From a virus, in the IMG/VR virus record IMGVR_UViG_3300033144_004572, positions 1-51,483 of that record: a stretch of DNA of 51,483 nt. One strand, 5' to 3'. The notes beneath the pieces were generated by a model that worked only from the letters and a program-made list of their open reading frames with translations, ran no database searches and was not told where the DNA came from. The translations under genes were made by a program, and so were the position numbers. This document shows, piece by piece, positions 1 through 51,483 of this stretch (positions are counted from its first letter, which is position 1; each line of letters starts with the position of its first letter).

Positions 1-384
1 GAGAGTGTTATTAGTGGTACATTTACTGGTAATGAGCCTGGTATAGCTTTAAGAGAGGGTATATTTGTAGGTGAGCAGGGCAAGGGAGTATTCAAGGTTC
101 TTGGTGCTATGGAGGGATTGGTAAGGGTCCAGGGTGCTAAGAAAGAAGTCGTTGAGAATCTTGCGTGGGGAGCTAAGCATTTTCCTGAACGTATCACTTA
201 TTGGCAGGAGGCTGTTAAAAGAGAAGAAAATGGCGATCCGTTTAATGTCACCAAGACAATGAGGATGCACTCTGATTGGATGAAGACAAAATATAAGTTG
301 CCGGATACTCCAAGAGGTATCAAGCAGTCTTTCAGAGATATAATTGCTACTTATGAGCCTTGGGTTTTAGAGAAAGAAAAAGAG
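1..384. repeat. Left copy of near-identical terminal repeat
   Basis: Aligned by eye without gaps to 51100-51483 (offset 51099). I count 16 mismatches in 384 bases. Most fall at third codon positions of the virion gene that crosses the ends, and the non-silent ones sit in four codons. This is what overlapping contig ends from two slightly different phage strains would look like. A genuine diverged duplication inside the gene is the alternative. Confidence 0.93.
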
Positions 385-732
385 CCGTCTGAAACAAAAG
401 CGTTACCAGCTGCGGGCGGGACTCTTAATAAGTATGATTATAAAATTCCTTTTGCTCCTGGTGGTGGTGGTACTGCTGGTGTTTCTCTTAGAGATATTGG
501 AAAGCCGTTTCAGTTTGTTGGGGAAGGAATGCAGTATATGGCTGGTGAAGGTAATTTGTGGAATAATCTGTTTGCTGGATCGGTGCCGTCATCTATGCCG
601 TCACTTGGTTGGGCGGCTGAGAATTTTAGGCCATATCCTTCACAAGAAGGAGCTAGTGCTGGATCGGCTTTAAGCCCAGAGATGCAATTACTTGAGGGGC
701 AAGCGACTATTCAGAACGAACTTGAGTATTAA
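1..732 (+). CDS. Internal virion protein, C-terminal part (gene continues from 50233 across the ends)
   Basis: The frame is open from base 1 and ends with TAA at 730-732; the first ATG in view (109) is internal. The same protein begins at 50233 at the other end of the window. Joining at the repeat gives about 532 residues. This part has a charged helical segment, then a Gly-rich stretch (around 430-480), then a Pro/Ser/Gly-rich tail. It lies directly upstream of the giant virion gene, after three other virion-block genes, so an internal or ejection protein role is inferred from position. No domain is recognised. Confidence 0.85.
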   Translation, partial: ESVISGTFTGNEPGIALREGIFVGEQGKGVFKVLGAMEGLVRVQGAKKEVVENLAWGAKHFPERITYWQEAVKREENGDPFNVTKTMRMHSDWMKTKYKLPDTPRGIKQSFRDIIATYEPWVLEKEKEPSETKALPAAGGTLNKYDYKIPFAPGGGGTAGVSLRDIGKPFQFVGEGMQYMAGEGNLWNNLFAGSVPSSMPSLGWAAENFRPYPSQEGASAGSALSPEMQLLEGQATIQNELEY

Positions 733-772
733 TTCCTATCCCGTCATAGAAAAGACGCAGTAGGGAGGAAAA

Positions 773-3700
773 GTGGTTTCAGTTAATGAGAATGTTTGGC
801 TGGAAAGAAGGAAGAAAGAGCTTAGAGAGAAGTTCAGGTATCAGGTCACTGATGAGAAGAGACTTGAGGCTCTTGTTACTAATCAAGCACAGGGAGAACT
901 ACAAGAGCTTTCCTCTGGTATAGGCACTCCACAGGACCAATTAAGGTTTCAAGCCACTGCACAGGGCATCTCTGTCCCAGCAGCGGCTTCTACGCCACAA
1001 GAGGGTATGTCCAGGGGTAATGTGACTCCGTTTGAGGCAGCTAATGATCTTGGGTTTGGCTGGCGATCGCCTCTTGAGTGGGCCAAGGGTATGGTCATGG
1101 AGCAGCCTTTAGGGGCTGAGACTAGACCGCAGTATGGCGTTGCTCGTCGTGAAGCGTATACCGGGTATCAAAATGAGAGTGATTGGAGTAGCGGTAGTAG
1201 GGCTACTGATGCGGCTTTAAACTTCATGTGGAACTTCTATGATACCTTTACTGTATTCGGCGGTCCCATTCAGAAGTTCATAGAGAAGAAGACAAATCTG
1301 AACGTATATCCCGATTGGACAGAGAATGTTCAGGATAGTCTTGTCAGGTCAGCTGGGCTGGTGGGTGGCGCTGCAGGATTGATTCTGCCGATGATGGCTA
1401 CAGCCGGTACTCATACTGCTGTTGCTGGTGGAGTAACTGCGGCTACTAAGTGGGGTACGCTGGGAAAAGTCCTCCGTATGTCGCCAATGCAGAAACTATT
1501 TGGTCTTGGCCGTAAGATTGCTCCAAAGGTTACTGCTGGAGTCATTCAGAAGGGTCTAAAGAAGACAGGGATAGAAGTAGCAAAGGCCGGTACTACTCAA
1601 CGATTTGTTGGTGAGGTCACAGGAAAGGCTATAGGCAAGAAGGCTACAGAAGGAGCCTCTAAGAGCTATGGTAGATTACTCAGTGATATAGTCTGGGGAG
1701 CTAAAGAGAAGCAGGTAATAAAGAGACTTGCTCATAAAGATACTTATGCTCAGGCTATGGAGGCGGCAAAGACATTTGCGAAGCGTGGAGTAGGCCAAGA
1801 GATCAAGCTGATGAAATCTAAGGGAATAAAGATTCCTGGGCTTGCTGCTGAAAACATAGATAATATTATAGAATCAGCTTTTAAGACACGCACATATGAT
1901 AAGGTCATGGATTTTGCTACCAGTAGGCTTGGTAAGCAGGCTCTTGGAATGATCGATCATGGTCTGGCTACTGGATTTGCTATGGCGATGCATGGTGGAG
2001 CTAAGTCTGCGGCAGAGTTGACAGCAGCGGAAGTCCCCATAAGTTCTCAGGTGCCTATAATCGCTAATACAGCACTATCATCCTTGGGTACAGGGATGAT
2101 GTTCTCGGTGATAGGGCAGATCCCTAATTTTGGTAAGGGTAGTGGTGGGGATGCTCTAGGCACTGTTCTAAGAGGACTTGGGCTTACGAATAAAGCAGCA
2201 GGTAAATTTACACAGCGTCTAGCTACCACCAAGCGTGCTCTAGGCAGCGGACTCAAACCTTCTGATATTGCTAAAAAGCAGATAGCAGGGATGACTGGTA
2301 CTCCGGCAGACGCTATGGATAAAGGGGCGTGGTGGTTCCCGAATAAAGAGAAGCTTCTGAAAACTGCTGCTGGTAGAGCGAAGATCGAGAATTGGGCTGA
2401 TTATATCAAGAAGGAGATTCTAACAGGCAGGAGTCCTATAGTCGGGAAGTCAAGCGGGCAGTTTCAGAATATTATCAAGGATGTGCGCCGGCCTGGGATG
2501 ATAAGTAAGCTGGCAGATGAGGTAGAGCAGTGGCAGCATCTTCATCGTATGTCGCTTATTAGGCATGGAGCTACTGGAACCTTGCAGGACTTTGGGTCTG
2601 CGCTTCCTCGTATGCTTGCAGGTTCGGTGTTGATGCACGCTCCTGAGATCATAAAAGACAGGGAATTTATAGAAGAGCATCCAGAAGACTTTCTTCATGG
2701 TATGCTTATGACCGCATATTTCACCAGATCTCCATCTAATCCTTATACTCAGATTCTAAAGACAGAGAATGGATTTAAGAATCGTGATCTTGAGTACGCA
2801 AGAAAGACGCTGCATTACACTGGTCTGTTTTTTCCTGAAGTATTTAGGAATGAGGATTTCGCTAAGTGGGCTGCGAGATATTCTAACGGTACTATCGTTG
2901 GAAAGGATATGTCACAGGATGCAAGAGCGCAGGAGATCCTTGATGTAATAGAGATTGCTTCTGGAGATAAGACAAAGCTTGGTAGTGAGACTATCAGGAT
3001 GCAGATGATAGAGACTGAGAAAGATATAGCTGCCACGCAGAAGAAAGAGACTTTTCTTAGGCGTAAGAAGAAGACTGCTCTTACATATAGCACTCTTAGA
3101 GATTCGCTTTTGAATAAGCAGGCAAGATTAGAGAAGGAAGATAAGAAACTTTCAGAGCATGATCAGGCGAGGCTAAAGAAATATGAAGCGGGAGTTACTT
3201 CTGCTAAGGGTGAGTTCATGGATGAGTACGGCAAGCCTGTCGTTGCAGAAGTAGAAGAAGAAATCTCTCTTTCCGGAGATGCCCTCGCTAATCATTATCT
3301 AAGTACTGAGGGCAAAAGATGGGCTTTCAATCGTACTATGGATGCTATCGATGGTCTAAGGGGTCCAAGAGCTCGAGGCGGCAGCAGGTTGGTGGATACG
3401 AGCAGATGGAGCGATAGTCAACGATGGAGAGTTTATACGGCTCTTCAGGAGCACTTCGGGACTACTGGCATACTTAATCCGAATATGGTGACTGATGTGG
3501 TCGATGCTGCTGTAGTGGATAATGATGTGCTGACTATGCGTTCTATTATGTATGACTCTGTTATGGGTACACACAATGAAATGAATGAGCGTTCTTACAG
3601 AGTTAGTAATCCTTCAAGAATAGTAGTGACTGGAGATAAGCTTGGGCTCACTCTTGAGGACTACGAGAATATGGCTACGCATAACGAGTTCCTTGGATAT

Positions 3701-6700
3701 TTTGCTGTTAATGGTGGTCCTGAGTTTCTTGCTGGTTCTAGGCAGATACTTACAGAAGAGAAAATAGCTCAGTATAAGGCTGAGGGAATAGAACTTGCTG
3801 CTCAAGTCGGGCAGCCCGATAGTCCTGTCCGTCATATAAAGACAAAGGCTGATCTTGAGGCTTTCCGGTTGGCGTGGGCTGGTGGATATGATCATAAGAC
3901 AAAGAAGCATGTCCCTGGTTTTTGGGATGGAGCTATGCAGAGATGGGAAAAGTTCTCGGGGGCTCCTGGTGAGACATTAAGAGAACATACAGTCAGAGAG
4001 TATCTTGTTAATAGAGCTGCTTATGGTTCTGTTGTGTGGAGCAGGCTTTTTCATACCGGAGAGATAGAACGAATACCAGTTATTATAGACAAAGCCGCTA
4101 AGGAACAAGCTGGGACATTTTATGCTGATAGTCAGAAGATCCCAACTGCTAGTGTTTCTGATTTTAGAGGGTTGTTTCTTGAGTCTGGCATAGTTCCTGG
4201 TACTGGTAAGAGGAAGATCGTCAGGAATATTCCTAATTATGAAGATCTGCCTAAAGAGTTTCGCAATACTTTGCCAGGATTACCAGATGGTACTGATCAA
4301 TATTATCTGACAAAGAAGGGTAGATGGGAAATACTACAGTCTTATGTAGATACACTGCCGTTTCTTATTGATAATTATGATAGGGGTTCAAAGGAACAGT
4401 TTACAAAGACAGAGTTCAGTGGACCTGAGATGGATTCAGTTAAGAATCTTTTAAATCTTATGCAGAATACAGGGCTGGCTCTACCGCCATCTCATTATAA
4501 AGAAGTACGCAACCATGTGCTTCGCAAAAGATACTCTGGAGCTTCCAATGAAGAGATAGCGTTTTTGTCTGCCTCAGATGAGCTTGGAGCTTTTGATTTC
4601 TTTAGTGGTCTGTATAAAATCCCAGGTGAGATAGGATTTAAGAAGGGCAAGGGGTTGGCAGGAGAGACAGTATTTGCCAATTTGAAGAAGACTGCGTTTT
4701 ATAAATCTGAGGCTGGACAAGAGATGCTGAGAACGCTTCAGAGTCTTTATGACAGAGGAATCATACAGGGAATTGAGGGCGGTGAGGGCGATATAATCTT
4801 AAAGGATACGTTTGGTAAAGAAGGTGGGTTAAAGCTCAATGGTGAGGAAGCATTTCAGTATCTTACAAGTGTGTTTAGAGCTCAGGGGGTAGTTGCTAGT
4901 AGAACGGCTGAACAAGTTACTGAAGATCTAATAAAGAAGCTTAATACAAAAGAGCTTCGTGAGAGCAATAAAGACTTGGCTGATTTTATGACTAACGATA
5001 TAGCTAAAATAGCTAAGGGTAACCCCAAGCAGACTTATAAGTTTATCAGAATACTCGAGCAAGAGGGTGTTATAAAAACTGTGTCTCCTGATGGTATTTA
5101 TGATGAGATAGCAGCTGAGAAGTTACTTACTCCCAGAATGAGAGAAAGAATGGAATCCTTCGTGTTGGGTTCTACTCTTAGGAATTTTGATAAAGCTACT
5201 GATGTCGAGGTACAGGAAAATATAGATATTGTTAATGAGTTCATGGGTAAGGTAGTAGCTAAAAGTAAGAAGGGATTTCAAGTACCGATATCACGATTTA
5301 TAGAAGAGTCTGGTATCCCAGATAATATTCTGACTGATGTAGTGATGGAGACTAGAGATGGCAAACTTATAAAAGATGGTCTTTCTCTTAGGGATTATAT
5401 ATTTGATCGTACTGTGGCCCGTGAGGGTGATCCTAAGACCGGAGAGTATCATAGTGTCCCTGGTCTTGCTAAGGCCGGGAACCAATATCTTTCTAGTCTT
5501 AATGGTAGTAAGTGGCATTCGATTCATTATCAGCTTAAGAATCTTCGAGAGGTGGAAGAGATAAAGTTTTCTAAAGGTACAGAGATTCTTAAGGATGGAG
5601 AAGATTTTGTAGAACTGGAGCCTCATAACAGAGTGGTAAGTAGTAAGACGAGAGTATACGGGAGTAGGCTTATAGATGAATTTTCTGCAGACGGCTTACG
5701 GTTTGTGAATCTAGGCGGTAAGATATCTACAGACAGAATTAAGAAGCCCTACAACCAGATGGCTGCATATGAAGAAGTCGAGTTTAACGCTGATCCCAAT
5801 CGTAGTTATGATGAGCTTATTAATCTCTATGATAGGACGTTTGATAGTCAAAAGATAGAAACTGTCAAGAGAGGCCGGCATGGGATTGCTGAACGTGGAG
5901 AGCTCAATGATATCTATGTTCCCATAGGTCCAAGTGGTAAGGACAGGGGATTTATGCTGGTGCTGCCCAGGGTAGGTGGCAAGGGAAGTGAATATGAGGC
6001 GTTCTACGGCAAAATGAGGGAGATTCATAGTAAGCTCTCAGAGATCAGGAATAAGATATCTGTGGATAAGGGATTAGAAGATAGTTGGGCCGGCAGAGAT
6101 GTTGAACTTCCTGGTATGGCTGATTCAATGCTGAAAGTATTTGAGAAGTTAGCTGATCCTGCTGTTATTGATCGGGCTCTTGCTGGTAAGTCTATTGCTA
6201 AGCTTGGAGTGGGCAAGAGCGCCATGCTTCATGCCATGCAGCTCTATGCTATCTCGAAGTCGTTTGGGATAGAGGCTTTCGATCAATTATATGAAGCCGA
6301 GAAAGAGCAGATATCGCTTCCTCATGGAGAGAAGAGTTCTAAGAAGGAAGCCATAGTAAAGGCTATATCAAAGTACTCGCACCAGATGACTAATATTAAA
6401 GCATCTCCGATTTTGGCTGAGACTTGGGATGTTTTAAAGAATGAGGCGAATGCTAAGGATCTGCATGGACCACAGCTTGAGGGAGATTATTTTCGCATAG
6501 CTGTTTTTGATGATAGCAAGAAGCCCTTGAAAAAGGGAGAAGAGTTCAACGGTCAAATAATGGGATCTGAGAGGGTGCTATATGGTTCGTCAAGAGGGTT
6601 TGGTGCCGATAGGATTCATCCACTGCAGAAGACTAATATAGTTACCAATGCTGCTTACGGAGAAGATGGAGCGACGTTTTCTATGTTGACGAAAGATTCT

Positions 6701-9700
6701 GTGCAATATGTCAGCAGTATTCAGGGTAGGTTTAATCAGTATGGAGTGGAGTATTTTGTGCCTGTATCAGCTCTCAAGTGGCCTACAAGTGGTAGTGTTA
6801 AAGAAGGGATGCTGACGATAGATGATATTGTAGGCAGTACGACTGGAAAGCCTAAGATATTTAAGATCCCTGTAAAAGATTTCCGCATGACGATGATGGG
6901 AGAAAACGAGAGTACGCAAGGCAATATCAGTCAGTACCAAGAGAACGGATTTACTGGTAAGGCTGCTGCTGAGTTCAGAGAGCAGTTTGCTCCCGATAGT
7001 GATAATGATTCTGGGTATAAGGCTTATCGTGGAATGCAGAAGCTCTTGAGTGCTGCGTATACGGGTGATACTGGTGCTGTAAGAGCCGCCAATGTCATGA
7101 TAAGGACATTTTATGGCATAAGTGAGCAGCAGGGGATATATGAAGATCCTACATTTGATGCTATTCATAAGAATCATATCTTCTCATCTCTTGATGCTAA
7201 CCCTATGGATGGGGAGTATAAGGCCAAGACAATAGGCTTTATAGATTCAAGAGTCATGAAGAGTCATATTCTTAAAAGACCTGATTCTGGTGCTCGTAAT
7301 GTCAAGATGCAGGTTTCATATCGAGATAGAGATGAAGCATGGGCTATGGGTACTCCAGACAAGCTTTCCTTTCGTGGAGAGAAGGGAGAGAGGCTTGGGG
7401 GCATAGGTACATCTCTGGGCTCTGGTTATGATATTGATATTCCGTTGCATGAGAACACTCAGTTTGCTGTTTATGATAAGGGGGCAGATACATGGGTCAT
7501 GGATACTGGCAGCGGTAAAGAATCTTTTGTAAAAATGGCTTCATCGTTGGTGAAGGGTGGCAAGAGACAGTTCAGTATGGCCTTTCAGAAGCATCTGGTA
7601 AATGAAGGTGTGGCAATTAATAATCCTACTGGTGTAGCTGCTGAGATGAAGAAATTCATGATCAGTAAGGGACCAAATAACATCCTTCTGCCCAGCACAG
7701 CATCTACAGAGGGTAGATTCTACGATATGATGGATTGGATGTTTGCCGGCACTGAACGCTTGCCTGATGGAAATGAGAGACTGCTGAAATCCTATGATTA
7801 TGGAGATGGAACACTTAAGAGAGGTGGGAACAAAATAGGTATAGTCTCGACTTGGCAGCGTACTCCAGGGTTCAAGGTCAACGATGCGGTACTATCCGTG
7901 AAAGAGGGGCTGTTGCCGAGATCTCATGGTAATGTCGGGATGCTCAATAGACATGATTTTGAGATCAGGTCTGAGGGTGATTGGGATTATGATGCGATGA
8001 CATATATGAATCATCTTGGTCCTGAAATCGTTAAGCAGCTCATACGTAATTCAGATGTAAAGGCATCTATAGACATTGATGCTCATAAGGATGCTTCCTA
8101 CTTTGATACAAACATGAAGCTAGGCAATCTGAAGGATTGGATGATACAGAAGCATCATGAGCATAAGGCGCAGGGTTTTGTTGGTCATGCTCAGAGATTA
8201 AATCAATCTTATAATCATGTGCTCAAGGCTCAGAAGTATCACGGTTGGACAGGCGAGGATGGGAAGAAATACTTTGTTGGTCCGAAGTATCGTAGTCAGC
8301 AGGAGATGATAGATGACGATACTCATCTTGATATTCCTGCTTACATACAGATCTTTACTGACTCAGCCGGCAAGAAATTGAGTAAGGCTACGTATAGCGA
8401 GTCATGGAAGAAGGCTATTTATAACAAGATGTTCGCTGTGTATGGAGAGAAGAACGGTCTGCCTGATTTTTCTAACGAGCTATCTCTGGTAGATAAGCCT
8501 AATTTTCATACTCAGGTAGAGTTGATGATGGGTCCGTACAATGATCTCAGTGCAGCCCTTAAGCCAGCGTCTAAGCGTGGTTATAAAAATGTCTTGGATG
8601 CCACAAGGACATACGCTTCGAGAGCGTGGGGGCTCGAGAAGAATAAGAATCAAGCTGAATCCACCAGTATGAATCGCTACATACTCTCGAGACTTAATAA
8701 ATGGTCTGACCGATCGCTCCAGCGAGAGTTTCTAATGTCGGTGGCTTCTGATAAAGAGGCTATGGCAGAGGATTTTGGGAAGTATTATGGATCGGGGAGA
8801 AAACTTAAGACTGATAAGGGTGGTAAGTGGGGTAATATTTGGGCAAGGATGATGAAGAACATCGATATGTCCAAATCCATAGAGTTCACTCTTAATCCTG
8901 AGTATATGTCTGTACGAGAGAAGATAGCTCAGAGGGTCAATGAGGACAGCCTGATACTTCATCCTGATAAATATGAGGGTATAGCAAAGCATGAGATAGA
9001 GTCTTTATCTGTACTCAATGATTATACGCAGCAGTTAGGCGGTCTGCCCTCTAACAAGGCTATAGGGGATATTGGGAGATCGCTCTATAGCTGGAAAGAG
9101 AATCAGGCAGTAGGGATCATGGAAGAAGCTGTAGCAGACAGGGATAGGATAGAGTTAGAACTGGCAGAATACGCTAATCAGAACCTTACTACGGCAGATG
9201 TAAGGGTTAGGGGCGCCAGGGCTGAGAGAGATTCGTTGAACAAGTATATATCAAGAGCACAAAGAAAGGTCACGCAGAGTAGGTGGGCTGATAAGTCTGA
9301 GCGATTTATTCTGAATGATGGTAAAAAGGGTGTTCCTGGTAGAGTGAAAACGATGAATGATAATGACGTCATCAATCGTTATATTGGTCACCTGTCTTAC
9401 GAGAAGCTTAAGGGTACATTGGCAGAGGGACAGGATTCCGGAACGGTAGCACAGCTTGTTAATGAAGCTGATGATCTCAATAAGAAGTTCACAGGTATGC
9501 TCGCAGGTTCTTTTAAATCTGGTAAGGGCAAGGTATTTTATAAATTAGGAGACAATAAAGGTGTCTACGGGGATTTGACAAAGGATGTGGTCAATAGGGC
9601 AGAAGCGGTCCTTACTGAGCAATTTGTGAATAAATGGGAAGGCATGGGATTGGGGCAACTTGCTGCATTAGCAGTAGCTTCCAGACGTTCTAATGATATT

Positions 9701-12700
9701 GAGGGCTGGTGGAGGCTCAATATCAAAGAGAAGGGGGCAGATAAGGCTGATATGCCTGTATATAAGGGAGCAAGGCTCAAGGCTCTACGTCACCTCAGTA
9801 AGCAGAATTTGGGTGCTCTGGCGCAGATAAGGGCTGTAGTGAGGCATTCTATCAGTGGGCAGACGCCGGAGGCTTCTATGGCCCTTTTTGCAGGGGATAG
9901 AGAGAACGCAGCTTCTCTTCTGGGTAGGTCTGGACATCCTTGGATGCCTACAGAGAGTACTTCTGCTAATGTGGGAGTAAGGGAAGCTCTTAATAGACAG
10001 ATGATTACTGGAGATGCGGGTATGCCGGTACGGGTAGTCAGGGGTCCGTCACCGCCTATTGTAGCTATGGATCCATCAGAATATCTGATAGTTAAGGTGA
10101 AAAAGAATCAGTGGGAAGTGACTTCTGCTGGTAGGCTTATGGAGATCCTGATGGAGAATGATCGATATACCTATAAGACAGCTAGTCAGATAGTCTCAAT
10201 GGCTTCGCTCAATAAGAATAAAGGACTCGATCTTACGAATGTAGATCCCAGCCATCCTCTGTCTGAGGTAGCTGCAGTATATATAGAGACTGCTAAGGCT
10301 CATCTGCCTACGTATGATGTAGATGATCAAAGGCTTATGACAAAATGGGTAAGGAACCTTGAGAAACAACCGAAGAACAATCCGTTATTCACTACAGTAA
10401 CCAGTGCATTTCGTAGAGATGCGCTCAGAAACAGTGGACCTTCTGAGGGGCCATCCGGTAAGGGTGCAATGCTACCTCCTTCAGACCTCCCTCCTGTCTC
10501 TGGCGGCGAAGGCACTACGGGTGGTCCTTCAGATAAATCTAAGGGGTATGTCAGACCCCCTCCTATTCCTGGCGGTAGTATAACAGCAGAAGAAAAGCAG
10601 ATGGTTACTACTAGGCTGAACAGGCTTATAAAAGAGTGGAGCGCACCAGATGGTAGAGTGAAAGAGATGTATGGAGGTAAGTGGGATATAGAATCATGGG
10701 CAAGACGAGTGCTTATGAAGGATCTTGATGCGAATGTGATGAATGTTAAAGATATTGCTGTGCTTGAGACTGCATTCGAGAGATTAAAGACAGGGATAAC
10801 TCGTAGAGAGAGGATGGGTAAGGGTGTGGTGTGGAAGGTTGCGAAGAAGTTGTTCCCGTCAACAGGAGCTACTGCCGATGACGCTGAGTCAGGGCAGATG
10901 GCTAAGGATGTCGAGCATCAGGAGTTTGTTAGGCAGAATTGGGAGACTGTATACGCCAGAGATATAAATAATGTCTCTACTAATCTTGATAAGCTTTATA
11001 AGATGCTTGGCTATTCCACTAAAGCTAATAAGGCAGCTACAGAACTTGGTGTTCTCGAGGAAAAACAGAGTGTTTTGGCTAAGAAAATACAGAATAAAGA
11101 AAGAGCTCACAGGCTTCGTGGTACTAATCCTGCCAAGGATCAGGCTCTTAAGGAATTGATGGCGAAGAAGACTAAGGCTGATGATACTCTCTTGGCTTTT
11201 ACTGAAGGTGAAAGTCCTGGGGGGATAAAGAACGCTGATGTAAACAATGTCAATCACGCTGTAGTGGCACTTGTAGAATCTATCCAAGAGATGAAGGGGG
11301 ATACTATAGTATGGAATCCTAAGAGGCAGGATGTAGTAGATAGTATTCTTGGGAATAGAAAGATGGGTACAAAGGGTGTCTTCTCGCACGCAGAGTTTGA
11401 GCTAGTCGAATCCACAAAGTCAGTACATAAGTTCTTTAAGAGTCTGTATCCTGTAGTTGAAAAGGGATTCAAGGATTATAAAGAGCTGATGGGAATACGA
11501 TTTGATCAAACAGAAGTAACCACTACTGTCGATGATATGATGAAACAGTTCTTATTGGGATCAGTAGACGGGTACTTTCCTAAGTTCAATAGTAATTTCC
11601 TTCATGATGCCGCTTGGATATCTGATTTTGTAGGCTCGACTACTGACATGGGATATCTGGATATTATAAAAGGTACTGCTCTTGATTTTACTGGCGGTAA
11701 GGGAACGCAGAATATCGTGCATAGAGTCGGGAGCGAAGAATACAGCAAGAATCCTCTTATGGTGATGACAAGGTATGCTAATAATGCGGTGATGTTTGCT
11801 TATAAGAATGCTCTTGAACTTCAATTTACTAAGACTATTGGTAGGTTAAATACTAGGATCTTTAATGATCCTGATTTTAATCATAAGAAATTCGAGAAGC
11901 AGACTAAGAATATGATACAGTATATAGAGGATCTACGAAAGACTACTGTATCTATGGATGAGGGTAGTGAATTTCTCAATAAGGCTTCAAGATATATACG
12001 TGGGATAGAGTTGGTATCAAAGCTTGGGTTCAGGCTTAGTACTCCTATGCGTAACATTACTCAGATAGCTGCTGGTATGGCTGCTACTGGTGTAAGAGAT
12101 ACTATCACGGCTCTTAAGTGGGCAAAGACGCAGGAAGGGCAGGATTTTCTAGGGGAGGTTATTGCTAAGGGTGGAGTAGGAGACATTGAATCTCTTACTA
12201 CAAGTCAGAAGATGCAGTCTATGTATACCGGAGAGAATCCTTTCGGTGATAAGATCGATCGTACTTTTAATAAGCTCATTAGCAAGATGCTTATTCCTCT
12301 GCAGAAGATGCCGATTGTCGGAGAGCATGATGCCAGGACGATGCTTAGAACTGTTGTGCTTCATAATGTCTATAAGCAGATGAATGGAGATCCTTATTGG
12401 AATTATGTGTTTGAGACTAGGCAATTCAGTCCCAGGATGCTAAAGGCATACCCAGAGTTGGAACAGTTTATAGATATAGGTGCAGATGGGAAGATGCAGA
12501 ATGAGGGAGAGTGGGGTAAGGTCTGGAAGCAACAGATGTTTAATTTTATGAGGTATCAGGGTGAGCATCTGGCTTCTGAAGTAATCAGTAATATTCATTT
12601 TGGATATAGCATGGGGTCAAGAGCAGAAGCCTTACGTACACCTATTGGTGCGATGATGCTGCAGCTTAAACACTTCTCGATGAAGAACGCTGAGATGTGG

Positions 12701-13372
12701 ATAAGATTTGTGGATGATGCTAGGTCTAGGTATAAAGTCAGTAAGAAGGACGGTATCAATGAGGGCTGGGGTACGTTCTTGAAGTCTCGAGAAGGCAAGG
12801 CGATGGCTGAGTTAGGACTATTCACGGCTTTGACTCAGGGGATGAAATTCATAGTGCCGTTTGGAGTGGGATGGATGTTCAGACCTGATTTTGCAGAGCT
12901 TATATCTCATGGGTCTGATGCTATTCAAGCCTTTGCTGCTGATGATCAGAAAGCTATTGATAAGACGTTCTACAAGAAGGGTATCCCACAGTTGCTTGCT
13001 GGTCCTGTTCTTGGTGATGCGACACTATTCTTAAATATCTTGTTTGCTAATCAAATAGGAGATCCTAGTAATTTTACTAAGATGGTAGCAGGGTTTAGAG
13101 ATTATCAAGATATAGATGATGCAGAGATGTTTCATAAGTTTGCTCGAATGATCGGGCCGGCTGCTGTAGCTGATGCTGCATATTATGATATGCCAGAAGC
13201 CATTGAGAGTAAGGGCCGGTCTATTCCCGCAAGTCTCCTTTCTCAGTTAGGATTTAGGTATAGGTCAGATGAGGGATCTGTATCAGAGAAAATCGGAGAG
13301 GGATTGATGGGACAGTACGATAAGATAAAGAGAAAGAAAAAAGGAATCAGTATAAATCGACCGATTATATAA
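773..13372 (+). CDS. Giant 4199-residue internal virion (ejection) protein, possible RNA polymerase-like domain
   Basis: Start is GTG at 773 behind GGGAGGA; no stop for 12.6 kb, about a quarter of the genome. N-terminal region (about residues 190-460) has Gly/Ala-rich hydrophobic segments. A Gly/Pro/Ser-rich linker at about 3220-3265 separates the body from a C-terminal region containing GFRLSTPMRNITQIAAG (about 3750). Position between internal virion genes and the endolysin matches giant ejected proteins of podoviruses such as N4 and crAss-like phages. Residues 2403-2409 read DWDYDAM, like the D-F-D-G-D-x-M catalytic loop of double-psi-barrel RNA polymerases, with an upstream WQRTPG stretch. 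No T7-type polymerase motif or lytic transglycosylase motif was seen. The virion role is likely; the polymerase idea is speculative. Confidence 0.9.
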   Translation: MVSVNENVWLERRKKELREKFRYQVTDEKRLEALVTNQAQGELQELSSGIGTPQDQLRFQATAQGISVPAAASTPQEGMSRGNVTPFEAANDLGFGWRSPLEWAKGMVMEQPLGAETRPQYGVARREAYTGYQNESDWSSGSRATDAALNFMWNFYDTFTVFGGPIQKFIEKKTNLNVYPDWTENVQDSLVRSAGLVGGAAGLILPMMATAGTHTAVAGGVTAATKWGTLGKVLRMSPMQKLFGLGRKIAPKVTAGVIQKGLKKTGIEVAKAGTTQRFVGEVTGKAIGKKATEGASKSYGRLLSDIVWGAKEKQVIKRLAHKDTYAQAMEAAKTFAKRGVGQEIKLMKSKGIKIPGLAAENIDNIIESAFKTRTYDKVMDFATSRLGKQALGMIDHGLATGFAMAMHGGAKSAAELTAAEVPISSQVPIIANTALSSLGTGMMFSVIGQIPNFGKGSGGDALGTVLRGLGLTNKAAGKFTQRLATTKRALGSGLKPSDIAKKQIAGMTGTPADAMDKGAWWFPNKEKLLKTAAGRAKIENWADYIKKEILTGRSPIVGKSSGQFQNIIKDVRRPGMISKLADEVEQWQHLHRMSLIRHGATGTLQDFGSALPRMLAGSVLMHAPEIIKDREFIEEHPEDFLHGMLMTAYFTRSPSNPYTQILKTENGFKNRDLEYARKTLHYTGLFFPEVFRNEDFAKWAARYSNGTIVGKDMSQDARAQEILDVIEIASGDKTKLGSETIRMQMIETEKDIAATQKKETFLRRKKKTALTYSTLRDSLLNKQARLEKEDKKLSEHDQARLKKYEAGVTSAKGEFMDEYGKPVVAEVEEEISLSGDALANHYLSTEGKRWAFNRTMDAIDGLRGPRARGGSRLVDTSRWSDSQRWRVYTALQEHFGTTGILNPNMVTDVVDAAVVDNDVLTMRSIMYDSVMGTHNEMNERSYRVSNPSRIVVTGDKLGLTLEDYENMATHNEFLGYFAVNGGPEFLAGSRQILTEEKIAQYKAEGIELAAQVGQPDSPVRHIKTKADLEAFRLAWAGGYDHKTKKHVPGFWDGAMQRWEKFSGAPGETLREHTVREYLVNRAAYGSVVWSRLFHTGEIERIPVIIDKAAKEQAGTFYADSQKIPTASVSDFRGLFLESGIVPGTGKRKIVRNIPNYEDLPKEFRNTLPGLPDGTDQYYLTKKGRWEILQSYVDTLPFLIDNYDRGSKEQFTKTEFSGPEMDSVKNLLNLMQNTGLALPPSHYKEVRNHVLRKRYSGASNEEIAFLSASDELGAFDFFSGLYKIPGEIGFKKGKGLAGETVFANLKKTAFYKSEAGQEMLRTLQSLYDRGIIQGIEGGEGDIILKDTFGKEGGLKLNGEEAFQYLTSVFRAQGVVASRTAEQVTEDLIKKLNTKELRESNKDLADFMTNDIAKIAKGNPKQTYKFIRILEQEGVIKTVSPDGIYDEIAAEKLLTPRMRERMESFVLGSTLRNFDKATDVEVQENIDIVNEFMGKVVAKSKKGFQVPISRFIEESGIPDNILTDVVMETRDGKLIKDGLSLRDYIFDRTVAREGDPKTGEYHSVPGLAKAGNQYLSSLNGSKWHSIHYQLKNLREVEEIKFSKGTEILKDGEDFVELEPHNRVVSSKTRVYGSRLIDEFSADGLRFVNLGGKISTDRIKKPYNQMAAYEEVEFNADPNRSYDELINLYDRTFDSQKIETVKRGRHGIAERGELNDIYVPIGPSGKDRGFMLVLPRVGGKGSEYEAFYGKMREIHSKLSEIRNKISVDKGLEDSWAGRDVELPGMADSMLKVFEKLADPAVIDRALAGKSIAKLGVGKSAMLHAMQLYAISKSFGIEAFDQLYEAEKEQISLPHGEKSSKKEAIVKAISKYSHQMTNIKASPILAETWDVLKNEANAKDLHGPQLEGDYFRIAVFDDSKKPLKKGEEFNGQIMGSERVLYGSSRGFGADRIHPLQKTNIVTNAAYGEDGATFSMLTKDSVQYVSSIQGRFNQYGVEYFVPVSALKWPTSGSVKEGMLTIDDIVGSTTGKPKIFKIPVKDFRMTMMGENESTQGNISQYQENGFTGKAAAEFREQFAPDSDNDSGYKAYRGMQKLLSAAYTGDTGAVRAANVMIRTFYGISEQQGIYEDPTFDAIHKNHIFSSLDANPMDGEYKAKTIGFIDSRVMKSHILKRPDSGARNVKMQVSYRDRDEAWAMGTPDKLSFRGEKGERLGGIGTSLGSGYDIDIPLHENTQFAVYDKGADTWVMDTGSGKESFVKMASSLVKGGKRQFSMAFQKHLVNEGVAINNPTGVAAEMKKFMISKGPNNILLPSTASTEGRFYDMMDWMFAGTERLPDGNERLLKSYDYGDGTLKRGGNKIGIVSTWQRTPGFKVNDAVLSVKEGLLPRSHGNVGMLNRHDFEIRSEGDWDYDAMTYMNHLGPEIVKQLIRNSDVKASIDIDAHKDASYFDTNMKLGNLKDWMIQKHHEHKAQGFVGHAQRLNQSYNHVLKAQKYHGWTGEDGKKYFVGPKYRSQQEMIDDDTHLDIPAYIQIFTDSAGKKLSKATYSESWKKAIYNKMFAVYGEKNGLPDFSNELSLVDKPNFHTQVELMMGPYNDLSAALKPASKRGYKNVLDATRTYASRAWGLEKNKNQAESTSMNRYILSRLNKWSDRSLQREFLMSVASDKEAMAEDFGKYYGSGRKLKTDKGGKWGNIWARMMKNIDMSKSIEFTLNPEYMSVREKIAQRVNEDSLILHPDKYEGIAKHEIESLSVLNDYTQQLGGLPSNKAIGDIGRSLYSWKENQAVGIMEEAVADRDRIELELAEYANQNLTTADVRVRGARAERDSLNKYISRAQRKVTQSRWADKSERFILNDGKKGVPGRVKTMNDNDVINRYIGHLSYEKLKGTLAEGQDSGTVAQLVNEADDLNKKFTGMLAGSFKSGKGKVFYKLGDNKGVYGDLTKDVVNRAEAVLTEQFVNKWEGMGLGQLAALAVASRRSNDIEGWWRLNIKEKGADKADMPVYKGARLKALRHLSKQNLGALAQIRAVVRHSISGQTPEASMALFAGDRENAASLLGRSGHPWMPTESTSANVGVREALNRQMITGDAGMPVRVVRGPSPPIVAMDPSEYLIVKVKKNQWEVTSAGRLMEILMENDRYTYKTASQIVSMASLNKNKGLDLTNVDPSHPLSEVAAVYIETAKAHLPTYDVDDQRLMTKWVRNLEKQPKNNPLFTTVTSAFRRDALRNSGPSEGPSGKGAMLPPSDLPPVSGGEGTTGGPSDKSKGYVRPPPIPGGSITAEEKQMVTTRLNRLIKEWSAPDGRVKEMYGGKWDIESWARRVLMKDLDANVMNVKDIAVLETAFERLKTGITRRERMGKGVVWKVAKKLFPSTGATADDAESGQMAKDVEHQEFVRQNWETVYARDINNVSTNLDKLYKMLGYSTKANKAATELGVLEEKQSVLAKKIQNKERAHRLRGTNPAKDQALKELMAKKTKADDTLLAFTEGESPGGIKNADVNNVNHAVVALVESIQEMKGDTIVWNPKRQDVVDSILGNRKMGTKGVFSHAEFELVESTKSVHKFFKSLYPVVEKGFKDYKELMGIRFDQTEVTTTVDDMMKQFLLGSVDGYFPKFNSNFLHDAAWISDFVGSTTDMGYLDIIKGTALDFTGGKGTQNIVHRVGSEEYSKNPLMVMTRYANNAVMFAYKNALELQFTKTIGRLNTRIFNDPDFNHKKFEKQTKNMIQYIEDLRKTTVSMDEGSEFLNKASRYIRGIELVSKLGFRLSTPMRNITQIAAGMAATGVRDTITALKWAKTQEGQDFLGEVIAKGGVGDIESLTTSQKMQSMYTGENPFGDKIDRTFNKLISKMLIPLQKMPIVGEHDARTMLRTVVLHNVYKQMNGDPYWNYVFETRQFSPRMLKAYPELEQFIDIGADGKMQNEGEWGKVWKQQMFNFMRYQGEHLASEVISNIHFGYSMGSRAEALRTPIGAMMLQLKHFSMKNAEMWIRFVDDARSRYKVSKKDGINEGWGTFLKSREGKAMAELGLFTALTQGMKFIVPFGVGWMFRPDFAELISHGSDAIQAFAADDQKAIDKTFYKKGIPQLLAGPVLGDATLFLNILFANQIGDPSNFTKMVAGFRDYQDIDDAEMFHKFARMIGPAAVADAAYYDMPEAIESKGRSIPASLLSQLGFRYRSDEGSVSEKIGEGLMGQYDKIKRKKKGISINRPII

Positions 13373-13384
13373 CGGGGTGTGAAG

Positions 13385-13897
13385 ATGGGTATTAAATTTC
13401 CAGAGGATACTAACAGATTTATTCTCTCGCCTAATTTTAAAGCGAAGGAGTTTGAATGTAAGTGTGGATGTAGAAAATTGATTATAAATCCACGTTTACT
13501 AACTGCGCTGGAACGTACCAGGGGAAGACTTACAGAGAAAATTGGTGAGGAATTTCCGATAACTATTTCGAGTGGTGTCAGATGTGTTGAAGGACAGAAA
13601 GCTATCTATCAACAGATAAACAGAAATCGTAGGCTTATGGGGCTCAGAGAACTACGGATGCCAAAGGTAGGTTATCATGTTCTAGGAGTGGCTATTGATA
13701 CTCTCTCTATCATAGCGCCAGAAGATGAGCATAAACGAGAGCAATGGATTGATGCCTTATATTCTGATGGTTGGAAGGGTATAGGCATACAGCATCAGAG
13801 ATCAAATATGGAAAATGAGGTGATCCAGATCGGATTTACTCATCTTGACGTAAGAATGGGGGCTCTTGCGCTTTGGTATTATGGTGGGGGGCGATAA
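13385..13897 (+). CDS. Endolysin, peptidase M15-like (D-Ala-D-Ala carboxypeptidase/L-Ala-D-Glu endopeptidase type)
   Basis: About 170 residues. Zinc-site pattern of M15 peptidases is visible: SSGVRC near residue 63-67, H98-x-x-G-x-A-x-D105, and H153-L-D155 near the end. N-terminal CKCGC at 26-30 is typical of the M15_3 phage/prophage type. It would cleave peptidoglycan peptide cross-links at lysis. ATG at 13385 is preceded by GGGGTGTGAAG; a GTG at 13379 is an alternative start. It follows the giant virion gene after 12 bases and overlaps the next gene by one base, forming a small lysis pair. Confidence 0.88.
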   Translation: MGIKFPEDTNRFILSPNFKAKEFECKCGCRKLIINPRLLTALERTRGRLTEKIGEEFPITISSGVRCVEGQKAIYQQINRNRRLMGLRELRMPKVGYHVLGVAIDTLSIIAPEDEHKREQWIDALYSDGWKGIGIQHQRSNMENEVIQIGFTHLDVRMGALALWYYGGGR

Positions 13898-14316
13898 TGA
13901 ATGAGACTACTTGGATCAAAGAGATGCTGCAATATGCACCAGCATGGCTCATCGCTGCATACTTTGGATACAAGATATTAGTAAGAGCGATTGATGTCTG
14001 GAAGATGAAGAAACTAGAGAAACAAGGAATCAAACTGAATGGAGATAGAAAATATAAACAAAGTGATCTTAGAATTTTATCGGAAGCAGTTGCAGAAACT
14101 AATAAGGAACTGAAAGCCATGACAGTATACTTTACAAAGCGACAGGATGATATTAAGGATCAGACAGAGATTTGTCTTAATGGTATCAAGAATGAGATTC
14201 ATGATCAGATAGATGAACAGACCAAGACTCTTGCAGAAAAGCATGATACAGGAAATAATCTATTGTCTCGAATGCTTGGTAAGTTAGATACAATGGTAGT
14301 GTTTATGTCTAAATGA
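13897..14316 (+). CDS. Small membrane-anchored coiled-coil protein, putative holin/lysis accessory
   Basis: 139 residues. The start ATG shares its A with the endolysin stop (TAATG), with GGTGGGGGGCG upstream. One hydrophobic segment lies at about residues 14-31 (APAWLIAAYFGYKILV), followed by a long charged helical region. Single-membrane-span proteins next to endolysins are often holins or pinholins, but the long cytoplasmic coil is unusual. Function is inferred from location only. It is the last plus-strand gene before the shared terminator. Confidence 0.8.
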   Translation: MNETTWIKEMLQYAPAWLIAAYFGYKILVRAIDVWKMKKLEKQGIKLNGDRKYKQSDLRILSEAVAETNKELKAMTVYFTKRQDDIKDQTEICLNGIKNEIHDQIDEQTKTLAEKHDTGNNLLSRMLGKLDTMVVFMSK

Positions 14317-14325
14317 AAAAGCTAA

Positions 14326-14341
14326 GGGGGCCGAAGCCCCC
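14326..14341. terminator. Bidirectional intrinsic terminator between convergent operons
   Basis: GGGGGC-CGAA-GCCCCC is a perfect 6-bp stem. On the plus strand it is followed by TCATGTTTT. On the minus strand the loop reads UUCG and is followed by TTAGCTTTTT. It sits between the stops of the plus operon (14316) and the minus operon (14349). Confidence 0.9.
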
Positions 14342-14348
14342 TCATGTT

Positions 14349-14549
14349 TTAGTAGTCTGGCAGACTGATTGGTTCATTGGTGTAATAACTTGCCATAGTA
14401 TACTCAGCAATAAGGTTATCATCTGCTTTCTCGAGCTTACTTCTAAGTGCTAAAGCCTTTCCTCTTGTGGTGCAGATAGCCACTGGTCTATTACAATTAA
14501 ATATTATGTGAATACGATTCAATACATACTTCTTTCTTTCTGGTGTCAT
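14349..14549 (-). CDS. Hypothetical protein (66 aa)
   Basis: Last gene of the minus operon. Its ATG overlaps the stop of the upstream gene by four bases (ATGA), which supports the start and suggests coupled translation. The protein is basic in its N-terminal half (KKYVLNRIHIIFN), with no recognised domain. Confidence 0.78.
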   Translation of the reverse strand: MTPERKKYVLNRIHIIFNCNRPVAICTTRGKALALRSKLEKADDNLIAEYTMASYYTNEPISLPDY

Positions 14550-14995
14550 GATGCCACAAGGGGAGTTTGAGTGAAGAGAGTATTTGGTGTTAATACTATT
14601 CTTTCATCTGTTAGCATATCTATTGTGACTTCAATGATTCTAGGACGATACACAAGTACTTTAGATCCTTTTTTCTTAGGTTTTAATTTCCATCCTATTA
14701 CCAAGATCCTATGATTAGGTAAAGATAGCCATAGTGCAGCCAATGCAGCGACATCAGATTCATCACATATCTTTCGCTTACGGTTAGACATGTTGCTATC
14801 ACTAGTACACTGTACTCCTACCATTTCTACACCGGGGAGAATACCTACAATATCAATAAATCTGTACAGATCTCTTCGTATACCACCGGCAGGATGTTTG
14901 GGTATGTTTATCCAGTGTTCTGTTTTGTCAGAAATGTATCCATGACTACGCATGAACTCTAATGTATGTACAGTCATTGATTTCTTTCCTGGCAT
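14546..14995 (-). CDS. PD-(D/E)XK-like nuclease family protein
   Basis: 149 residues. The segment RRDLYRFIDIVGILPG followed by VGVQCTS, then a basic RKRKI stretch, matches the common phage pattern R-x-D-x-x-x-x-x-D ... VQ(V/C)T seen in VRR-NUC/PD-(D/E)XK-like phage nucleases, where the usual (E/Q)xK is altered. If active it would be a small DNA endonuclease. The gene is preceded by AAGGAG and by structured element A (15014-15084). Assignment rests on a short motif. Confidence 0.75.
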   Translation of the reverse strand: MPGKKSMTVHTLEFMRSHGYISDKTEHWINIPKHPAGGIRRDLYRFIDIVGILPGVEMVGVQCTSDSNMSNRKRKICDESDVAALAALWLSLPNHRILVIGWKLKPKKKGSKVLVYRPRIIEVTIDMLTDERIVLTPNTLFTQTPLVAS

Positions 14996-15013
14996 GATGC
15001 TCCTTAAAAAGTA

Positions 15014-15084
15014 GAGAGTGCCGGAGTCGCAAATGCTAGAGATTTGCCTGAATCGGCAAAGGTAGGAGTGAATCCAGCACTCTC
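15014..15084 (-). ncRNA. Structured RNA element A
   Basis: On the minus strand a 12-bp stem GAGAGTGCTGGA / TCCGGCACTCTC (one U-G wobble, which would be an A-C mismatch on the plus strand) closes a 71-nt element. Inside, two hairpins share bases and exclude each other: TTTGCC-GATTCA-GGCAAA and GCAAAT-CTCTAGC-ATTTGC. The 3' side continues TACTTTTTAAGGAG into the ribosome binding site of the gene at 14995. It lacks the T-arm and D-arm spacing of a tRNA. Function unknown. Confidence 0.65.
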
Positions 15085-15094
15085 CGAGGTTTTA

Positions 15095-15166
15095 TGGGTC
15101 TGAGTAGTATCGAACTACTGCACACATGCTTATGAGACATGCGCTCTACCACTGAGCTACAGACCC
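15095..15166 (-). tRNA. tRNA with CAT anticodon (Met, elongator type, or Ile2)
   Basis: The reverse complement folds as a full cloverleaf. Acceptor GGGTCTG / CAGACCC is 7 bp perfect, D-arm GCTC...GAGC, anticodon stem CATGT / GCATG with loop CTCATAA, T-arm AGTAG-TTCGATA-CTACT. Discriminator A; no encoded CCA. It lacks the C1-A72 mismatch and GGG/CCC anticodon stem of initiators. CAT could also be modified to lysidine and read as Ile (AUA). It lies six bases from the DUF932 gene. Confidence 0.93.
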
Positions 15167-15172
15167 GTAGCT

Positions 15173-15976
15173 TTACTGAACTGTAGATTCTACAACAACT
15201 CTACGCTGTCTGAGAATAACTTTCTCGTCAAGCATCTGTTCTGCGGCAGCAGTATGCTTGGATATACTGAAGAGATCGAAGTCTTTATACATTCTGGTAA
15301 AGGCGCCCAGGATGGTATAGAGACTTGTCTGCCCATCAGTCAGCCTTCTTTCTTCCTGATATGCCTCCAATATCTGCCGTAGTTTGGAAGCAGCATAGAC
15401 TTTACGCTCAAACCCTTCAATAATAAGGGACATAGCTTCATCAGGTGATATTTCCATCGTCTGTAGAGCTCTGTGCCAGTTAGAGAGGTGTTCTGCTTTG
15501 CGTATGATCTTGATAATAGCGGTCATTGTGAGCTGTCGTAGCTCTCTGTCACCTAACCCTACCGTATGCTTCCTCAAGGCCACAAAATCGCCGCTAAACA
15601 GCATATTTGAGCATACTGTGACTATGGTGCCGGCGCAGATACCATAGCTCATAGAGCCATCGTAGCTGTTCCTCATACCCAGCATCATCTTATGGCCGTT
15701 ACCATTCTCAGATTCCAGCTCCCATTTACCAAAGAATCTCTTACCAATAAGAGGTTCAGGTTCAGGATTATCATCAGTTGCTCGAGGCTGAGTGCGACTG
15801 AGCTCATATCTCTCATTGGTAAACTTGAGACTAGCTTCATCGGCTATCTCAGCAAGCAGATCTACCATCTCATCATGTCCGATAGGACGATAGGTATCAG
15901 TAGCTTCGGGCTTGGTAATAGTAGCTAGATGATCTCTATCTACTACGAGCGATCGAGGATATTCTTTGATTATCAT
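15173..15976 (-). CDS. DUF932-like protein
   Basis: 267 residues, close to usual DUF932 length. The diagnostic core is visible: GMRNSYDGSMSYGICAGT followed by VTVCSNMLFSG and ALRKHT. DUF932 proteins are common on phages and plasmids and have no established biochemical role. The gene is followed by the tRNA and precedes small hypothetical genes with two-base or overlapping junctions. Confidence 0.88.
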   Translation of the reverse strand: MIIKEYPRSLVVDRDHLATITKPEATDTYRPIGHDEMVDLLAEIADEASLKFTNERYELSRTQPRATDDNPEPEPLIGKRFFGKWELESENGNGHKMMLGMRNSYDGSMSYGICAGTIVTVCSNMLFSGDFVALRKHTVGLGDRELRQLTMTAIIKIIRKAEHLSNWHRALQTMEISPDEAMSLIIEGFERKVYAASKLRQILEAYQEERRLTDGQTSLYTILGAFTRMYKDFDLFSISKHTAAAEQMLDEKVILRQRRVVVESTVQ

Positions 15977-15978
15977 AA

Positions 15979-16212
15979 TTAAGCCTTCACTGTTTTAAGT
16001 TGAATAAAGCGATTTCTTGTTCTTATTACTTTTAGCTCTCCTGCATATTTATCAGGAAACATTTCAATATGTTCTACTTTACGTCCTAATCTGTCTGTTA
16101 GGTTTAGGGTTATGTTAATAACTCCTAACTCTGTTTCAACATGAATAATCTTTGTTGATTTTTTAGGAATTACACTCATCATGTTATTCATACTTCGAGC
16201 CCACTTATTCAT
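15979..16212 (-). CDS. Hypothetical protein (77 aa)
   Basis: ATG at 16212 overlaps the upstream TGA (TGATG); a GTG three bases earlier is possible. AGAAGGAG lies upstream. The N-terminus is rich in Met and Asn, followed by alternating beta-like segments and a basic C-terminus. No family recognised. Confidence 0.75.
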   Translation of the reverse strand: MNKWARSMNNMMSVIPKKSTKIIHVETELGVINITLNLTDRLGRKVEHIEMFPDKYAGELKVIRTRNRFIQLKTVKA

Positions 16213-16403
16213 CACTCGAATACTCCTTCTCCAATTTCAATGACTGAATGAATGAGGGTTAAACAAACCTCTGTATCCAGATAGTCTATCTTGCTAGACT
16301 CATCTAGTAATACTTTAGCTAAGGCTTTACTATATTGTATCTGCCCTGCTAGCTTTACTAATTTTTCGTAGTGTCCTTGTGCTACTTCCGTATTACTGGA
16401 CAT
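16212..16403 (-). CDS. Hypothetical protein (63 aa)
   Basis: Starts at ATG 16403 behind GAGGGAG. Mostly helical, acidic C-terminus. It overlaps the upstream gene by 22 bases and the downstream start by one base. No family recognised. Confidence 0.75.
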   Translation of the reverse strand: MSSNTEVAQGHYEKLVKLAGQIQYSKALAKVLLDESSKIDYLDTEVCLTLIHSVIEIGEGVFE

Positions 16404-16813
16404 TTATTGACACTCCCTCGCTGGATAAATCCAAACCAACCTTCTTGACCTGTCATCATTCGTAGTGTATACAATGAATCGACTTGTACTATTACATTGA
16501 GAGAGTCGTAACTGAATGCGATTCCTCGTCCTTCTTCTACATGACCTAGACACATGAAGTAGACTGGTCCTTCTGCTGCTGAAGTATCATCTTCAGTTAT
16601 AGTAAAGCCTACTACTTCATATATTTTATAAGGATCACACACTACATGAACTTCAACACTATCTCCTGGGCTACCACTTGCAAATATTGTATCAGCATCC
16701 TCCCTGCTTCTAACTATGAACATTATTCCTATAGCATCTTTATCCAACGGGACTTGACTATTTATCAGAATGCCGGCGATTGATAGAAATGTCACGAGGC
16801 TCTTTATAAACAT
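16382..16813 (-). CDS. Hypothetical exported protein (143 aa)
   Basis: ATG at 16813 follows GGAAGGAC at good spacing. The N-terminus MFIKSLVTFLSIAGILINSQ looks like a signal peptide or anchor, so the remainder is probably outside the cytoplasm. The mature part is acidic and predicted beta-rich. The reading frame overlaps the upstream membrane-protein gene by 56 bases. Function unknown. Confidence 0.75.
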   Translation of the reverse strand: MFIKSLVTFLSIAGILINSQVPLDKDAIGIMFIVRSREDADTIFASGSPGDSVEVHVVCDPYKIYEVVGFTITEDDTSAAEGPVYFMCLGHVEEGRGIAFSYDSLNVIVQVDSLYTLRMMTGQEGWFGFIQRGSVNKCPVIRK

Positions 16814-16967
16814 GAAATATTGTCCTTCCGTGTTCTATGCCTGTTAGTATTACCACACCAAGAATAAAGCCAGTCATTAAAGGATGGTTGTCTACCTTGG
16901 TAGTAAATAGATCTAAATACAAAGCACAGATACCTAGGATTATTACAATGCTCCTGAGCATATCCAT
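16758..16967 (-). CDS. Small membrane protein (69 aa)
   Basis: Start chosen at ATG 16967, behind AAAGGAG and overlapping the upstream stop (TGATG); a longer open frame to 17018 has no such support. Two hydrophobic segments are visible, about residues 3-17 (LRSIVIILGICALYL) and 30-45 (TGFILGVVILTG). The C-terminus is basic and overlaps the next gene. Function unknown. Confidence 0.78.
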   Translation of the reverse strand: MDMLRSIVIILGICALYLDLFTTKVDNHPLMTGFILGVVILTGIEHGRTIFHVYKEPRDISINRRHSDK

Positions 16968-17179
16968 CAAAGCTCCTTTGTGTTGAGCATTCTGATTATG
17001 TGGATGATATGTTTGCATGGTTCTTTTCTAAATCTGAAGTGAGGACATTCACACTTAAAGTTACCATCATCATCCATACCTACTATATACATCTTGTCTG
17101 CTTCTGCACTCGACTCTACCTCCCAGCGCCGATACCATTTGCTAGGGGTCTTTAACTCTACTGAAGGTTTGGCTATCAT
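16967..17179 (-). CDS. SWIM-type zinc finger protein (70 aa)
   Basis: The start at 17179 overlaps the upstream stop as ATGA with GCAGGA before it; a longer frame to 17245 lies inside the upstream gene. The C-terminal half contains CECPHFRFRKEPCKHI, the CxCx(n)CxH pattern of SWIM zinc fingers, which bind DNA or proteins. A role in phage DNA metabolism or regulation is plausible but inferred. Confidence 0.85.
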   Translation of the reverse strand: MIAKPSVELKTPSKWYRRWEVESSAEADKMYIVGMDDDGNFKCECPHFRFRKEPCKHIIHIIRMLNTKEL

Positions 17180-17394
17180 AAAATATCCTGCGGGTATAAG
17201 ACAAGAATTGGACCTTCGTAGACATCTATCGATAAAGGATCGCATTCTATATCCTCTGCTGTTCCGTGAAGGGGCATATTATCCATTGGTGACATCGTAT
17301 TTCCTTCAGCATCACTACTTAGAATTACAATCGCTTCATCATCAGCAGTACTTAGAATCTTTTCAAGATCCTTTACTTTCAAATAATTACTCAT
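17176..17394 (-). CDS. Hypothetical acidic protein (72 aa)
   Basis: Overlaps the helicase gene end by eight bases and the SWIM gene start by four, so it sits in a translationally coupled run. Acidic, with an N-terminal helix (KVKDLEKILSTADDEAIVIL) that resembles the start of many small phage/host proteins of unknown function. Confidence 0.78.
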   Translation of the reverse strand: MSNYLKVKDLEKILSTADDEAIVILSSDAEGNTMSPMDNMPLHGTAEDIECDPLSIDVYEGPILVLYPQDIL

Positions 17395-18730
17395 GTTTTA
17401 CTACTCCTTTAGAGGTAAAATTATCTGAGCCTAAATCTTTAAGCTCGCAGAATCTTGGTTCGTGGAACAAGTGAAACATACCTAGAGGACCGTACTTGTT
17501 TTTAGCAATCTCTACTCTAAGTCTAGCAACATCTTCTGGTGCTCCTGTTGTGTTATAGTGGTAATATAAAAGCAGTGCCAACTCAGCAAGTTCTTCAAGC
17601 TCTCCTGACTCCTTAAGATCGTGTAAAGAAGGTAAAGGCTTTTCTCCTGGTCTGAAGGTCTTGAGTCGGCTGATCTGTGATACAAGTAAAAGAGCTGCAT
17701 CGAGATCAATAGCCAGCTCCTTAAGGAATCTTGCGTGGTTGCCGATTTCAATTCTTCTGTATTGAGCACTAGTCTTCATCTCCTGTACATAATCTAGGAT
17801 TATAATATCAGGCTTAAATATTCTTACTGCTCTTTCTATCTTATGACATTCTTTCATTCCATGCGTATAATCCATAACAGAGAATTGTCCTTCATAATCG
17901 TTATAGAATTTGGAACATGAAGCAAAGAATCTTTCAAGATCCTGCTTAGTAAGAGCATGTCTACGGAGTCCAGATGAATTTATCCGACCTATCTTAGAGA
18001 TAAGTTTTCGGATATACATATCAGCAGTTACTTCAAGAGAAAGCACTTGTACTTTATATCCTGCTTCAAGCCAATATGGTATTCGATCGGCACAGAACGT
18101 AGTCTTTAACATAGACGGCCTAGCTGCTATTATCGTGGGTTCACGCCTGATTATACCTCCTATCAACTCGTCTAATCTAGTATGTCCTGTAGGAATCAAA
18201 TCAGCCTTGTTAGCCACTCTTTCTTGCGTTTGCTGGATGATAGCCTTAAGACTGGTATCAATTGGCCTAGACATGGTTGAGAGCTCTTTAAAGTGTACTC
18301 CTGCATCATCTATGGCCTCGTCTAATTCCTTTTCGTCACACTGATGTTTTACCAACTCCTGAATATTCTTTGTATCACTAATAATCTGCCGGCGATAATA
18401 CATACGTCTTACTATTAAGGCATATTCTCTAACATTAGCAGCAGTAGGGACGCCGTCAGTAAACTCAGTGATATATTTAGGGGTGATCTCTTTAATATCT
18501 TCTATTGAGAACGCAGTTTTAAGATGATCAAAGAGAGTAACAACATCCATAACCTTACCATCAATCCTCATCTCGAGTAAGGCTGTAAACATTATGATGT
18601 GACGAGCTGAAGTAAACATGTCAGGTTCAAGCAAGCCTCTAACATTATCAATAGCTTCAGGCTTGAGTATTATTCCACCAATGACCGCAATTTCTGCGAG
18701 CCTATCACGGGGATATCGCTCTCCTGGCAT
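17387..18730 (-). CDS. DnaB-like replicative DNA helicase
   Basis: 447 residues from ATG 18730 (behind GAGGGACA; an upstream ATG at 18769 is less likely). N-terminal DnaB domain, then the RecA-like core. Walker A region is IAARPSMLKTT (about 201-211), where the usual GKT glycine is Leu. Walker B is IIILDYVQEM (about 304). LLVSQISRLK, DLKESGELEELAELALLLYY and AKNKYGPLG are the later DnaB motifs. It would unwind the replication fork. No primase domain and no DNA polymerase gene are seen nearby, so host enzymes probably complete the replisome. Confidence 0.93.
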   Translation of the reverse strand: MPGERYPRDRLAEIAVIGGIILKPEAIDNVRGLLEPDMFTSARHIIMFTALLEMRIDGKVMDVVTLFDHLKTAFSIEDIKEITPKYITEFTDGVPTAANVREYALIVRRMYYRRQIISDTKNIQELVKHQCDEKELDEAIDDAGVHFKELSTMSRPIDTSLKAIIQQTQERVANKADLIPTGHTRLDELIGGIIRREPTIIAARPSMLKTTFCADRIPYWLEAGYKVQVLSLEVTADMYIRKLISKIGRINSSGLRRHALTKQDLERFFASCSKFYNDYEGQFSVMDYTHGMKECHKIERAVRIFKPDIIILDYVQEMKTSAQYRRIEIGNHARFLKELAIDLDAALLLVSQISRLKTFRPGEKPLPSLHDLKESGELEELAELALLLYYHYNTTGAPEDVARLRVEIAKNKYGPLGMFHLFHEPRFCELKDLGSDNFTSKGVVKHE

Positions 18731-19032
18731 TTGTCCCTCGCTTTCTCTTCTTCGTCCATCATCCAACATAGGATCCTTGTGTTACCACGATAGTGTTCAA
18801 TCTCATTCCTCCATTTACCTATCGCCATACGTAGAGCATCAGTAGATATGTACTTGACTTTCTTTGCCAGTTCATAGGCATCCATGACTGTCATGTGTTC
18901 ATTCATCATGCCTATAATCTCACCATAGAGTAGGCTCTTCTCTTCTGGCATAGATTGTCTGATCTTCTTTATATGTGCTGAGAGTGCAGCAGTGATAAAG
19001 GTACTACAATGAGGGCAACGAAAGTCTTTCAC
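18670..19032 (-). CDS. Small protein with N-terminal Cys pair, possible replication accessory (120 aa)
   Basis: Begins FRCPHCSTF, a single CxxC that could be half a zinc site, followed by helices. Its 3' end overlaps the helicase start by 61 bases in another frame. Lying directly before a DnaB-like gene, it could be a helicase loader or regulator, but there is no AAA+ motif and no family recognised. Confidence 0.75.
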   Translation of the reverse strand: MKDFRCPHCSTFITAALSAHIKKIRQSMPEEKSLLYGEIIGMMNEHMTVMDAYELAKKVKYISTDALRMAIGKWRNEIEHYRGNTRILCWMMDEEEKARDKCQESDIPVIGSQKLRSLVE

Positions 19033-19036
19033 AATC

Positions 19037-19234
19037 TTACCTCATCTCTTTATCAGTCATCTTTCTTGAATAAGGAAATCCACGAGGCCGAAATTTATCT
19101 GGCTTACAGATATGAGATTCATCTGGATCGACTTCAAGAAGAGTAATCGGGCATACTTGAATATATCCCATCTGATTGCCTGTCCATCCGATAAAATAAA
19201 TACACCATCGACATTTAATTATCACCTCATTCAT
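19037..19234 (-). CDS. Cys-rich hypothetical protein (65 aa)
   Basis: Start chosen at ATG 19234 preceded by GGAAAGAGG, overlapping the upstream gene by eight bases. Contains CRWC, then C and C further on (QVC...HIC), a possible four-Cys metal site. No family recognised. Confidence 0.72.
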   Translation of the reverse strand: MNEVIIKCRWCIYFIGWTGNQMGYIQVCPITLLEVDPDESHICKPDKFRPRGFPYSRKMTDKEMR

Positions 19235-19520
19235 CCTCTTTCCATTTATCAGGGTCAATATTAAATGTAAGTATAGAAGTATTATCTTCAGTTCTTGCAA
19301 GTAATGTTGTACCTATTTTAACAAATGGTGGAATCATGACGTTCATACTAGCTGCTCCAAAAGCAGGCTCAAGCCTGATCTTGAGAATTTTTCCTGGCAT
19401 TTCAGGATGTGAATCTCCGATGGTCTTAAAGATTTGTTTTCCTTTAAGAAGATTTCTAAGATCAAGTCCACTAATCCTTACGAGACATGGAGTGCAACCT
19501 GCTGATACATACTTGATCAT
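19227..19520 (-). CDS. Hypothetical protein (97 aa)
   Basis: ATG shares its A with the upstream stop (TAATG), with GGAGACC before it. Contains CTPC near residue 9-12. The remainder alternates beta-like segments. No family recognised. Confidence 0.78.
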   Translation of the reverse strand: MIKYVSAGCTPCLVRISGLDLRNLLKGKQIFKTIGDSHPEMPGKILKIRLEPAFGAASMNVMIPPFVKIGTTLLARTEDNTSILTFNIDPDKWKEDE

Positions 19521-19771
19521 TAAGGGTCTCCTATAGTGTCAGGGTAAACTGGAACTGGTGGCCCAGAAAAGAATAGCTTGTCGTTCACTTGATCTGCTGT
19601 CTGCCGTAGATACTCAATGTCCTTTGCTATAAGATCTCTTTCTCTTTTAGCATTGAGTCTGTCAAAAGTCTGAGTGTTCTTGATGTTCCACAAGAACCCA
19701 AGACAGGTCAATAACAAGACTATGGTAACAATCTGAGCAATGAGTTTCTTATAGCTAGATTCTTCTGGCAT
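19520..19771 (-). CDS. Small membrane protein with coiled coil (83 aa)
   Basis: Start at ATG 19771, sharing A with the upstream TAA and preceded by AAGGAG. One hydrophobic segment (about residues 10-28, IAQIVTIVLLLTCLGFLW) then a charged coiled coil and a Pro-rich end. The shape resembles an inner-membrane spanin subunit, but it lies far from the endolysin and no outer-membrane partner is seen, so the role is open. Confidence 0.75.
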   Translation of the reverse strand: MPEESSYKKLIAQIVTIVLLLTCLGFLWNIKNTQTFDRLNAKRERDLIAKDIEYLRQTADQVNDKLFFSGPPVPVYPDTIGDP

Positions 19772-20163
19772 TAGAATAGTTCTCCTTGTGGTCCGGTCGG
19801 TCCTGTATAGAGTTTCCAATACAAAGGATGTCCTTCCCAGTATGGATTACCAGCGCGATAGATATCTCCTTTCACATGTCTAAAGTTCCAGGTTCCGGGG
19901 CAGTAGCCTTCTCTTTTTTTCTTGATGTTGGGTTCACCATTCTCGTCGATGCTGTGTTCTTCATACGCTATTAGCAATGGTAGCCATATAGGGCCATATC
20001 TACCTGGCCTGCCTCTGACGAACTCGAGTCCAGTATAACATTCTTTCTCTGGTTGTTGAGACTGATCCCATAATCGTAGTATCTTGAGACACTGTACCTT
20101 CTCTCCATGTGCAGGATAAAGGATATCTCCTGGTACTAGTTTACTTGTGTCAAGGCTCGACAT
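19771..20163 (-). CDS. Hypothetical protein (130 aa)
   Basis: Rich in Gly, Pro, Trp and Tyr, with a C-terminal TGPTGPQGE. It overlaps the upstream Lar-like gene by 14 bases and the downstream start by one. No domain recognised. Confidence 0.75.
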   Translation of the reverse strand: MSSLDTSKLVPGDILYPAHGEKVQCLKILRLWDQSQQPEKECYTGLEFVRGRPGRYGPIWLPLLIAYEEHSIDENGEPNIKKKREGYCPGTWNFRHVKGDIYRAGNPYWEGHPLYWKLYTGPTGPQGELF

Positions 20164-20578
20164 CTTTAGCTTTCATTGGTTCGGTTTCGGTCAGGAGCCG
20201 GGTGAGGGCGGCATCTGCTTCTTTTATAAACTCTGCCGTGTCAAATATACTCGGATACCGCACAAACGCCTTACTAGATTCACGCATCTCATCCCGCACC
20301 TTCTCCACGCCTGAGCGGAGGAAGGTATACTTGGCTATGAGCGTGATATAGCGCACCTCACGGTCTTCGGGGCTGCGACGCTTTAGCTTTATTACGTTCT
20401 CCGCCTCTGCGCTGCGGCGGTTCCAGATAGCTATGTTCTTGTCTGTTATTTCCCAATAGCATCCAGATAACGGGCAATCATCAGTACCGGGATGCACATA
20501 ATGCGTCATTATCTTGCCACCGGTTTTGAGCCATTCCCTTCCACATATCGGACACGGCTTCAGTTCAGTCTCGGTCAT
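20150..20578 (-). CDS. Lar-like (restriction alleviation) zinc-finger protein
   Basis: 142 residues. LKPCPICG (C9, C12), a second pair C35/C40 and the closing AIWNRR form the pattern of the Lar/phage restriction-alleviation zinc finger family. True Lar proteins modulate host type I restriction; many homologues are only zinc fingers, so anti-restriction activity is inferred. The C-terminal half is helical and not part of that family. Start is preceded by GGAGGCCGATC, one of the repeated junctions in this region. Confidence 0.8.
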   Translation of the reverse strand: MTETELKPCPICGREWLKTGGKIMTHYVHPGTDDCPLSGCYWEITDKNIAIWNRRSAEAENVIKLKRRSPEDREVRYITLIAKYTFLRSGVEKVRDEMRESSKAFVRYPSIFDTAEFIKEADAALTRLLTETEPMKAKDVEP

Positions 20579-20846
20579 GATCGGCCTCCAATCCCATTGT
20601 TATCTGGTTTGGGTCTATTTTAGGGTGTAGATGTTGATCTAGTATAGGCTTCATCTGACAACCACCCTTATCGTTAATAAGTATGTTCATGGCCTCACGG
20701 AGCTTTTTGTTCCCGGCTTTCATCTGATCATAATTATAAAGTCCTTGAACAAGTAATATAGGGCAAGGTGCATCATCCGGTAAGTAGCACTCCATACACT
20801 GTTCATCTAGTATCATGCCCTCTGAACTATTTGAGAAATAGGCCAT
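20565..20846 (-). CDS. Hypothetical cysteine-containing protein (93 aa)
   Basis: Start chosen at ATG 20846 with AGGAGG upstream; the longer frame lacks support. N-terminal AYFSNSSEGMILDEQCMEC looks like a widespread small prophage protein with a metal-binding Cys set (CMEC, PC). C-terminus ends EADHDRD, encoded by the next repeated SD junction. Confidence 0.78.
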   Translation of the reverse strand: MAYFSNSSEGMILDEQCMECYLPDDAPCPILLVQGLYNYDQMKAGNKKLREAMNILINDKGGCQMKPILDQHLHPKIDPNQITMGLEADHDRD

Positions 20847-20857
20847 CACCCGGCCTC

Positions 20858-21091
20858 CTATTCTTTCTGTGGCGGGTGCGGTAGCGGTTGCCAGTGGGTT
20901 ATTAATCGTTGTGTATCTGGCGTCTGTATACAATCACCCATAATAAGCCATTCACTATCACCATCCCACATAGCAACGGCATGTGTTTCGATTCCTCCGC
21001 CACTCCACTCGGTTTCAATCCATACCAGATATGATACATCGTCAGTCTCCGGCAACCTGTCCTCGACCCTGATCCAATCGGTATCAGTCAT
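20858..21091 (-). CDS. DUF551-like protein (77 aa)
   Basis: Begins with WIRVEDRLPE and ends with ITHWQPLPHPP, the two signature ends of DUF551 proteins, which are common small phage proteins of unknown function. Start is preceded by GGAGGCCGACG. Confidence 0.9.
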   Translation of the reverse strand: MTDTDWIRVEDRLPETDDVSYLVWIETEWSGGGIETHAVAMWDGDSEWLIMGDCIQTPDTQRLITHWQPLPHPPQKE

Positions 21092-21236
21092 CGTCGGCCT
21101 CCATATGCTTTTTATATTGTTCTATCGTATCTTGACAGCTTCCACAGAGAGGGCCGAACTCATCTATATAATCATCTTTATCGCCATAAGATGCGTTTGT
21201 GCCACATACGCAACAATCAACCCATTTCTCAGTCAT
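21084..21236 (-). CDS. Small zinc-binding protein (50 aa)
   Basis: A short gene with GGAGGCCGACG before its ATG and an eight-base overlap with the DUF551 gene. Cysteines at CCVCG and LCGSC form a likely four-Cys zinc ribbon. C-terminus is EADDD, encoded by the next gene's ribosome-binding region. Confidence 0.85.
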   Translation of the reverse strand: MTEKWVDCCVCGTNASYGDKDDYIDEFGPLCGSCQDTIEQYKKHMEADDD

Positions 21237-21477
21237 CGTCGGCCTCCTGTATATCTCGGAAATATTTACTCGCCATAATTCCTGCGCGTTTCATACTTGC
21301 TTGATGATTGTTACTAAATCTTCGAAGATTGAACCAGTTGGATAGCAGCCGATCAATTAGGGCCATCATCTCCTTTTGGTTCTCAAACCGCCTGTTATCG
21401 GTATGTGATTCGCCTACTGGCTCGATAGGACCAATCAGCTTCTTAACTACTTCATATACGTTTATCCTACTCATCAT
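21229..21477 (-). CDS. Hypothetical phage protein (82 aa)
   Basis: ATG at 21477 (or 21474) behind GGAGGGTGA. Residues 5-20 (INVYEVVKKLIGPIEPVG) resemble a short helical phage protein seen in many prophages. Ends EADDD like its neighbours. Function unknown. Confidence 0.8.
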   Translation of the reverse strand: MMSRINVYEVVKKLIGPIEPVGESHTDNRRFENQKEMMALIDRLLSNWFNLRRFSNNHQASMKRAGIMASKYFRDIQEADDD

Positions 21478-21681
21478 TCACCCTCCTGAATATCTCGGCG
21501 TTACGGTCGTTTCGTTCCTGATTCTGCCTGATCAGTTTCGCAATCAGGTTGTTCTGCCAATCGAGCTGTGCGGATATGGCTTTATGGCTTCGAGGGCGTC
21601 CATATGTTGTGAGTGTTCAGACCACCCATTATGGTGCGGCATTTGTTGCCATCGCTCCGGCTTCTGTTTCTGCTTATTCAT
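21467..21681 (-). pseudogene. Small phage gene frameshifted by an 8-bp tandem duplication
   Basis: From ATG 21681 the frame stops early at 21544 (45 aa). Plus-strand 21575-21590 is TATGGCTT repeated twice in tandem. Removing one unit restores a 68-residue frame that passes QLDWQNNLIAKLIRQ and ends at TAG 21467, overlapping the next start exactly as the other genes here do. The ancestral gene was therefore probably intact. Either a recent inactivation, a phase-variable tract or a sequencing/assembly error. Confidence 0.82.
21575..21590. repeat. 8-bp perfect tandem duplication (TATGGCTT x2)
   Basis: Two adjacent copies of TATGGCTT. The insertion length is not a multiple of three and breaks the surrounding gene. 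Confidence 0.97.
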
Positions 21682-22126
21682 GGTCGGCTCCAAGGGCGTT
21701 TTCAATTCGTTCTGTCAGGTCGGGCTGCATCATAGTCATATTATCCCAATCAATTGCTTCCCTAAGCAGCCCCCTAAACCGTTCATTCTCGGCCTTGAGT
21801 GCAGTGGCGGATTCGCCAAGCGTCATCGGCTTATCAACGCCAGAAATCCCGATGATATCGTGAGCATGTTCTATTTCGATCTTCAATGATTGAGTAGGCC
21901 TGAGACATAGACCGTCTAAGTCTAGCTCATCATTGGCTATCATCTGATTGATAGTTAACAAGGCTGCTATAAAACTAGGAAAGTTGTAAGTCTCATCAGG
22001 ATCAAGCCACTCTTTAGTCTTAGCATCTCGAGTAGTCATGCCCATTGTCCAACAGTCAATAACATACTGATCTACATTGTCTATCTGCTGAAGACTAAGC
22101 TCAACATGCTGATATGTATAATCCAT
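21674..22126 (-). CDS. Hypothetical protein, possibly a mosaic fusion (150 aa)
   Basis: Start at ATG 22126 just after the upstream TAA. The N-terminal two thirds is acidic and AT-rich at DNA level like the genes to its right; the last third (ALKAENERFRGLLREAI then a short tail ending GADHE) is a common prophage coiled-coil ending and has the composition of the cassette region to its left. A recombination junction near 21850 is plausible. Confidence 0.75.
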   Translation of the reverse strand: MDYTYQHVELSLQQIDNVDQYVIDCWTMGMTTRDAKTKEWLDPDETYNFPSFIAALLTINQMIANDELDLDGLCLRPTQSLKIEIEHAHDIIGISGVDKPMTLGESATALKAENERFRGLLREAIDWDNMTMMQPDLTERIENALGADHE

Positions 22127-22127
22127 A

Positions 22128-22403
22128 TTATTCTTTGCCTTTCTGATAGCGACCATGTTCATCTATCATATCTGATGCTGAATCTACTAAACGACTTAGT
22201 AAATCAGTAACTTCTTCTTCTTGAAACATAGCGGCTGGTATACGCCCACCAAAATCCTCTATTTCACTGACTGTCATAGTGATAGTGACATCTACTTCTT
22301 CATCTTCTCGTCTGTTACCTGGGATCATACCTGGGCTCACTCCTGGCGGTAGATCCCACCCAAAGTTAGGCGGTCTATATGAAGGATCATCCTTAAGACT
22401 CAT
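22128..22403 (-). CDS. Hypothetical protein (91 aa)
   Basis: Pro-rich N-terminus (PPNFGWDLPPGVSPG), then a beta segment VDVTITMTVSEIEDFG and an acidic helical end. Overlaps the upstream gene by 11 bases. No family recognised. Confidence 0.75.
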   Translation of the reverse strand: MSLKDDPSYRPPNFGWDLPPGVSPGMIPGNRREDEEVDVTITMTVSEIEDFGGRIPAAMFQEEEVTDLLSRLVDSASDMIDEHGRYQKGKE

Positions 22404-22551
22404 CTAAAAGTCCTTCCGTTCTTAATTGTTCGATAGTTTCAAGAATAATGTGAATATCTGCCTGTGTCCATTTACGAGCATTAAAATCTAATCGATTTCT
22501 AGCTTCTTCCATAATTTCTAGTTTACGTTGATCTTTTTTTTTAAGTGGCAT
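22393..22551 (-). CDS. Hypothetical protein (52 aa)
   Basis: Start at ATG 22551 inside the end of the upstream gene (11-base overlap). Highly charged helical protein starting MPLKKKDQRK. The Shine-Dalgarno signal is weak (AGAGATGG), so translation may depend on the upstream gene. Confidence 0.65.
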   Translation of the reverse strand: MPLKKKDQRKLEIMEEARNRLDFNARKWTQADIHIILETIEQLRTEGLLDES

Positions 22552-22870
22552 CAGCAGGACCATCTCTTTCTTCATCATGAATATCACCAGTAGGCAACAT
22601 CTTTCCTCGAGTGTTGAGCTGGTAGTGAACAGCTTGTCTGATTGCTAGTACTGCTGCTTGACATGCTACTTGAAGAGCTGGACCTACATTGAGATGGTTA
22701 GGAGCATCATCTTTAGTCCAGGTATCATTGTTTACTGTAAAATCAGTGATTCTTTCCTGTCCTGAAAATAATCCTAAAGTAGCTCTTATACTTCCATCAA
22801 CAGTATAACTAAAGGATATGACTTCAGCGTGGTCTATCCTGATATCAATCTCGTTGCCTTTTACTATCAT
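22541..22870 (-). CDS. Hypothetical protein (109 aa)
   Basis: Beta-rich N-terminal half, helical middle (ALQVACQAAVLAIRQAV) and acidic C-terminus. ATG 22870 follows GAAAGGAAACG directly after element B. No family recognised. Confidence 0.78.
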   Translation of the reverse strand: MIVKGNEIDIRIDHAEVISFSYTVDGSIRATLGLFSGQERITDFTVNNDTWTKDDAPNHLNVGPALQVACQAAVLAIRQAVHYQLNTRGKMLPTGDIHDEERDGPADAT

Positions 22871-22892
22871 CGTTTCCTTTCATTAATAAATA

Positions 22893-22950
22893 AGGGGTTG
22901 CGCTTCTATAGTACGTTTATCGAGTACTATGCTTAAGCCTAACAACCCCT
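22893..22950 (-). ncRNA. Structured RNA element B
   Basis: Minus-strand AGGGGTTG / CAACCCCT (8 bp) encloses a perfect inner stem ATAGTAC / GTACTAT (22908-22914 with 22924-22930) around a 9-nt loop. It is followed by TTATTTATT and then the ribosome binding site of the gene at 22870. It fills most of the 104-base gap between that gene and 22975. Confidence 0.6.
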
Positions 22951-22974
22951 CATTTTCATGCTACTCAGGCATGA

Positions 22975-23496
22975 TTAATCAAATACTTCATCTTTCTCAT
23001 CGTCAAGCGGGAACTCTAAATCTTTTTCTTCAGTAGGTGGAGCTTCGTAAGTTTCTCCTTCATCGTCCTTACCATCCCACTCGTCCCACTGATTAATCTG
23101 ATTGCGTACCTTACCCTTATACTCATCATGATAAATCTTAGCCTTTACTGGCTTTGATTCATAACTAGCAGGGTCAGGATCGGGCAGAGCAGGTATCTGT
23201 GCTCCTGTCTGTGGGTCTGTCATCATCTCATCAGGAATCTGTAATGCTTTTAGAAACATTTCATATCCCCAATTACTGCCTCCACCTTTAGTATCGTCAT
23301 AGATAAAGACATTGGTGTACACAAGTTGTTTATATCCGACACCATCAGGAACGCAGATTTGGAATTTTACAGTCATCATAATCGATGGACCCTTTTTTGT
23401 ATTTTTATCTACTAGGACAGGGATGCCAAAGATATGTCCGTTATGCCATCCTTCAGTAAGAAGGGGAGCTGGAGGATCTTTTGGAATTGGGCTCAT
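22975..23496 (-). CDS. DUF669-like putative ssDNA-binding protein
   Basis: 173 residues. An OB-fold-like beta-rich N-terminal part (VDKNTKKGPSIMMTVKFQI, YTNVFIYDD), then KPVKAKIYHDEYKGKVRNQI, typical of DUF669-type phage proteins near recombinases. The C-terminus is strongly acidic (FPLDDEKDEVFD), like the protein-docking tail of SSBs. It stands directly before the annealing protein gene, as expected for a recombination module. Confidence 0.75.
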   Translation of the reverse strand: MSPIPKDPPAPLLTEGWHNGHIFGIPVLVDKNTKKGPSIMMTVKFQICVPDGVGYKQLVYTNVFIYDDTKGGGSNWGYEMFLKALQIPDEMMTDPQTGAQIPALPDPDPASYESKPVKAKIYHDEYKGKVRNQINQWDEWDGKDDEGETYEAPPTEEKDLEFPLDDEKDEVFD

Positions 23497-23507
23497 ACGT
23501 TACTCCT

Positions 23508-24251
23508 TCACGCTGTTTCAGGTACTTTCATTCCTTCAAAAATCTTTTTCAGGTAGAAGTACCTTGTTCTAAGTCCTTCGATTGTTTTAGCTTTAGCTAA
23601 ATAATCGACTGCTTTCATACTGCCTCCTGATGTGTATGTATCAACAACAGCACCAAATTCTCTTTTTAAGTTTTCTGCGTAATCTTCTACCAATTGTCTT
23701 GTTAAAGGTTCTGTATCACCATACTTGTATACATCGTTAGCTATCTTCACGTCAGATAGAAGCTTCTTCTTGGCATCAGTCACACAACCTTTAGCAGCCA
23801 TGTCATATCCATTAGCAGTCTGTCTTACTGCTGTAGTACCCGTAGCTGCTGTTGTGAATACATGTTGCCCAAATAGATATACTTCCATCTCCATGTAGCA
23901 CATAAAATGAGCAACGATTTTACCTGATGCTGGTGCTAGAGTAGGTGGTACTTTAGTCAAAAACTTGAAGTCAGGAGAGATATGCCGGCGCATAGTCTCC
24001 ATCATATAGCCGAGCTTCACATAGGTCAGCTTTTTTCCTTTATATTCCTCTTTATCAGAGAGTAGACGTTCATAGAGTACGTTAGGTGGAGTAGGCATTG
24101 CTGCTACTGCGCTCATACGGGCGTTAAGCTCTTCCGCAGCAGCTTGCCTTAGTACAGCCTTAGTAATCTCTGTTTGAACAAGCTCATGCCCCGATGTCAT
24201 CAAAGCAATAAGCTTGTCTTCTACTGCTTTTGGTATAAGATCAGTTATCAT
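23508..24251 (-). CDS. Rad52/Sak-like single-strand annealing recombinase
   Basis: 247 residues. The segment GYDMAAKGCVTDAKKKLLSDV followed by Y-K-Y-G corresponds to the conserved 'A..TDAlKra...G..LY' element of Rad52-type annealing proteins, preceded by beta strands. It would anneal complementary ssDNA during phage recombination, together with the adjacent nuclease (24420-25379) and ssDNA-binding protein. The family call is by motif only; ERF or RecT folds cannot be excluded. Confidence 0.72.
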   Translation of the reverse strand: MITDLIPKAVEDKLIALMTSGHELVQTEITKAVLRQAAAEELNARMSAVAAMPTPPNVLYERLLSDKEEYKGKKLTYVKLGYMMETMRRHISPDFKFLTKVPPTLAPASGKIVAHFMCYMEMEVYLFGQHVFTTAATGTTAVRQTANGYDMAAKGCVTDAKKKLLSDVKIANDVYKYGDTEPLTRQLVEDYAENLKREFGAVVDTYTSGGSMKAVDYLAKAKTIEGLRTRYFYLKKIFEGMKVPETA

Positions 24252-24420
24252 TATTCTCCTTTTTTTTGTTCATTATATAATCATATACTAGATCAAATGA
24301 TTCGCAGGTTTCTCTCTTCTTATCATAACAATCATTACAAGTCATGTATCCCACACAGCGATTTTCTTTCCAGCTTTCCTTTAGTGAAAGAATAAGATCA
24401 AGTACATCATTCTCTAGCAT
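24241..24420 (-). CDS. Cys-containing small protein (59 aa)
   Basis: A short gene whose ATG overlaps the stop of the nuclease gene (TAATG) and whose end overlaps the recombinase start by 11 bases. Cysteines at RCVGYMTCNDC and ETC suggest metal binding. Placed between two recombination genes, it may be an accessory. Confidence 0.8.
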   Translation of the reverse strand: MLENDVLDLILSLKESWKENRCVGYMTCNDCYDKKRETCESFDLVYDYIMNKKKENNDN

Positions 24421-25379
24421 TATTCATCTTTTCCTGGGAAACAAAGATGATAGTATTCACATTTTTTATCTTTTCCTGGGAAACAAAGATGATAGTATTC
24501 ACATTTTTTCTTACCCTTAGCCCACATACATTCCCATTTCTCAATAGGAACGGGTATAGGTAATACCTCTAAATTATTCCAATCATCTAATGCTTCCCAT
24601 ACTTTTGTCCAATAATTAATCACAAACGGCATCCACTTGTTTTCTTCTACTTCAGCCCACATCAATTCAGCAGTGCTTTTATTGTAGTAACAGATAGCAG
24701 GATTAGCCCTGATATTAGGATTAAAGGCGATAATAGCAGGCAAACTAAGCCTATAACACATAGCCTGACTGCATTCTTTAATCCCTGAATCAAGGACAAA
24801 TACCATCTTGTGCCGATCAGTCTCATTCTCTATAACACTACCTTTCTTAAGCATCTTCCAACGTGTTTCACCTACTGACTTGATTTCAGTAAGAATTATC
24901 TCTCCATTAGAATCTTGTAAATCAGTCCATTTTTGCAATAGACAGTCAGCAGTACCATATACATCGAGCAAGAGATCAGCTTCTTGTCCAAGATCTAGAT
25001 GTGTTTGAAGTAAAGATTCAATAATCTCTTTAGATGAAACAGAATCGCCAGCTACTATTAACCCTTGTTCATCCCATTCTAGCTGTAATTGAGTATGAAT
25101 CTTTTTACCAAGGTGCATGAGTCCTTGAAACTCAGGATCTTCTGCTTTAAGTATTCTTGCTCGTTCATATTCAGGGAACAGACATTTGGTATAATCATAG
25201 TCTACTAAAGACGCAGCACTTTTACCGTTAAGATAATTTGCTATTACCTTACGTATACAATGACCAGTAGAAGACGCATGAAATATGTCATAACGTCTAT
25301 CAAGATCGTCTGCTGTTATTTCTCGAGATAGACAATAATCATGAGACTTCTGTGCTTCTAGTAATACAGAATCAATCAA
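24420..25379 (-). CDS. Cas4/RecB-like PD-(D/E)XK exonuclease with Fe-S type cysteines
   Basis: 319 residues from TTG 25379, which sits seven bases after AAAGGAG. C41, H95, D145 and E165-I-K167 fit the Cas4/AddB-like nuclease layout (one N-terminal Cys, catalytic D and ExK). C284, C293 and C299 would complete a 4Fe-4S site. The C-terminal CEYYHLC module is duplicated by a perfect 42-bp tandem repeat, giving extra cysteines 307 and 313. Likely a 5'-3' exonuclease supplying ssDNA to the annealing protein. Confidence 0.85.
   Translation of the reverse strand: MIDSVLLEAQKSHDYCLSREITADDLDRRYDIFHASSTGHCIRKVIANYLNGKSAASLVDYDYTKCLFPEYERARILKAEDPEFQGLMHLGKKIHTQLQLEWDEQGLIVAGDSVSSKEIIESLLQTHLDLGQEADLLLDVYGTADCLLQKWTDLQDSNGEIILTEIKSVGETRWKMLKKGSVIENETDRHKMVFVLDSGIKECSQAMCYRLSLPAIIAFNPNIRANPAICYYNKSTAELMWAEVEENKWMPFVINYWTKVWEALDDWNNLEVLPIPVPIEKWECMWAKGKKKCEYYHLCFPGKDKKCEYYHLCFPGKDE
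24426..24509. repeat. Perfect 2 x 42-bp in-frame tandem repeat
   Basis: Units 24426-24467 and 24468-24509 are identical. They encode two copies of a 14-residue KKCEYYHLCFPGKD module at the end of the nuclease. No mismatch suggests recent duplication. Confidence 0.95.
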
Positions 25380-25432
25380 TGATATTCTCCTTTGCTGGGA
25401 ATCTTTGAGAGTAGAGAGCTGTAATCAAGATG

Positions 25433-25786
25433 TCAAGTGCGTTCTTGAGATAATTCTTCTTCCTGTTCAAGTATATATCTCTCAACCATTTGCATGATAT
25501 CAGAAGCTGGACAAACTAGTTCATTCTTCTTGGCTGCTACTACTATTTTTCTCCAATCTGACAAAGTATCCAAACTAGCTCTATTTGTTGCTTCGTTTAT
25601 AGCTACAATCCAAGGCTCTCTGCCTACTCTTGGCAAAATACATACAGCTATATTCTCAAGAAGAATATTCTTAAATTGTCCAATAACTTTAAGAGTATCT
25701 TCCATTTCTTCATATGGAATAGCTGTAATCGTATCACCTGTAATCATAAACCTTAGTGCTCTTAAACCTTTTATTCCTCCAGCCAT
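25433..25786 (-). CDS. Hypothetical protein (117 aa)
   Basis: ATG 25786 behind AAAAGGAG. Basic N-terminus, mixed alpha/beta body, acidic C-terminus (LEQEEELSQE). Precedes the nuclease gene by 53 bases. No family recognised. Confidence 0.78.
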   Translation of the reverse strand: MAGGIKGLRALRFMITGDTITAIPYEEMEDTLKVIGQFKNILLENIAVCILPRVGREPWIVAINEATNRASLDTLSDWRKIVVAAKKNELVCPASDIMQMVERYILEQEEELSQERT

Positions 25787-25828
25787 TATTTCTCCTTTTC
25801 AAGACGTTCTATTTGTCCAGCAAATACA

Positions 25829-26005
25829 TCATTTATCCATCTTTCTTGTAAGTAGAGTATAACCATTACACCAATTCCACCACTGGCACTTATCCTCAAG
25901 ACAAAGACAATATTCTGAAGCATCTGCGTTTGTTGCTGGCATAATGTGTTTAAAGTTACTAGTGATCCTAAAAGATATTACAAAAAGAGGACATATCTTT
26001 CTCAT
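25829..26005 (-). CDS. Small Cys/Trp-rich phage protein (58 aa)
   Basis: ATG 26005 overlaps the upstream stop as ATGA. Starts MRKICPLFV and contains CLCLEDKCQWWNWC, resembling a common phage family with 'CP' near the start and a C-x-W-W-x-x-C motif near the end (probable metal binding). Function unknown. The 42 bases after its stop hold only the next ribosome binding site. Confidence 0.83.
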   Translation of the reverse strand: MRKICPLFVISFRITSNFKHIMPATNADASEYCLCLEDKCQWWNWCNGYTLLTRKMDK

Positions 26006-26310
26006 GTTGCTATCACCGTTATCTGCTCACCGGCTACCTTAAGTAAATCAATCGCATACGAGAACTCTCTGCCTGGGCGTAATGTCTCGAGTATGCGCCT
26101 TGATTTGACAGGATGCTCAAATTCAACACCTGTAATCTCTCCCTCTGTGACTCTGAGCTTCACAACGATAGTTCCACCGCCGTTAATAGTCCATATCTTC
26201 TCAGTACTGCCTTTGAGTAGCTTTCTGATGGTATCTCTCAGCTGTCGGCTACGGGAGAGCTTAAGAGCTGCCCAGAGATGATAAATCACGCTTGATTCTC
26301 TTCTGTTCAT
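26002..26310 (-). CDS. Hypothetical protein (102 aa)
   Basis: ATG 26310 follows GAAAGGATAGAACA just after element C. Basic helical N-terminal half, beta-rich C-terminal half. The plus-strand complement is also open but has no ribosome binding site. No family recognised. Confidence 0.78.
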   Translation of the reverse strand: MNRRESSVIYHLWAALKLSRSRQLRDTIRKLLKGSTEKIWTINGGGTIVVKLRVTEGEITGVEFEHPVKSRRILETLRPGREFSYAIDLLKVAGEQITVIAT

Positions 26311-26331
26311 TGTTCTATCCTTTCATAAATA

Positions 26332-26392
26332 AAAGAGTGCCAATAATTAAAGACTTCCAGAGACTTAAGTTCAGTAATTACCAGCACTCTTT
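26332..26392 (-). ncRNA. Structured RNA element C
   Basis: An 18-bp minus-strand stem, AAAGAGTGCTGGTAATTA with TAATTATTGGCACTCTTT, includes three consecutive G-U wobbles and no mismatches, around a 25-nt loop. Followed by TATTTATG and the ribosome binding site of 26310. The stem shares GAGTGCTGG and GGCACTC with element A, 11 kb away. A 26-codon GTG-started frame (26387-26307) runs through it and ends as ATGA on the next start. Confidence 0.68.
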
Positions 26393-26413
26393 ACTTCGTT
26401 GCCACCACCAGAT

Positions 26414-26447
26414 ATGTAATACTCACATTACATGAGCCGGTTCATGT
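26414..26447. other. Two adjacent short inverted repeats after the 26447 gene
   Basis: ATGTAAT-ACTCAC-ATTACAT (26414-26433) and ACATGA-GCCGGT-TCATGT (26430-26447) overlap by four bases, so only one could form as RNA at a time. They sit next to TTGACA on the minus strand (26444-26449). Either operators or a small terminator/processing site. Confidence 0.55.
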
Positions 26448-26683
26448 CAATCCTCCTTTTGCTTAAGTTTTTCCTCAATATATGTTCCTGTTGTGAGCAG
26501 AGTGCCAGTAGGGAACACATATTGCAAGCACTGAAGCTTTAATCCTGATGTTAAACGTGGTATGATGGCTTTAATTGTAGTTCCGATCGTTGATGATATT
26601 GTTGTTGAAACGGGAGTACGTCTACCTTCACGCCAACATTCTATGATGAATCCATTTTCGACTATCTTGATTATTAAGTACAT
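26447..26683 (-). CDS. Hypothetical protein (78 aa)
   Basis: ATG 26683 follows AAGGAGATAAC directly after element D. Thr/Ile-rich middle, basic-acidic C-terminus. No family recognised. Confidence 0.76.
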   Translation of the reverse strand: MYLIIKIVENGFIIECWREGRRTPVSTTISSTIGTTIKAIIPRLTSGLKLQCLQYVFPTGTLLTTGTYIEEKLKQKED

Positions 26684-26701
26684 GTTATCTCCTTAAAAGA
26701 A

Positions 26702-26773
26702 AAAGGGATAGTCACACTTAACTCCTAAAGGTCCTTGTGGACTCTGGTTAAGCAATAGCCATACTATCCCTTT
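26702..26773 (-). ncRNA. Structured RNA element D
   Basis: Minus-strand AAAGGGATAGT / ACTATCCCTTT is an 11-bp perfect stem followed by TTCTTTTAAGGAG. Inside, CTTAAC / GTTAAG and GTCC-ACAA-GGAC give a nested second stem and terminal hairpin. It lies directly after element E and before gene 26683. Confidence 0.68.
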
Positions 26774-26793
26774 CGCTTCGCTTAAAAGAATAA

Positions 26794-26943
26794 AGACAGG
26801 CTTCAGTATGAAATACCAAGCAACAATCTGAAGTGGACCTCTAATTAGACAGAGAAGGCGCCTCTAGCTGGCTAACATAGCAGATCTGTTACTATGTTTC
26901 AACCCTGACTTGGTTTTGCTTATTAAGGTCCAGGTTCCTGCCT
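26794..26943 (-). ncRNA. Structured RNA element E (150 nt, multibranched)
   Basis: Outer minus-strand stem AGGCAGG / CCTGTCT (one G-U). Inside are TGGACCT / AGGTCCA (26926-26932 with 26834-26840), AACATAG / CTATGTT (26892-26898 with 26874-26880) and CTTCAG / CTGAAG (26828-26833 with 26801-26806). These are mutually compatible and give a branched fold. A 58-codon frame crosses E and D but has no usable start codon. Confidence 0.65.
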
Positions 26944-26944
26944 A

Positions 26945-27048
26945 AAAGGATGTAAGTACGGATCTAGCAATAATGGCTACGTCAGCTGCTTTTAGAGACT
27001 GTTACCAGCTCTACAGCCTAGGATCACTGACTCACCGGAACATCCTTT
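26945..27048 (-). ncRNA. Structured RNA element F (104 nt)
   Basis: Minus-strand AAAGGATGT / ACATCCTTT, 9 bp perfect, followed by T then element E with almost no spacer. Inside, GTCAG / CTGAC, TAGAG / CTCTA and TAGC-CATTATT-GCTA are possible. It begins 13 bases after the stop of the 27062 gene. Confidence 0.6.
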
Positions 27049-27061
27049 ATAACTTTATGAT

Positions 27062-27226
27062 TCATATTCGTTTGATCTTGAACCGAAAGACATCTCCCCA
27101 TTCGACTTCACAGTTATTTCTGGCTGCTCGAGCTTCTATTATCGTTGGGTATGTACCATAACTCTCCCAAGATGATTTTGTGGGCTTTGTCTTTTCTCTT
27201 CCTACTACTTTAAACTTCTCTATCAT
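27062..27226 (-). CDS. Small basic protein (54 aa)
   Basis: ATG 27226 overlaps the upstream stop as ATGA. Begins MIEKFKVVGREKTKP, contains a Tyr/Trp-bearing middle (SSWESYGTYPTIIEARAARN) and ends FRFKIKRI. No family recognised. Open frame upstream of the ATG has no start codon. Confidence 0.75.
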   Translation of the reverse strand: MIEKFKVVGREKTKPTKSSWESYGTYPTIIEARAARNNCEVEWGDVFRFKIKRI

Positions 27227-27426
27227 GATACCTGCTTCCGCTGCACTTTGTACATCAGCTTGCGTAGAAATCGGGCTCTTAGATGACTGTAGGCGTTAAG
27301 TCTGTAATGAAACAGATGACGATACATGAAGAATCTTACTCTCATAGAAGTGAAAGGCCATCTTGCTATAAGTATGTATTCAGTGTTCGTCTTGGGGTCA
27401 AGGGTCCAGATAAGATTGTTATTCAT
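27223..27426 (-). CDS. Small basic protein (67 aa)
   Basis: ATG 27426, ten bases after the stop of the 34-residue membrane gene, with AGGAAGGAA at long spacing. Very basic C-terminal half with many Arg/His/Tyr. Coupled to the following gene by ATGA. No family recognised. Confidence 0.65.
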   Translation of the reverse strand: MNNNLIWTLDPKTNTEYILIARWPFTSMRVRFFMYRHLFHYRLNAYSHLRARFLRKLMYKVQRKQVS

Positions 27427-27435
27427 GTTCTATTA

Positions 27436-27540
27436 CTATTCCTTCCTCATCATCTTCTTCCATAAGCGACTGATGCCTAATACTATCAGACAGAATAGAA
27501 AGACTACGACTGTTGCCATCAGGATAGCTACTCCTATCAT
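27436..27540 (-). CDS. Membrane microprotein (34 aa)
   Basis: ATG 27540 behind TTGGAGACAATAAAT. One transmembrane helix fills residues 3-24 (GVAILMATVVVFLFCLIVLGI), followed by a positive tail RLWKKMMRKE, so N-out/C-in topology is likely. First gene after elements G and H. Function unknown. Confidence 0.78.
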   Translation of the reverse strand: MIGVAILMATVVVFLFCLIVLGISRLWKKMMRKE

Positions 27541-27572
27541 ATTTATTGTCTCCAATCTATGTAAAGAAAAGG

Positions 27573-27671
27573 CAAGAGAATGGGCTTTTACACGGATATG
27601 TTTTCAAAGAGTAGTCTATCCCGCCTAGAACAATGACTTGCTCTGATTACTTCACCGCAACCATTCCCTTG
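27573..27671 (-). ncRNA. Structured RNA element H
   Basis: Minus-strand CAAGGGAATGG / CCATTCTCTTG, 11 bp with one G-U, followed by CCTTTTCTTT. Inside, AGAGCAA-GTCA-TTGTTCT is a 7-bp hairpin with one wobble and a 4-nt loop. It directly follows element G and precedes the membrane microprotein. Confidence 0.65.
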
Positions 27672-27683
27672 TTAAATACTTTG

Positions 27684-27767
27684 TCAGTAGGTGAACCAGT
27701 GCGTAGACCGCTGTACTAGGGATAACGCATACCCTTGACATACACGGATTCCTGGTTCTTCAGTCAT
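27684..27767 (-). CDS. Possible 27-residue micro-ORF inside element G
   Basis: ATG 27767 preceded by TAGGTAGGAA; stop TGA lies in the closing stem of element G. Peptide begins MTEEPGIRVC and ends HWFTY. It could be a leader peptide whose translation opens the structure, or chance. The exact fit between frame and stem is the main reason to list it. Confidence 0.35.
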   Translation of the reverse strand: MTEEPGIRVCQGYALSLVQRSTHWFTY

Positions 27768-27789
27768 TTCCTACCTACTCACCTACTGA
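27684..27789 (-). ncRNA. Structured RNA element G (106 nt)
   Basis: Minus-strand TCAGTAGGTGA / TCACCTACTGA, 11 bp perfect. A second perfect 7-bp stem, GAACCAG / CTGGTTC (27752-27758 with 27693-27699), overlaps its 3' arm by two bases. Inner TGCGT / ACGCA and AGGG / CCCT pairs are possible. The element encloses a 27-codon reading frame with its own ribosome binding site. Confidence 0.65.
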
Positions 27790-27822
27790 ATAATTGTTAA
27801 GTACATTGTTGGTTAGATAAAA

Positions 27823-27845
27823 GGGGGAAGACTGAATCCTCCCCC
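27823..27845 (-). terminator. Intrinsic terminator after the 27863 gene
   Basis: Minus strand GGGGGAGGA-TTCAG-TCTTCCCCC, 9 bp with one wobble, followed by TTTTATCT. It lies 18 bases past the stop of 27863-28123 and would separate the first two genes from the rest of the leftward operon, with read-through or new promoters needed downstream. Confidence 0.85.
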
Positions 27846-27862
27846 ATATCACTCGAGAACTA

Positions 27863-28123
27863 CTAGATGATAGTAGGCTCAAGGTCGTTGGTCTTCTCGA
27901 ACATCAGGATGCCTCTGTTCTGATAGATGTTGCTACCATCAGAGTAAGAACGGAGTATATCCTGAGTAGCGGTAGCTTCGTCGTCTTCTACCTTGACTAC
28001 GTTGAACATCTCACCCTTCTTGGAAGTGAGTATTCCCGGAGTGAAGGAGATACTACGGAGAATGGTCTTCTTCTCGCCAGAAGCCTTGAAGCCAGCACCA
28101 TTGGTCTTGTTCTCGTCGCACAT
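27863..28123 (-). CDS. Hypothetical protein (86 aa), probably well expressed
   Basis: Start chosen at ATG 28123 with GGGAGGTG upstream; a longer frame to 28225 overlaps the preceding gene. Charged, beta-rich, beginning MCDENKTNGAGFKAS. Strong ribosome binding site, promoter-proximal position and a strong terminator right after it suggest high early expression. Function unknown. Confidence 0.83.
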   Translation of the reverse strand: MCDENKTNGAGFKASGEKKTILRSISFTPGILTSKKGEMFNVVKVEDDEATATQDILRSYSDGSNIYQNRGILMFEKTNDLEPTII

Positions 28124-28166
28124 AATTACACCTCCCACGATAGTTAGTGTTAGAATAAGTAATATA

Positions 28167-28340
28167 TCACTCTCCCCATTCATCGAGCATACATGCAAAC
28201 TCATACTCGGTATACTCGTCATCATAGTTAGCGTAGTAGTCGTTGTACATATCAGTGATGTGTCCTTGTGTTGGGTGACCAGTGAGGTTCAAGAAGAGTA
28301 GACGATACTGACGCTTGATGTTACTTATGAGTCTGTACAT
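28167..28340 (-). CDS. First gene of leftward operon, small acidic protein (57 aa)
   Basis: ATG 28340 with AAGGAGACAATC upstream. Basic N-terminus (MYRLISNIKRQYRLLF) then a very acidic Tyr-rich C-terminal half (DYYANYDDEYTEYEF). Promoter-proximal small acidic phage proteins often target host factors, but that is only an analogy. No family recognised. Confidence 0.85.
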   Translation of the reverse strand: MYRLISNIKRQYRLLFLNLTGHPTQGHITDMYNDYYANYDDEYTEYEFACMLDEWGE

Positions 28341-28403
28341 GATTGTCTCCTTACCAGAGTGTGCTAGAACGTTGAGAATCTAACCTCAATACCTATAGGG
28401 GTA

Positions 28404-28420
28404 ACCCCCCGAAGGGGGGT
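28404..28420. other. GC hairpin with CUUCGG loop in the leftward leader
   Basis: ACCCCCC-TTC-GGGGGGT on the minus strand, about 65 bases upstream of ATG 28340. Flanking GGGAC and TTACCCC offer alternative pairings (for example GGGG-TTA-CCCC). It could stabilise the 5' end of the leftward transcript or act as an attenuator. Confidence 0.65.
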
Positions 28421-28554
28421 CCCATATATATATATCTTACCTACTCACGGTGTACGGTATGATTTCACAGATAGAATTATTATATATTCTATTATTTTAT
28501 AATTATGATATATATAGGTTTATAGAGTATTATAATTATTTAGATATATATTGC

Positions 28555-28584
28555 TTGACAGGGTATATAAAGAGATGGTCTATA
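28555..28584 (+). promoter_or_regulatory. Putative sigma70-type promoter for the rightward operon
   Basis: TTGACA at 28555-28560, 18-base spacer, TCTATA at 28579-28584. The -35 is consensus, the -10 is imperfect. Lies about 50 bases upstream of the first rightward gene. A second CTTGACA...GGGTAT occurs at 29153, supporting a shared signal. Confidence 0.6.
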
Positions 28585-28600
28585 GGAGATATCTATATAT

Positions 28601-28620
28601 AGAGAGAGAGAGAGAGAGAG
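28601..28620 (+). repeat. (AG)10 dinucleotide tract in the 5' leader
   Basis: Ten AG units directly before AAGGAGAAG, the ribosome binding site of 28633. Slippage here would change leader length between promoter and gene. Confidence 0.95.
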
Positions 28621-28632
28621 AAGGAGAAGAAT

Positions 28633-28854
28633 ATGAGATTGAGAGAATTGGTCGATCTATCTGACACGGTATATGAGATTCCTACAGGATCCAATGGTGT
28701 TCATGCATCTACGCTATTCAGTTATCAGATGCTCGAGAAGGTTAAGGACTGGCTTAGGGCGGGCATGTCGGGAGAGTTGGTGCTATCATTAGCTTCAGAG
28801 CTCAAAGAGCTGCGAGATACCTTAGAGTATAAGAAGGAGAGGGGGGAGTTGTGA
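28633..28854 (+). CDS. First rightward gene, hypothetical protein (73 aa)
   Basis: ATG 28633 after AAGGAGAAGAAT. Helical, with a Leu-rich C-terminal half (ELVLSLASELKELRDTLEYKK). First gene behind the TTGACA box, so likely early. Function unknown. Confidence 0.82.
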   Translation: MRLRELVDLSDTVYEIPTGSNGVHASTLFSYQMLEKVKDWLRAGMSGELVLSLASELKELRDTLEYKKERGEL

Positions 28855-29000
28855 CGGATTTTGAGGATTTCAGGGAGTTTACGAAAGTTATATACGAGGA
28901 TCAGTTTCAGCCTCCGACATTCTGGCATGATGGATATTTTTATCATCAGCAGGCAGATGGCGATTATAAGCAAGGCGCCTATTACGCAGGGGAGGATTAA
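28851..29000 (+). CDS. Small aromatic-rich protein (49 aa)
   Basis: GTG 28851 overlaps the preceding TGA (GTGA) with GGGGGGAGTT before it. Rich in Phe, Tyr, Asp and His (FWHDGYFYHQQ). A longer open frame in another register does not have this ribosome binding site. No family recognised. Confidence 0.72.
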   Translation: MTDFEDFREFTKVIYEDQFQPPTFWHDGYFYHQQADGDYKQGAYYAGED

Positions 29001-29001
29001 G

Positions 29002-29145
29002 TTGGATGAGTATAAGACAGAGGGGCCAAAGGTTGTGCGAGAGAAGACGGGAAGGATAATCGGTAGCTGGCGTTCTCCGGTATGGCTATTGATTGTGGTC
29101 TTTGAAGTGGTAGCGATCGGTCTGCTTCTCAGGAAGTTAATCTAA
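29002..29145 (+). CDS. Small C-terminally anchored membrane protein (47 aa)
   Basis: TTG 29002 preceded by GGGGAGGA two bases after the upstream stop. Soluble N-terminus then one membrane span (VWLLIVVFEVVAIGLLL) ending RKLI. Tail-anchored topology likely. Function unknown. Confidence 0.72.
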   Translation: MDEYKTEGPKVVREKTGRIIGSWRSPVWLLIVVFEVVAIGLLLRKLI

Positions 29146-29153
29146 AGTTTTCC

Positions 29154-29184
29154 TTGACATAGGGTATTACATGTGACTTATGAT
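29154..29184 (+). promoter_or_regulatory. Second putative sigma70-type promoter
   Basis: TTGACA 29154-29159 and TATGAT 29179-29184 with a 19-base spacer. The predicted transcription start (about 29191) is only a few bases from ATG 29193, so the first mRNA would be leaderless or nearly so. Confidence 0.55.
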
Positions 29185-29185
29185 G

Positions 29186-29205
29186 TCTCTCGATGATACG
29201 AGAGA
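29186..29205 (+). promoter_or_regulatory. Perfect inverted repeat around the start codon of 29193
   Basis: TCTCTCG-ATGATA-CGAGAGA, seven base pairs with the ATG in the loop. Either an operator just downstream of the promoter or an RNA hairpin that presents or hides the start codon. Confidence 0.7.
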
Positions 29206-29558
29206 AAGCACATAAGGTCGATAGTAAGCGAGTAGCGGAGCTCGAAGAGCTGTATGATCTCCACTTGATAGATTTTCAAACATGGACAGAGAAGACGTTA
29301 GAAGCCTATGGGTATGATCCATCGCCAGGGCAGATGATAGAGTATAAGACGGATATCGATCTAGCGGTACGCATCCCTCATAATCATGGTATTGGTAGAT
29401 TGCAGATAAGGGATGGCTTGATGGGATCGATCATTATGGTTAAAGAAGCCCCTGAGGATAGTGCTGGAGGGCCAACGAGTACGGCGCTTATTCAGAGTCC
29501 TTGGGGGCGTTTTATATCCTGGCTGAAGACGATAAGGATAACATGGAAGACCGGATGA
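29193..29558 (+). CDS. Hypothetical protein (121 aa)
   Basis: An in-frame TGA at 29181 limits the start to 29193 or later; no good Shine-Dalgarno is visible, which fits a leaderless transcript. Basic N-terminus with a KRVAELEELYDL helix, short GGPTSTAL linker near residue 92-100, and a Trp/Arg-rich end (WGRFISWLKTIRITW) that could be membrane-associated. Function unknown. Confidence 0.72.
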   Translation: MIREKAHKVDSKRVAELEELYDLHLIDFQTWTEKTLEAYGYDPSPGQMIEYKTDIDLAVRIPHNHGIGRLQIRDGLMGSIIMVKEAPEDSAGGPTSTALIQSPWGRFISWLKTIRITWKTG

Positions 29559-29701
29559 TTTATGGATTGCCCCCATGTGTTCTTGAGGCTTGGGGTGTCA
29601 GGGGATGGCGGGAGAAGTGGGAAGAGTCTTTTGAAAAAGCCTGGGAGAAGCATAAGGTAGAGGTACTGAGGATGCTTAAAGGATCAGTCGATGAACTCTA
29701 A
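29543..29701 (+). CDS. Hypothetical protein (52 aa)
   Basis: ATG 29543 with AAGGATAAC upstream; a frame to 29501 is longer but unsupported. Trp/Glu/Lys-rich helix (WREKWEESFEKAWEKHK). Overlaps genes on both sides by 10-16 bases. Confidence 0.72.
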   Translation: MEDRMIYGLPPCVLEAWGVRGWREKWEESFEKAWEKHKVEVLRMLKGSVDEL

Positions 29702-30023
29702 AGAGCTGGAAGAGACTATTCAAAGGCTGCTGCTCAGTGGGTATATCCATCTCAGGATAGCTACGAAAACCTGTGGCTTGGGCAAGACTACCTTAGACGG
29801 GAAGGTGTGGTTGCCTCAGATTGGTTGGACAGAGATTGAGACATTCAGGCAGGATCTCTGCAAACATATGGCTCAGGATCAGACAGGTGGGATGTTTAAA
29901 CAGAAAGATGTAGATGCTTGTACGCTTCCGGCAAGTGAGGGCGAAGGCATATACAGCCTTAGCGACCTTCTTCTTGACCTTTACGAACACGAACAGGAGG
30001 GACGAGATGTTGACTTCAGGTAG
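29691..30023 (+). CDS. Hypothetical protein (110 aa)
   Basis: ATG 29691 overlaps the upstream gene. Contains GLGKTTLDGKVWLP, which superficially resembles a P-loop but lacks the GxxxxGKT spacing and a following ATPase core. Acidic C-terminus. Function unknown. Confidence 0.75.
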   Translation: MNSKELEETIQRLLLSGYIHLRIATKTCGLGKTTLDGKVWLPQIGWTEIETFRQDLCKHMAQDQTGGMFKQKDVDACTLPASEGEGIYSLSDLLLDLYEHEQEGRDVDFR

Positions 30024-30306
30024 TGATGGCAATGTGGGGGTTGAGGTGCAGCCCAATCTTGTGAATGAGCATGAGCGTCTGCAGCTGTTGCGAAATGGTA
30101 TGTGTCAGGCACGCAAGAGGCTGGATGCTCTGGCGTGTATCATGTGCGGGCCTTTTCCGAGCAGAGAGTGTCTGGATGTTCCGCAGGAAGAGATTCAGGG
30201 AGCCGGACTGGTCGCTCAGGTAAGCGGGACACTAGGTTCTTGTTTTGAGATCTTAAACGAGATCTGTGATGATATTACGAAGCTCGAGGGGGTAATAACA
30301 GGATGA
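30007..30306 (+). CDS. Hypothetical protein (99 aa)
   Basis: ATG 30007 right after AGGAGGGACGAG; the longer frame to 29914 lacks support. Helical, with Cys at ACIMCGPF and REC. Overlaps the following gene as ATGA. Small size and four-helix-like pattern only; no family. Confidence 0.78.
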   Translation: MLTSGSDGNVGVEVQPNLVNEHERLQLLRNGMCQARKRLDALACIMCGPFPSRECLDVPQEEIQGAGLVAQVSGTLGSCFEILNEICDDITKLEGVITG

Positions 30307-30521
30307 CCAGAACAGTCGTATTTAAGTGCAATGTCTCTGACTGCGGCAAGATCGATCCTACCTTACAGCCTTCCTGGTATCGGGTGGAGTCGATGAGGGA
30401 ACCAGTATCCTCAGAGTTCGATAAGCAGCATCTCATAAATCCTAGTCGGCCTGTCTGTCATGTCTGTGATGAGTGCGCTGCCAAGATGGGGCTCGATAAG
30501 CTGGGCGGTCCAGATGAGTGA
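30303..30521 (+). CDS. Zinc-ribbon-like protein (72 aa)
   Basis: Four cysteines as CNVSDC and CHVCDEC form a likely zinc-binding pair of knuckles. Start by ATGA overlap. Probable nucleic-acid or protein binding adaptor; exact role unknown. Confidence 0.8.
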   Translation: MTRTVVFKCNVSDCGKIDPTLQPSWYRVESMREPVSSEFDKQHLINPSRPVCHVCDECAAKMGLDKLGGPDE

Positions 30522-30786
30522 AACGTGGTGGGATACATTTGTGGAGCAAAAGCTATCGGGCCATAATAAATGCGGTACGTGCGGTACTGTCATGATGCCT
30601 GATACAGTGAAGCTCAAGCTCTTTTTTGAGTGGCTGCAGAAGAAGGGATGTATAACCCCACCGGAGGATCGAGAGCAGCATACTAAAACTATCAAAGCTC
30701 TTCAGGACACACAAGAAGAGCTGCTGAAAGTCAAACGAGAGCGCGACGAACTACAAAAACGAATGATGGAGAATAAAAATGCCTGA
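30514..30786 (+). CDS. Zn-knuckle/coiled-coil protein (90 aa)
   Basis: Start chosen at ATG 30514, overlapping the upstream stop. CGTCG at about residue 20-24, then a C-terminal coiled coil (LQDTQEELLKVKRERDELQK). Overlaps the NDPK-like gene by eight bases. Function unknown. Confidence 0.75.
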   Translation: MSETWWDTFVEQKLSGHNKCGTCGTVMMPDTVKLKLFFEWLQKKGCITPPEDREQHTKTIKALQDTQEELLKVKRERDELQKRMMENKNA

Positions 30787-31417
30787 GACAGTAAACAATC
30801 CCCTGGACGAATACGGTGAGCAGAGCTTGCTTTATATCAAGCCTCATGCCACCTGGATGGGCGTAGAGAACGAGATACGGATGATACTTGAGAGGAATCG
30901 ATTCTGGATGCTTAAGACTGAGAGGCTGTTGCTCAGGGAAGAGGGAGCTCGTCAGTTTCTACTTGAGATCTTTGGTGTGGCAGACGAAGCAGAAGTCAAG
31001 TCGTTCACTGGTTCTGGCGTGATGTTTGTCGTTGCCAAGAAGGATGCTGTTGCGGAGCTAAGAAAGCTCTGTGGGGATGATGATCCTGAATCAGCCAGAA
31101 TAGGGACTTTACATAAGATGTACGGATACGATCGGCATGATAACGGTGTTTGGGCGCCTACTAACCATAAACAGTTTGCCTCAGCTTTTGGCTTGCTACG
31201 AACATGGAACGAGCTGTACATGGCGGCTCTGAAGGGCGGCGGGGAGAAGGGATTTGATGAAGCTGAAAGGTATATGAAGATGATAACGGGGCAGTCAGAG
31301 TCCGGTGAGGATGAGGCTGCGGGAGATGAAAAGACTGCCCCAGATGATACCAAGGAGGCTACTGTTGAAAAAGTTGCTGGTTCTTACGGCGATCCTGTTG
31401 CTCCTGCTGGTAGTTGA
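30779..31417 (+). CDS. NDP kinase-like protein lacking the catalytic His
   Basis: 212 residues. YIKPHA (20-24) matches the 'IKPDA' start of nucleoside diphosphate kinases; GSGVMFVVA, DDPESARIGTLHK (109-113 = 'GTIR' loop) and N122-G-V-W125 follow in order. In active enzymes the last motif is N-x-x-H with the phosphorylated His; here it is Trp. The NDPK-like part covers about residues 15-140, followed by an acidic low-complexity tail. Phosphotransfer activity is therefore doubtful; nucleotide binding or a scaffold role is possible. Confidence 0.72.
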   Translation: MPETVNNPLDEYGEQSLLYIKPHATWMGVENEIRMILERNRFWMLKTERLLLREEGARQFLLEIFGVADEAEVKSFTGSGVMFVVAKKDAVAELRKLCGDDDPESARIGTLHKMYGYDRHDNGVWAPTNHKQFASAFGLLRTWNELYMAALKGGGEKGFDEAERYMKMITGQSESGEDEAAGDEKTAPDDTKEATVEKVAGSYGDPVAPAGS

Positions 31418-34394
31418 GGCAGAGGCGACAAGATATTACATCGATAACTTTGGTAGTGATAGTGCCAACGGGCTATCTATCTCTACGCCCTGGCGCTCTT
31501 TGATTCATGCGTCTACACAATCCTATAATGCTGGTGATACTATCCTGATTATGGGCGGTGATTATACCGAGCGCAACTGGTGGAACGATTCGGAAAGTAA
31601 TGACAATAATCTTCCCTCTGGTACGTCAGGCAGTCCGGTAGTCGTCATGGCTTATGGCGATAGTGTTGCTGTATTTAAGCTGATGGATTATGACGATGAC
31701 GGAATAGGGCCAAGCGATAGATGGAGGAATATTTACTTTGGTGATATCAATACTATTTCAAACTGTCAGTATTTTCATCTCAGTGGCTATAGCTGGCTGG
31801 ATGTTGATGGTGATTCGGCTGTTATAGATTCATTCCAGATAAAACTCGAGGCTTGGGAAGCGAGCAGGGGATTGATTAAGTTCAGTAACCCGAATGTCGC
31901 CCACATCAAGATACATGGTGTTGAGGTCGATGGTAGCAATGATCCGTTTTACATAGATGGCGTTGAAGATATTGCTGGTGATTACGTAGAGACAGGGATA
32001 TATTTCTTAGACGCTGCTCAGTGTACCATTCAGAATAATTATGTGCATCATATTGTTCATCCTACCGGCAGTGTTTCGCCAGGAACGGGACAGGCTGAGT
32101 TTTGTGATGGTGATACAGGAGAACATCAGGGTTGTGGATTTGGGATGTGGATAGATGACTGTAACAGGATGTATATCAAAGGGAACATCATAAAGCATGT
32201 GAATCATGGCTGCATTGAGTTTCCTAGGACTACCTATAGCAAGATTATAGATAATGTACTAGAACAGCATTCAGGTGGCGGGATCTACCTTACATTTAAC
32301 CCTAGCTATAATCTTATAGAGGGCAATATTATTACCAGATGCGGTGAGACTACAAAATTTCAGAAGCCAGGGATTCAGCTATCAGGATCACATAATACTA
32401 TTAGAAACAATGTGATCTATAATCCTCATAATCAGGTTTTTACTCTCGAGGCTTCTTCTGGAGCAACCGTAGAACATAATCTGATCTATAACAATACGTT
32501 TTGTTATGGCTGGTATAGCGTGAACTGGTTACAGCACTCAGGATATTCCAATAGGTTTAATACGTTCTCGAATAACATCTGCGCTTACTCGGATAGCATT
32601 GGTCAGGATATGCCAGATCCATGCGGAGCGATAGTCTTTGAGACTTATTGGGCCAGTGCTGCATATACCTGGCTGGATGTCTGTGACGGGGATGATGAAT
32701 GGACGGATCCTGCTGATATAAATTGGGGCAGTAATACCGTGACTTATAATAGGCTTTATCGTGCTGATCATCCTGAAACGACCATTGTGTATGTGAGAGA
32801 GAATCGATGTAACGGAGAAGAGCATAGATGGAAGTCGTCTGATTTGACGAGTTATCTTGTTGGGAATACGGATGGTATACCTGGTATTGTCTCTACTGAT
32901 CCTGATGCCTATGGGCTTGCTGCCGGCTGGTGGTATCTTGATAGCGGAAGTCCTTGTGTGGATGCAGGAACGGAAGTAACCGATGTTATAGGCTCTACTG
33001 TTGAGGCGCTGTATACCGGATATGGGTGGAGCGATCTTTCGTTTAGCGGCGAGGCTCCTGATATCGGAGCACATGAGTTAGGAGCTACTGCAGGAGATAC
33101 GTGCTGTATAACCCAGGGTATAGCTTTTGGAAGTCAGCATATTGATAGTGGTTCAGTGATAGATTCTTTTCTTATCTACAATTGTGGTGACTCTGCGTTG
33201 GTGGATAGTTTCGATTGGACTCCTACGCTGTTCACGATCGAGGATGGCGATAGCACTCTGAACATACCTGCCGGCGATAGTCTGTGGGTATCTGTTGGTT
33301 TCGATCCTTCTACTCTGACGACTGCTATTGAGACACTGGTAGTTGATTTGAATTTTGGGATTTGTAATGATGTGATCCTTTCAGGTATCGGTGAAGGTGA
33401 TATAGGCTGTTCGATAATGGATACTATCTGGGCCTTTGGAGATGTTAATCAAGATGCTTATAAGATAGATACTTCCTTTGTGTATAACACGGCTGATTCG
33501 GCGGTGGCGGGAACGATGAACTTTGCTGCTGTTGCTCCTGATAACTGGACTTTACTTGAGCCGTCTGGTGGCGTGTATGATATTGCAGCCGGAGATAGCC
33601 AGATGGTACGAGTGATATTTGCGCCTACAGGGGCAGAGGTCTGTAGCTTTGTTGTCGATATGGGAGAAGCGGCTTGTTCTGATATGACGGTTACTGGAAC
33701 GGGTCTGGGTGAGTGTTGCTTGGTAAGTGGTAGTATGAGTTTTGGGGTGAATGATATTGGGGTGGCTCATACTGATTCGTTCTCGATCTATAATTGCGGG
33801 AATCAGAATATCGTTGATACTGTTCATTGGTGGGCCGTACCTACGGAATTTGTGCTGCTGAGCGATTCTTTTTATACTCTTACCCCAGGGCAGACAAAAT
33901 TCATAGCTATAACATATACCGCTACAGCTGTGGGGCTGCAACAAAAGGTCTTAGATACAGGATCGTCCCTTTGTGCTGATATCACGATCAGTGGTCAGGG
34001 ATATAATGCAACAGCGCCGCCAGGAGTGCTGGGCTCTATCACACCCTGGAGAATGGGTGGCGAGACATATGCGATATCGACTGGCATGTATGAGGACATT
34101 GTAGATAATACGACTGATACTGATTATGATTTTCTTGACGAAGACGGAGATCATTTCAGGGCGAAGAAGATTGTGGTGACTACAGGCACGAATATGCCGG
34201 GGTATGTGATCATAAGACGGTATAGATATCAGTGGAATTACAATAACAAGATATGGATAGATGTTGCTCCTGAGGGGATAAGGATATACGGAGGCGGTAG
34301 GTTTGAGTCTGAGGTTGCTTGTGATGGAGTGAGGATAATAAAAGACTATACGACTTGGCTTTGGCCTGGAGTCAGAGTGGAGGCTACCCGATGA
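31365..34394 (+). CDS. Exported beta-helix/ASH-domain protein, putative tailspike or surface protein
   Basis: Start is TTG 31365, seven bases after AAGGAGG; it makes an N-terminal signal peptide MKKLLVLTAILLLLLVVEA. About 1009 residues. Residues 40-560: right-handed beta-helix turns of the pectate-lyase/NosD type (for example NNYVHHI, IEGNIITRC, IRNNVIYN). Residues 580-885: three ASH/choice-of-anchor-D repeats, two of which begin with a CC and contain (S/F)xIYNCG. Residues 890-1009: a domain shared with the next gene. Beta-helix proteins often bind or degrade glycans; a signal peptide is odd for a tail fibre, so a secreted or host-derived surface protein is equally possible. Confidence 0.8.
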   Translation: MKKLLVLTAILLLLLVVEAEATRYYIDNFGSDSANGLSISTPWRSLIHASTQSYNAGDTILIMGGDYTERNWWNDSESNDNNLPSGTSGSPVVVMAYGDSVAVFKLMDYDDDGIGPSDRWRNIYFGDINTISNCQYFHLSGYSWLDVDGDSAVIDSFQIKLEAWEASRGLIKFSNPNVAHIKIHGVEVDGSNDPFYIDGVEDIAGDYVETGIYFLDAAQCTIQNNYVHHIVHPTGSVSPGTGQAEFCDGDTGEHQGCGFGMWIDDCNRMYIKGNIIKHVNHGCIEFPRTTYSKIIDNVLEQHSGGGIYLTFNPSYNLIEGNIITRCGETTKFQKPGIQLSGSHNTIRNNVIYNPHNQVFTLEASSGATVEHNLIYNNTFCYGWYSVNWLQHSGYSNRFNTFSNNICAYSDSIGQDMPDPCGAIVFETYWASAAYTWLDVCDGDDEWTDPADINWGSNTVTYNRLYRADHPETTIVYVRENRCNGEEHRWKSSDLTSYLVGNTDGIPGIVSTDPDAYGLAAGWWYLDSGSPCVDAGTEVTDVIGSTVEALYTGYGWSDLSFSGEAPDIGAHELGATAGDTCCITQGIAFGSQHIDSGSVIDSFLIYNCGDSALVDSFDWTPTLFTIEDGDSTLNIPAGDSLWVSVGFDPSTLTTAIETLVVDLNFGICNDVILSGIGEGDIGCSIMDTIWAFGDVNQDAYKIDTSFVYNTADSAVAGTMNFAAVAPDNWTLLEPSGGVYDIAAGDSQMVRVIFAPTGAEVCSFVVDMGEAACSDMTVTGTGLGECCLVSGSMSFGVNDIGVAHTDSFSIYNCGNQNIVDTVHWWAVPTEFVLLSDSFYTLTPGQTKFIAITYTATAVGLQQKVLDTGSSLCADITISGQGYNATAPPGVLGSITPWRMGGETYAISTGMYEDIVDNTTDTDYDFLDEDGDHFRAKKIVVTTGTNMPGYVIIRRYRYQWNYNNKIWIDVAPEGIRIYGGGRFESEVACDGVRIIKDYTTWLWPGVRVEATR

Positions 34395-34834
34395 AAATGC
34401 GTATTCTTTTCTTTGCTACGTTGATCTCTGCGCTTATGTTCTGCATGAGTACTGATACTTGGAGACAGGTGGGATCAAAATATACCGTCAGTACTGGAGG
34501 TCAGGTCGAGGTATCCCTGGCAGCGAGTGACGAGTACTTTGTCAATGATGAGACAGGTGAATATTTCAGGTGCAGGATGTTCTGGTGCTATAACGGTACT
34601 ACCGAGAAGGTGTATCTATCAAGATGGAAGTTCTTCAGGAGCGTTGATCTGAGTACTGATCCCAATGTATCCTCGAGAATATATCTTGATACGTATCATT
34701 CGTTGAATCCATATGGAGGTATAGCCGTTGAGCCTGGGCAGACATATGTAAGTGAGATGGCATTTGATGGGTTTTATTGGGTAAAGGAATCTGGGATTGC
34801 TGATCAGTTGTTTACGTGGGAGGCGATGAGATGA
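34391..34834 (+). CDS. Exported protein, paralogue of the previous gene's C-terminal domain (147 aa)
   Basis: ATG 34391 overlaps the upstream stop (ATGA) after GTGGAGGC. Signal-like start MKMRILFFATLISALMFC. The body repeats landmarks of the preceding protein's last 120 residues: W-R-x-x-G-x-x-Y-x-(V/I)-S-T-G, a (N/L)DE-x-G-x-x-FR block and a G-G ... S-E-x-A-x-D-G block. So it is a stand-alone copy of that domain. Probably part of the same extracellular or virion assembly. Confidence 0.75.
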   Translation: MKMRILFFATLISALMFCMSTDTWRQVGSKYTVSTGGQVEVSLAASDEYFVNDETGEYFRCRMFWCYNGTTEKVYLSRWKFFRSVDLSTDPNVSSRIYLDTYHSLNPYGGIAVEPGQTYVSEMAFDGFYWVKESGIADQLFTWEAMR

Positions 34835-35247
34835 GGAAGAGATTTATTATAATTGGTGGTGTGATTTTAGTTCTGTGGGGTACGCTGTTTATAGATGGAG
34901 TGGCTGATTTCTGGGGGGGCAGCAGATTGGCTGAGGCTCAGTTGTTCAGTGGTTCCGATAGGGCTATAGGAGGATGTAAGGATACGATCAATCAGGTGAA
35001 TGAGGTCTTGTCTCTTCATGTCGGGCTTCATGTTGCTGACTCGATTTCGTATTACACATCGGCTCTTGTGATAACTGATCCTAATGCTGCTGCTTCAGCT
35101 CAGATACAATGGTTCAGGGATTCAGTCCTGTTAAGGACATTGAGATTATGGCCTGGTGGATCAGTCTATGACGATATCCTTTGTGATTCTATCGTCGTGA
35201 CTAAGGATTTGGCGGCTGATACTACACAGATAGCAGGGCAGTGGTAA
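34831..35247 (+). CDS. Exported or membrane-anchored protein (138 aa)
   Basis: ATG 34831 overlaps upstream stop by ATGA. N-terminal hydrophobic segment RFIIIGGVILVLWGTLFI. The C-terminal stretch GGSVYDDILCDSIVVTKD is similar to a GG...CDGVRIIKD stretch at the end of the 31365 protein, suggesting the same terminal module. Function unknown. Confidence 0.75.
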   Translation: MRKRFIIIGGVILVLWGTLFIDGVADFWGGSRLAEAQLFSGSDRAIGGCKDTINQVNEVLSLHVGLHVADSISYYTSALVITDPNAAASAQIQWFRDSVLLRTLRLWPGGSVYDDILCDSIVVTKDLAADTTQIAGQW

Positions 35248-35252
35248 AGATT

Positions 35253-36101
35253 ATGCGTAAGCTCGAAATAAGCATATATATTGTTCTTCTGATAGCTCTT
35301 GTCTCGCTTCTGGGGACAGTCGGGGCAAGGTGCCAGAACAAGTCACCGTTCAGGGCTCAGAGTGTCGTAGCCGGCAAGCCAAGTACAGGTGGACTGGTGG
35401 TTGGTGGCGGTGGTGGTGGCGATGCTCCACCATTGTACGGAGGCGTAGGTGTCTTTGGCGGTGGTGGCGGTATCGGGCCTTGGATCAATATATTCACTGG
35501 TGGGCTTTCCTCTCCGTGTGACCCGTCAACTAAGGCTACTGGTGTCGGTGATTATATGGGTACTACCAGCTGTAAGGTCATCTGGCAGAGTAGTCTTGCA
35601 GATAGCGGATCTATCAAATGGGATGAATGGGGCGCCACTGATTGGAATTATCAGGCTGAGGCAGGACCGGATTCTACTGTGCATTATCTTGAGGTGACTG
35701 GAAGAACCGGAGACTATACCCGTTATGTTTACTATGTGAGGACTGGTAGTGACGGGTGTTATAGTGTGTGGAGTGACATAGGAGCGATGTATACGTTGTG
35801 CGGGAACGATGATGTATCTTCGACTACGGCAGAATACGCTCCTGGGAATTACTTGCGTGTCGATCCTGTCTATAAAAACAAGGCTCAGATGAGATGGCAG
35901 AAACAGCCTTCAGGTGATTATGAGTCAGACTATGCCTGGAAGGGAGGATACGATACATCCGAGAAGAGCTATGGGATAGGATCGCAGGATGCCAGTTCTA
36001 CTTACAAGTGGTGGTACAGGCTTCTTGATCCTTGTGGCAATGGTCCGAGCTGGACATACGTTGGGACATTTACGACTGATTTTATGGGCGGGATAGAGTA
36101 A
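35253..36101 (+). CDS. Exported glycine-rich protein (282 aa)
   Basis: ATG 35253 (GTG 35241 possible). Signal-like SIYIVLLIALVSLLGTVGARC, then a Gly-rich spacer (VVGGGGGGDAPP, FGGGGGIG) and an Ig/fibronectin-like beta-rich body with many Trp/Tyr. Fourth exported protein in a row. Likely extracellular or particle-surface; no family recognised. Confidence 0.75.
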   Translation: MRKLEISIYIVLLIALVSLLGTVGARCQNKSPFRAQSVVAGKPSTGGLVVGGGGGGDAPPLYGGVGVFGGGGGIGPWINIFTGGLSSPCDPSTKATGVGDYMGTTSCKVIWQSSLADSGSIKWDEWGATDWNYQAEAGPDSTVHYLEVTGRTGDYTRYVYYVRTGSDGCYSVWSDIGAMYTLCGNDDVSSTTAEYAPGNYLRVDPVYKNKAQMRWQKQPSGDYESDYAWKGGYDTSEKSYGIGSQDASSTYKWWYRLLDPCGNGPSWTYVGTFTTDFMGGIE

Positions 36102-36123
36102 CTTTTAACAAGGAGGCACAGTA

Positions 36124-36501
36124 ATGTCAAAGGCTGACAAGGCTGTAAGTGCGGCGAAGGAGATCTGCGATATCGTAGAGCTCATAACGAACGATGTGGA
36201 TAACTCGGGAGAGATCACCAAGTTCTTCACGGAAACGATGGAGGCCGGCACAGCGTCTTATATGCTGGCGAAGGATCTTACCAAGAGTGAGTATGCAGAT
36301 GCCCTGGGTGTAATCGGTGCCGCTGTAGGCGGGAAGCTGGTCACCGACAGGGTTGTTTTCGATGATGGTTCTGGTATCGCAGTGAGCCTTACGGCTTTGG
36401 GTCCGTCAGGAGATGTGACGAGGACAGAGATTGTTGGATCCTCCACGCCTTCTGATTCCACTCATCAGCCTGGGGATGCCGATATCGAGCCTCACGTTTA
36501 A
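36124..36501 (+). CDS. Hypothetical protein (125 aa)
   Basis: ATG 36124 after AAGGAGGCACAGTA. Helical N-terminal half, Gly/Ala-rich middle (GVIGAAVGGKLVTDR), Ser/Thr/Pro tail. Small protein ahead of the packaging genes. Function unknown. Confidence 0.82.
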   Translation: MSKADKAVSAAKEICDIVELITNDVDNSGEITKFFTETMEAGTASYMLAKDLTKSEYADALGVIGAAVGGKLVTDRVVFDDGSGIAVSLTALGPSGDVTRTEIVGSSTPSDSTHQPGDADIEPHV

Positions 36502-36513
36502 AGGAGGCTTCAG

Positions 36514-36708
36514 ATGGCTGTTTTAGTTCAGGAATTGCTGGCGTTCATTGAAACACCGGGGACGAGTGGAAACACTGAGATTAAGTTAATGGATATCGAT
36601 GCTTCACCTACGGCGTTGGTGACAGATACGCCGACTTCTGTTTCTGGCGCAACTCCGGCTCTTAGGTGGATTGATGGTGCGCTGGTGATAGTCATTGATA
36701 GTGCGTAA
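36514..36708 (+). CDS. Hypothetical protein (64 aa)
   Basis: ATG 36514 after AAAGGAGGCTTCAG. Acidic beta-rich protein ending ALVIVIDSA. No family recognised. Confidence 0.8.
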   Translation: MAVLVQELLAFIETPGTSGNTEIKLMDIDASPTALVTDTPTSVSGATPALRWIDGALVIVIDSA

Positions 36709-36719
36709 GGGGGTTAGGT

Positions 36720-37013
36720 ATGCCAAGATCAGGAGAGATAGTGGACTTTTTTCGGAGGCGCAATGTCACTACGGATGATATGGAGTTCATCTTCAGGGCA
36801 TATCTTCATTGTACTGGAGCAAGCCCCTTGGAAATGGTAAGGAGAAAGCCTGATGGGACTCTTTTCAGCATTGGGAAGACTGAAGCGGAAGATAAGATCA
36901 TTGCCAGTCATAGGCCCGGTTCTGGGGGTGACTTGGGTAGTGGTAAAACTACCGTTGGCAGCATTCTTAAAAAGAAAAGCAGACGAGGCGGTAAAGGCAA
37001 AAGGAACGCTTGA
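36720..37013 (+). CDS. Hypothetical protein overlapping the next gene (97 aa)
   Basis: ATG 36720 behind GGGGGTTAGGT. First 45 residues look like a normal protein (IVDFFRRRNVTTDDMEFIF); the remainder is low-complexity basic (SILKKKSRRGGKGKRNA) and lies in a different frame over the start of 36853. A programmed shift into the downstream frame at CTTAAAAAG (36966-36974) is a possibility. Confidence 0.65.
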   Translation: MPRSGEIVDFFRRRNVTTDDMEFIFRAYLHCTGASPLEMVRRKPDGTLFSIGKTEAEDKIIASHRPGSGGDLGSGKTTVGSILKKKSRRGGKGKRNA

Positions 37014-37092
37014 GAGTGTTTCTGATGCTGCTATAGATGCCGGCGTTGATGCTGTGATAGACGAGCTCGAGAAGCCGAGGTCTGATGAATGA
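36853..37092 (+). CDS. Small membrane-associated protein (79 aa)
   Basis: ATG 36853 with AAGGAGAAAGCCTG inside the previous gene. Basic N-terminus, hydrophobic segment VIGPVLGVTWVVVKLPLAAFL, then a helical acidic tail. The 161-base out-of-frame overlap is unusual, but both genes have ribosome binding sites. Confidence 0.75.
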   Translation: MGLFSALGRLKRKIRSLPVIGPVLGVTWVVVKLPLAAFLKRKADEAVKAKGTLESVSDAAIDAGVDAVIDELEKPRSDE

Positions 37093-37903
37093 AGTGTGGT
37101 TCAGAGGGCAGAAGCATTGTATCTACTCAGAAGACGAAGCCCGTCTACGGGGTATCGTTGTTACTGAAGATGATTGGAGAACTGCAGAGATTGGATCGTG
37201 GGTCAAGACTGATACGGGGTATGTGGTCCAGTTACTTGATGTCGGAGCCGCAGGGTCTACTCCTTGGATCAGAACATGCTGTGGCACGTTTCCGGCGAGA
37301 AGGGATGATGATCTCGGACACGATGTCAGGGCAAACCGTTACAATCTATCAGGAACCCAGCCGGCTTGGTCGATTACTCGAAAGGTCGAGGCGTTTGCTA
37401 GGCTCTATGCCAGGTGCGGTAATGCTCGTCAGGCTTTTAAGATGGCTTTCCCAGATGCTAAGAGCGAAGCGTACATTAAATTAAAGGGGAAGAAGTTCTT
37501 GGATCTACCAGCTGTGCAAGAAGTCGTTAAGGACGAAAGAGAGCTCATCCTGGGAGAGCTTGGTATCGATCGTAGAGATATCATGGTTCGCATGAAGGGG
37601 ATGCTTGACGATCTTGAAGAAAGCGAAGCTGTAGAGAAGATGAACTTGAAGTTTCGGATCTTGAAATTTTTTAATGAGGCTATGGACAAGGTGGTAGATG
37701 TATCGACTACCATTACTAAAACAGATACATTTGAGATAACTGGCTCGGCTGTAGAAGCGGCTGAACATGGTGTCGAGCCTAAATCCCGTATTGAACAAAA
37801 AACGGTAGTACGGGTGGATGGGGCGGTCAATATGGGAGAAAAGGGTGGCTCGAGCATTAACGATGAGTCGGGACGAGATCAGAGGGAAGGCGTACCTGGA
37901 TAG
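37085..37903 (+). CDS. Terminase small subunit-like protein
   Basis: 272 residues directly upstream of the large terminase and overlapping it by 86 bases. A middle helical segment ARLYARCGNARQAFKMAF...AYIKLKGKKFL is a helix-turn-helix-like DNA-binding region as in Terminase_2 small subunits ('G.a.qAy..agy'). A helical oligomerisation region follows. The first 90 residues are an extra N-terminal domain. Confidence 0.75.
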   Translation: MNEVWFRGQKHCIYSEDEARLRGIVVTEDDWRTAEIGSWVKTDTGYVVQLLDVGAAGSTPWIRTCCGTFPARRDDDLGHDVRANRYNLSGTQPAWSITRKVEAFARLYARCGNARQAFKMAFPDAKSEAYIKLKGKKFLDLPAVQEVVKDERELILGELGIDRRDIMVRMKGMLDDLEESEAVEKMNLKFRILKFFNEAMDKVVDVSTTITKTDTFEITGSAVEAAEHGVEPKSRIEQKTVVRVDGAVNMGEKGGSSINDESGRDQREGVPG

Positions 37904-39389
37904 AGTCTTTCTTGGACATTTCGTTTGCCCGAGAGATTTTAGAAAGCCGAATGCTGACTTTCATTATGAGCTCAATTCACTGCTGAACGCAGATCATGAG
38001 TTGATGGCGTTCATGTGGCATAGGGGCTCGGCTAAATCTACCTTCATCTGTCTAATAGATCCACTGCATCAGATAGGGTTCTGTCCCAAGGATGATGTAA
38101 GATTCCTCCCCATTATTTGTGAGACACAACCGCAGAGTCTTAATCACGTTGCTCGTATCAGTCATGAGGTGCAATACGGAGAGAGATTCAGGTGGCTCTT
38201 TGGCGATCTGTATACGGGACATCGTAAGTGGGGAGTCAAGGAGATAGTAACGAATAACAATGTTCGTGTGACTGGTCTTGGTACGGGCCAGAGAGTTCGC
38301 GGTGTAATCGAAGTGGGCGGTAGAAGGCCGACTAGAACCTATCTTGATGACTTTGAGTCGTATAGAAACGGTGGCAGTCCCGAGCAGCGTAGGGATAACT
38401 TCAAGTGGCTCTACGCTGATGTACTTCCTTTCAGGGACAAGGACATAGGCCAGATCTTCTTACTTCAAACACCTATCGCCCACGACTGTATAATCTTTAA
38501 GCTTATGCAAGATCCTCAGTGGGTCACTATGGAAGTGCCTCTCTATGAGGGTGAGTTTGGTGAAGGCAAGGTAAACTGGCCGGCGCAGTGGCCCTGGGAC
38601 GAGATTAAGAAAGAACGTGATAGGTACAAGAACCAGGGATTACTCCCTCTATTTGACCAGGAGTATATGCTGAAGCCCTATAAGGGTGAGGGAGTGGGTA
38701 TCGGCAGAGATGATATGAGGTTTTTTACAGGCGAGCTCAGGATAACAGAGATGGGGATAAAGTATCTCAGCGATCTCACAGAGGTGGATGATGAGGGTAC
38801 GGTGATCTTCTCGCATGGAGATACTGTGGTGACTACGTTCAGTTCTTGTGATCCTGCTATCGGTATTGCCCGGTCCCATGATCAGACGGCTATAGGGACC
38901 ATAGCTATGGATAACAAAGAGAATATGTATGTGATCTCAAGTGATACGTTTCGCTCAAGAAGTGCGTTTGATATAGGCAACAGGTTTGCCGAGCACGCTT
39001 GGGATAATAGAGCAGACGGAATAGGGATCGAGACAGTTGCTTTTCAGGTAGCTATTGGAGATGTAGCTGATAAGTGGTGTGAGGAACATGGGGTGAGCTT
39101 TGATATGGTAAGGGGATTTAATCCCAGGAGCTCAAAGGATGTAAGGCTTGATTGGTTGATAAATAAGTTTAAGGCGAGAAAGATGTTCATGCGTCCCGGT
39201 GCTTCGCATCTGATAAATGAGATCCTTGAGTATCCTGGTGGTGCTCACGACGATCAGATGGATATGCTCTATATGAATGCCAAGATAGCGTACCCGCCTT
39301 CTTATACTAAGCCGGAGGCTGCTATTGCAGGTGGGCAGAATGCTATACGAAGACTCTTAGAAAGTATTCCTTCACATAAGGTGATTTGA
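37818..39389 (+). CDS. Terminase large subunit (ATPase and nuclease)
   Basis: 523 residues. Walker A WHRGSAKST (67-75), Walker B TYLDDFE (174-180) and a coupling motif LQTPIAH. C-terminal RNase H-like nuclease: SSCDPAIG (about 347), IGIETVAFQ, and GGAHDDQMDML (about 475). It packages DNA into the prohead through the portal. ATG 37818 has GGGTGG upstream; ATG 37863 is an alternative that would shorten the overlap with the small subunit. Confidence 0.95.
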   Translation: MGRSIWEKRVARALTMSRDEIRGKAYLDRVFLGHFVCPRDFRKPNADFHYELNSLLNADHELMAFMWHRGSAKSTFICLIDPLHQIGFCPKDDVRFLPIICETQPQSLNHVARISHEVQYGERFRWLFGDLYTGHRKWGVKEIVTNNNVRVTGLGTGQRVRGVIEVGGRRPTRTYLDDFESYRNGGSPEQRRDNFKWLYADVLPFRDKDIGQIFLLQTPIAHDCIIFKLMQDPQWVTMEVPLYEGEFGEGKVNWPAQWPWDEIKKERDRYKNQGLLPLFDQEYMLKPYKGEGVGIGRDDMRFFTGELRITEMGIKYLSDLTEVDDEGTVIFSHGDTVVTTFSSCDPAIGIARSHDQTAIGTIAMDNKENMYVISSDTFRSRSAFDIGNRFAEHAWDNRADGIGIETVAFQVAIGDVADKWCEEHGVSFDMVRGFNPRSSKDVRLDWLINKFKARKMFMRPGASHLINEILEYPGGAHDDQMDMLYMNAKIAYPPSYTKPEAAIAGGQNAIRRLLESIPSHKVI

Positions 39390-41497
39390 TGTCTGAAGCA
39401 AGAGTACAAGATATAAAGGCGAGAAGAGTTCTGCTGAGGTATGAAGAAGCTGCCAGGAGGACTTCTGGGTGGAGGACGAAGGCTGTTGAGTATTATCGTG
39501 CCTACAACAGCGATCAGTGGACTCAGGAAGAGAAAGATTATCTCAAGGCTCACAAGCGGTTTCCTGTGACTATCAATATCACCGCCCCTGTCGTAGACGG
39601 CATGGTGTCTATGATGGCGGCAAACAGTCCTCGGTACAAGGCTATACCGTCGAACAGACCGGGGACCAGGATTGCTGCTATAGCAGATTTCATGCTGGAG
39701 TATAATTGCTATATATCGCATTTCCCTCATGAGTTTGTACAGGCTTGTCATGATTACGGGATCTGTGGGATAGGATGGATGCAGGCTGATGTAGACACGA
39801 CCAAGGATTATGGACTTGGAGAGGTAGTCAACCGCAGCCTGAGCTGGACTGATGTTTATTGGGACTGGCGAGCCAAGAGGCCGGGGCTAAGAGATAGTGG
39901 GTGGGTGATAGTCTATAACGAGCCCGCCGCAAAACAGCTTAAAGTCATGTTCCCTGATAAAAAAGCTATTATTGATCATGCCGTGAAGGTTGACTTTGGG
40001 AGCCTGTCTAATCAAAGGGTGCTGCTCACTTCAGCTACCAGTTCAAATCTTATTTATTTCCCAGGGGATATAACAGGAGCTTATTCAGATGATTTCTTTG
40101 ATGACGACGAGAAACTTCTGCCGGTCCTCGAGCATTACGAAATAGTCTATATGAAGATGTGGGTGCTTTTTGATCCTGTTAAGGGATATCCCGAATATTA
40201 TACGGAGGACGAATACAAAGAATTAGAGCCAGGATTGCCGATTGCTATAAAGGAACGTAAATTCTCAGTTACCGTTCCGAGAGTACTCAAGACTGTTGTG
40301 CTGGGTGGGATGTGGACTCTTGAAGAGTATATAATGCCCATCTCAGAGCTGCCGGTAGTGCCTATAGTGAAACTCAGTAATGGTTCCTCGCTCCCGCAGG
40401 GTATTGTACAGAGGATCTTTGATATTCAGACAGAACAGAACAAGCGCAGAATGGCTATTGTTGAGAATGCAATGGCTACCTCTGCCGGCAGGCTGCTGGC
40501 TCCTAAAAATTCTATTGATAAAGAAGAGTGGGACGTTCTCTCTCGTATGCCAGGAGCTTTAATCGAGTACAAATCTGGTATGGCTATGGAGAAGGAGCCG
40601 TTTATCCAGTTGCAGGCACAGTCTCTTCCCAATCAGTTCTATCACCTTGAGCAGACTACGATATCACTGATGGAATATGTCTCAGGAATAGATTCTCTCT
40701 TTCTTGGTTCGACAAAGAACATGCCTGATACATATCGACAGAGCCTTATGATCGAGGATTACGGCACAAGAAAGATAAAAGCTATAGATATGACTGCTGT
40801 AGATAGTGCTCTTGAGGTCTTGGGACAGGTGACGTTGGAGCTGGATCAGTGGTGGTATGATTACGAGAAGCAGCTTTCTATTGTGGACGATGAGGGCATG
40901 TTGACTCAGGTAGTCATCAACAGGAAAGATATCGATCAAGAGACTGGTGCGGTAAGGGGATATCTCGATAGTATCAGAGATACAAAATTTCAGGTGAGGA
41001 TCATTACGGGATCAACCATGCCTACTAATAAGTACGCTATTCTGGAGCTCTATCTTAGCTTGTTTGATAGAGGCTTGATAGATGAGGAATCGGTACTCAG
41101 GCAGACAGATATAACAAACATCGAGGAAGTGTTGCAGAGAGTATCTAAGGTTCAGCAGCTTAGTGGAGTGGTAAATGAGCTTCAGGAGCAGAATAAGGAG
41201 GCTGAGGGACTTATCTTGAGACTGAAGAATCAGTTAGTTTCATCAGAGATAAAAGATGCGGCTAGGACGATGATGGAGGCAGAACAGTTGACATCTCTTA
41301 ATCGTCAGATGAAGGAGAAGTTGGCTGGCGCCGTAGCGGATCTCTCTGTAAGGAGTTTCCAGCAGAATGTCACCAGGACTGAGAAGTGGCTGGAAGAGAT
41401 GGCAAAGGTCCGTACAAGAAATTTGCTCGATAGAACTGAAGATCGTCTTCGGATGACAGAGCAGGTAGGTGGAAGCGGAACCGCCACATCCAAGTAG
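39389..41497 (+). CDS. Portal protein (P22-type)
   Basis: 702 residues. Starts TGATG on the terminase stop. N-terminal WRTKAVEYYRAYNSDQWTQEE and NITAPVVDGMVSMMAAN are typical of P22-like/podoviral portals; a long helical C-terminus (about 590-700) includes a coiled coil (LQEQNKEAEGLILRLKNQL), as in barrel-type portals. Forms the dodecameric DNA entry vertex. Confidence 0.92.
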   Translation: MSEARVQDIKARRVLLRYEEAARRTSGWRTKAVEYYRAYNSDQWTQEEKDYLKAHKRFPVTINITAPVVDGMVSMMAANSPRYKAIPSNRPGTRIAAIADFMLEYNCYISHFPHEFVQACHDYGICGIGWMQADVDTTKDYGLGEVVNRSLSWTDVYWDWRAKRPGLRDSGWVIVYNEPAAKQLKVMFPDKKAIIDHAVKVDFGSLSNQRVLLTSATSSNLIYFPGDITGAYSDDFFDDDEKLLPVLEHYEIVYMKMWVLFDPVKGYPEYYTEDEYKELEPGLPIAIKERKFSVTVPRVLKTVVLGGMWTLEEYIMPISELPVVPIVKLSNGSSLPQGIVQRIFDIQTEQNKRRMAIVENAMATSAGRLLAPKNSIDKEEWDVLSRMPGALIEYKSGMAMEKEPFIQLQAQSLPNQFYHLEQTTISLMEYVSGIDSLFLGSTKNMPDTYRQSLMIEDYGTRKIKAIDMTAVDSALEVLGQVTLELDQWWYDYEKQLSIVDDEGMLTQVVINRKDIDQETGAVRGYLDSIRDTKFQVRIITGSTMPTNKYAILELYLSLFDRGLIDEESVLRQTDITNIEEVLQRVSKVQQLSGVVNELQEQNKEAEGLILRLKNQLVSSEIKDAARTMMEAEQLTSLNRQMKEKLAGAVADLSVRSFQQNVTRTEKWLEEMAKVRTRNLLDRTEDRLRMTEQVGGSGTATSK

Positions 41498-41518
41498 GGT
41501 AGGGCGAAGGAGGATAAG

Positions 41519-42496
41519 ATGACTGATCAGATAAACAGCGATCAGCAGGTTACCGGAGTTGCAGCTATGAGGGCAGCCGAGGTAGCAGCGGCAGAAAAGG
41601 CTGGAGAAGGTGAGCTGAAGAGTGATCCCCCTGGTACGGGGACTGAAATACCAGGAAAGGATCTATCGCAGATGGGCAATCCGTTTGCAGGAAGGCTTAA
41701 TACCGGAACAGCTCTTGAGTCTAACGAGGAAGTCCTGACCCGCATGACAGGCGGCGCAGGATCTCCTGAAGTAGTCCCCCCACAGGATCAGGGTGCAGGG
41801 CAGGTCACAGCACCTCAGAAAGCAACAGGGCAGCAGTCAGAGCAGGATCGTCAGTCACAGGCAGAGAACGATCGTCTTACAGCCGAGAATGTACGGTTGC
41901 AGGAAGAGGCTAGTATCGGTCGTTATGTTATGGGTGATGATAGGTTGGCTCAGATGGCAGCTGACTCTATGCGAGGTGTGACCACTCAGCCGGGGATGGA
42001 TGGGTTGGGCTACGATGAGAGTCTTATTAAGAGTCTTGGCCTTCCTGAAGATTTTGTCTTTAATCCAGATGAGATGTATATCCCTGGTACTGCCTCGGAA
42101 AAGGTGTATCGGGCTACTATTGATCATGCAGTGGATACAAAAGTAGATGCTAAAGTAGCGTCTATGAGACAGCAGGAAGAGATGAGACATAAGGGACAGG
42201 TCGTTAGAGAAAGGTTCCTTGCGGCAGGGCATTCAGACGATGATCTGAAATCGCTCATGGAATGGACGGGAGATGGAGGAAACTTCACACTTGAGAAGTT
42301 GTGGAGCTATATGACGGGGCAGTTAGCACCATCTAGCGGAGCTGATGTATTGCGACCGCCACCGCCAAAACAGCATGTTTCATCTATCTCGGGTATCCCT
42401 GGAGCCGGCGCAGCCCCGGAGGTATCTGAAGAAGTCCAAGTAGCTGCAAGCATTCTCAGATTAGCTGAGAAGAGAAAGAATCCTTTCTTGGGTTAA
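41519..42496 (+). CDS. Scaffolding protein
   Basis: 325 residues between portal and capsid genes. Ala/Gln/Glu-rich, low-complexity N-terminal half, then a coiled-coil segment (SQAENDRLTAENVRLQEEA) and a basic C-terminus RLAEKRKNPF suited to capsid contact. Position and composition match phage scaffolds. Start after AAGGAGGATAAG. Confidence 0.85.
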   Translation: MTDQINSDQQVTGVAAMRAAEVAAAEKAGEGELKSDPPGTGTEIPGKDLSQMGNPFAGRLNTGTALESNEEVLTRMTGGAGSPEVVPPQDQGAGQVTAPQKATGQQSEQDRQSQAENDRLTAENVRLQEEASIGRYVMGDDRLAQMAADSMRGVTTQPGMDGLGYDESLIKSLGLPEDFVFNPDEMYIPGTASEKVYRATIDHAVDTKVDAKVASMRQQEEMRHKGQVVRERFLAAGHSDDDLKSLMEWTGDGGNFTLEKLWSYMTGQLAPSSGADVLRPPPPKQHVSSISGIPGAGAAPEVSEEVQVAASILRLAEKRKNPFLG

Positions 42497-42523
42497 GCGA
42501 CCTTGGGAGGATGTGAAGATATC

Positions 42524-44026
42524 GTGGCACTAAAGACTGATGTGTATCACGGTTCAGGCGTACCTATTACCAAGGAAGCGGTAGTAGATATGCGAGAGGT
42601 GATTTATCGCCTCGATCCAGCTCAGAATCCATTTTTGGTTCTGATGAATGGGCTTCCGCAGAGAGAATGTCATAACATCAAGTACGAGTGGATGGAGCGT
42701 GAGGCTTTTAGTCGCAGGTACTTTCCGGCTACGTTTCATCTGTTTGATGGCGGCACTGAACATGCTATGGCGATCTCTTTTGATGCTAAGTACTGGAACG
42801 CAATCGGGCTTTATATGCTGGCGGGCGCAGACCCGGCATTTGCTAATGAAGCCAGTTTGTCTTCAGTTGCTCCTGTCAGGATGACAATAAGTCCTACCGT
42901 AGCCGGTGGGACAAAGACAGGTGATATTTACGGATGGCTAAAGAGAAGTGCTTATGAGGCAAGACGTAATGGCAGCCTGACGATGACGACTGTCACTGAA
43001 GGCGTAGATACAAGTACGTACTACAATGCGATCCAGCTTACTAAGGATGGCACTACGGATACTACTCTTGAGGGTGAGACTAGCGAAGCTGATCTTATCA
43101 TTGATGCTGGTGTTGCATCCGGTAGTATGGCTGAGTCTGATTGGACAGATGGAGCTCAGTGCTATGTTACTGTGGAGAGTCATAACCAGCAGGTGAAGGG
43201 CTATTCTCAGGGTTCTGGTCTTGGGGTAGAGACTTACAAGATAAGTCAGCACCTTCACAACTATACTCAGATTGTCAAAACTCCGCTTTCGGTTACTGGT
43301 ACAATGAAGAGTATTCAGTATATCGGTGGACCGGAGCTCACCAAGAGGCGGTTTGAGAGTGGTCAGTCTCACGGTACTGATATCGAGTGTGCAATCATGT
43401 TCCAGGGTGGTGGAACTGAGGGTGTTGATGGAGATTGGGGAATACTCGATAATTCGTATCGTCCCAAGACCAGGCTCAAGGGGCTTGGAGTAGGAGTGAC
43501 TACGGCTGGTAAGGCAGGCTGGATCACTACCAATAATCCTGATCATGGTGGTCATAACGCAGCGTTGATGACGCTTACGACTGCAAGCTACACGGATTAT
43601 GTGGATATGATGGAGGCCGTTTATGATGACATGAAGGCGGGATCTCAGGATAAGGTCCTGTTCTGCGGAACTAGGATCTTTAAGGATCTTTCCTTGATGG
43701 CTCTTCCTGGTGCTTCACCTGCGATTACGCTGAACCTTGACTATACTAACGGTGCCAGTAAGATTGGAGTGAACATAAAGAGCTTGCTGACTCCGTTCGG
43801 CAATCTTTCTCTTGTTCACCATCCGATGTTTGCTGGTCAGATAATGAATTATGGGTTGATGCTCGATACCAAGAATATCGAGCTCAGGCCGTTGGTCAAC
43901 AGAAACACAAAACTGCATATTGATGTCAGCTCTGATGAGATCGATGGGCAGACGGATGAGTTCAGGACAGAGTTTGGCATCGAGGTCAGACACGAACATA
44001 CTCATGCGATTGTGAAGATAGGCTAA
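42524..44026 (+). CDS. Major capsid protein (HK97-fold type)
   Basis: About 500 residues, from GTG 42524 (MALKTDV after GAAGATATC). Fits SU10/podoviral capsid proteins: long N-terminal segment LDPAQNPFLVLMNGLPQ, body with FCGTRIF, and ending in VNRNTKLHIDVSSDEIDGQ then GIEVRHEHTHA, which is characteristic of this capsid type. It follows the scaffold and precedes a strong hairpin. Confidence 0.9.
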   Translation: MALKTDVYHGSGVPITKEAVVDMREVIYRLDPAQNPFLVLMNGLPQRECHNIKYEWMEREAFSRRYFPATFHLFDGGTEHAMAISFDAKYWNAIGLYMLAGADPAFANEASLSSVAPVRMTISPTVAGGTKTGDIYGWLKRSAYEARRNGSLTMTTVTEGVDTSTYYNAIQLTKDGTTDTTLEGETSEADLIIDAGVASGSMAESDWTDGAQCYVTVESHNQQVKGYSQGSGLGVETYKISQHLHNYTQIVKTPLSVTGTMKSIQYIGGPELTKRRFESGQSHGTDIECAIMFQGGGTEGVDGDWGILDNSYRPKTRLKGLGVGVTTAGKAGWITTNNPDHGGHNAALMTLTTASYTDYVDMMEAVYDDMKAGSQDKVLFCGTRIFKDLSLMALPGASPAITLNLDYTNGASKIGVNIKSLLTPFGNLSLVHHPMFAGQIMNYGLMLDTKNIELRPLVNRNTKLHIDVSSDEIDGQTDEFRTEFGIEVRHEHTHAIVKIG

Positions 44027-44060
44027 ATCATAGGTTGGAGCGACCTGTGGTTGTCCCGAG

Positions 44061-44089
44061 GGTGGGGCTGGAAAAGCTCTGGCCCCACC
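44061..44089 (+). terminator. Strong hairpin after the capsid gene
   Basis: GGTGGGGCTGGA-AAAGC-TCTGGCCCCACC, 12 bp with two wobbles. The downstream T-tract is short (TTAG), so it may be a partial terminator or a 3' mRNA stabiliser that raises capsid expression relative to downstream genes. Confidence 0.75.
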
Positions 44090-44109
44090 TTAGAAAAGAG
44101 GAATTAAAG

Positions 44110-44655
44110 ATGAACGGTAATGCGATGATAGATGCTTGCGGAGCTGCTATTGGCTTAAAGGCTGTAACAACGAATACCGTTCCGTCACGTATACAGATAC
44201 TAGCTCTTATGAATATAGCGATCTATGAAGTTGCGCTGGAAAATTTAAGGGGAGTTTATACTTTATATGAAGTTGAAGCTACGGTAACTAATGGTACTGC
44301 TCCGACTGATAGTTTTATCTTCCCGCCGCTTGCTGTACTTGGGACTGATAATCTTGTTAATGCTCTATATGTACCGCCAGAAGAATTTTGGGATTATTTG
44401 AATGAGGCTGGTGATGCAGCAAAGCCGGCTTATACAATAGGCGATAGCGGGAAGTTCTTTATTTCTGATGGTAGTGCAACCTTTTCTGTTATGTATGTTG
44501 AAACACCAGGACAGTATACGGATGCTGCTTCAGCACCAGACCCGAATATCCCTGCTCATTATGATGGGCATGTAATAAAGAAAGTCTTGAGGATGTTGCT
44601 TCTAGCTGAAGGTATGCCCGAGGGTCTTCAGGCTATTGAGAAAGATAGGAGATAG
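44110..44655 (+). CDS. Head completion/adaptor-like protein
   Basis: 181 residues from ATG 44110 after GAGGAATTAAAG; the longer frame starts within the hairpin region. Directly after the capsid gene. Beta-rich middle, helical ends; ends EGMPEGLQAIEKDRR. Role as head completion or decoration protein is from position only. Confidence 0.75.
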   Translation: MNGNAMIDACGAAIGLKAVTTNTVPSRIQILALMNIAIYEVALENLRGVYTLYEVEATVTNGTAPTDSFIFPPLAVLGTDNLVNALYVPPEEFWDYLNEAGDAAKPAYTIGDSGKFFISDGSATFSVMYVETPGQYTDAASAPDPNIPAHYDGHVIKKVLRMLLLAEGMPEGLQAIEKDRR

Positions 44656-44658
44656 GGT

Positions 44659-45396
44659 ATGGCTGGTATAGGTACTACTACTTTGGCTGAAGCTCGATCG
44701 CAGCTCAGGACATTGACACAAAAGTATACGATCAAGAAGGTGTCTGATGTAGATCTTCAGTGGATTCTTAATAGAACGAGTTATAGTGTCTTTGTTAAGT
44801 TGCCAAGAGATGTTAAGGAGATATGGTATGGTGCTAATGCTGAGCTGACAATAGCGCAGGATGCTGATACTGATTATTATGATGCTCCCATACCGTCTGA
44901 TTTTTGGGATATAGTTGGGGTTAAGCAATATTGGACTACAGCCGAAGGTGATTTGAGATCTAATTTTAGAAAGATTACGTTTGAATCTCTCGAGGAATAT
45001 CTTGGTAATGTTTTCAAGACCGGGAAAGAATATTGTATTCATGGGAAGAATATAATAACTACTCTTAGAAGTGTGGCTGCTGGTACTGTTGTGTGTTTCT
45101 ATATAAGACAGCTTGAAGAGATGACGGACGATGCTCATCTGGTAGATATTCCAGATATGTATCTTAGTATAGTGCTGTATTTCGCTGCTATCGATGTAGT
45201 GCTGGCATCTGAGATCGATGAGAAAGACAAGCAAGTGGCTATTCAGATGTTGATGTTAAAAGCAAAAGAAGCTTCAGAAGAAGCAGGGCTTAAGATGCAG
45301 AGTACGATTGAAGAGGAAGCCAGGACTGGTGCTATGGGGCATCCTCAGTTAATGTCGTTGCCGTCAGGCGGGGGACAGATAATAGATTATAGCTAG
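44659..45396 (+). CDS. Head-tail joining structural protein
   Basis: 245 residues. Begins MAGIGTTTLAEARSQLRTL and has LQWILNRTSYSVFVKLP and YDAPIPSDFWDIVGVKQYW; the 'd...P.df..i..v..' pattern is common in phage adaptor/tail tubular A-type proteins. Helical C-terminal part. Role by position and pattern. Confidence 0.75.
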   Translation: MAGIGTTTLAEARSQLRTLTQKYTIKKVSDVDLQWILNRTSYSVFVKLPRDVKEIWYGANAELTIAQDADTDYYDAPIPSDFWDIVGVKQYWTTAEGDLRSNFRKITFESLEEYLGNVFKTGKEYCIHGKNIITTLRSVAAGTVVCFYIRQLEEMTDDAHLVDIPDMYLSIVLYFAAIDVVLASEIDEKDKQVAIQMLMLKAKEASEEAGLKMQSTIEEEARTGAMGHPQLMSLPSGGGQIIDYS

Positions 45397-45405
45397 GAGA
45401 TGACA

Positions 45406-46068
45406 ATGGCTGTTATAAATTATCAGTTTTTCAGAGATTGGATATTTCATAATCTGAGTGAGATCGGTGATCTAGTCACAGAGATGGAGCTAGGTGCCGT
45501 CATAGCCGAACAGACACGCATCATTACTTCAGAGCTAGGGCTAAGTGACAACAGGATCACTTCACCTCAGACTATGACTTCAAATTTGAATTATCTTGTG
45601 CTCCCGACTGATTGCGCTGTTTTGCATAGCATATATTATGATGATGGAGTCGAGGAAAGATTTATTCCTATATTGCAGTATGGAGATGGAGAGAAGAGAA
45701 CGTATTATACTGATAATGGACTTGATTATATGTACGTTGTCGGGCGTACTTTATATCCAAGTTGGACGTTGACAGCTGATATCGATATAATCCTTCATTA
45801 TCAGAATTTTCTTACTGAGGCATATATAGCTGTTGATGGCACAGGCGGCGCCTTGGGTAGTGCTACAACGCATATCCCTGTCAATATGTCTCATGTGCTC
45901 CGTTATGCTGTCCTGGCAGATCTAATGCTGGTTCATTCACGAAAACAAGAGGCTATGGTTAAGGCTCAGCTTTATCAGAAGAAATTTGAGCAGCTGATAC
46001 GTAATGCCAGGAAGAATCTCCAGAATATCTCGCCTACAAGAGAGTATAGAAAGATCAGGAATTATTGA
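45406..46068 (+). CDS. Tail tubular A/head-tail adaptor-like protein
   Basis: 220 residues from ATG 45406 after AGGAG. Contains LNYLVLPTDCAVLHSIYYDDG and GRTLYPSWTLTADIDIILHYQ, the usual beta pattern of adaptor proteins, then a helical end LYQKKFEQLIRNARKN. Together with the preceding gene it probably forms the ring below the portal. Confidence 0.75.
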   Translation: MAVINYQFFRDWIFHNLSEIGDLVTEMELGAVIAEQTRIITSELGLSDNRITSPQTMTSNLNYLVLPTDCAVLHSIYYDDGVEERFIPILQYGDGEKRTYYTDNGLDYMYVVGRTLYPSWTLTADIDIILHYQNFLTEAYIAVDGTGGALGSATTHIPVNMSHVLRYAVLADLMLVHSRKQEAMVKAQLYQKKFEQLIRNARKNLQNISPTREYRKIRNY

Positions 46069-48704
46069 TGAAGCAACGAAGTATCTTATTGTTTGACGAT
46101 TGGAGTAAAGGAGCTAATACTCGAGATAAGCTCTTGCCTCAAGGTGTTAGTGCTAAGATTGAGAATTTCTCTTGTGATAGGAAAGGCACTCTCGAGAAGG
46201 GTCTTCCGTATGAGGCTATAACTACTCCTGCCGATAAGCCCTGGGGTGGAAACATACATCGTATTTTCTATTGGTATTCTAAAGATAAAGATTATCAGGT
46301 ATACCTTGCAGATGTAGGCGAGACAAGTGCTGAGGGTGCCATGATAGCCATTCATGACGGGACAAGCAATAATTATGGTGAGGGAGCTAATGGTTGGCAG
46401 ACATGGACGGCTCAGGGAGGATTCTTTGAGTGCAGCGGATCTGGACCAGTAAGTTATGTTTCTGATCTTGAAGATGTAATCTTTATCAGTTCTCTTGTAG
46501 GTGGGGTTCCTTGTTTGAGAGTGTATCCTATATATCCGTCTACTACAGACGAAGACGAGTGGGTATGCTTGAGGATATTTGCTATAAAGGATTTTGAGAC
46601 ATTTGAGCAGGTGACGTTTGTAAAATATACAGGAGTTGGGGCCAAGAATGTAGCTATCTTTGACGGCAATAAGGTTGAGTGTGCGTGTGGTCAGAATAGT
46701 TTACTCCAACCTTGTGGCAAGACTTGGGCTGACTGTAGTACGTCAGGTGCAGGTTCAGCTGATCTAACTGATTATCAGGTACAATTAGAGACTGAGTACG
46801 ATGTTGGTGACATACTAGGAATAGAGGTACGTGCTGCTGCAGCATCAGATATAGTAAAATTGGCTATTACTGAGATATTAAGTTTTCCGAGTGAGTGGGA
46901 AGCTGTTATAGCTGGTCCTGTATCCAGAGTGCCGGATCAAGATGGTAGTCTTCTTCCTGGTGAGGTATACGAGCTTACTACATCGTCATCGACAAGTCAG
47001 AGTAAGATAGGTTTGTTGTGTCTTAAAGGCTTGCCGTTACTTACATCTTCTCATGTAGATGATGAGATATACATTACTACTTCTGAGTCTATGTATTCAC
47101 AGGGTAGACTGCCTTCAGATGATTACTTTGATTGTGTCTATGAGGGTGGGGAGATGATTGAATATGGGTTTGCTCTTGTTCTTTGGGATGGGCAATTCGG
47201 CAATATGATAAAGAAGAAAATCGGCATCGATGTAGAAGACTTTGAGACAGTCGCTTTAGATGCAGGCGGGACTTCAGATGCAACGGGGCTTGTATCAATA
47301 CTTCTTACAGATAATTTCTTTGAGGCTATAACAGGTGGCGCTACTGACGCTGATGATGATATGGCACATGCTGTAACCGGACTTGCCGTGTGGAGAAAGA
47401 ATCCTACAGACGAAGAGTTCAAGTTGCTTGGTATAATAGATAGAAAAGTAACTGATTCTGATCTTGAGCCTTATGAAGGTGTGTGTAGCTACCAAGCTGA
47501 TACGGTGACAGCGGGATATCTTTTGCAGATGTATATGTCAGGAAATAATTGTGGTTATCTGACGATGGGTGTTCTTGATTGGGGGCAGACGTTAGCAGAT
47601 AATGTATTTTCTGCTACTGGTGGATTAGAAGAAGAAGATATAGGAGTAGAGCTTGGGATAAAAGCCCCCGCTTTGTGGGGCAGAAAGATATATGCTGGAA
47701 ATATCATGAAGCTCAAGAGATGGGATGATACTCATGATCCTGAGTTTTCTGATGATGAGTTGGTTCCGAGTCTTGTTGATGGCGGCGAGATGTTCCCAGG
47801 TACAGAGTATCTTGAGGTTGTAAGCGGCGAGAGCGATCAAATAAAGAGAATGGTGTTTCATGGTCGTCAGATGATTGTGTTTAAGCGTGGCTATATCATG
47901 GTTCTCGAGATGCTAGGACAGAGTGAAGGTGCTTGGAAGGTAGTGGCGAAGATGGCGGGCGGCGTGAGTGATTATTATCATGTCTGCGAGACACCTTTCG
48001 GTCCTGCTTGGCTTTCAGACGAACAGCTGTACCTCTGGGATGGTAAGGAGCGCCGCCCGCTATCGATGTACTTTCAAGACGACTATAGGGCTATGTATGG
48101 TGGGTTTGCCAGTACTATGAGCATTGGTTATGATGGACATACTAGCAAGCTCTGGGTCGGTAGAACAGGGGTTGACATTCATTTTATGGTCAATCTCAGG
48201 ACAGGAGCGTTTAGCAGCATAGAGAACGGTCAGGATTGTCAGTACTTTGGATATTGTAATGATTTGACTGGCAGACTTGTGGGGTTGAATGGTGATAGCC
48301 CCAAGACCGCTAGATTTATAGAGGTCAAGGAGATCGATCTTAGTACGGGAACGAGAAATATAGGTACTTGTACATGGGGTTCAGGAGAGCTGGACTTGCT
48401 GAAGATGGCGGGAGAAGCAAAGCTCTATCGCATAAATATGTATATCTCGTATAAGAGAAAAGATAGTCATTCTGGTACTCATACTCTTCAACTGAAAGTG
48501 AGTTTCGATGGCGCATCTCAAGTCACGTATACCTACGACCTACCAAGCGGTACGCAGGAGGATACGATTATCGCAGAGTTTGACATTTGGAATCAGGGCA
48601 AGACAGCGGCGCTCGAGTTTAATACGAATGAAGGAACAGTCGAATTTGATTACTTCCGTATCTGGAAAATCGTCGGAGTGTTCGGAAGTAAAGGCGTGGA
48701 ATGA
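46068..48704 (+). CDS. Tail nozzle/tubular B-like structural protein
   Basis: 878 residues, starting TGATG on the upstream stop. Early motif DDWSKGANTRDKLLPQG with 'n..c.r.G.l.kg' (NFSCDRKGTLEKG) is typical of podoviral tail tubular B or stabilisation proteins. Beta-propeller-like repeats follow, then a jelly-roll-like C-terminus (TCTWGSGELDLL ... YRINMYISYK). Expected to form the tail nozzle. Confidence 0.8.
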   Translation: MKQRSILLFDDWSKGANTRDKLLPQGVSAKIENFSCDRKGTLEKGLPYEAITTPADKPWGGNIHRIFYWYSKDKDYQVYLADVGETSAEGAMIAIHDGTSNNYGEGANGWQTWTAQGGFFECSGSGPVSYVSDLEDVIFISSLVGGVPCLRVYPIYPSTTDEDEWVCLRIFAIKDFETFEQVTFVKYTGVGAKNVAIFDGNKVECACGQNSLLQPCGKTWADCSTSGAGSADLTDYQVQLETEYDVGDILGIEVRAAAASDIVKLAITEILSFPSEWEAVIAGPVSRVPDQDGSLLPGEVYELTTSSSTSQSKIGLLCLKGLPLLTSSHVDDEIYITTSESMYSQGRLPSDDYFDCVYEGGEMIEYGFALVLWDGQFGNMIKKKIGIDVEDFETVALDAGGTSDATGLVSILLTDNFFEAITGGATDADDDMAHAVTGLAVWRKNPTDEEFKLLGIIDRKVTDSDLEPYEGVCSYQADTVTAGYLLQMYMSGNNCGYLTMGVLDWGQTLADNVFSATGGLEEEDIGVELGIKAPALWGRKIYAGNIMKLKRWDDTHDPEFSDDELVPSLVDGGEMFPGTEYLEVVSGESDQIKRMVFHGRQMIVFKRGYIMVLEMLGQSEGAWKVVAKMAGGVSDYYHVCETPFGPAWLSDEQLYLWDGKERRPLSMYFQDDYRAMYGGFASTMSIGYDGHTSKLWVGRTGVDIHFMVNLRTGAFSSIENGQDCQYFGYCNDLTGRLVGLNGDSPKTARFIEVKEIDLSTGTRNIGTCTWGSGELDLLKMAGEAKLYRINMYISYKRKDSHSGTHTLQLKVSFDGASQVTYTYDLPSGTQEDTIIAEFDIWNQGKTAALEFNTNEGTVEFDYFRIWKIVGVFGSKGVE

Positions 48705-48910
48705 TGCTGACTGATGCAAAGAACCCTACGGCTACGAGGATCAGTATTACTGGAGAAGATAGTGCTGAGTCTATTGTCGAGGTCACAAAGAAGCTTAATA
48801 AAAGAATGGCTAATCAGAGAATTACTATATATGAGGATAATGATGGTAACTATGAGATCGCAGTCAGGATAAAAGGAAAATGGTTTGCCGCTGCTTTAGT
48901 GGAGGTTTAA
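48701..48910 (+). CDS. Small hypothetical structural-region protein (69 aa)
   Basis: Overlaps upstream stop by ATGA. Beta-rich with a central KKLNKRMANQRITIYEDNDG. No family recognised; placed between tail and internal proteins. Confidence 0.78.
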   Translation: MMLTDAKNPTATRISITGEDSAESIVEVTKKLNKRMANQRITIYEDNDGNYEIAVRIKGKWFAAALVEV

Positions 48911-48911
48911 G

Positions 48912-49598
48912 ATGCCTGGTCCCTTACTTGCATTAGGAATAAGTGCTGGTGCTGCTCTAGGTGGAGAGATAGCTGGAAGGTTTGTAAAAACTGAAGAGCC
49001 CATAGATTATTATCTCTCGAATTTTTGGCAAATAGCTAATGCCAAGGTGCCTGGTTATCTTCTGGCTGATGAGATCAGGGCCATAACGTATGCCGGCAGT
49101 AGATCTACGGGCGTGTCTGAGGTAAATGCTGCCGCAGCTGCTATGAGGGGGTTAAGGAAACCTTCTTCTCATGCTCATTATGATGCCATGATGCGGGACA
49201 AGAGAGTTTCGGAGACTGTCTTAAAAGTGAATAGTGATTTAAAGAGGAAGGCAGCTGAAAGAAAGTTTAAGCTTAATACTCTAACTGCTAATGCCGGCGC
49301 TAAAAATATCAAGGGTGCTCAGATGCATAAAAACAAGCTGGCTGATGCCCTTGCTGCCAGATCTATTTATAATTATGAGCAGCAAGTGGCAAAGCGAGAA
49401 GCCGTGAAATCTGCAGTAGGTAGTGGATTGGGTGTAGCAGCTGCGCTTGCAATGGATCCAGGGGCTAGAGGATGGTTTGGACAAATGTTTTCGTCTGAGC
49501 CTTATGTTAGTGGTGGTCCTGGTGGTGGGTATGCTGGATCAAGTCCGATGGTAGAAGAGAATCTTTTAGATGAGCTGCCTATTGATTCGGGACTATAG
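48912..49598 (+). CDS. Internal virion protein-like (228 aa)
   Basis: Begins LLALGISAGAALGGEIAG, a Gly/Ala-rich hydrophobic stretch, then a helical charged body and another hydrophobic segment (GLGVAAALAMDPGA). Alternating membrane-active and helical segments are common in ejected internal proteins of podoviruses. Role inferred from position and composition. Confidence 0.75.
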   Translation: MPGPLLALGISAGAALGGEIAGRFVKTEEPIDYYLSNFWQIANAKVPGYLLADEIRAITYAGSRSTGVSEVNAAAAAMRGLRKPSSHAHYDAMMRDKRVSETVLKVNSDLKRKAAERKFKLNTLTANAGAKNIKGAQMHKNKLADALAARSIYNYEQQVAKREAVKSAVGSGLGVAAALAMDPGARGWFGQMFSSEPYVSGGPGGGYAGSSPMVEENLLDELPIDSGL

Positions 49599-49604
49599 GA
49601 GGTC

Positions 49605-50231
49605 ATGATGTCAGATGATCTAAGTTGGGTAGATGATATGATGGGGGGTACTTATAATCAGGAGGATGCCCACGCCGATTTTCTACAATGGTCAAAAGAA
49701 AAATATGGGGATACAGGTGTTTTTATTAAAGGCGAAGGGTTAATGCCTGGAGGATGGGACAAGAGAGAACAATATTATAGTGACTATGCTGCTAGTCATG
49801 GTACTCAGGCAGATAAAATACGTCAGGAGATGGGGCTTCCTGATACCTGGGGTGGTATGAGAGGGGAAATAGCTGAGCTTAGGCGAGTGGCTTCTGAGGG
49901 GTTAGATCCAAATGAGTTCAGGCGTAGTGCTTCTGTCAATACAGGCGGCGCTATGAGAGGTGTCACAGATAAAGCCTCAAAGGGTATGAGTTCGGTAGGG
50001 ATGATGTATGGGAGCGAGCTATCTGGTGGGCTGATGCAGAAGTATAGAACGGCGTTTGAGAGTCAGAAGGTAGCTACGTTTGGATCGATGCTGGGGGAGA
50101 TGTTGTCAAAGGATAATCAGACGAGGGATATTGCTAAGCAGCAGCTCTTGCAATTAATACTTTCTAAGGCTGAGATGGATCAGATGCTTGTATCGTCTGA
50201 GATGCAGAGGCGAGCACAGCTAGGAGGCTGA
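49605..50231 (+). CDS. Internal virion protein-like (208 aa)
   Basis: ATG 49605 (or 49608) after AGGAGGTC. Helical, Gln/Met/Gly-rich. C-terminal DIAKQQLLQLILSKAEMDQML. Located between two other virion-block genes. No domain recognised. Confidence 0.75.
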   Translation: MMSDDLSWVDDMMGGTYNQEDAHADFLQWSKEKYGDTGVFIKGEGLMPGGWDKREQYYSDYAASHGTQADKIRQEMGLPDTWGGMRGEIAELRRVASEGLDPNEFRRSASVNTGGAMRGVTDKASKGMSSVGMMYGSELSGGLMQKYRTAFESQKVATFGSMLGEMLSKDNQTRDIAKQQLLQLILSKAEMDQMLVSSEMQRRAQLGG

Positions 50232-50232
50232 G

Positions 50233-51483
50233 ATGGCTATTGAACAATACATGCCACGTTATAGGCAGAGATCGAGTGCTGAGAGTTTTGATAGCTTCTT
50301 TCGGAACATGGGTAGATTTTATCAGACTATGCAGCAGTACAGGCTTGCTCACGATGAGCATCAGATGCGTGTAAAGCAGTCGGAGCTAGAGGAAGATAAG
50401 TTTGCTCTGTTGAGGGATAAGACGCGGAGAGAGTTAACTATGTCTGAAGAGGTGCATGGCGTTCAAATGGAAAGCGCAACCCTAAAGCTTGATTATGATA
50501 AGGCTGTTCAGCAGACGCTTATAGACATAAAGAAGCTCGATAAGAGTATCCTTGGAAAACAGGATCTTATGGCTGATAGCAATCTGGCTATGGGTGAGGT
50601 CATGCTTAAGATCAAGGGTCATGAGCTTTACAAGGCTGCTTATGAGTCGTGGATGGCGCCGGCAAGAGAGCAATTTACTAGAGCCCTTGAGGAAGATAGA
50701 TTTCTTCTCGAGAAGACAGCTGAGTATACGCAGGCGATTGGTGGATTGAGGCGTATGGGTATCTCGGCTTTAAAGAATTGGGAGAATTTGTATGATGATC
50801 AAGGCAATCTTGATGAGAAGAAATATAATGATGAAAGATTGCAGAATGATGCTGCTCATAAGATAGCTAAGCCAATGGTAAAGGCAGGGGTCATTGGAGC
50901 TGAGGGGGATCTGGGGTATTACTTGGGTATGTTGACTTATGAGGATAAGAAAGCCGGTAGTATATTCCCTTATGAGACAGCAAGTGAAGAGCTTAAGAAG
51001 CAACAAGTCTTACGACTTCTCAAGGCAAAGGCTGAAGGCCATTCTCAGCTTAAAAAGAGTGGCTTTATAAAGATGATCGATGATGCTTTGACTGCAGGTG
51101 AGAGTGTCATCAGTGGTACATTTACTGGTAATGAGCCTGGTATAGCTTTAAGAGAGGGTATATTTGTAGGCGAGCAAGGCAAGGGAGTATTCAAGGTTCT
51201 TGGTGCTATGGAGGGATTGGTAAGGGTCCAGGGTGCCAAGAAAGAAGTTGTTACGGCTCTTGCGTGGGGAGCTAAGACGTTTCCTGAACGCATCACTTAT
51301 TGGCAGGAGGCTGTTAAAAGAGAAGAAAACGGCGATCCGTTTAATGTCACCAAGACAATGAGGATGCAATCTGATTGGATGAAGACAAAATATAAGTTGC
51401 CGGATACTCCAAGAGGTATCAAGCAGTCTTTCAGAGATATAATTGCTACTTATGAGCCTTGGGTTTTAGAGAAAGAAAAAGAG
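50233..51483 (+). CDS. Internal virion protein, N-terminal part (continues at 385-732 across the ends)
   Basis: ATG 50233 after TAGGAGGCTGAG. 417 residues here, no stop before the contig end; joined with the left end the protein is about 532 residues. N-terminal half is a long helical/coiled-coil protein (KQSELEEDKFALLRDK). The last 128 codons here are the right copy of the terminal repeat. Precedes the giant virion gene. Confidence 0.88.
   Translation, partial: MAIEQYMPRYRQRSSAESFDSFFRNMGRFYQTMQQYRLAHDEHQMRVKQSELEEDKFALLRDKTRRELTMSEEVHGVQMESATLKLDYDKAVQQTLIDIKKLDKSILGKQDLMADSNLAMGEVMLKIKGHELYKAAYESWMAPAREQFTRALEEDRFLLEKTAEYTQAIGGLRRMGISALKNWENLYDDQGNLDEKKYNDERLQNDAAHKIAKPMVKAGVIGAEGDLGYYLGMLTYEDKKAGSIFPYETASEELKKQQVLRLLKAKAEGHSQLKKSGFIKMIDDALTAGESVISGTFTGNEPGIALREGIFVGEQGKGVFKVLGAMEGLVRVQGAKKEVVTALAWGAKTFPERITYWQEAVKREENGDPFNVTKTMRMQSDWMKTKYKLPDTPRGIKQSFRDIIATYEPWVLEKEKE
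51100..51483. repeat. Right copy of near-identical terminal repeat
   Basis: Pairs with 1-384, same frame, 16 mismatches. Most differences are synonymous; changes at codons corresponding to 154-159, 178-180 and 270 alter four residues. Confidence 0.93.

Follow-up and report, generated by a model that had tools for sequence, protein, structure and literature searches.

In the early mRNA of phage T7, intercistronic hairpins work as RNase III processing sites, among them R0.3, R0.5, R1, R1.1, R1.3 and R3.8. As measured on folds, these T7 hairpins end roughly 19-35 nt ahead of the next start codon. The unusually long hairpins described below are best read as a new example, in an orphan and unclassified phage, of this already known arrangement.

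The window, meaning the whole stretch of DNA that was analysed, is a 51.5-kb linear virus record in which terminase, portal, major head protein, DnaB helicase and endolysin are recognisable at family level only. Genes at 109-14316 point rightward, those from 28340 down to 14546 leftward, and those from about 28630 onward rightward again. On the plus strand, a 4199-aa ORF (773-13372) gave no Pfam, PHROG or convincing PDB match, and its size suggests an ejected virion protein. The leftward, minus-strand replication-gene operon encodes DnaB, many small genes and one tRNA-Met, and most of its gene-to-gene gaps measure -22 to 12 nt; where our crude gene list shows longer gaps devoid of a hairpin, genes have probably been missed. 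Two further features of the minus strand were observed, a strong GGGACCCCCCTTCGGGGGG hairpin in the operon leader (28386-28440), possibly a 5'-end stabiliser, and a gene at 20150-20578 resembling the Lar-like restriction alleviation protein family phrog_599. The locus of interest lies in this operon and comprises three neighbouring elements, termed D, E and F, with the following surroundings:

26447-26683, minus strand: 78-aa gene with an AAGGAG ribosome-binding site, preceded by F
26701-26774, minus strand: element F, a rod-like hairpin of 11 bp plus a G-U closing pair (12-bp outer stem, arms 26763-26774/26701-26712); stem p 0.005, fold z -4.7, terminator d-score 4.2
26794-26943, minus strand: element E, a proposed three-way junction with a 7-bp closing stem (arms 26937-26943/26794-26800); stem p 0.78, fold z -1.5, computed with the full outer stem
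26945-27048, minus strand: element D, a hairpin with a 9-bp closing stem (arms 27040-27048/26945-26953); stem p 0.085, fold z -1.9
27062-27226, minus strand: 54-aa gene from ORF analysis, ending just ahead of D
27823-27845, minus strand: conventional intrinsic terminator 3' of the operon's second gene, used as comparison standard; d-score 17.3

A sequence-only reading had placed three large structured RNAs back to back here, with outer stems of 9, 7 and 11 bp, in a stretch devoid of a usable gene. Its coordinates and stem lengths were borne out on the minus strand, as were the short spacers (1 nt between D and E, 19 nt between E and F), and between 27062 and 26683 no minus-strand ORF of at least 28 aa, and no credible gene, was found in 378 nt. 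The claim of three structures as a set did not hold. The best outer stem of each untrimmed gap was compared with 400 dinucleotide-preserving shuffles, a fairer measure than the z-scores of stem-trimmed elements, which are biased toward stronger structure. F is a real hairpin and D is borderline; E did no better than the shuffles and probably does not form a structure of its own. As background, 120-nt windows were scanned from 14.4 to 31 kb on both strands; their z averaged -0.2 with a standard deviation of 1.3, against which F stands out moderately and D does not. The whole D-E-F stretch on the minus strand gave a fold z of -2.5, with 1 of 100 shuffles equally good. The minus strand was favoured, not exclusively, with plus-strand z-scores of -4.0 for F, -1.7 for D and +0.6 for E. 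U-rich sequence, said to follow each element, was present after E and F; D is followed by four U only, three of them inside the stem.

The gaps of the minus-strand operon contain at least six well-supported long-stem hairpins, F included, each with a stem p of 0.01 or less against shuffles. The five others, of the same design as F and absent from the sequence-only reading of the locus, are:

27684-27789, minus strand: hairpin C, 12-13-bp outer stem, adjoining B, with no U tract; stem p <0.0025, fold z -2.4
27573-27671, minus strand: hairpin B, 11-bp outer stem, 32 nt ahead of the ATG at 27540; stem p 0.01
26332-26392, minus strand: hairpin with an 18-bp stem including three G-U pairs, 21 nt ahead of the ATG at 26310; stem p <0.0025, fold z -4.5
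22888-22955, minus strand: hairpin with a 14-bp outer stem, 17 nt ahead of the ATG at 22870; stem p <0.0025, gap fold z -5.4
15013-15085, minus strand: hairpin with a 13-bp outer stem, directly 3' of the tRNA-Met and 17 nt ahead of the ATG at 14995; stem p <0.0025, z -5.1

Together with F, whose stem ends 17 nt ahead of the ATG at 26683 and carries a U-rich tail, five of the six stems at p of 0.01 or less thus sit 17-32 nt before an ATG, each with a Shine-Dalgarno sequence, while C, D and E are not directly in front of a gene. G-U pairs were seen on the minus strand, the three in the 18-bp stem at 26332 being consecutive, and fit an RNA of that strand. No comparable hairpin set was observed in the plus-strand operons of the phage. 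In about 80 distant phage contigs, only 15 of 299 comparable gaps had a hairpin of this kind lying no more than 40 nt from a start codon; this survey, limited to loops of at least 20 nt, is a rough yardstick, as it found three in the window and missed the gaps of F and B, probably owing to spurious ORFs placed there.

In our preferred reading, F, probably D, and the hairpins at 15013, 22888, 26332, 27573 and 27684 are cis-acting mRNA elements, most likely processing or stability signals (probability about 0.42). The hairpins would mark the borders of gene blocks in the polycistronic minus-strand mRNA, all but C and D lying directly ahead of the ribosome-binding site of the next block. Their long, imperfect helices could be cut by RNase III or could block nucleases, and either event would give the next gene a short, clean leader. 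The hairpins themselves, their positions, their short and even spacing from the start codon and their U-rich tails are observed, whereas their being cut, or protecting the mRNA, is inferred. Five elements lie between cistrons just before the next ribosome-binding site, the position characteristic of the T7 sites. A helix of the T7 type has about one to two double-stranded turns; here the stems measure 11-18 bp in six elements, 9 bp in D and 7 bp in E, with interrupted inner helices. Counting against this reading are the absence of a sequence consensus among the elements, the borderline status of D, and plus-strand folds that are nearly as good for several elements. For F and the hairpins like it in other gaps of the operon, a regulatory role, as proposed earlier, is plausible.

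Termination or attenuation competes closely with processing, most of all for F. Each hairpin with its U tract might act as a leaky intrinsic terminator or attenuator with a long, structured loop, lowering transcription into the next gene block, whose level read-through would then set. F resembles an intrinsic terminator in its G-C-rich stem base (GGG/CCC) directly before a U tract, UUUUUCUUUU, with a d-score above the threshold of 0, and the earlier dismissal of termination was therefore too hasty. It differs in its structured 50-nt loop and in the next ribosome-binding site, which follows immediately. Additionally, U is enriched at -30 to -13 before the hairpin-led genes (7-10 of 18 positions, versus a median of 4 of 18 before 25 other operon genes; p 0.0005), although this U-rich stretch is equally explicable as an AU-rich leader or a nuclease site. 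The 3' arm of the 26332 hairpin is nearly duplicated over 12 nt further upstream, in the preceding gene (26499-26510, minus strand); this copy could compete for the 5' arm through a potential 12-bp pairing, an attenuator-like alternative. Every element except F, however, scored below the threshold: 26332 at -8.1, 22888 at -17, E at -21, D at -31, 15013 at -38, B at -48 and C, which has no U tract, at -71. These values, -8 to -71, fall within or below those of the T7 RNase III sites (-1.5 to -28), whereas terminators range from 5 to 17, and T7 TE scored 7.5. Ordinary terminators with short loops also occur in this phage, at 27845 and 14344 (17.3 and 5.4). The strong terminator at 27823-27845 implies that the remaining operon needs read-through or its own promoter.

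The sequence-only reading had suggested that D, E and F may be stable small RNAs. Such a role for them and for C and B, with release from the operon transcript and action in trans against the host, is unlikely. No credible gene occupies the roughly 350 nt of D-E-F or the roughly 270 nt of C-B, although genes elsewhere in the operon are closely packed, and the tRNA gene of the same operon adjoins one of the hairpins, both of which would suit such RNAs; promoters, however, were not enriched (34 sites versus 42 expected), and E is not structured above chance. Separately, ACTATAGAAG in the loop of the 22888 hairpin was considered as a phage promoter and rejected, the motif not being enriched. Rfam 15 (4227 families) yielded nothing at the gathering threshold in the window except the tRNA-Met, in agreement with the earlier statement that no matching family was known. 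A local Rfam search of the D-E-F region found nothing credible up to E = 10 (best E 2.6, a eukaryotic snoRNA family), and neither Rfam nor ARAGORN assigned the elements to a known ribozyme, tRNA-like RNA or other known RNA.

Usable homologues were likewise not found in IMG/VR, GTDB contigs or INPHARED, searches from which records very near the window may be absent. Protein and alignment scans of IMG/VR with early and late genes returned nothing or only portal and terminase relatives at 20-29%, the closest at about 25-29%, and a tRNA-Met anticodon-arm pattern search gave no match. Among the 28 pairs of elements, none was similar after correction (best p 0.0125). The hairpins at 15013-15085 and 26332-26392 (minus strand), 11 kb apart, have both outer-stem arms in common, AGAGTGCTGG and GGCACTCT, a statistically weak likeness (uncorrected p 0.0125). 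When AGAGTGCTGG...GGCACTCT was tried as a homologue marker, three contigs matched, all within ORFs, and these were attributed to chance. Sequence similarities between D and B and between B and 22888 disappeared under stricter gap costs. It is very improbable that D-E-F and C-B form tandem arrays of discrete phage-encoded RNAs from a structured family not yet described, which would leave the operon transcript and act either in trans or on RNA polymerase, with the single hairpins as reduced forms; mRNA processing or regulation is more likely than a new RNA family.

The short and regular stem-to-ATG distance (17-21 nt in four cases) would also suit insulators that keep the next ribosome-binding site clear of upstream mRNA structure, a role we consider quite unlikely. 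In silico scrambling of the hairpin made opening of the start region costlier at 22870 (0 of 30 shuffles as easy) and 26310 (2 of 30), but had no effect for F (14 of 30), 14995 (14 of 30) or 27540 (15 of 30). Insulation was rejected as a general role, since only two genes showed this effect.

Should the hairpins prove to be processing or attenuation signals, the T7 strategy of hairpin-cut gene blocks would also exist in a lineage unrelated to T7, built there on another type of hairpin, and direct cut-site predictions would follow for a future isolate; if they are terminators only, the finding is ordinary. Phage-borne tRNA and small-RNA arrays share with this locus the tandem non-coding elements inside an operon, here with a tRNA-Met nearby, but D, E and F have no Rfam family or tRNA match. 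Compared with the T7 RNase III sites, the architecture differs: T7 has small loops, which a hairpin search for loops of at least 20 nt does not pick up, whereas the loops here span 25-90 nt and contain inner helices. Furthermore, the T7 sites share the sequence AAGGUC...GGCCUUUAUGAU within one genome, and the phage elements have no shared sequence. In both phages, the hairpins are intercistronic, occur several per operon and end a few tens of nt ahead of the following start codon, with A-rich sequence before the stem, U-rich sequence after it and overlapping terminator scores.
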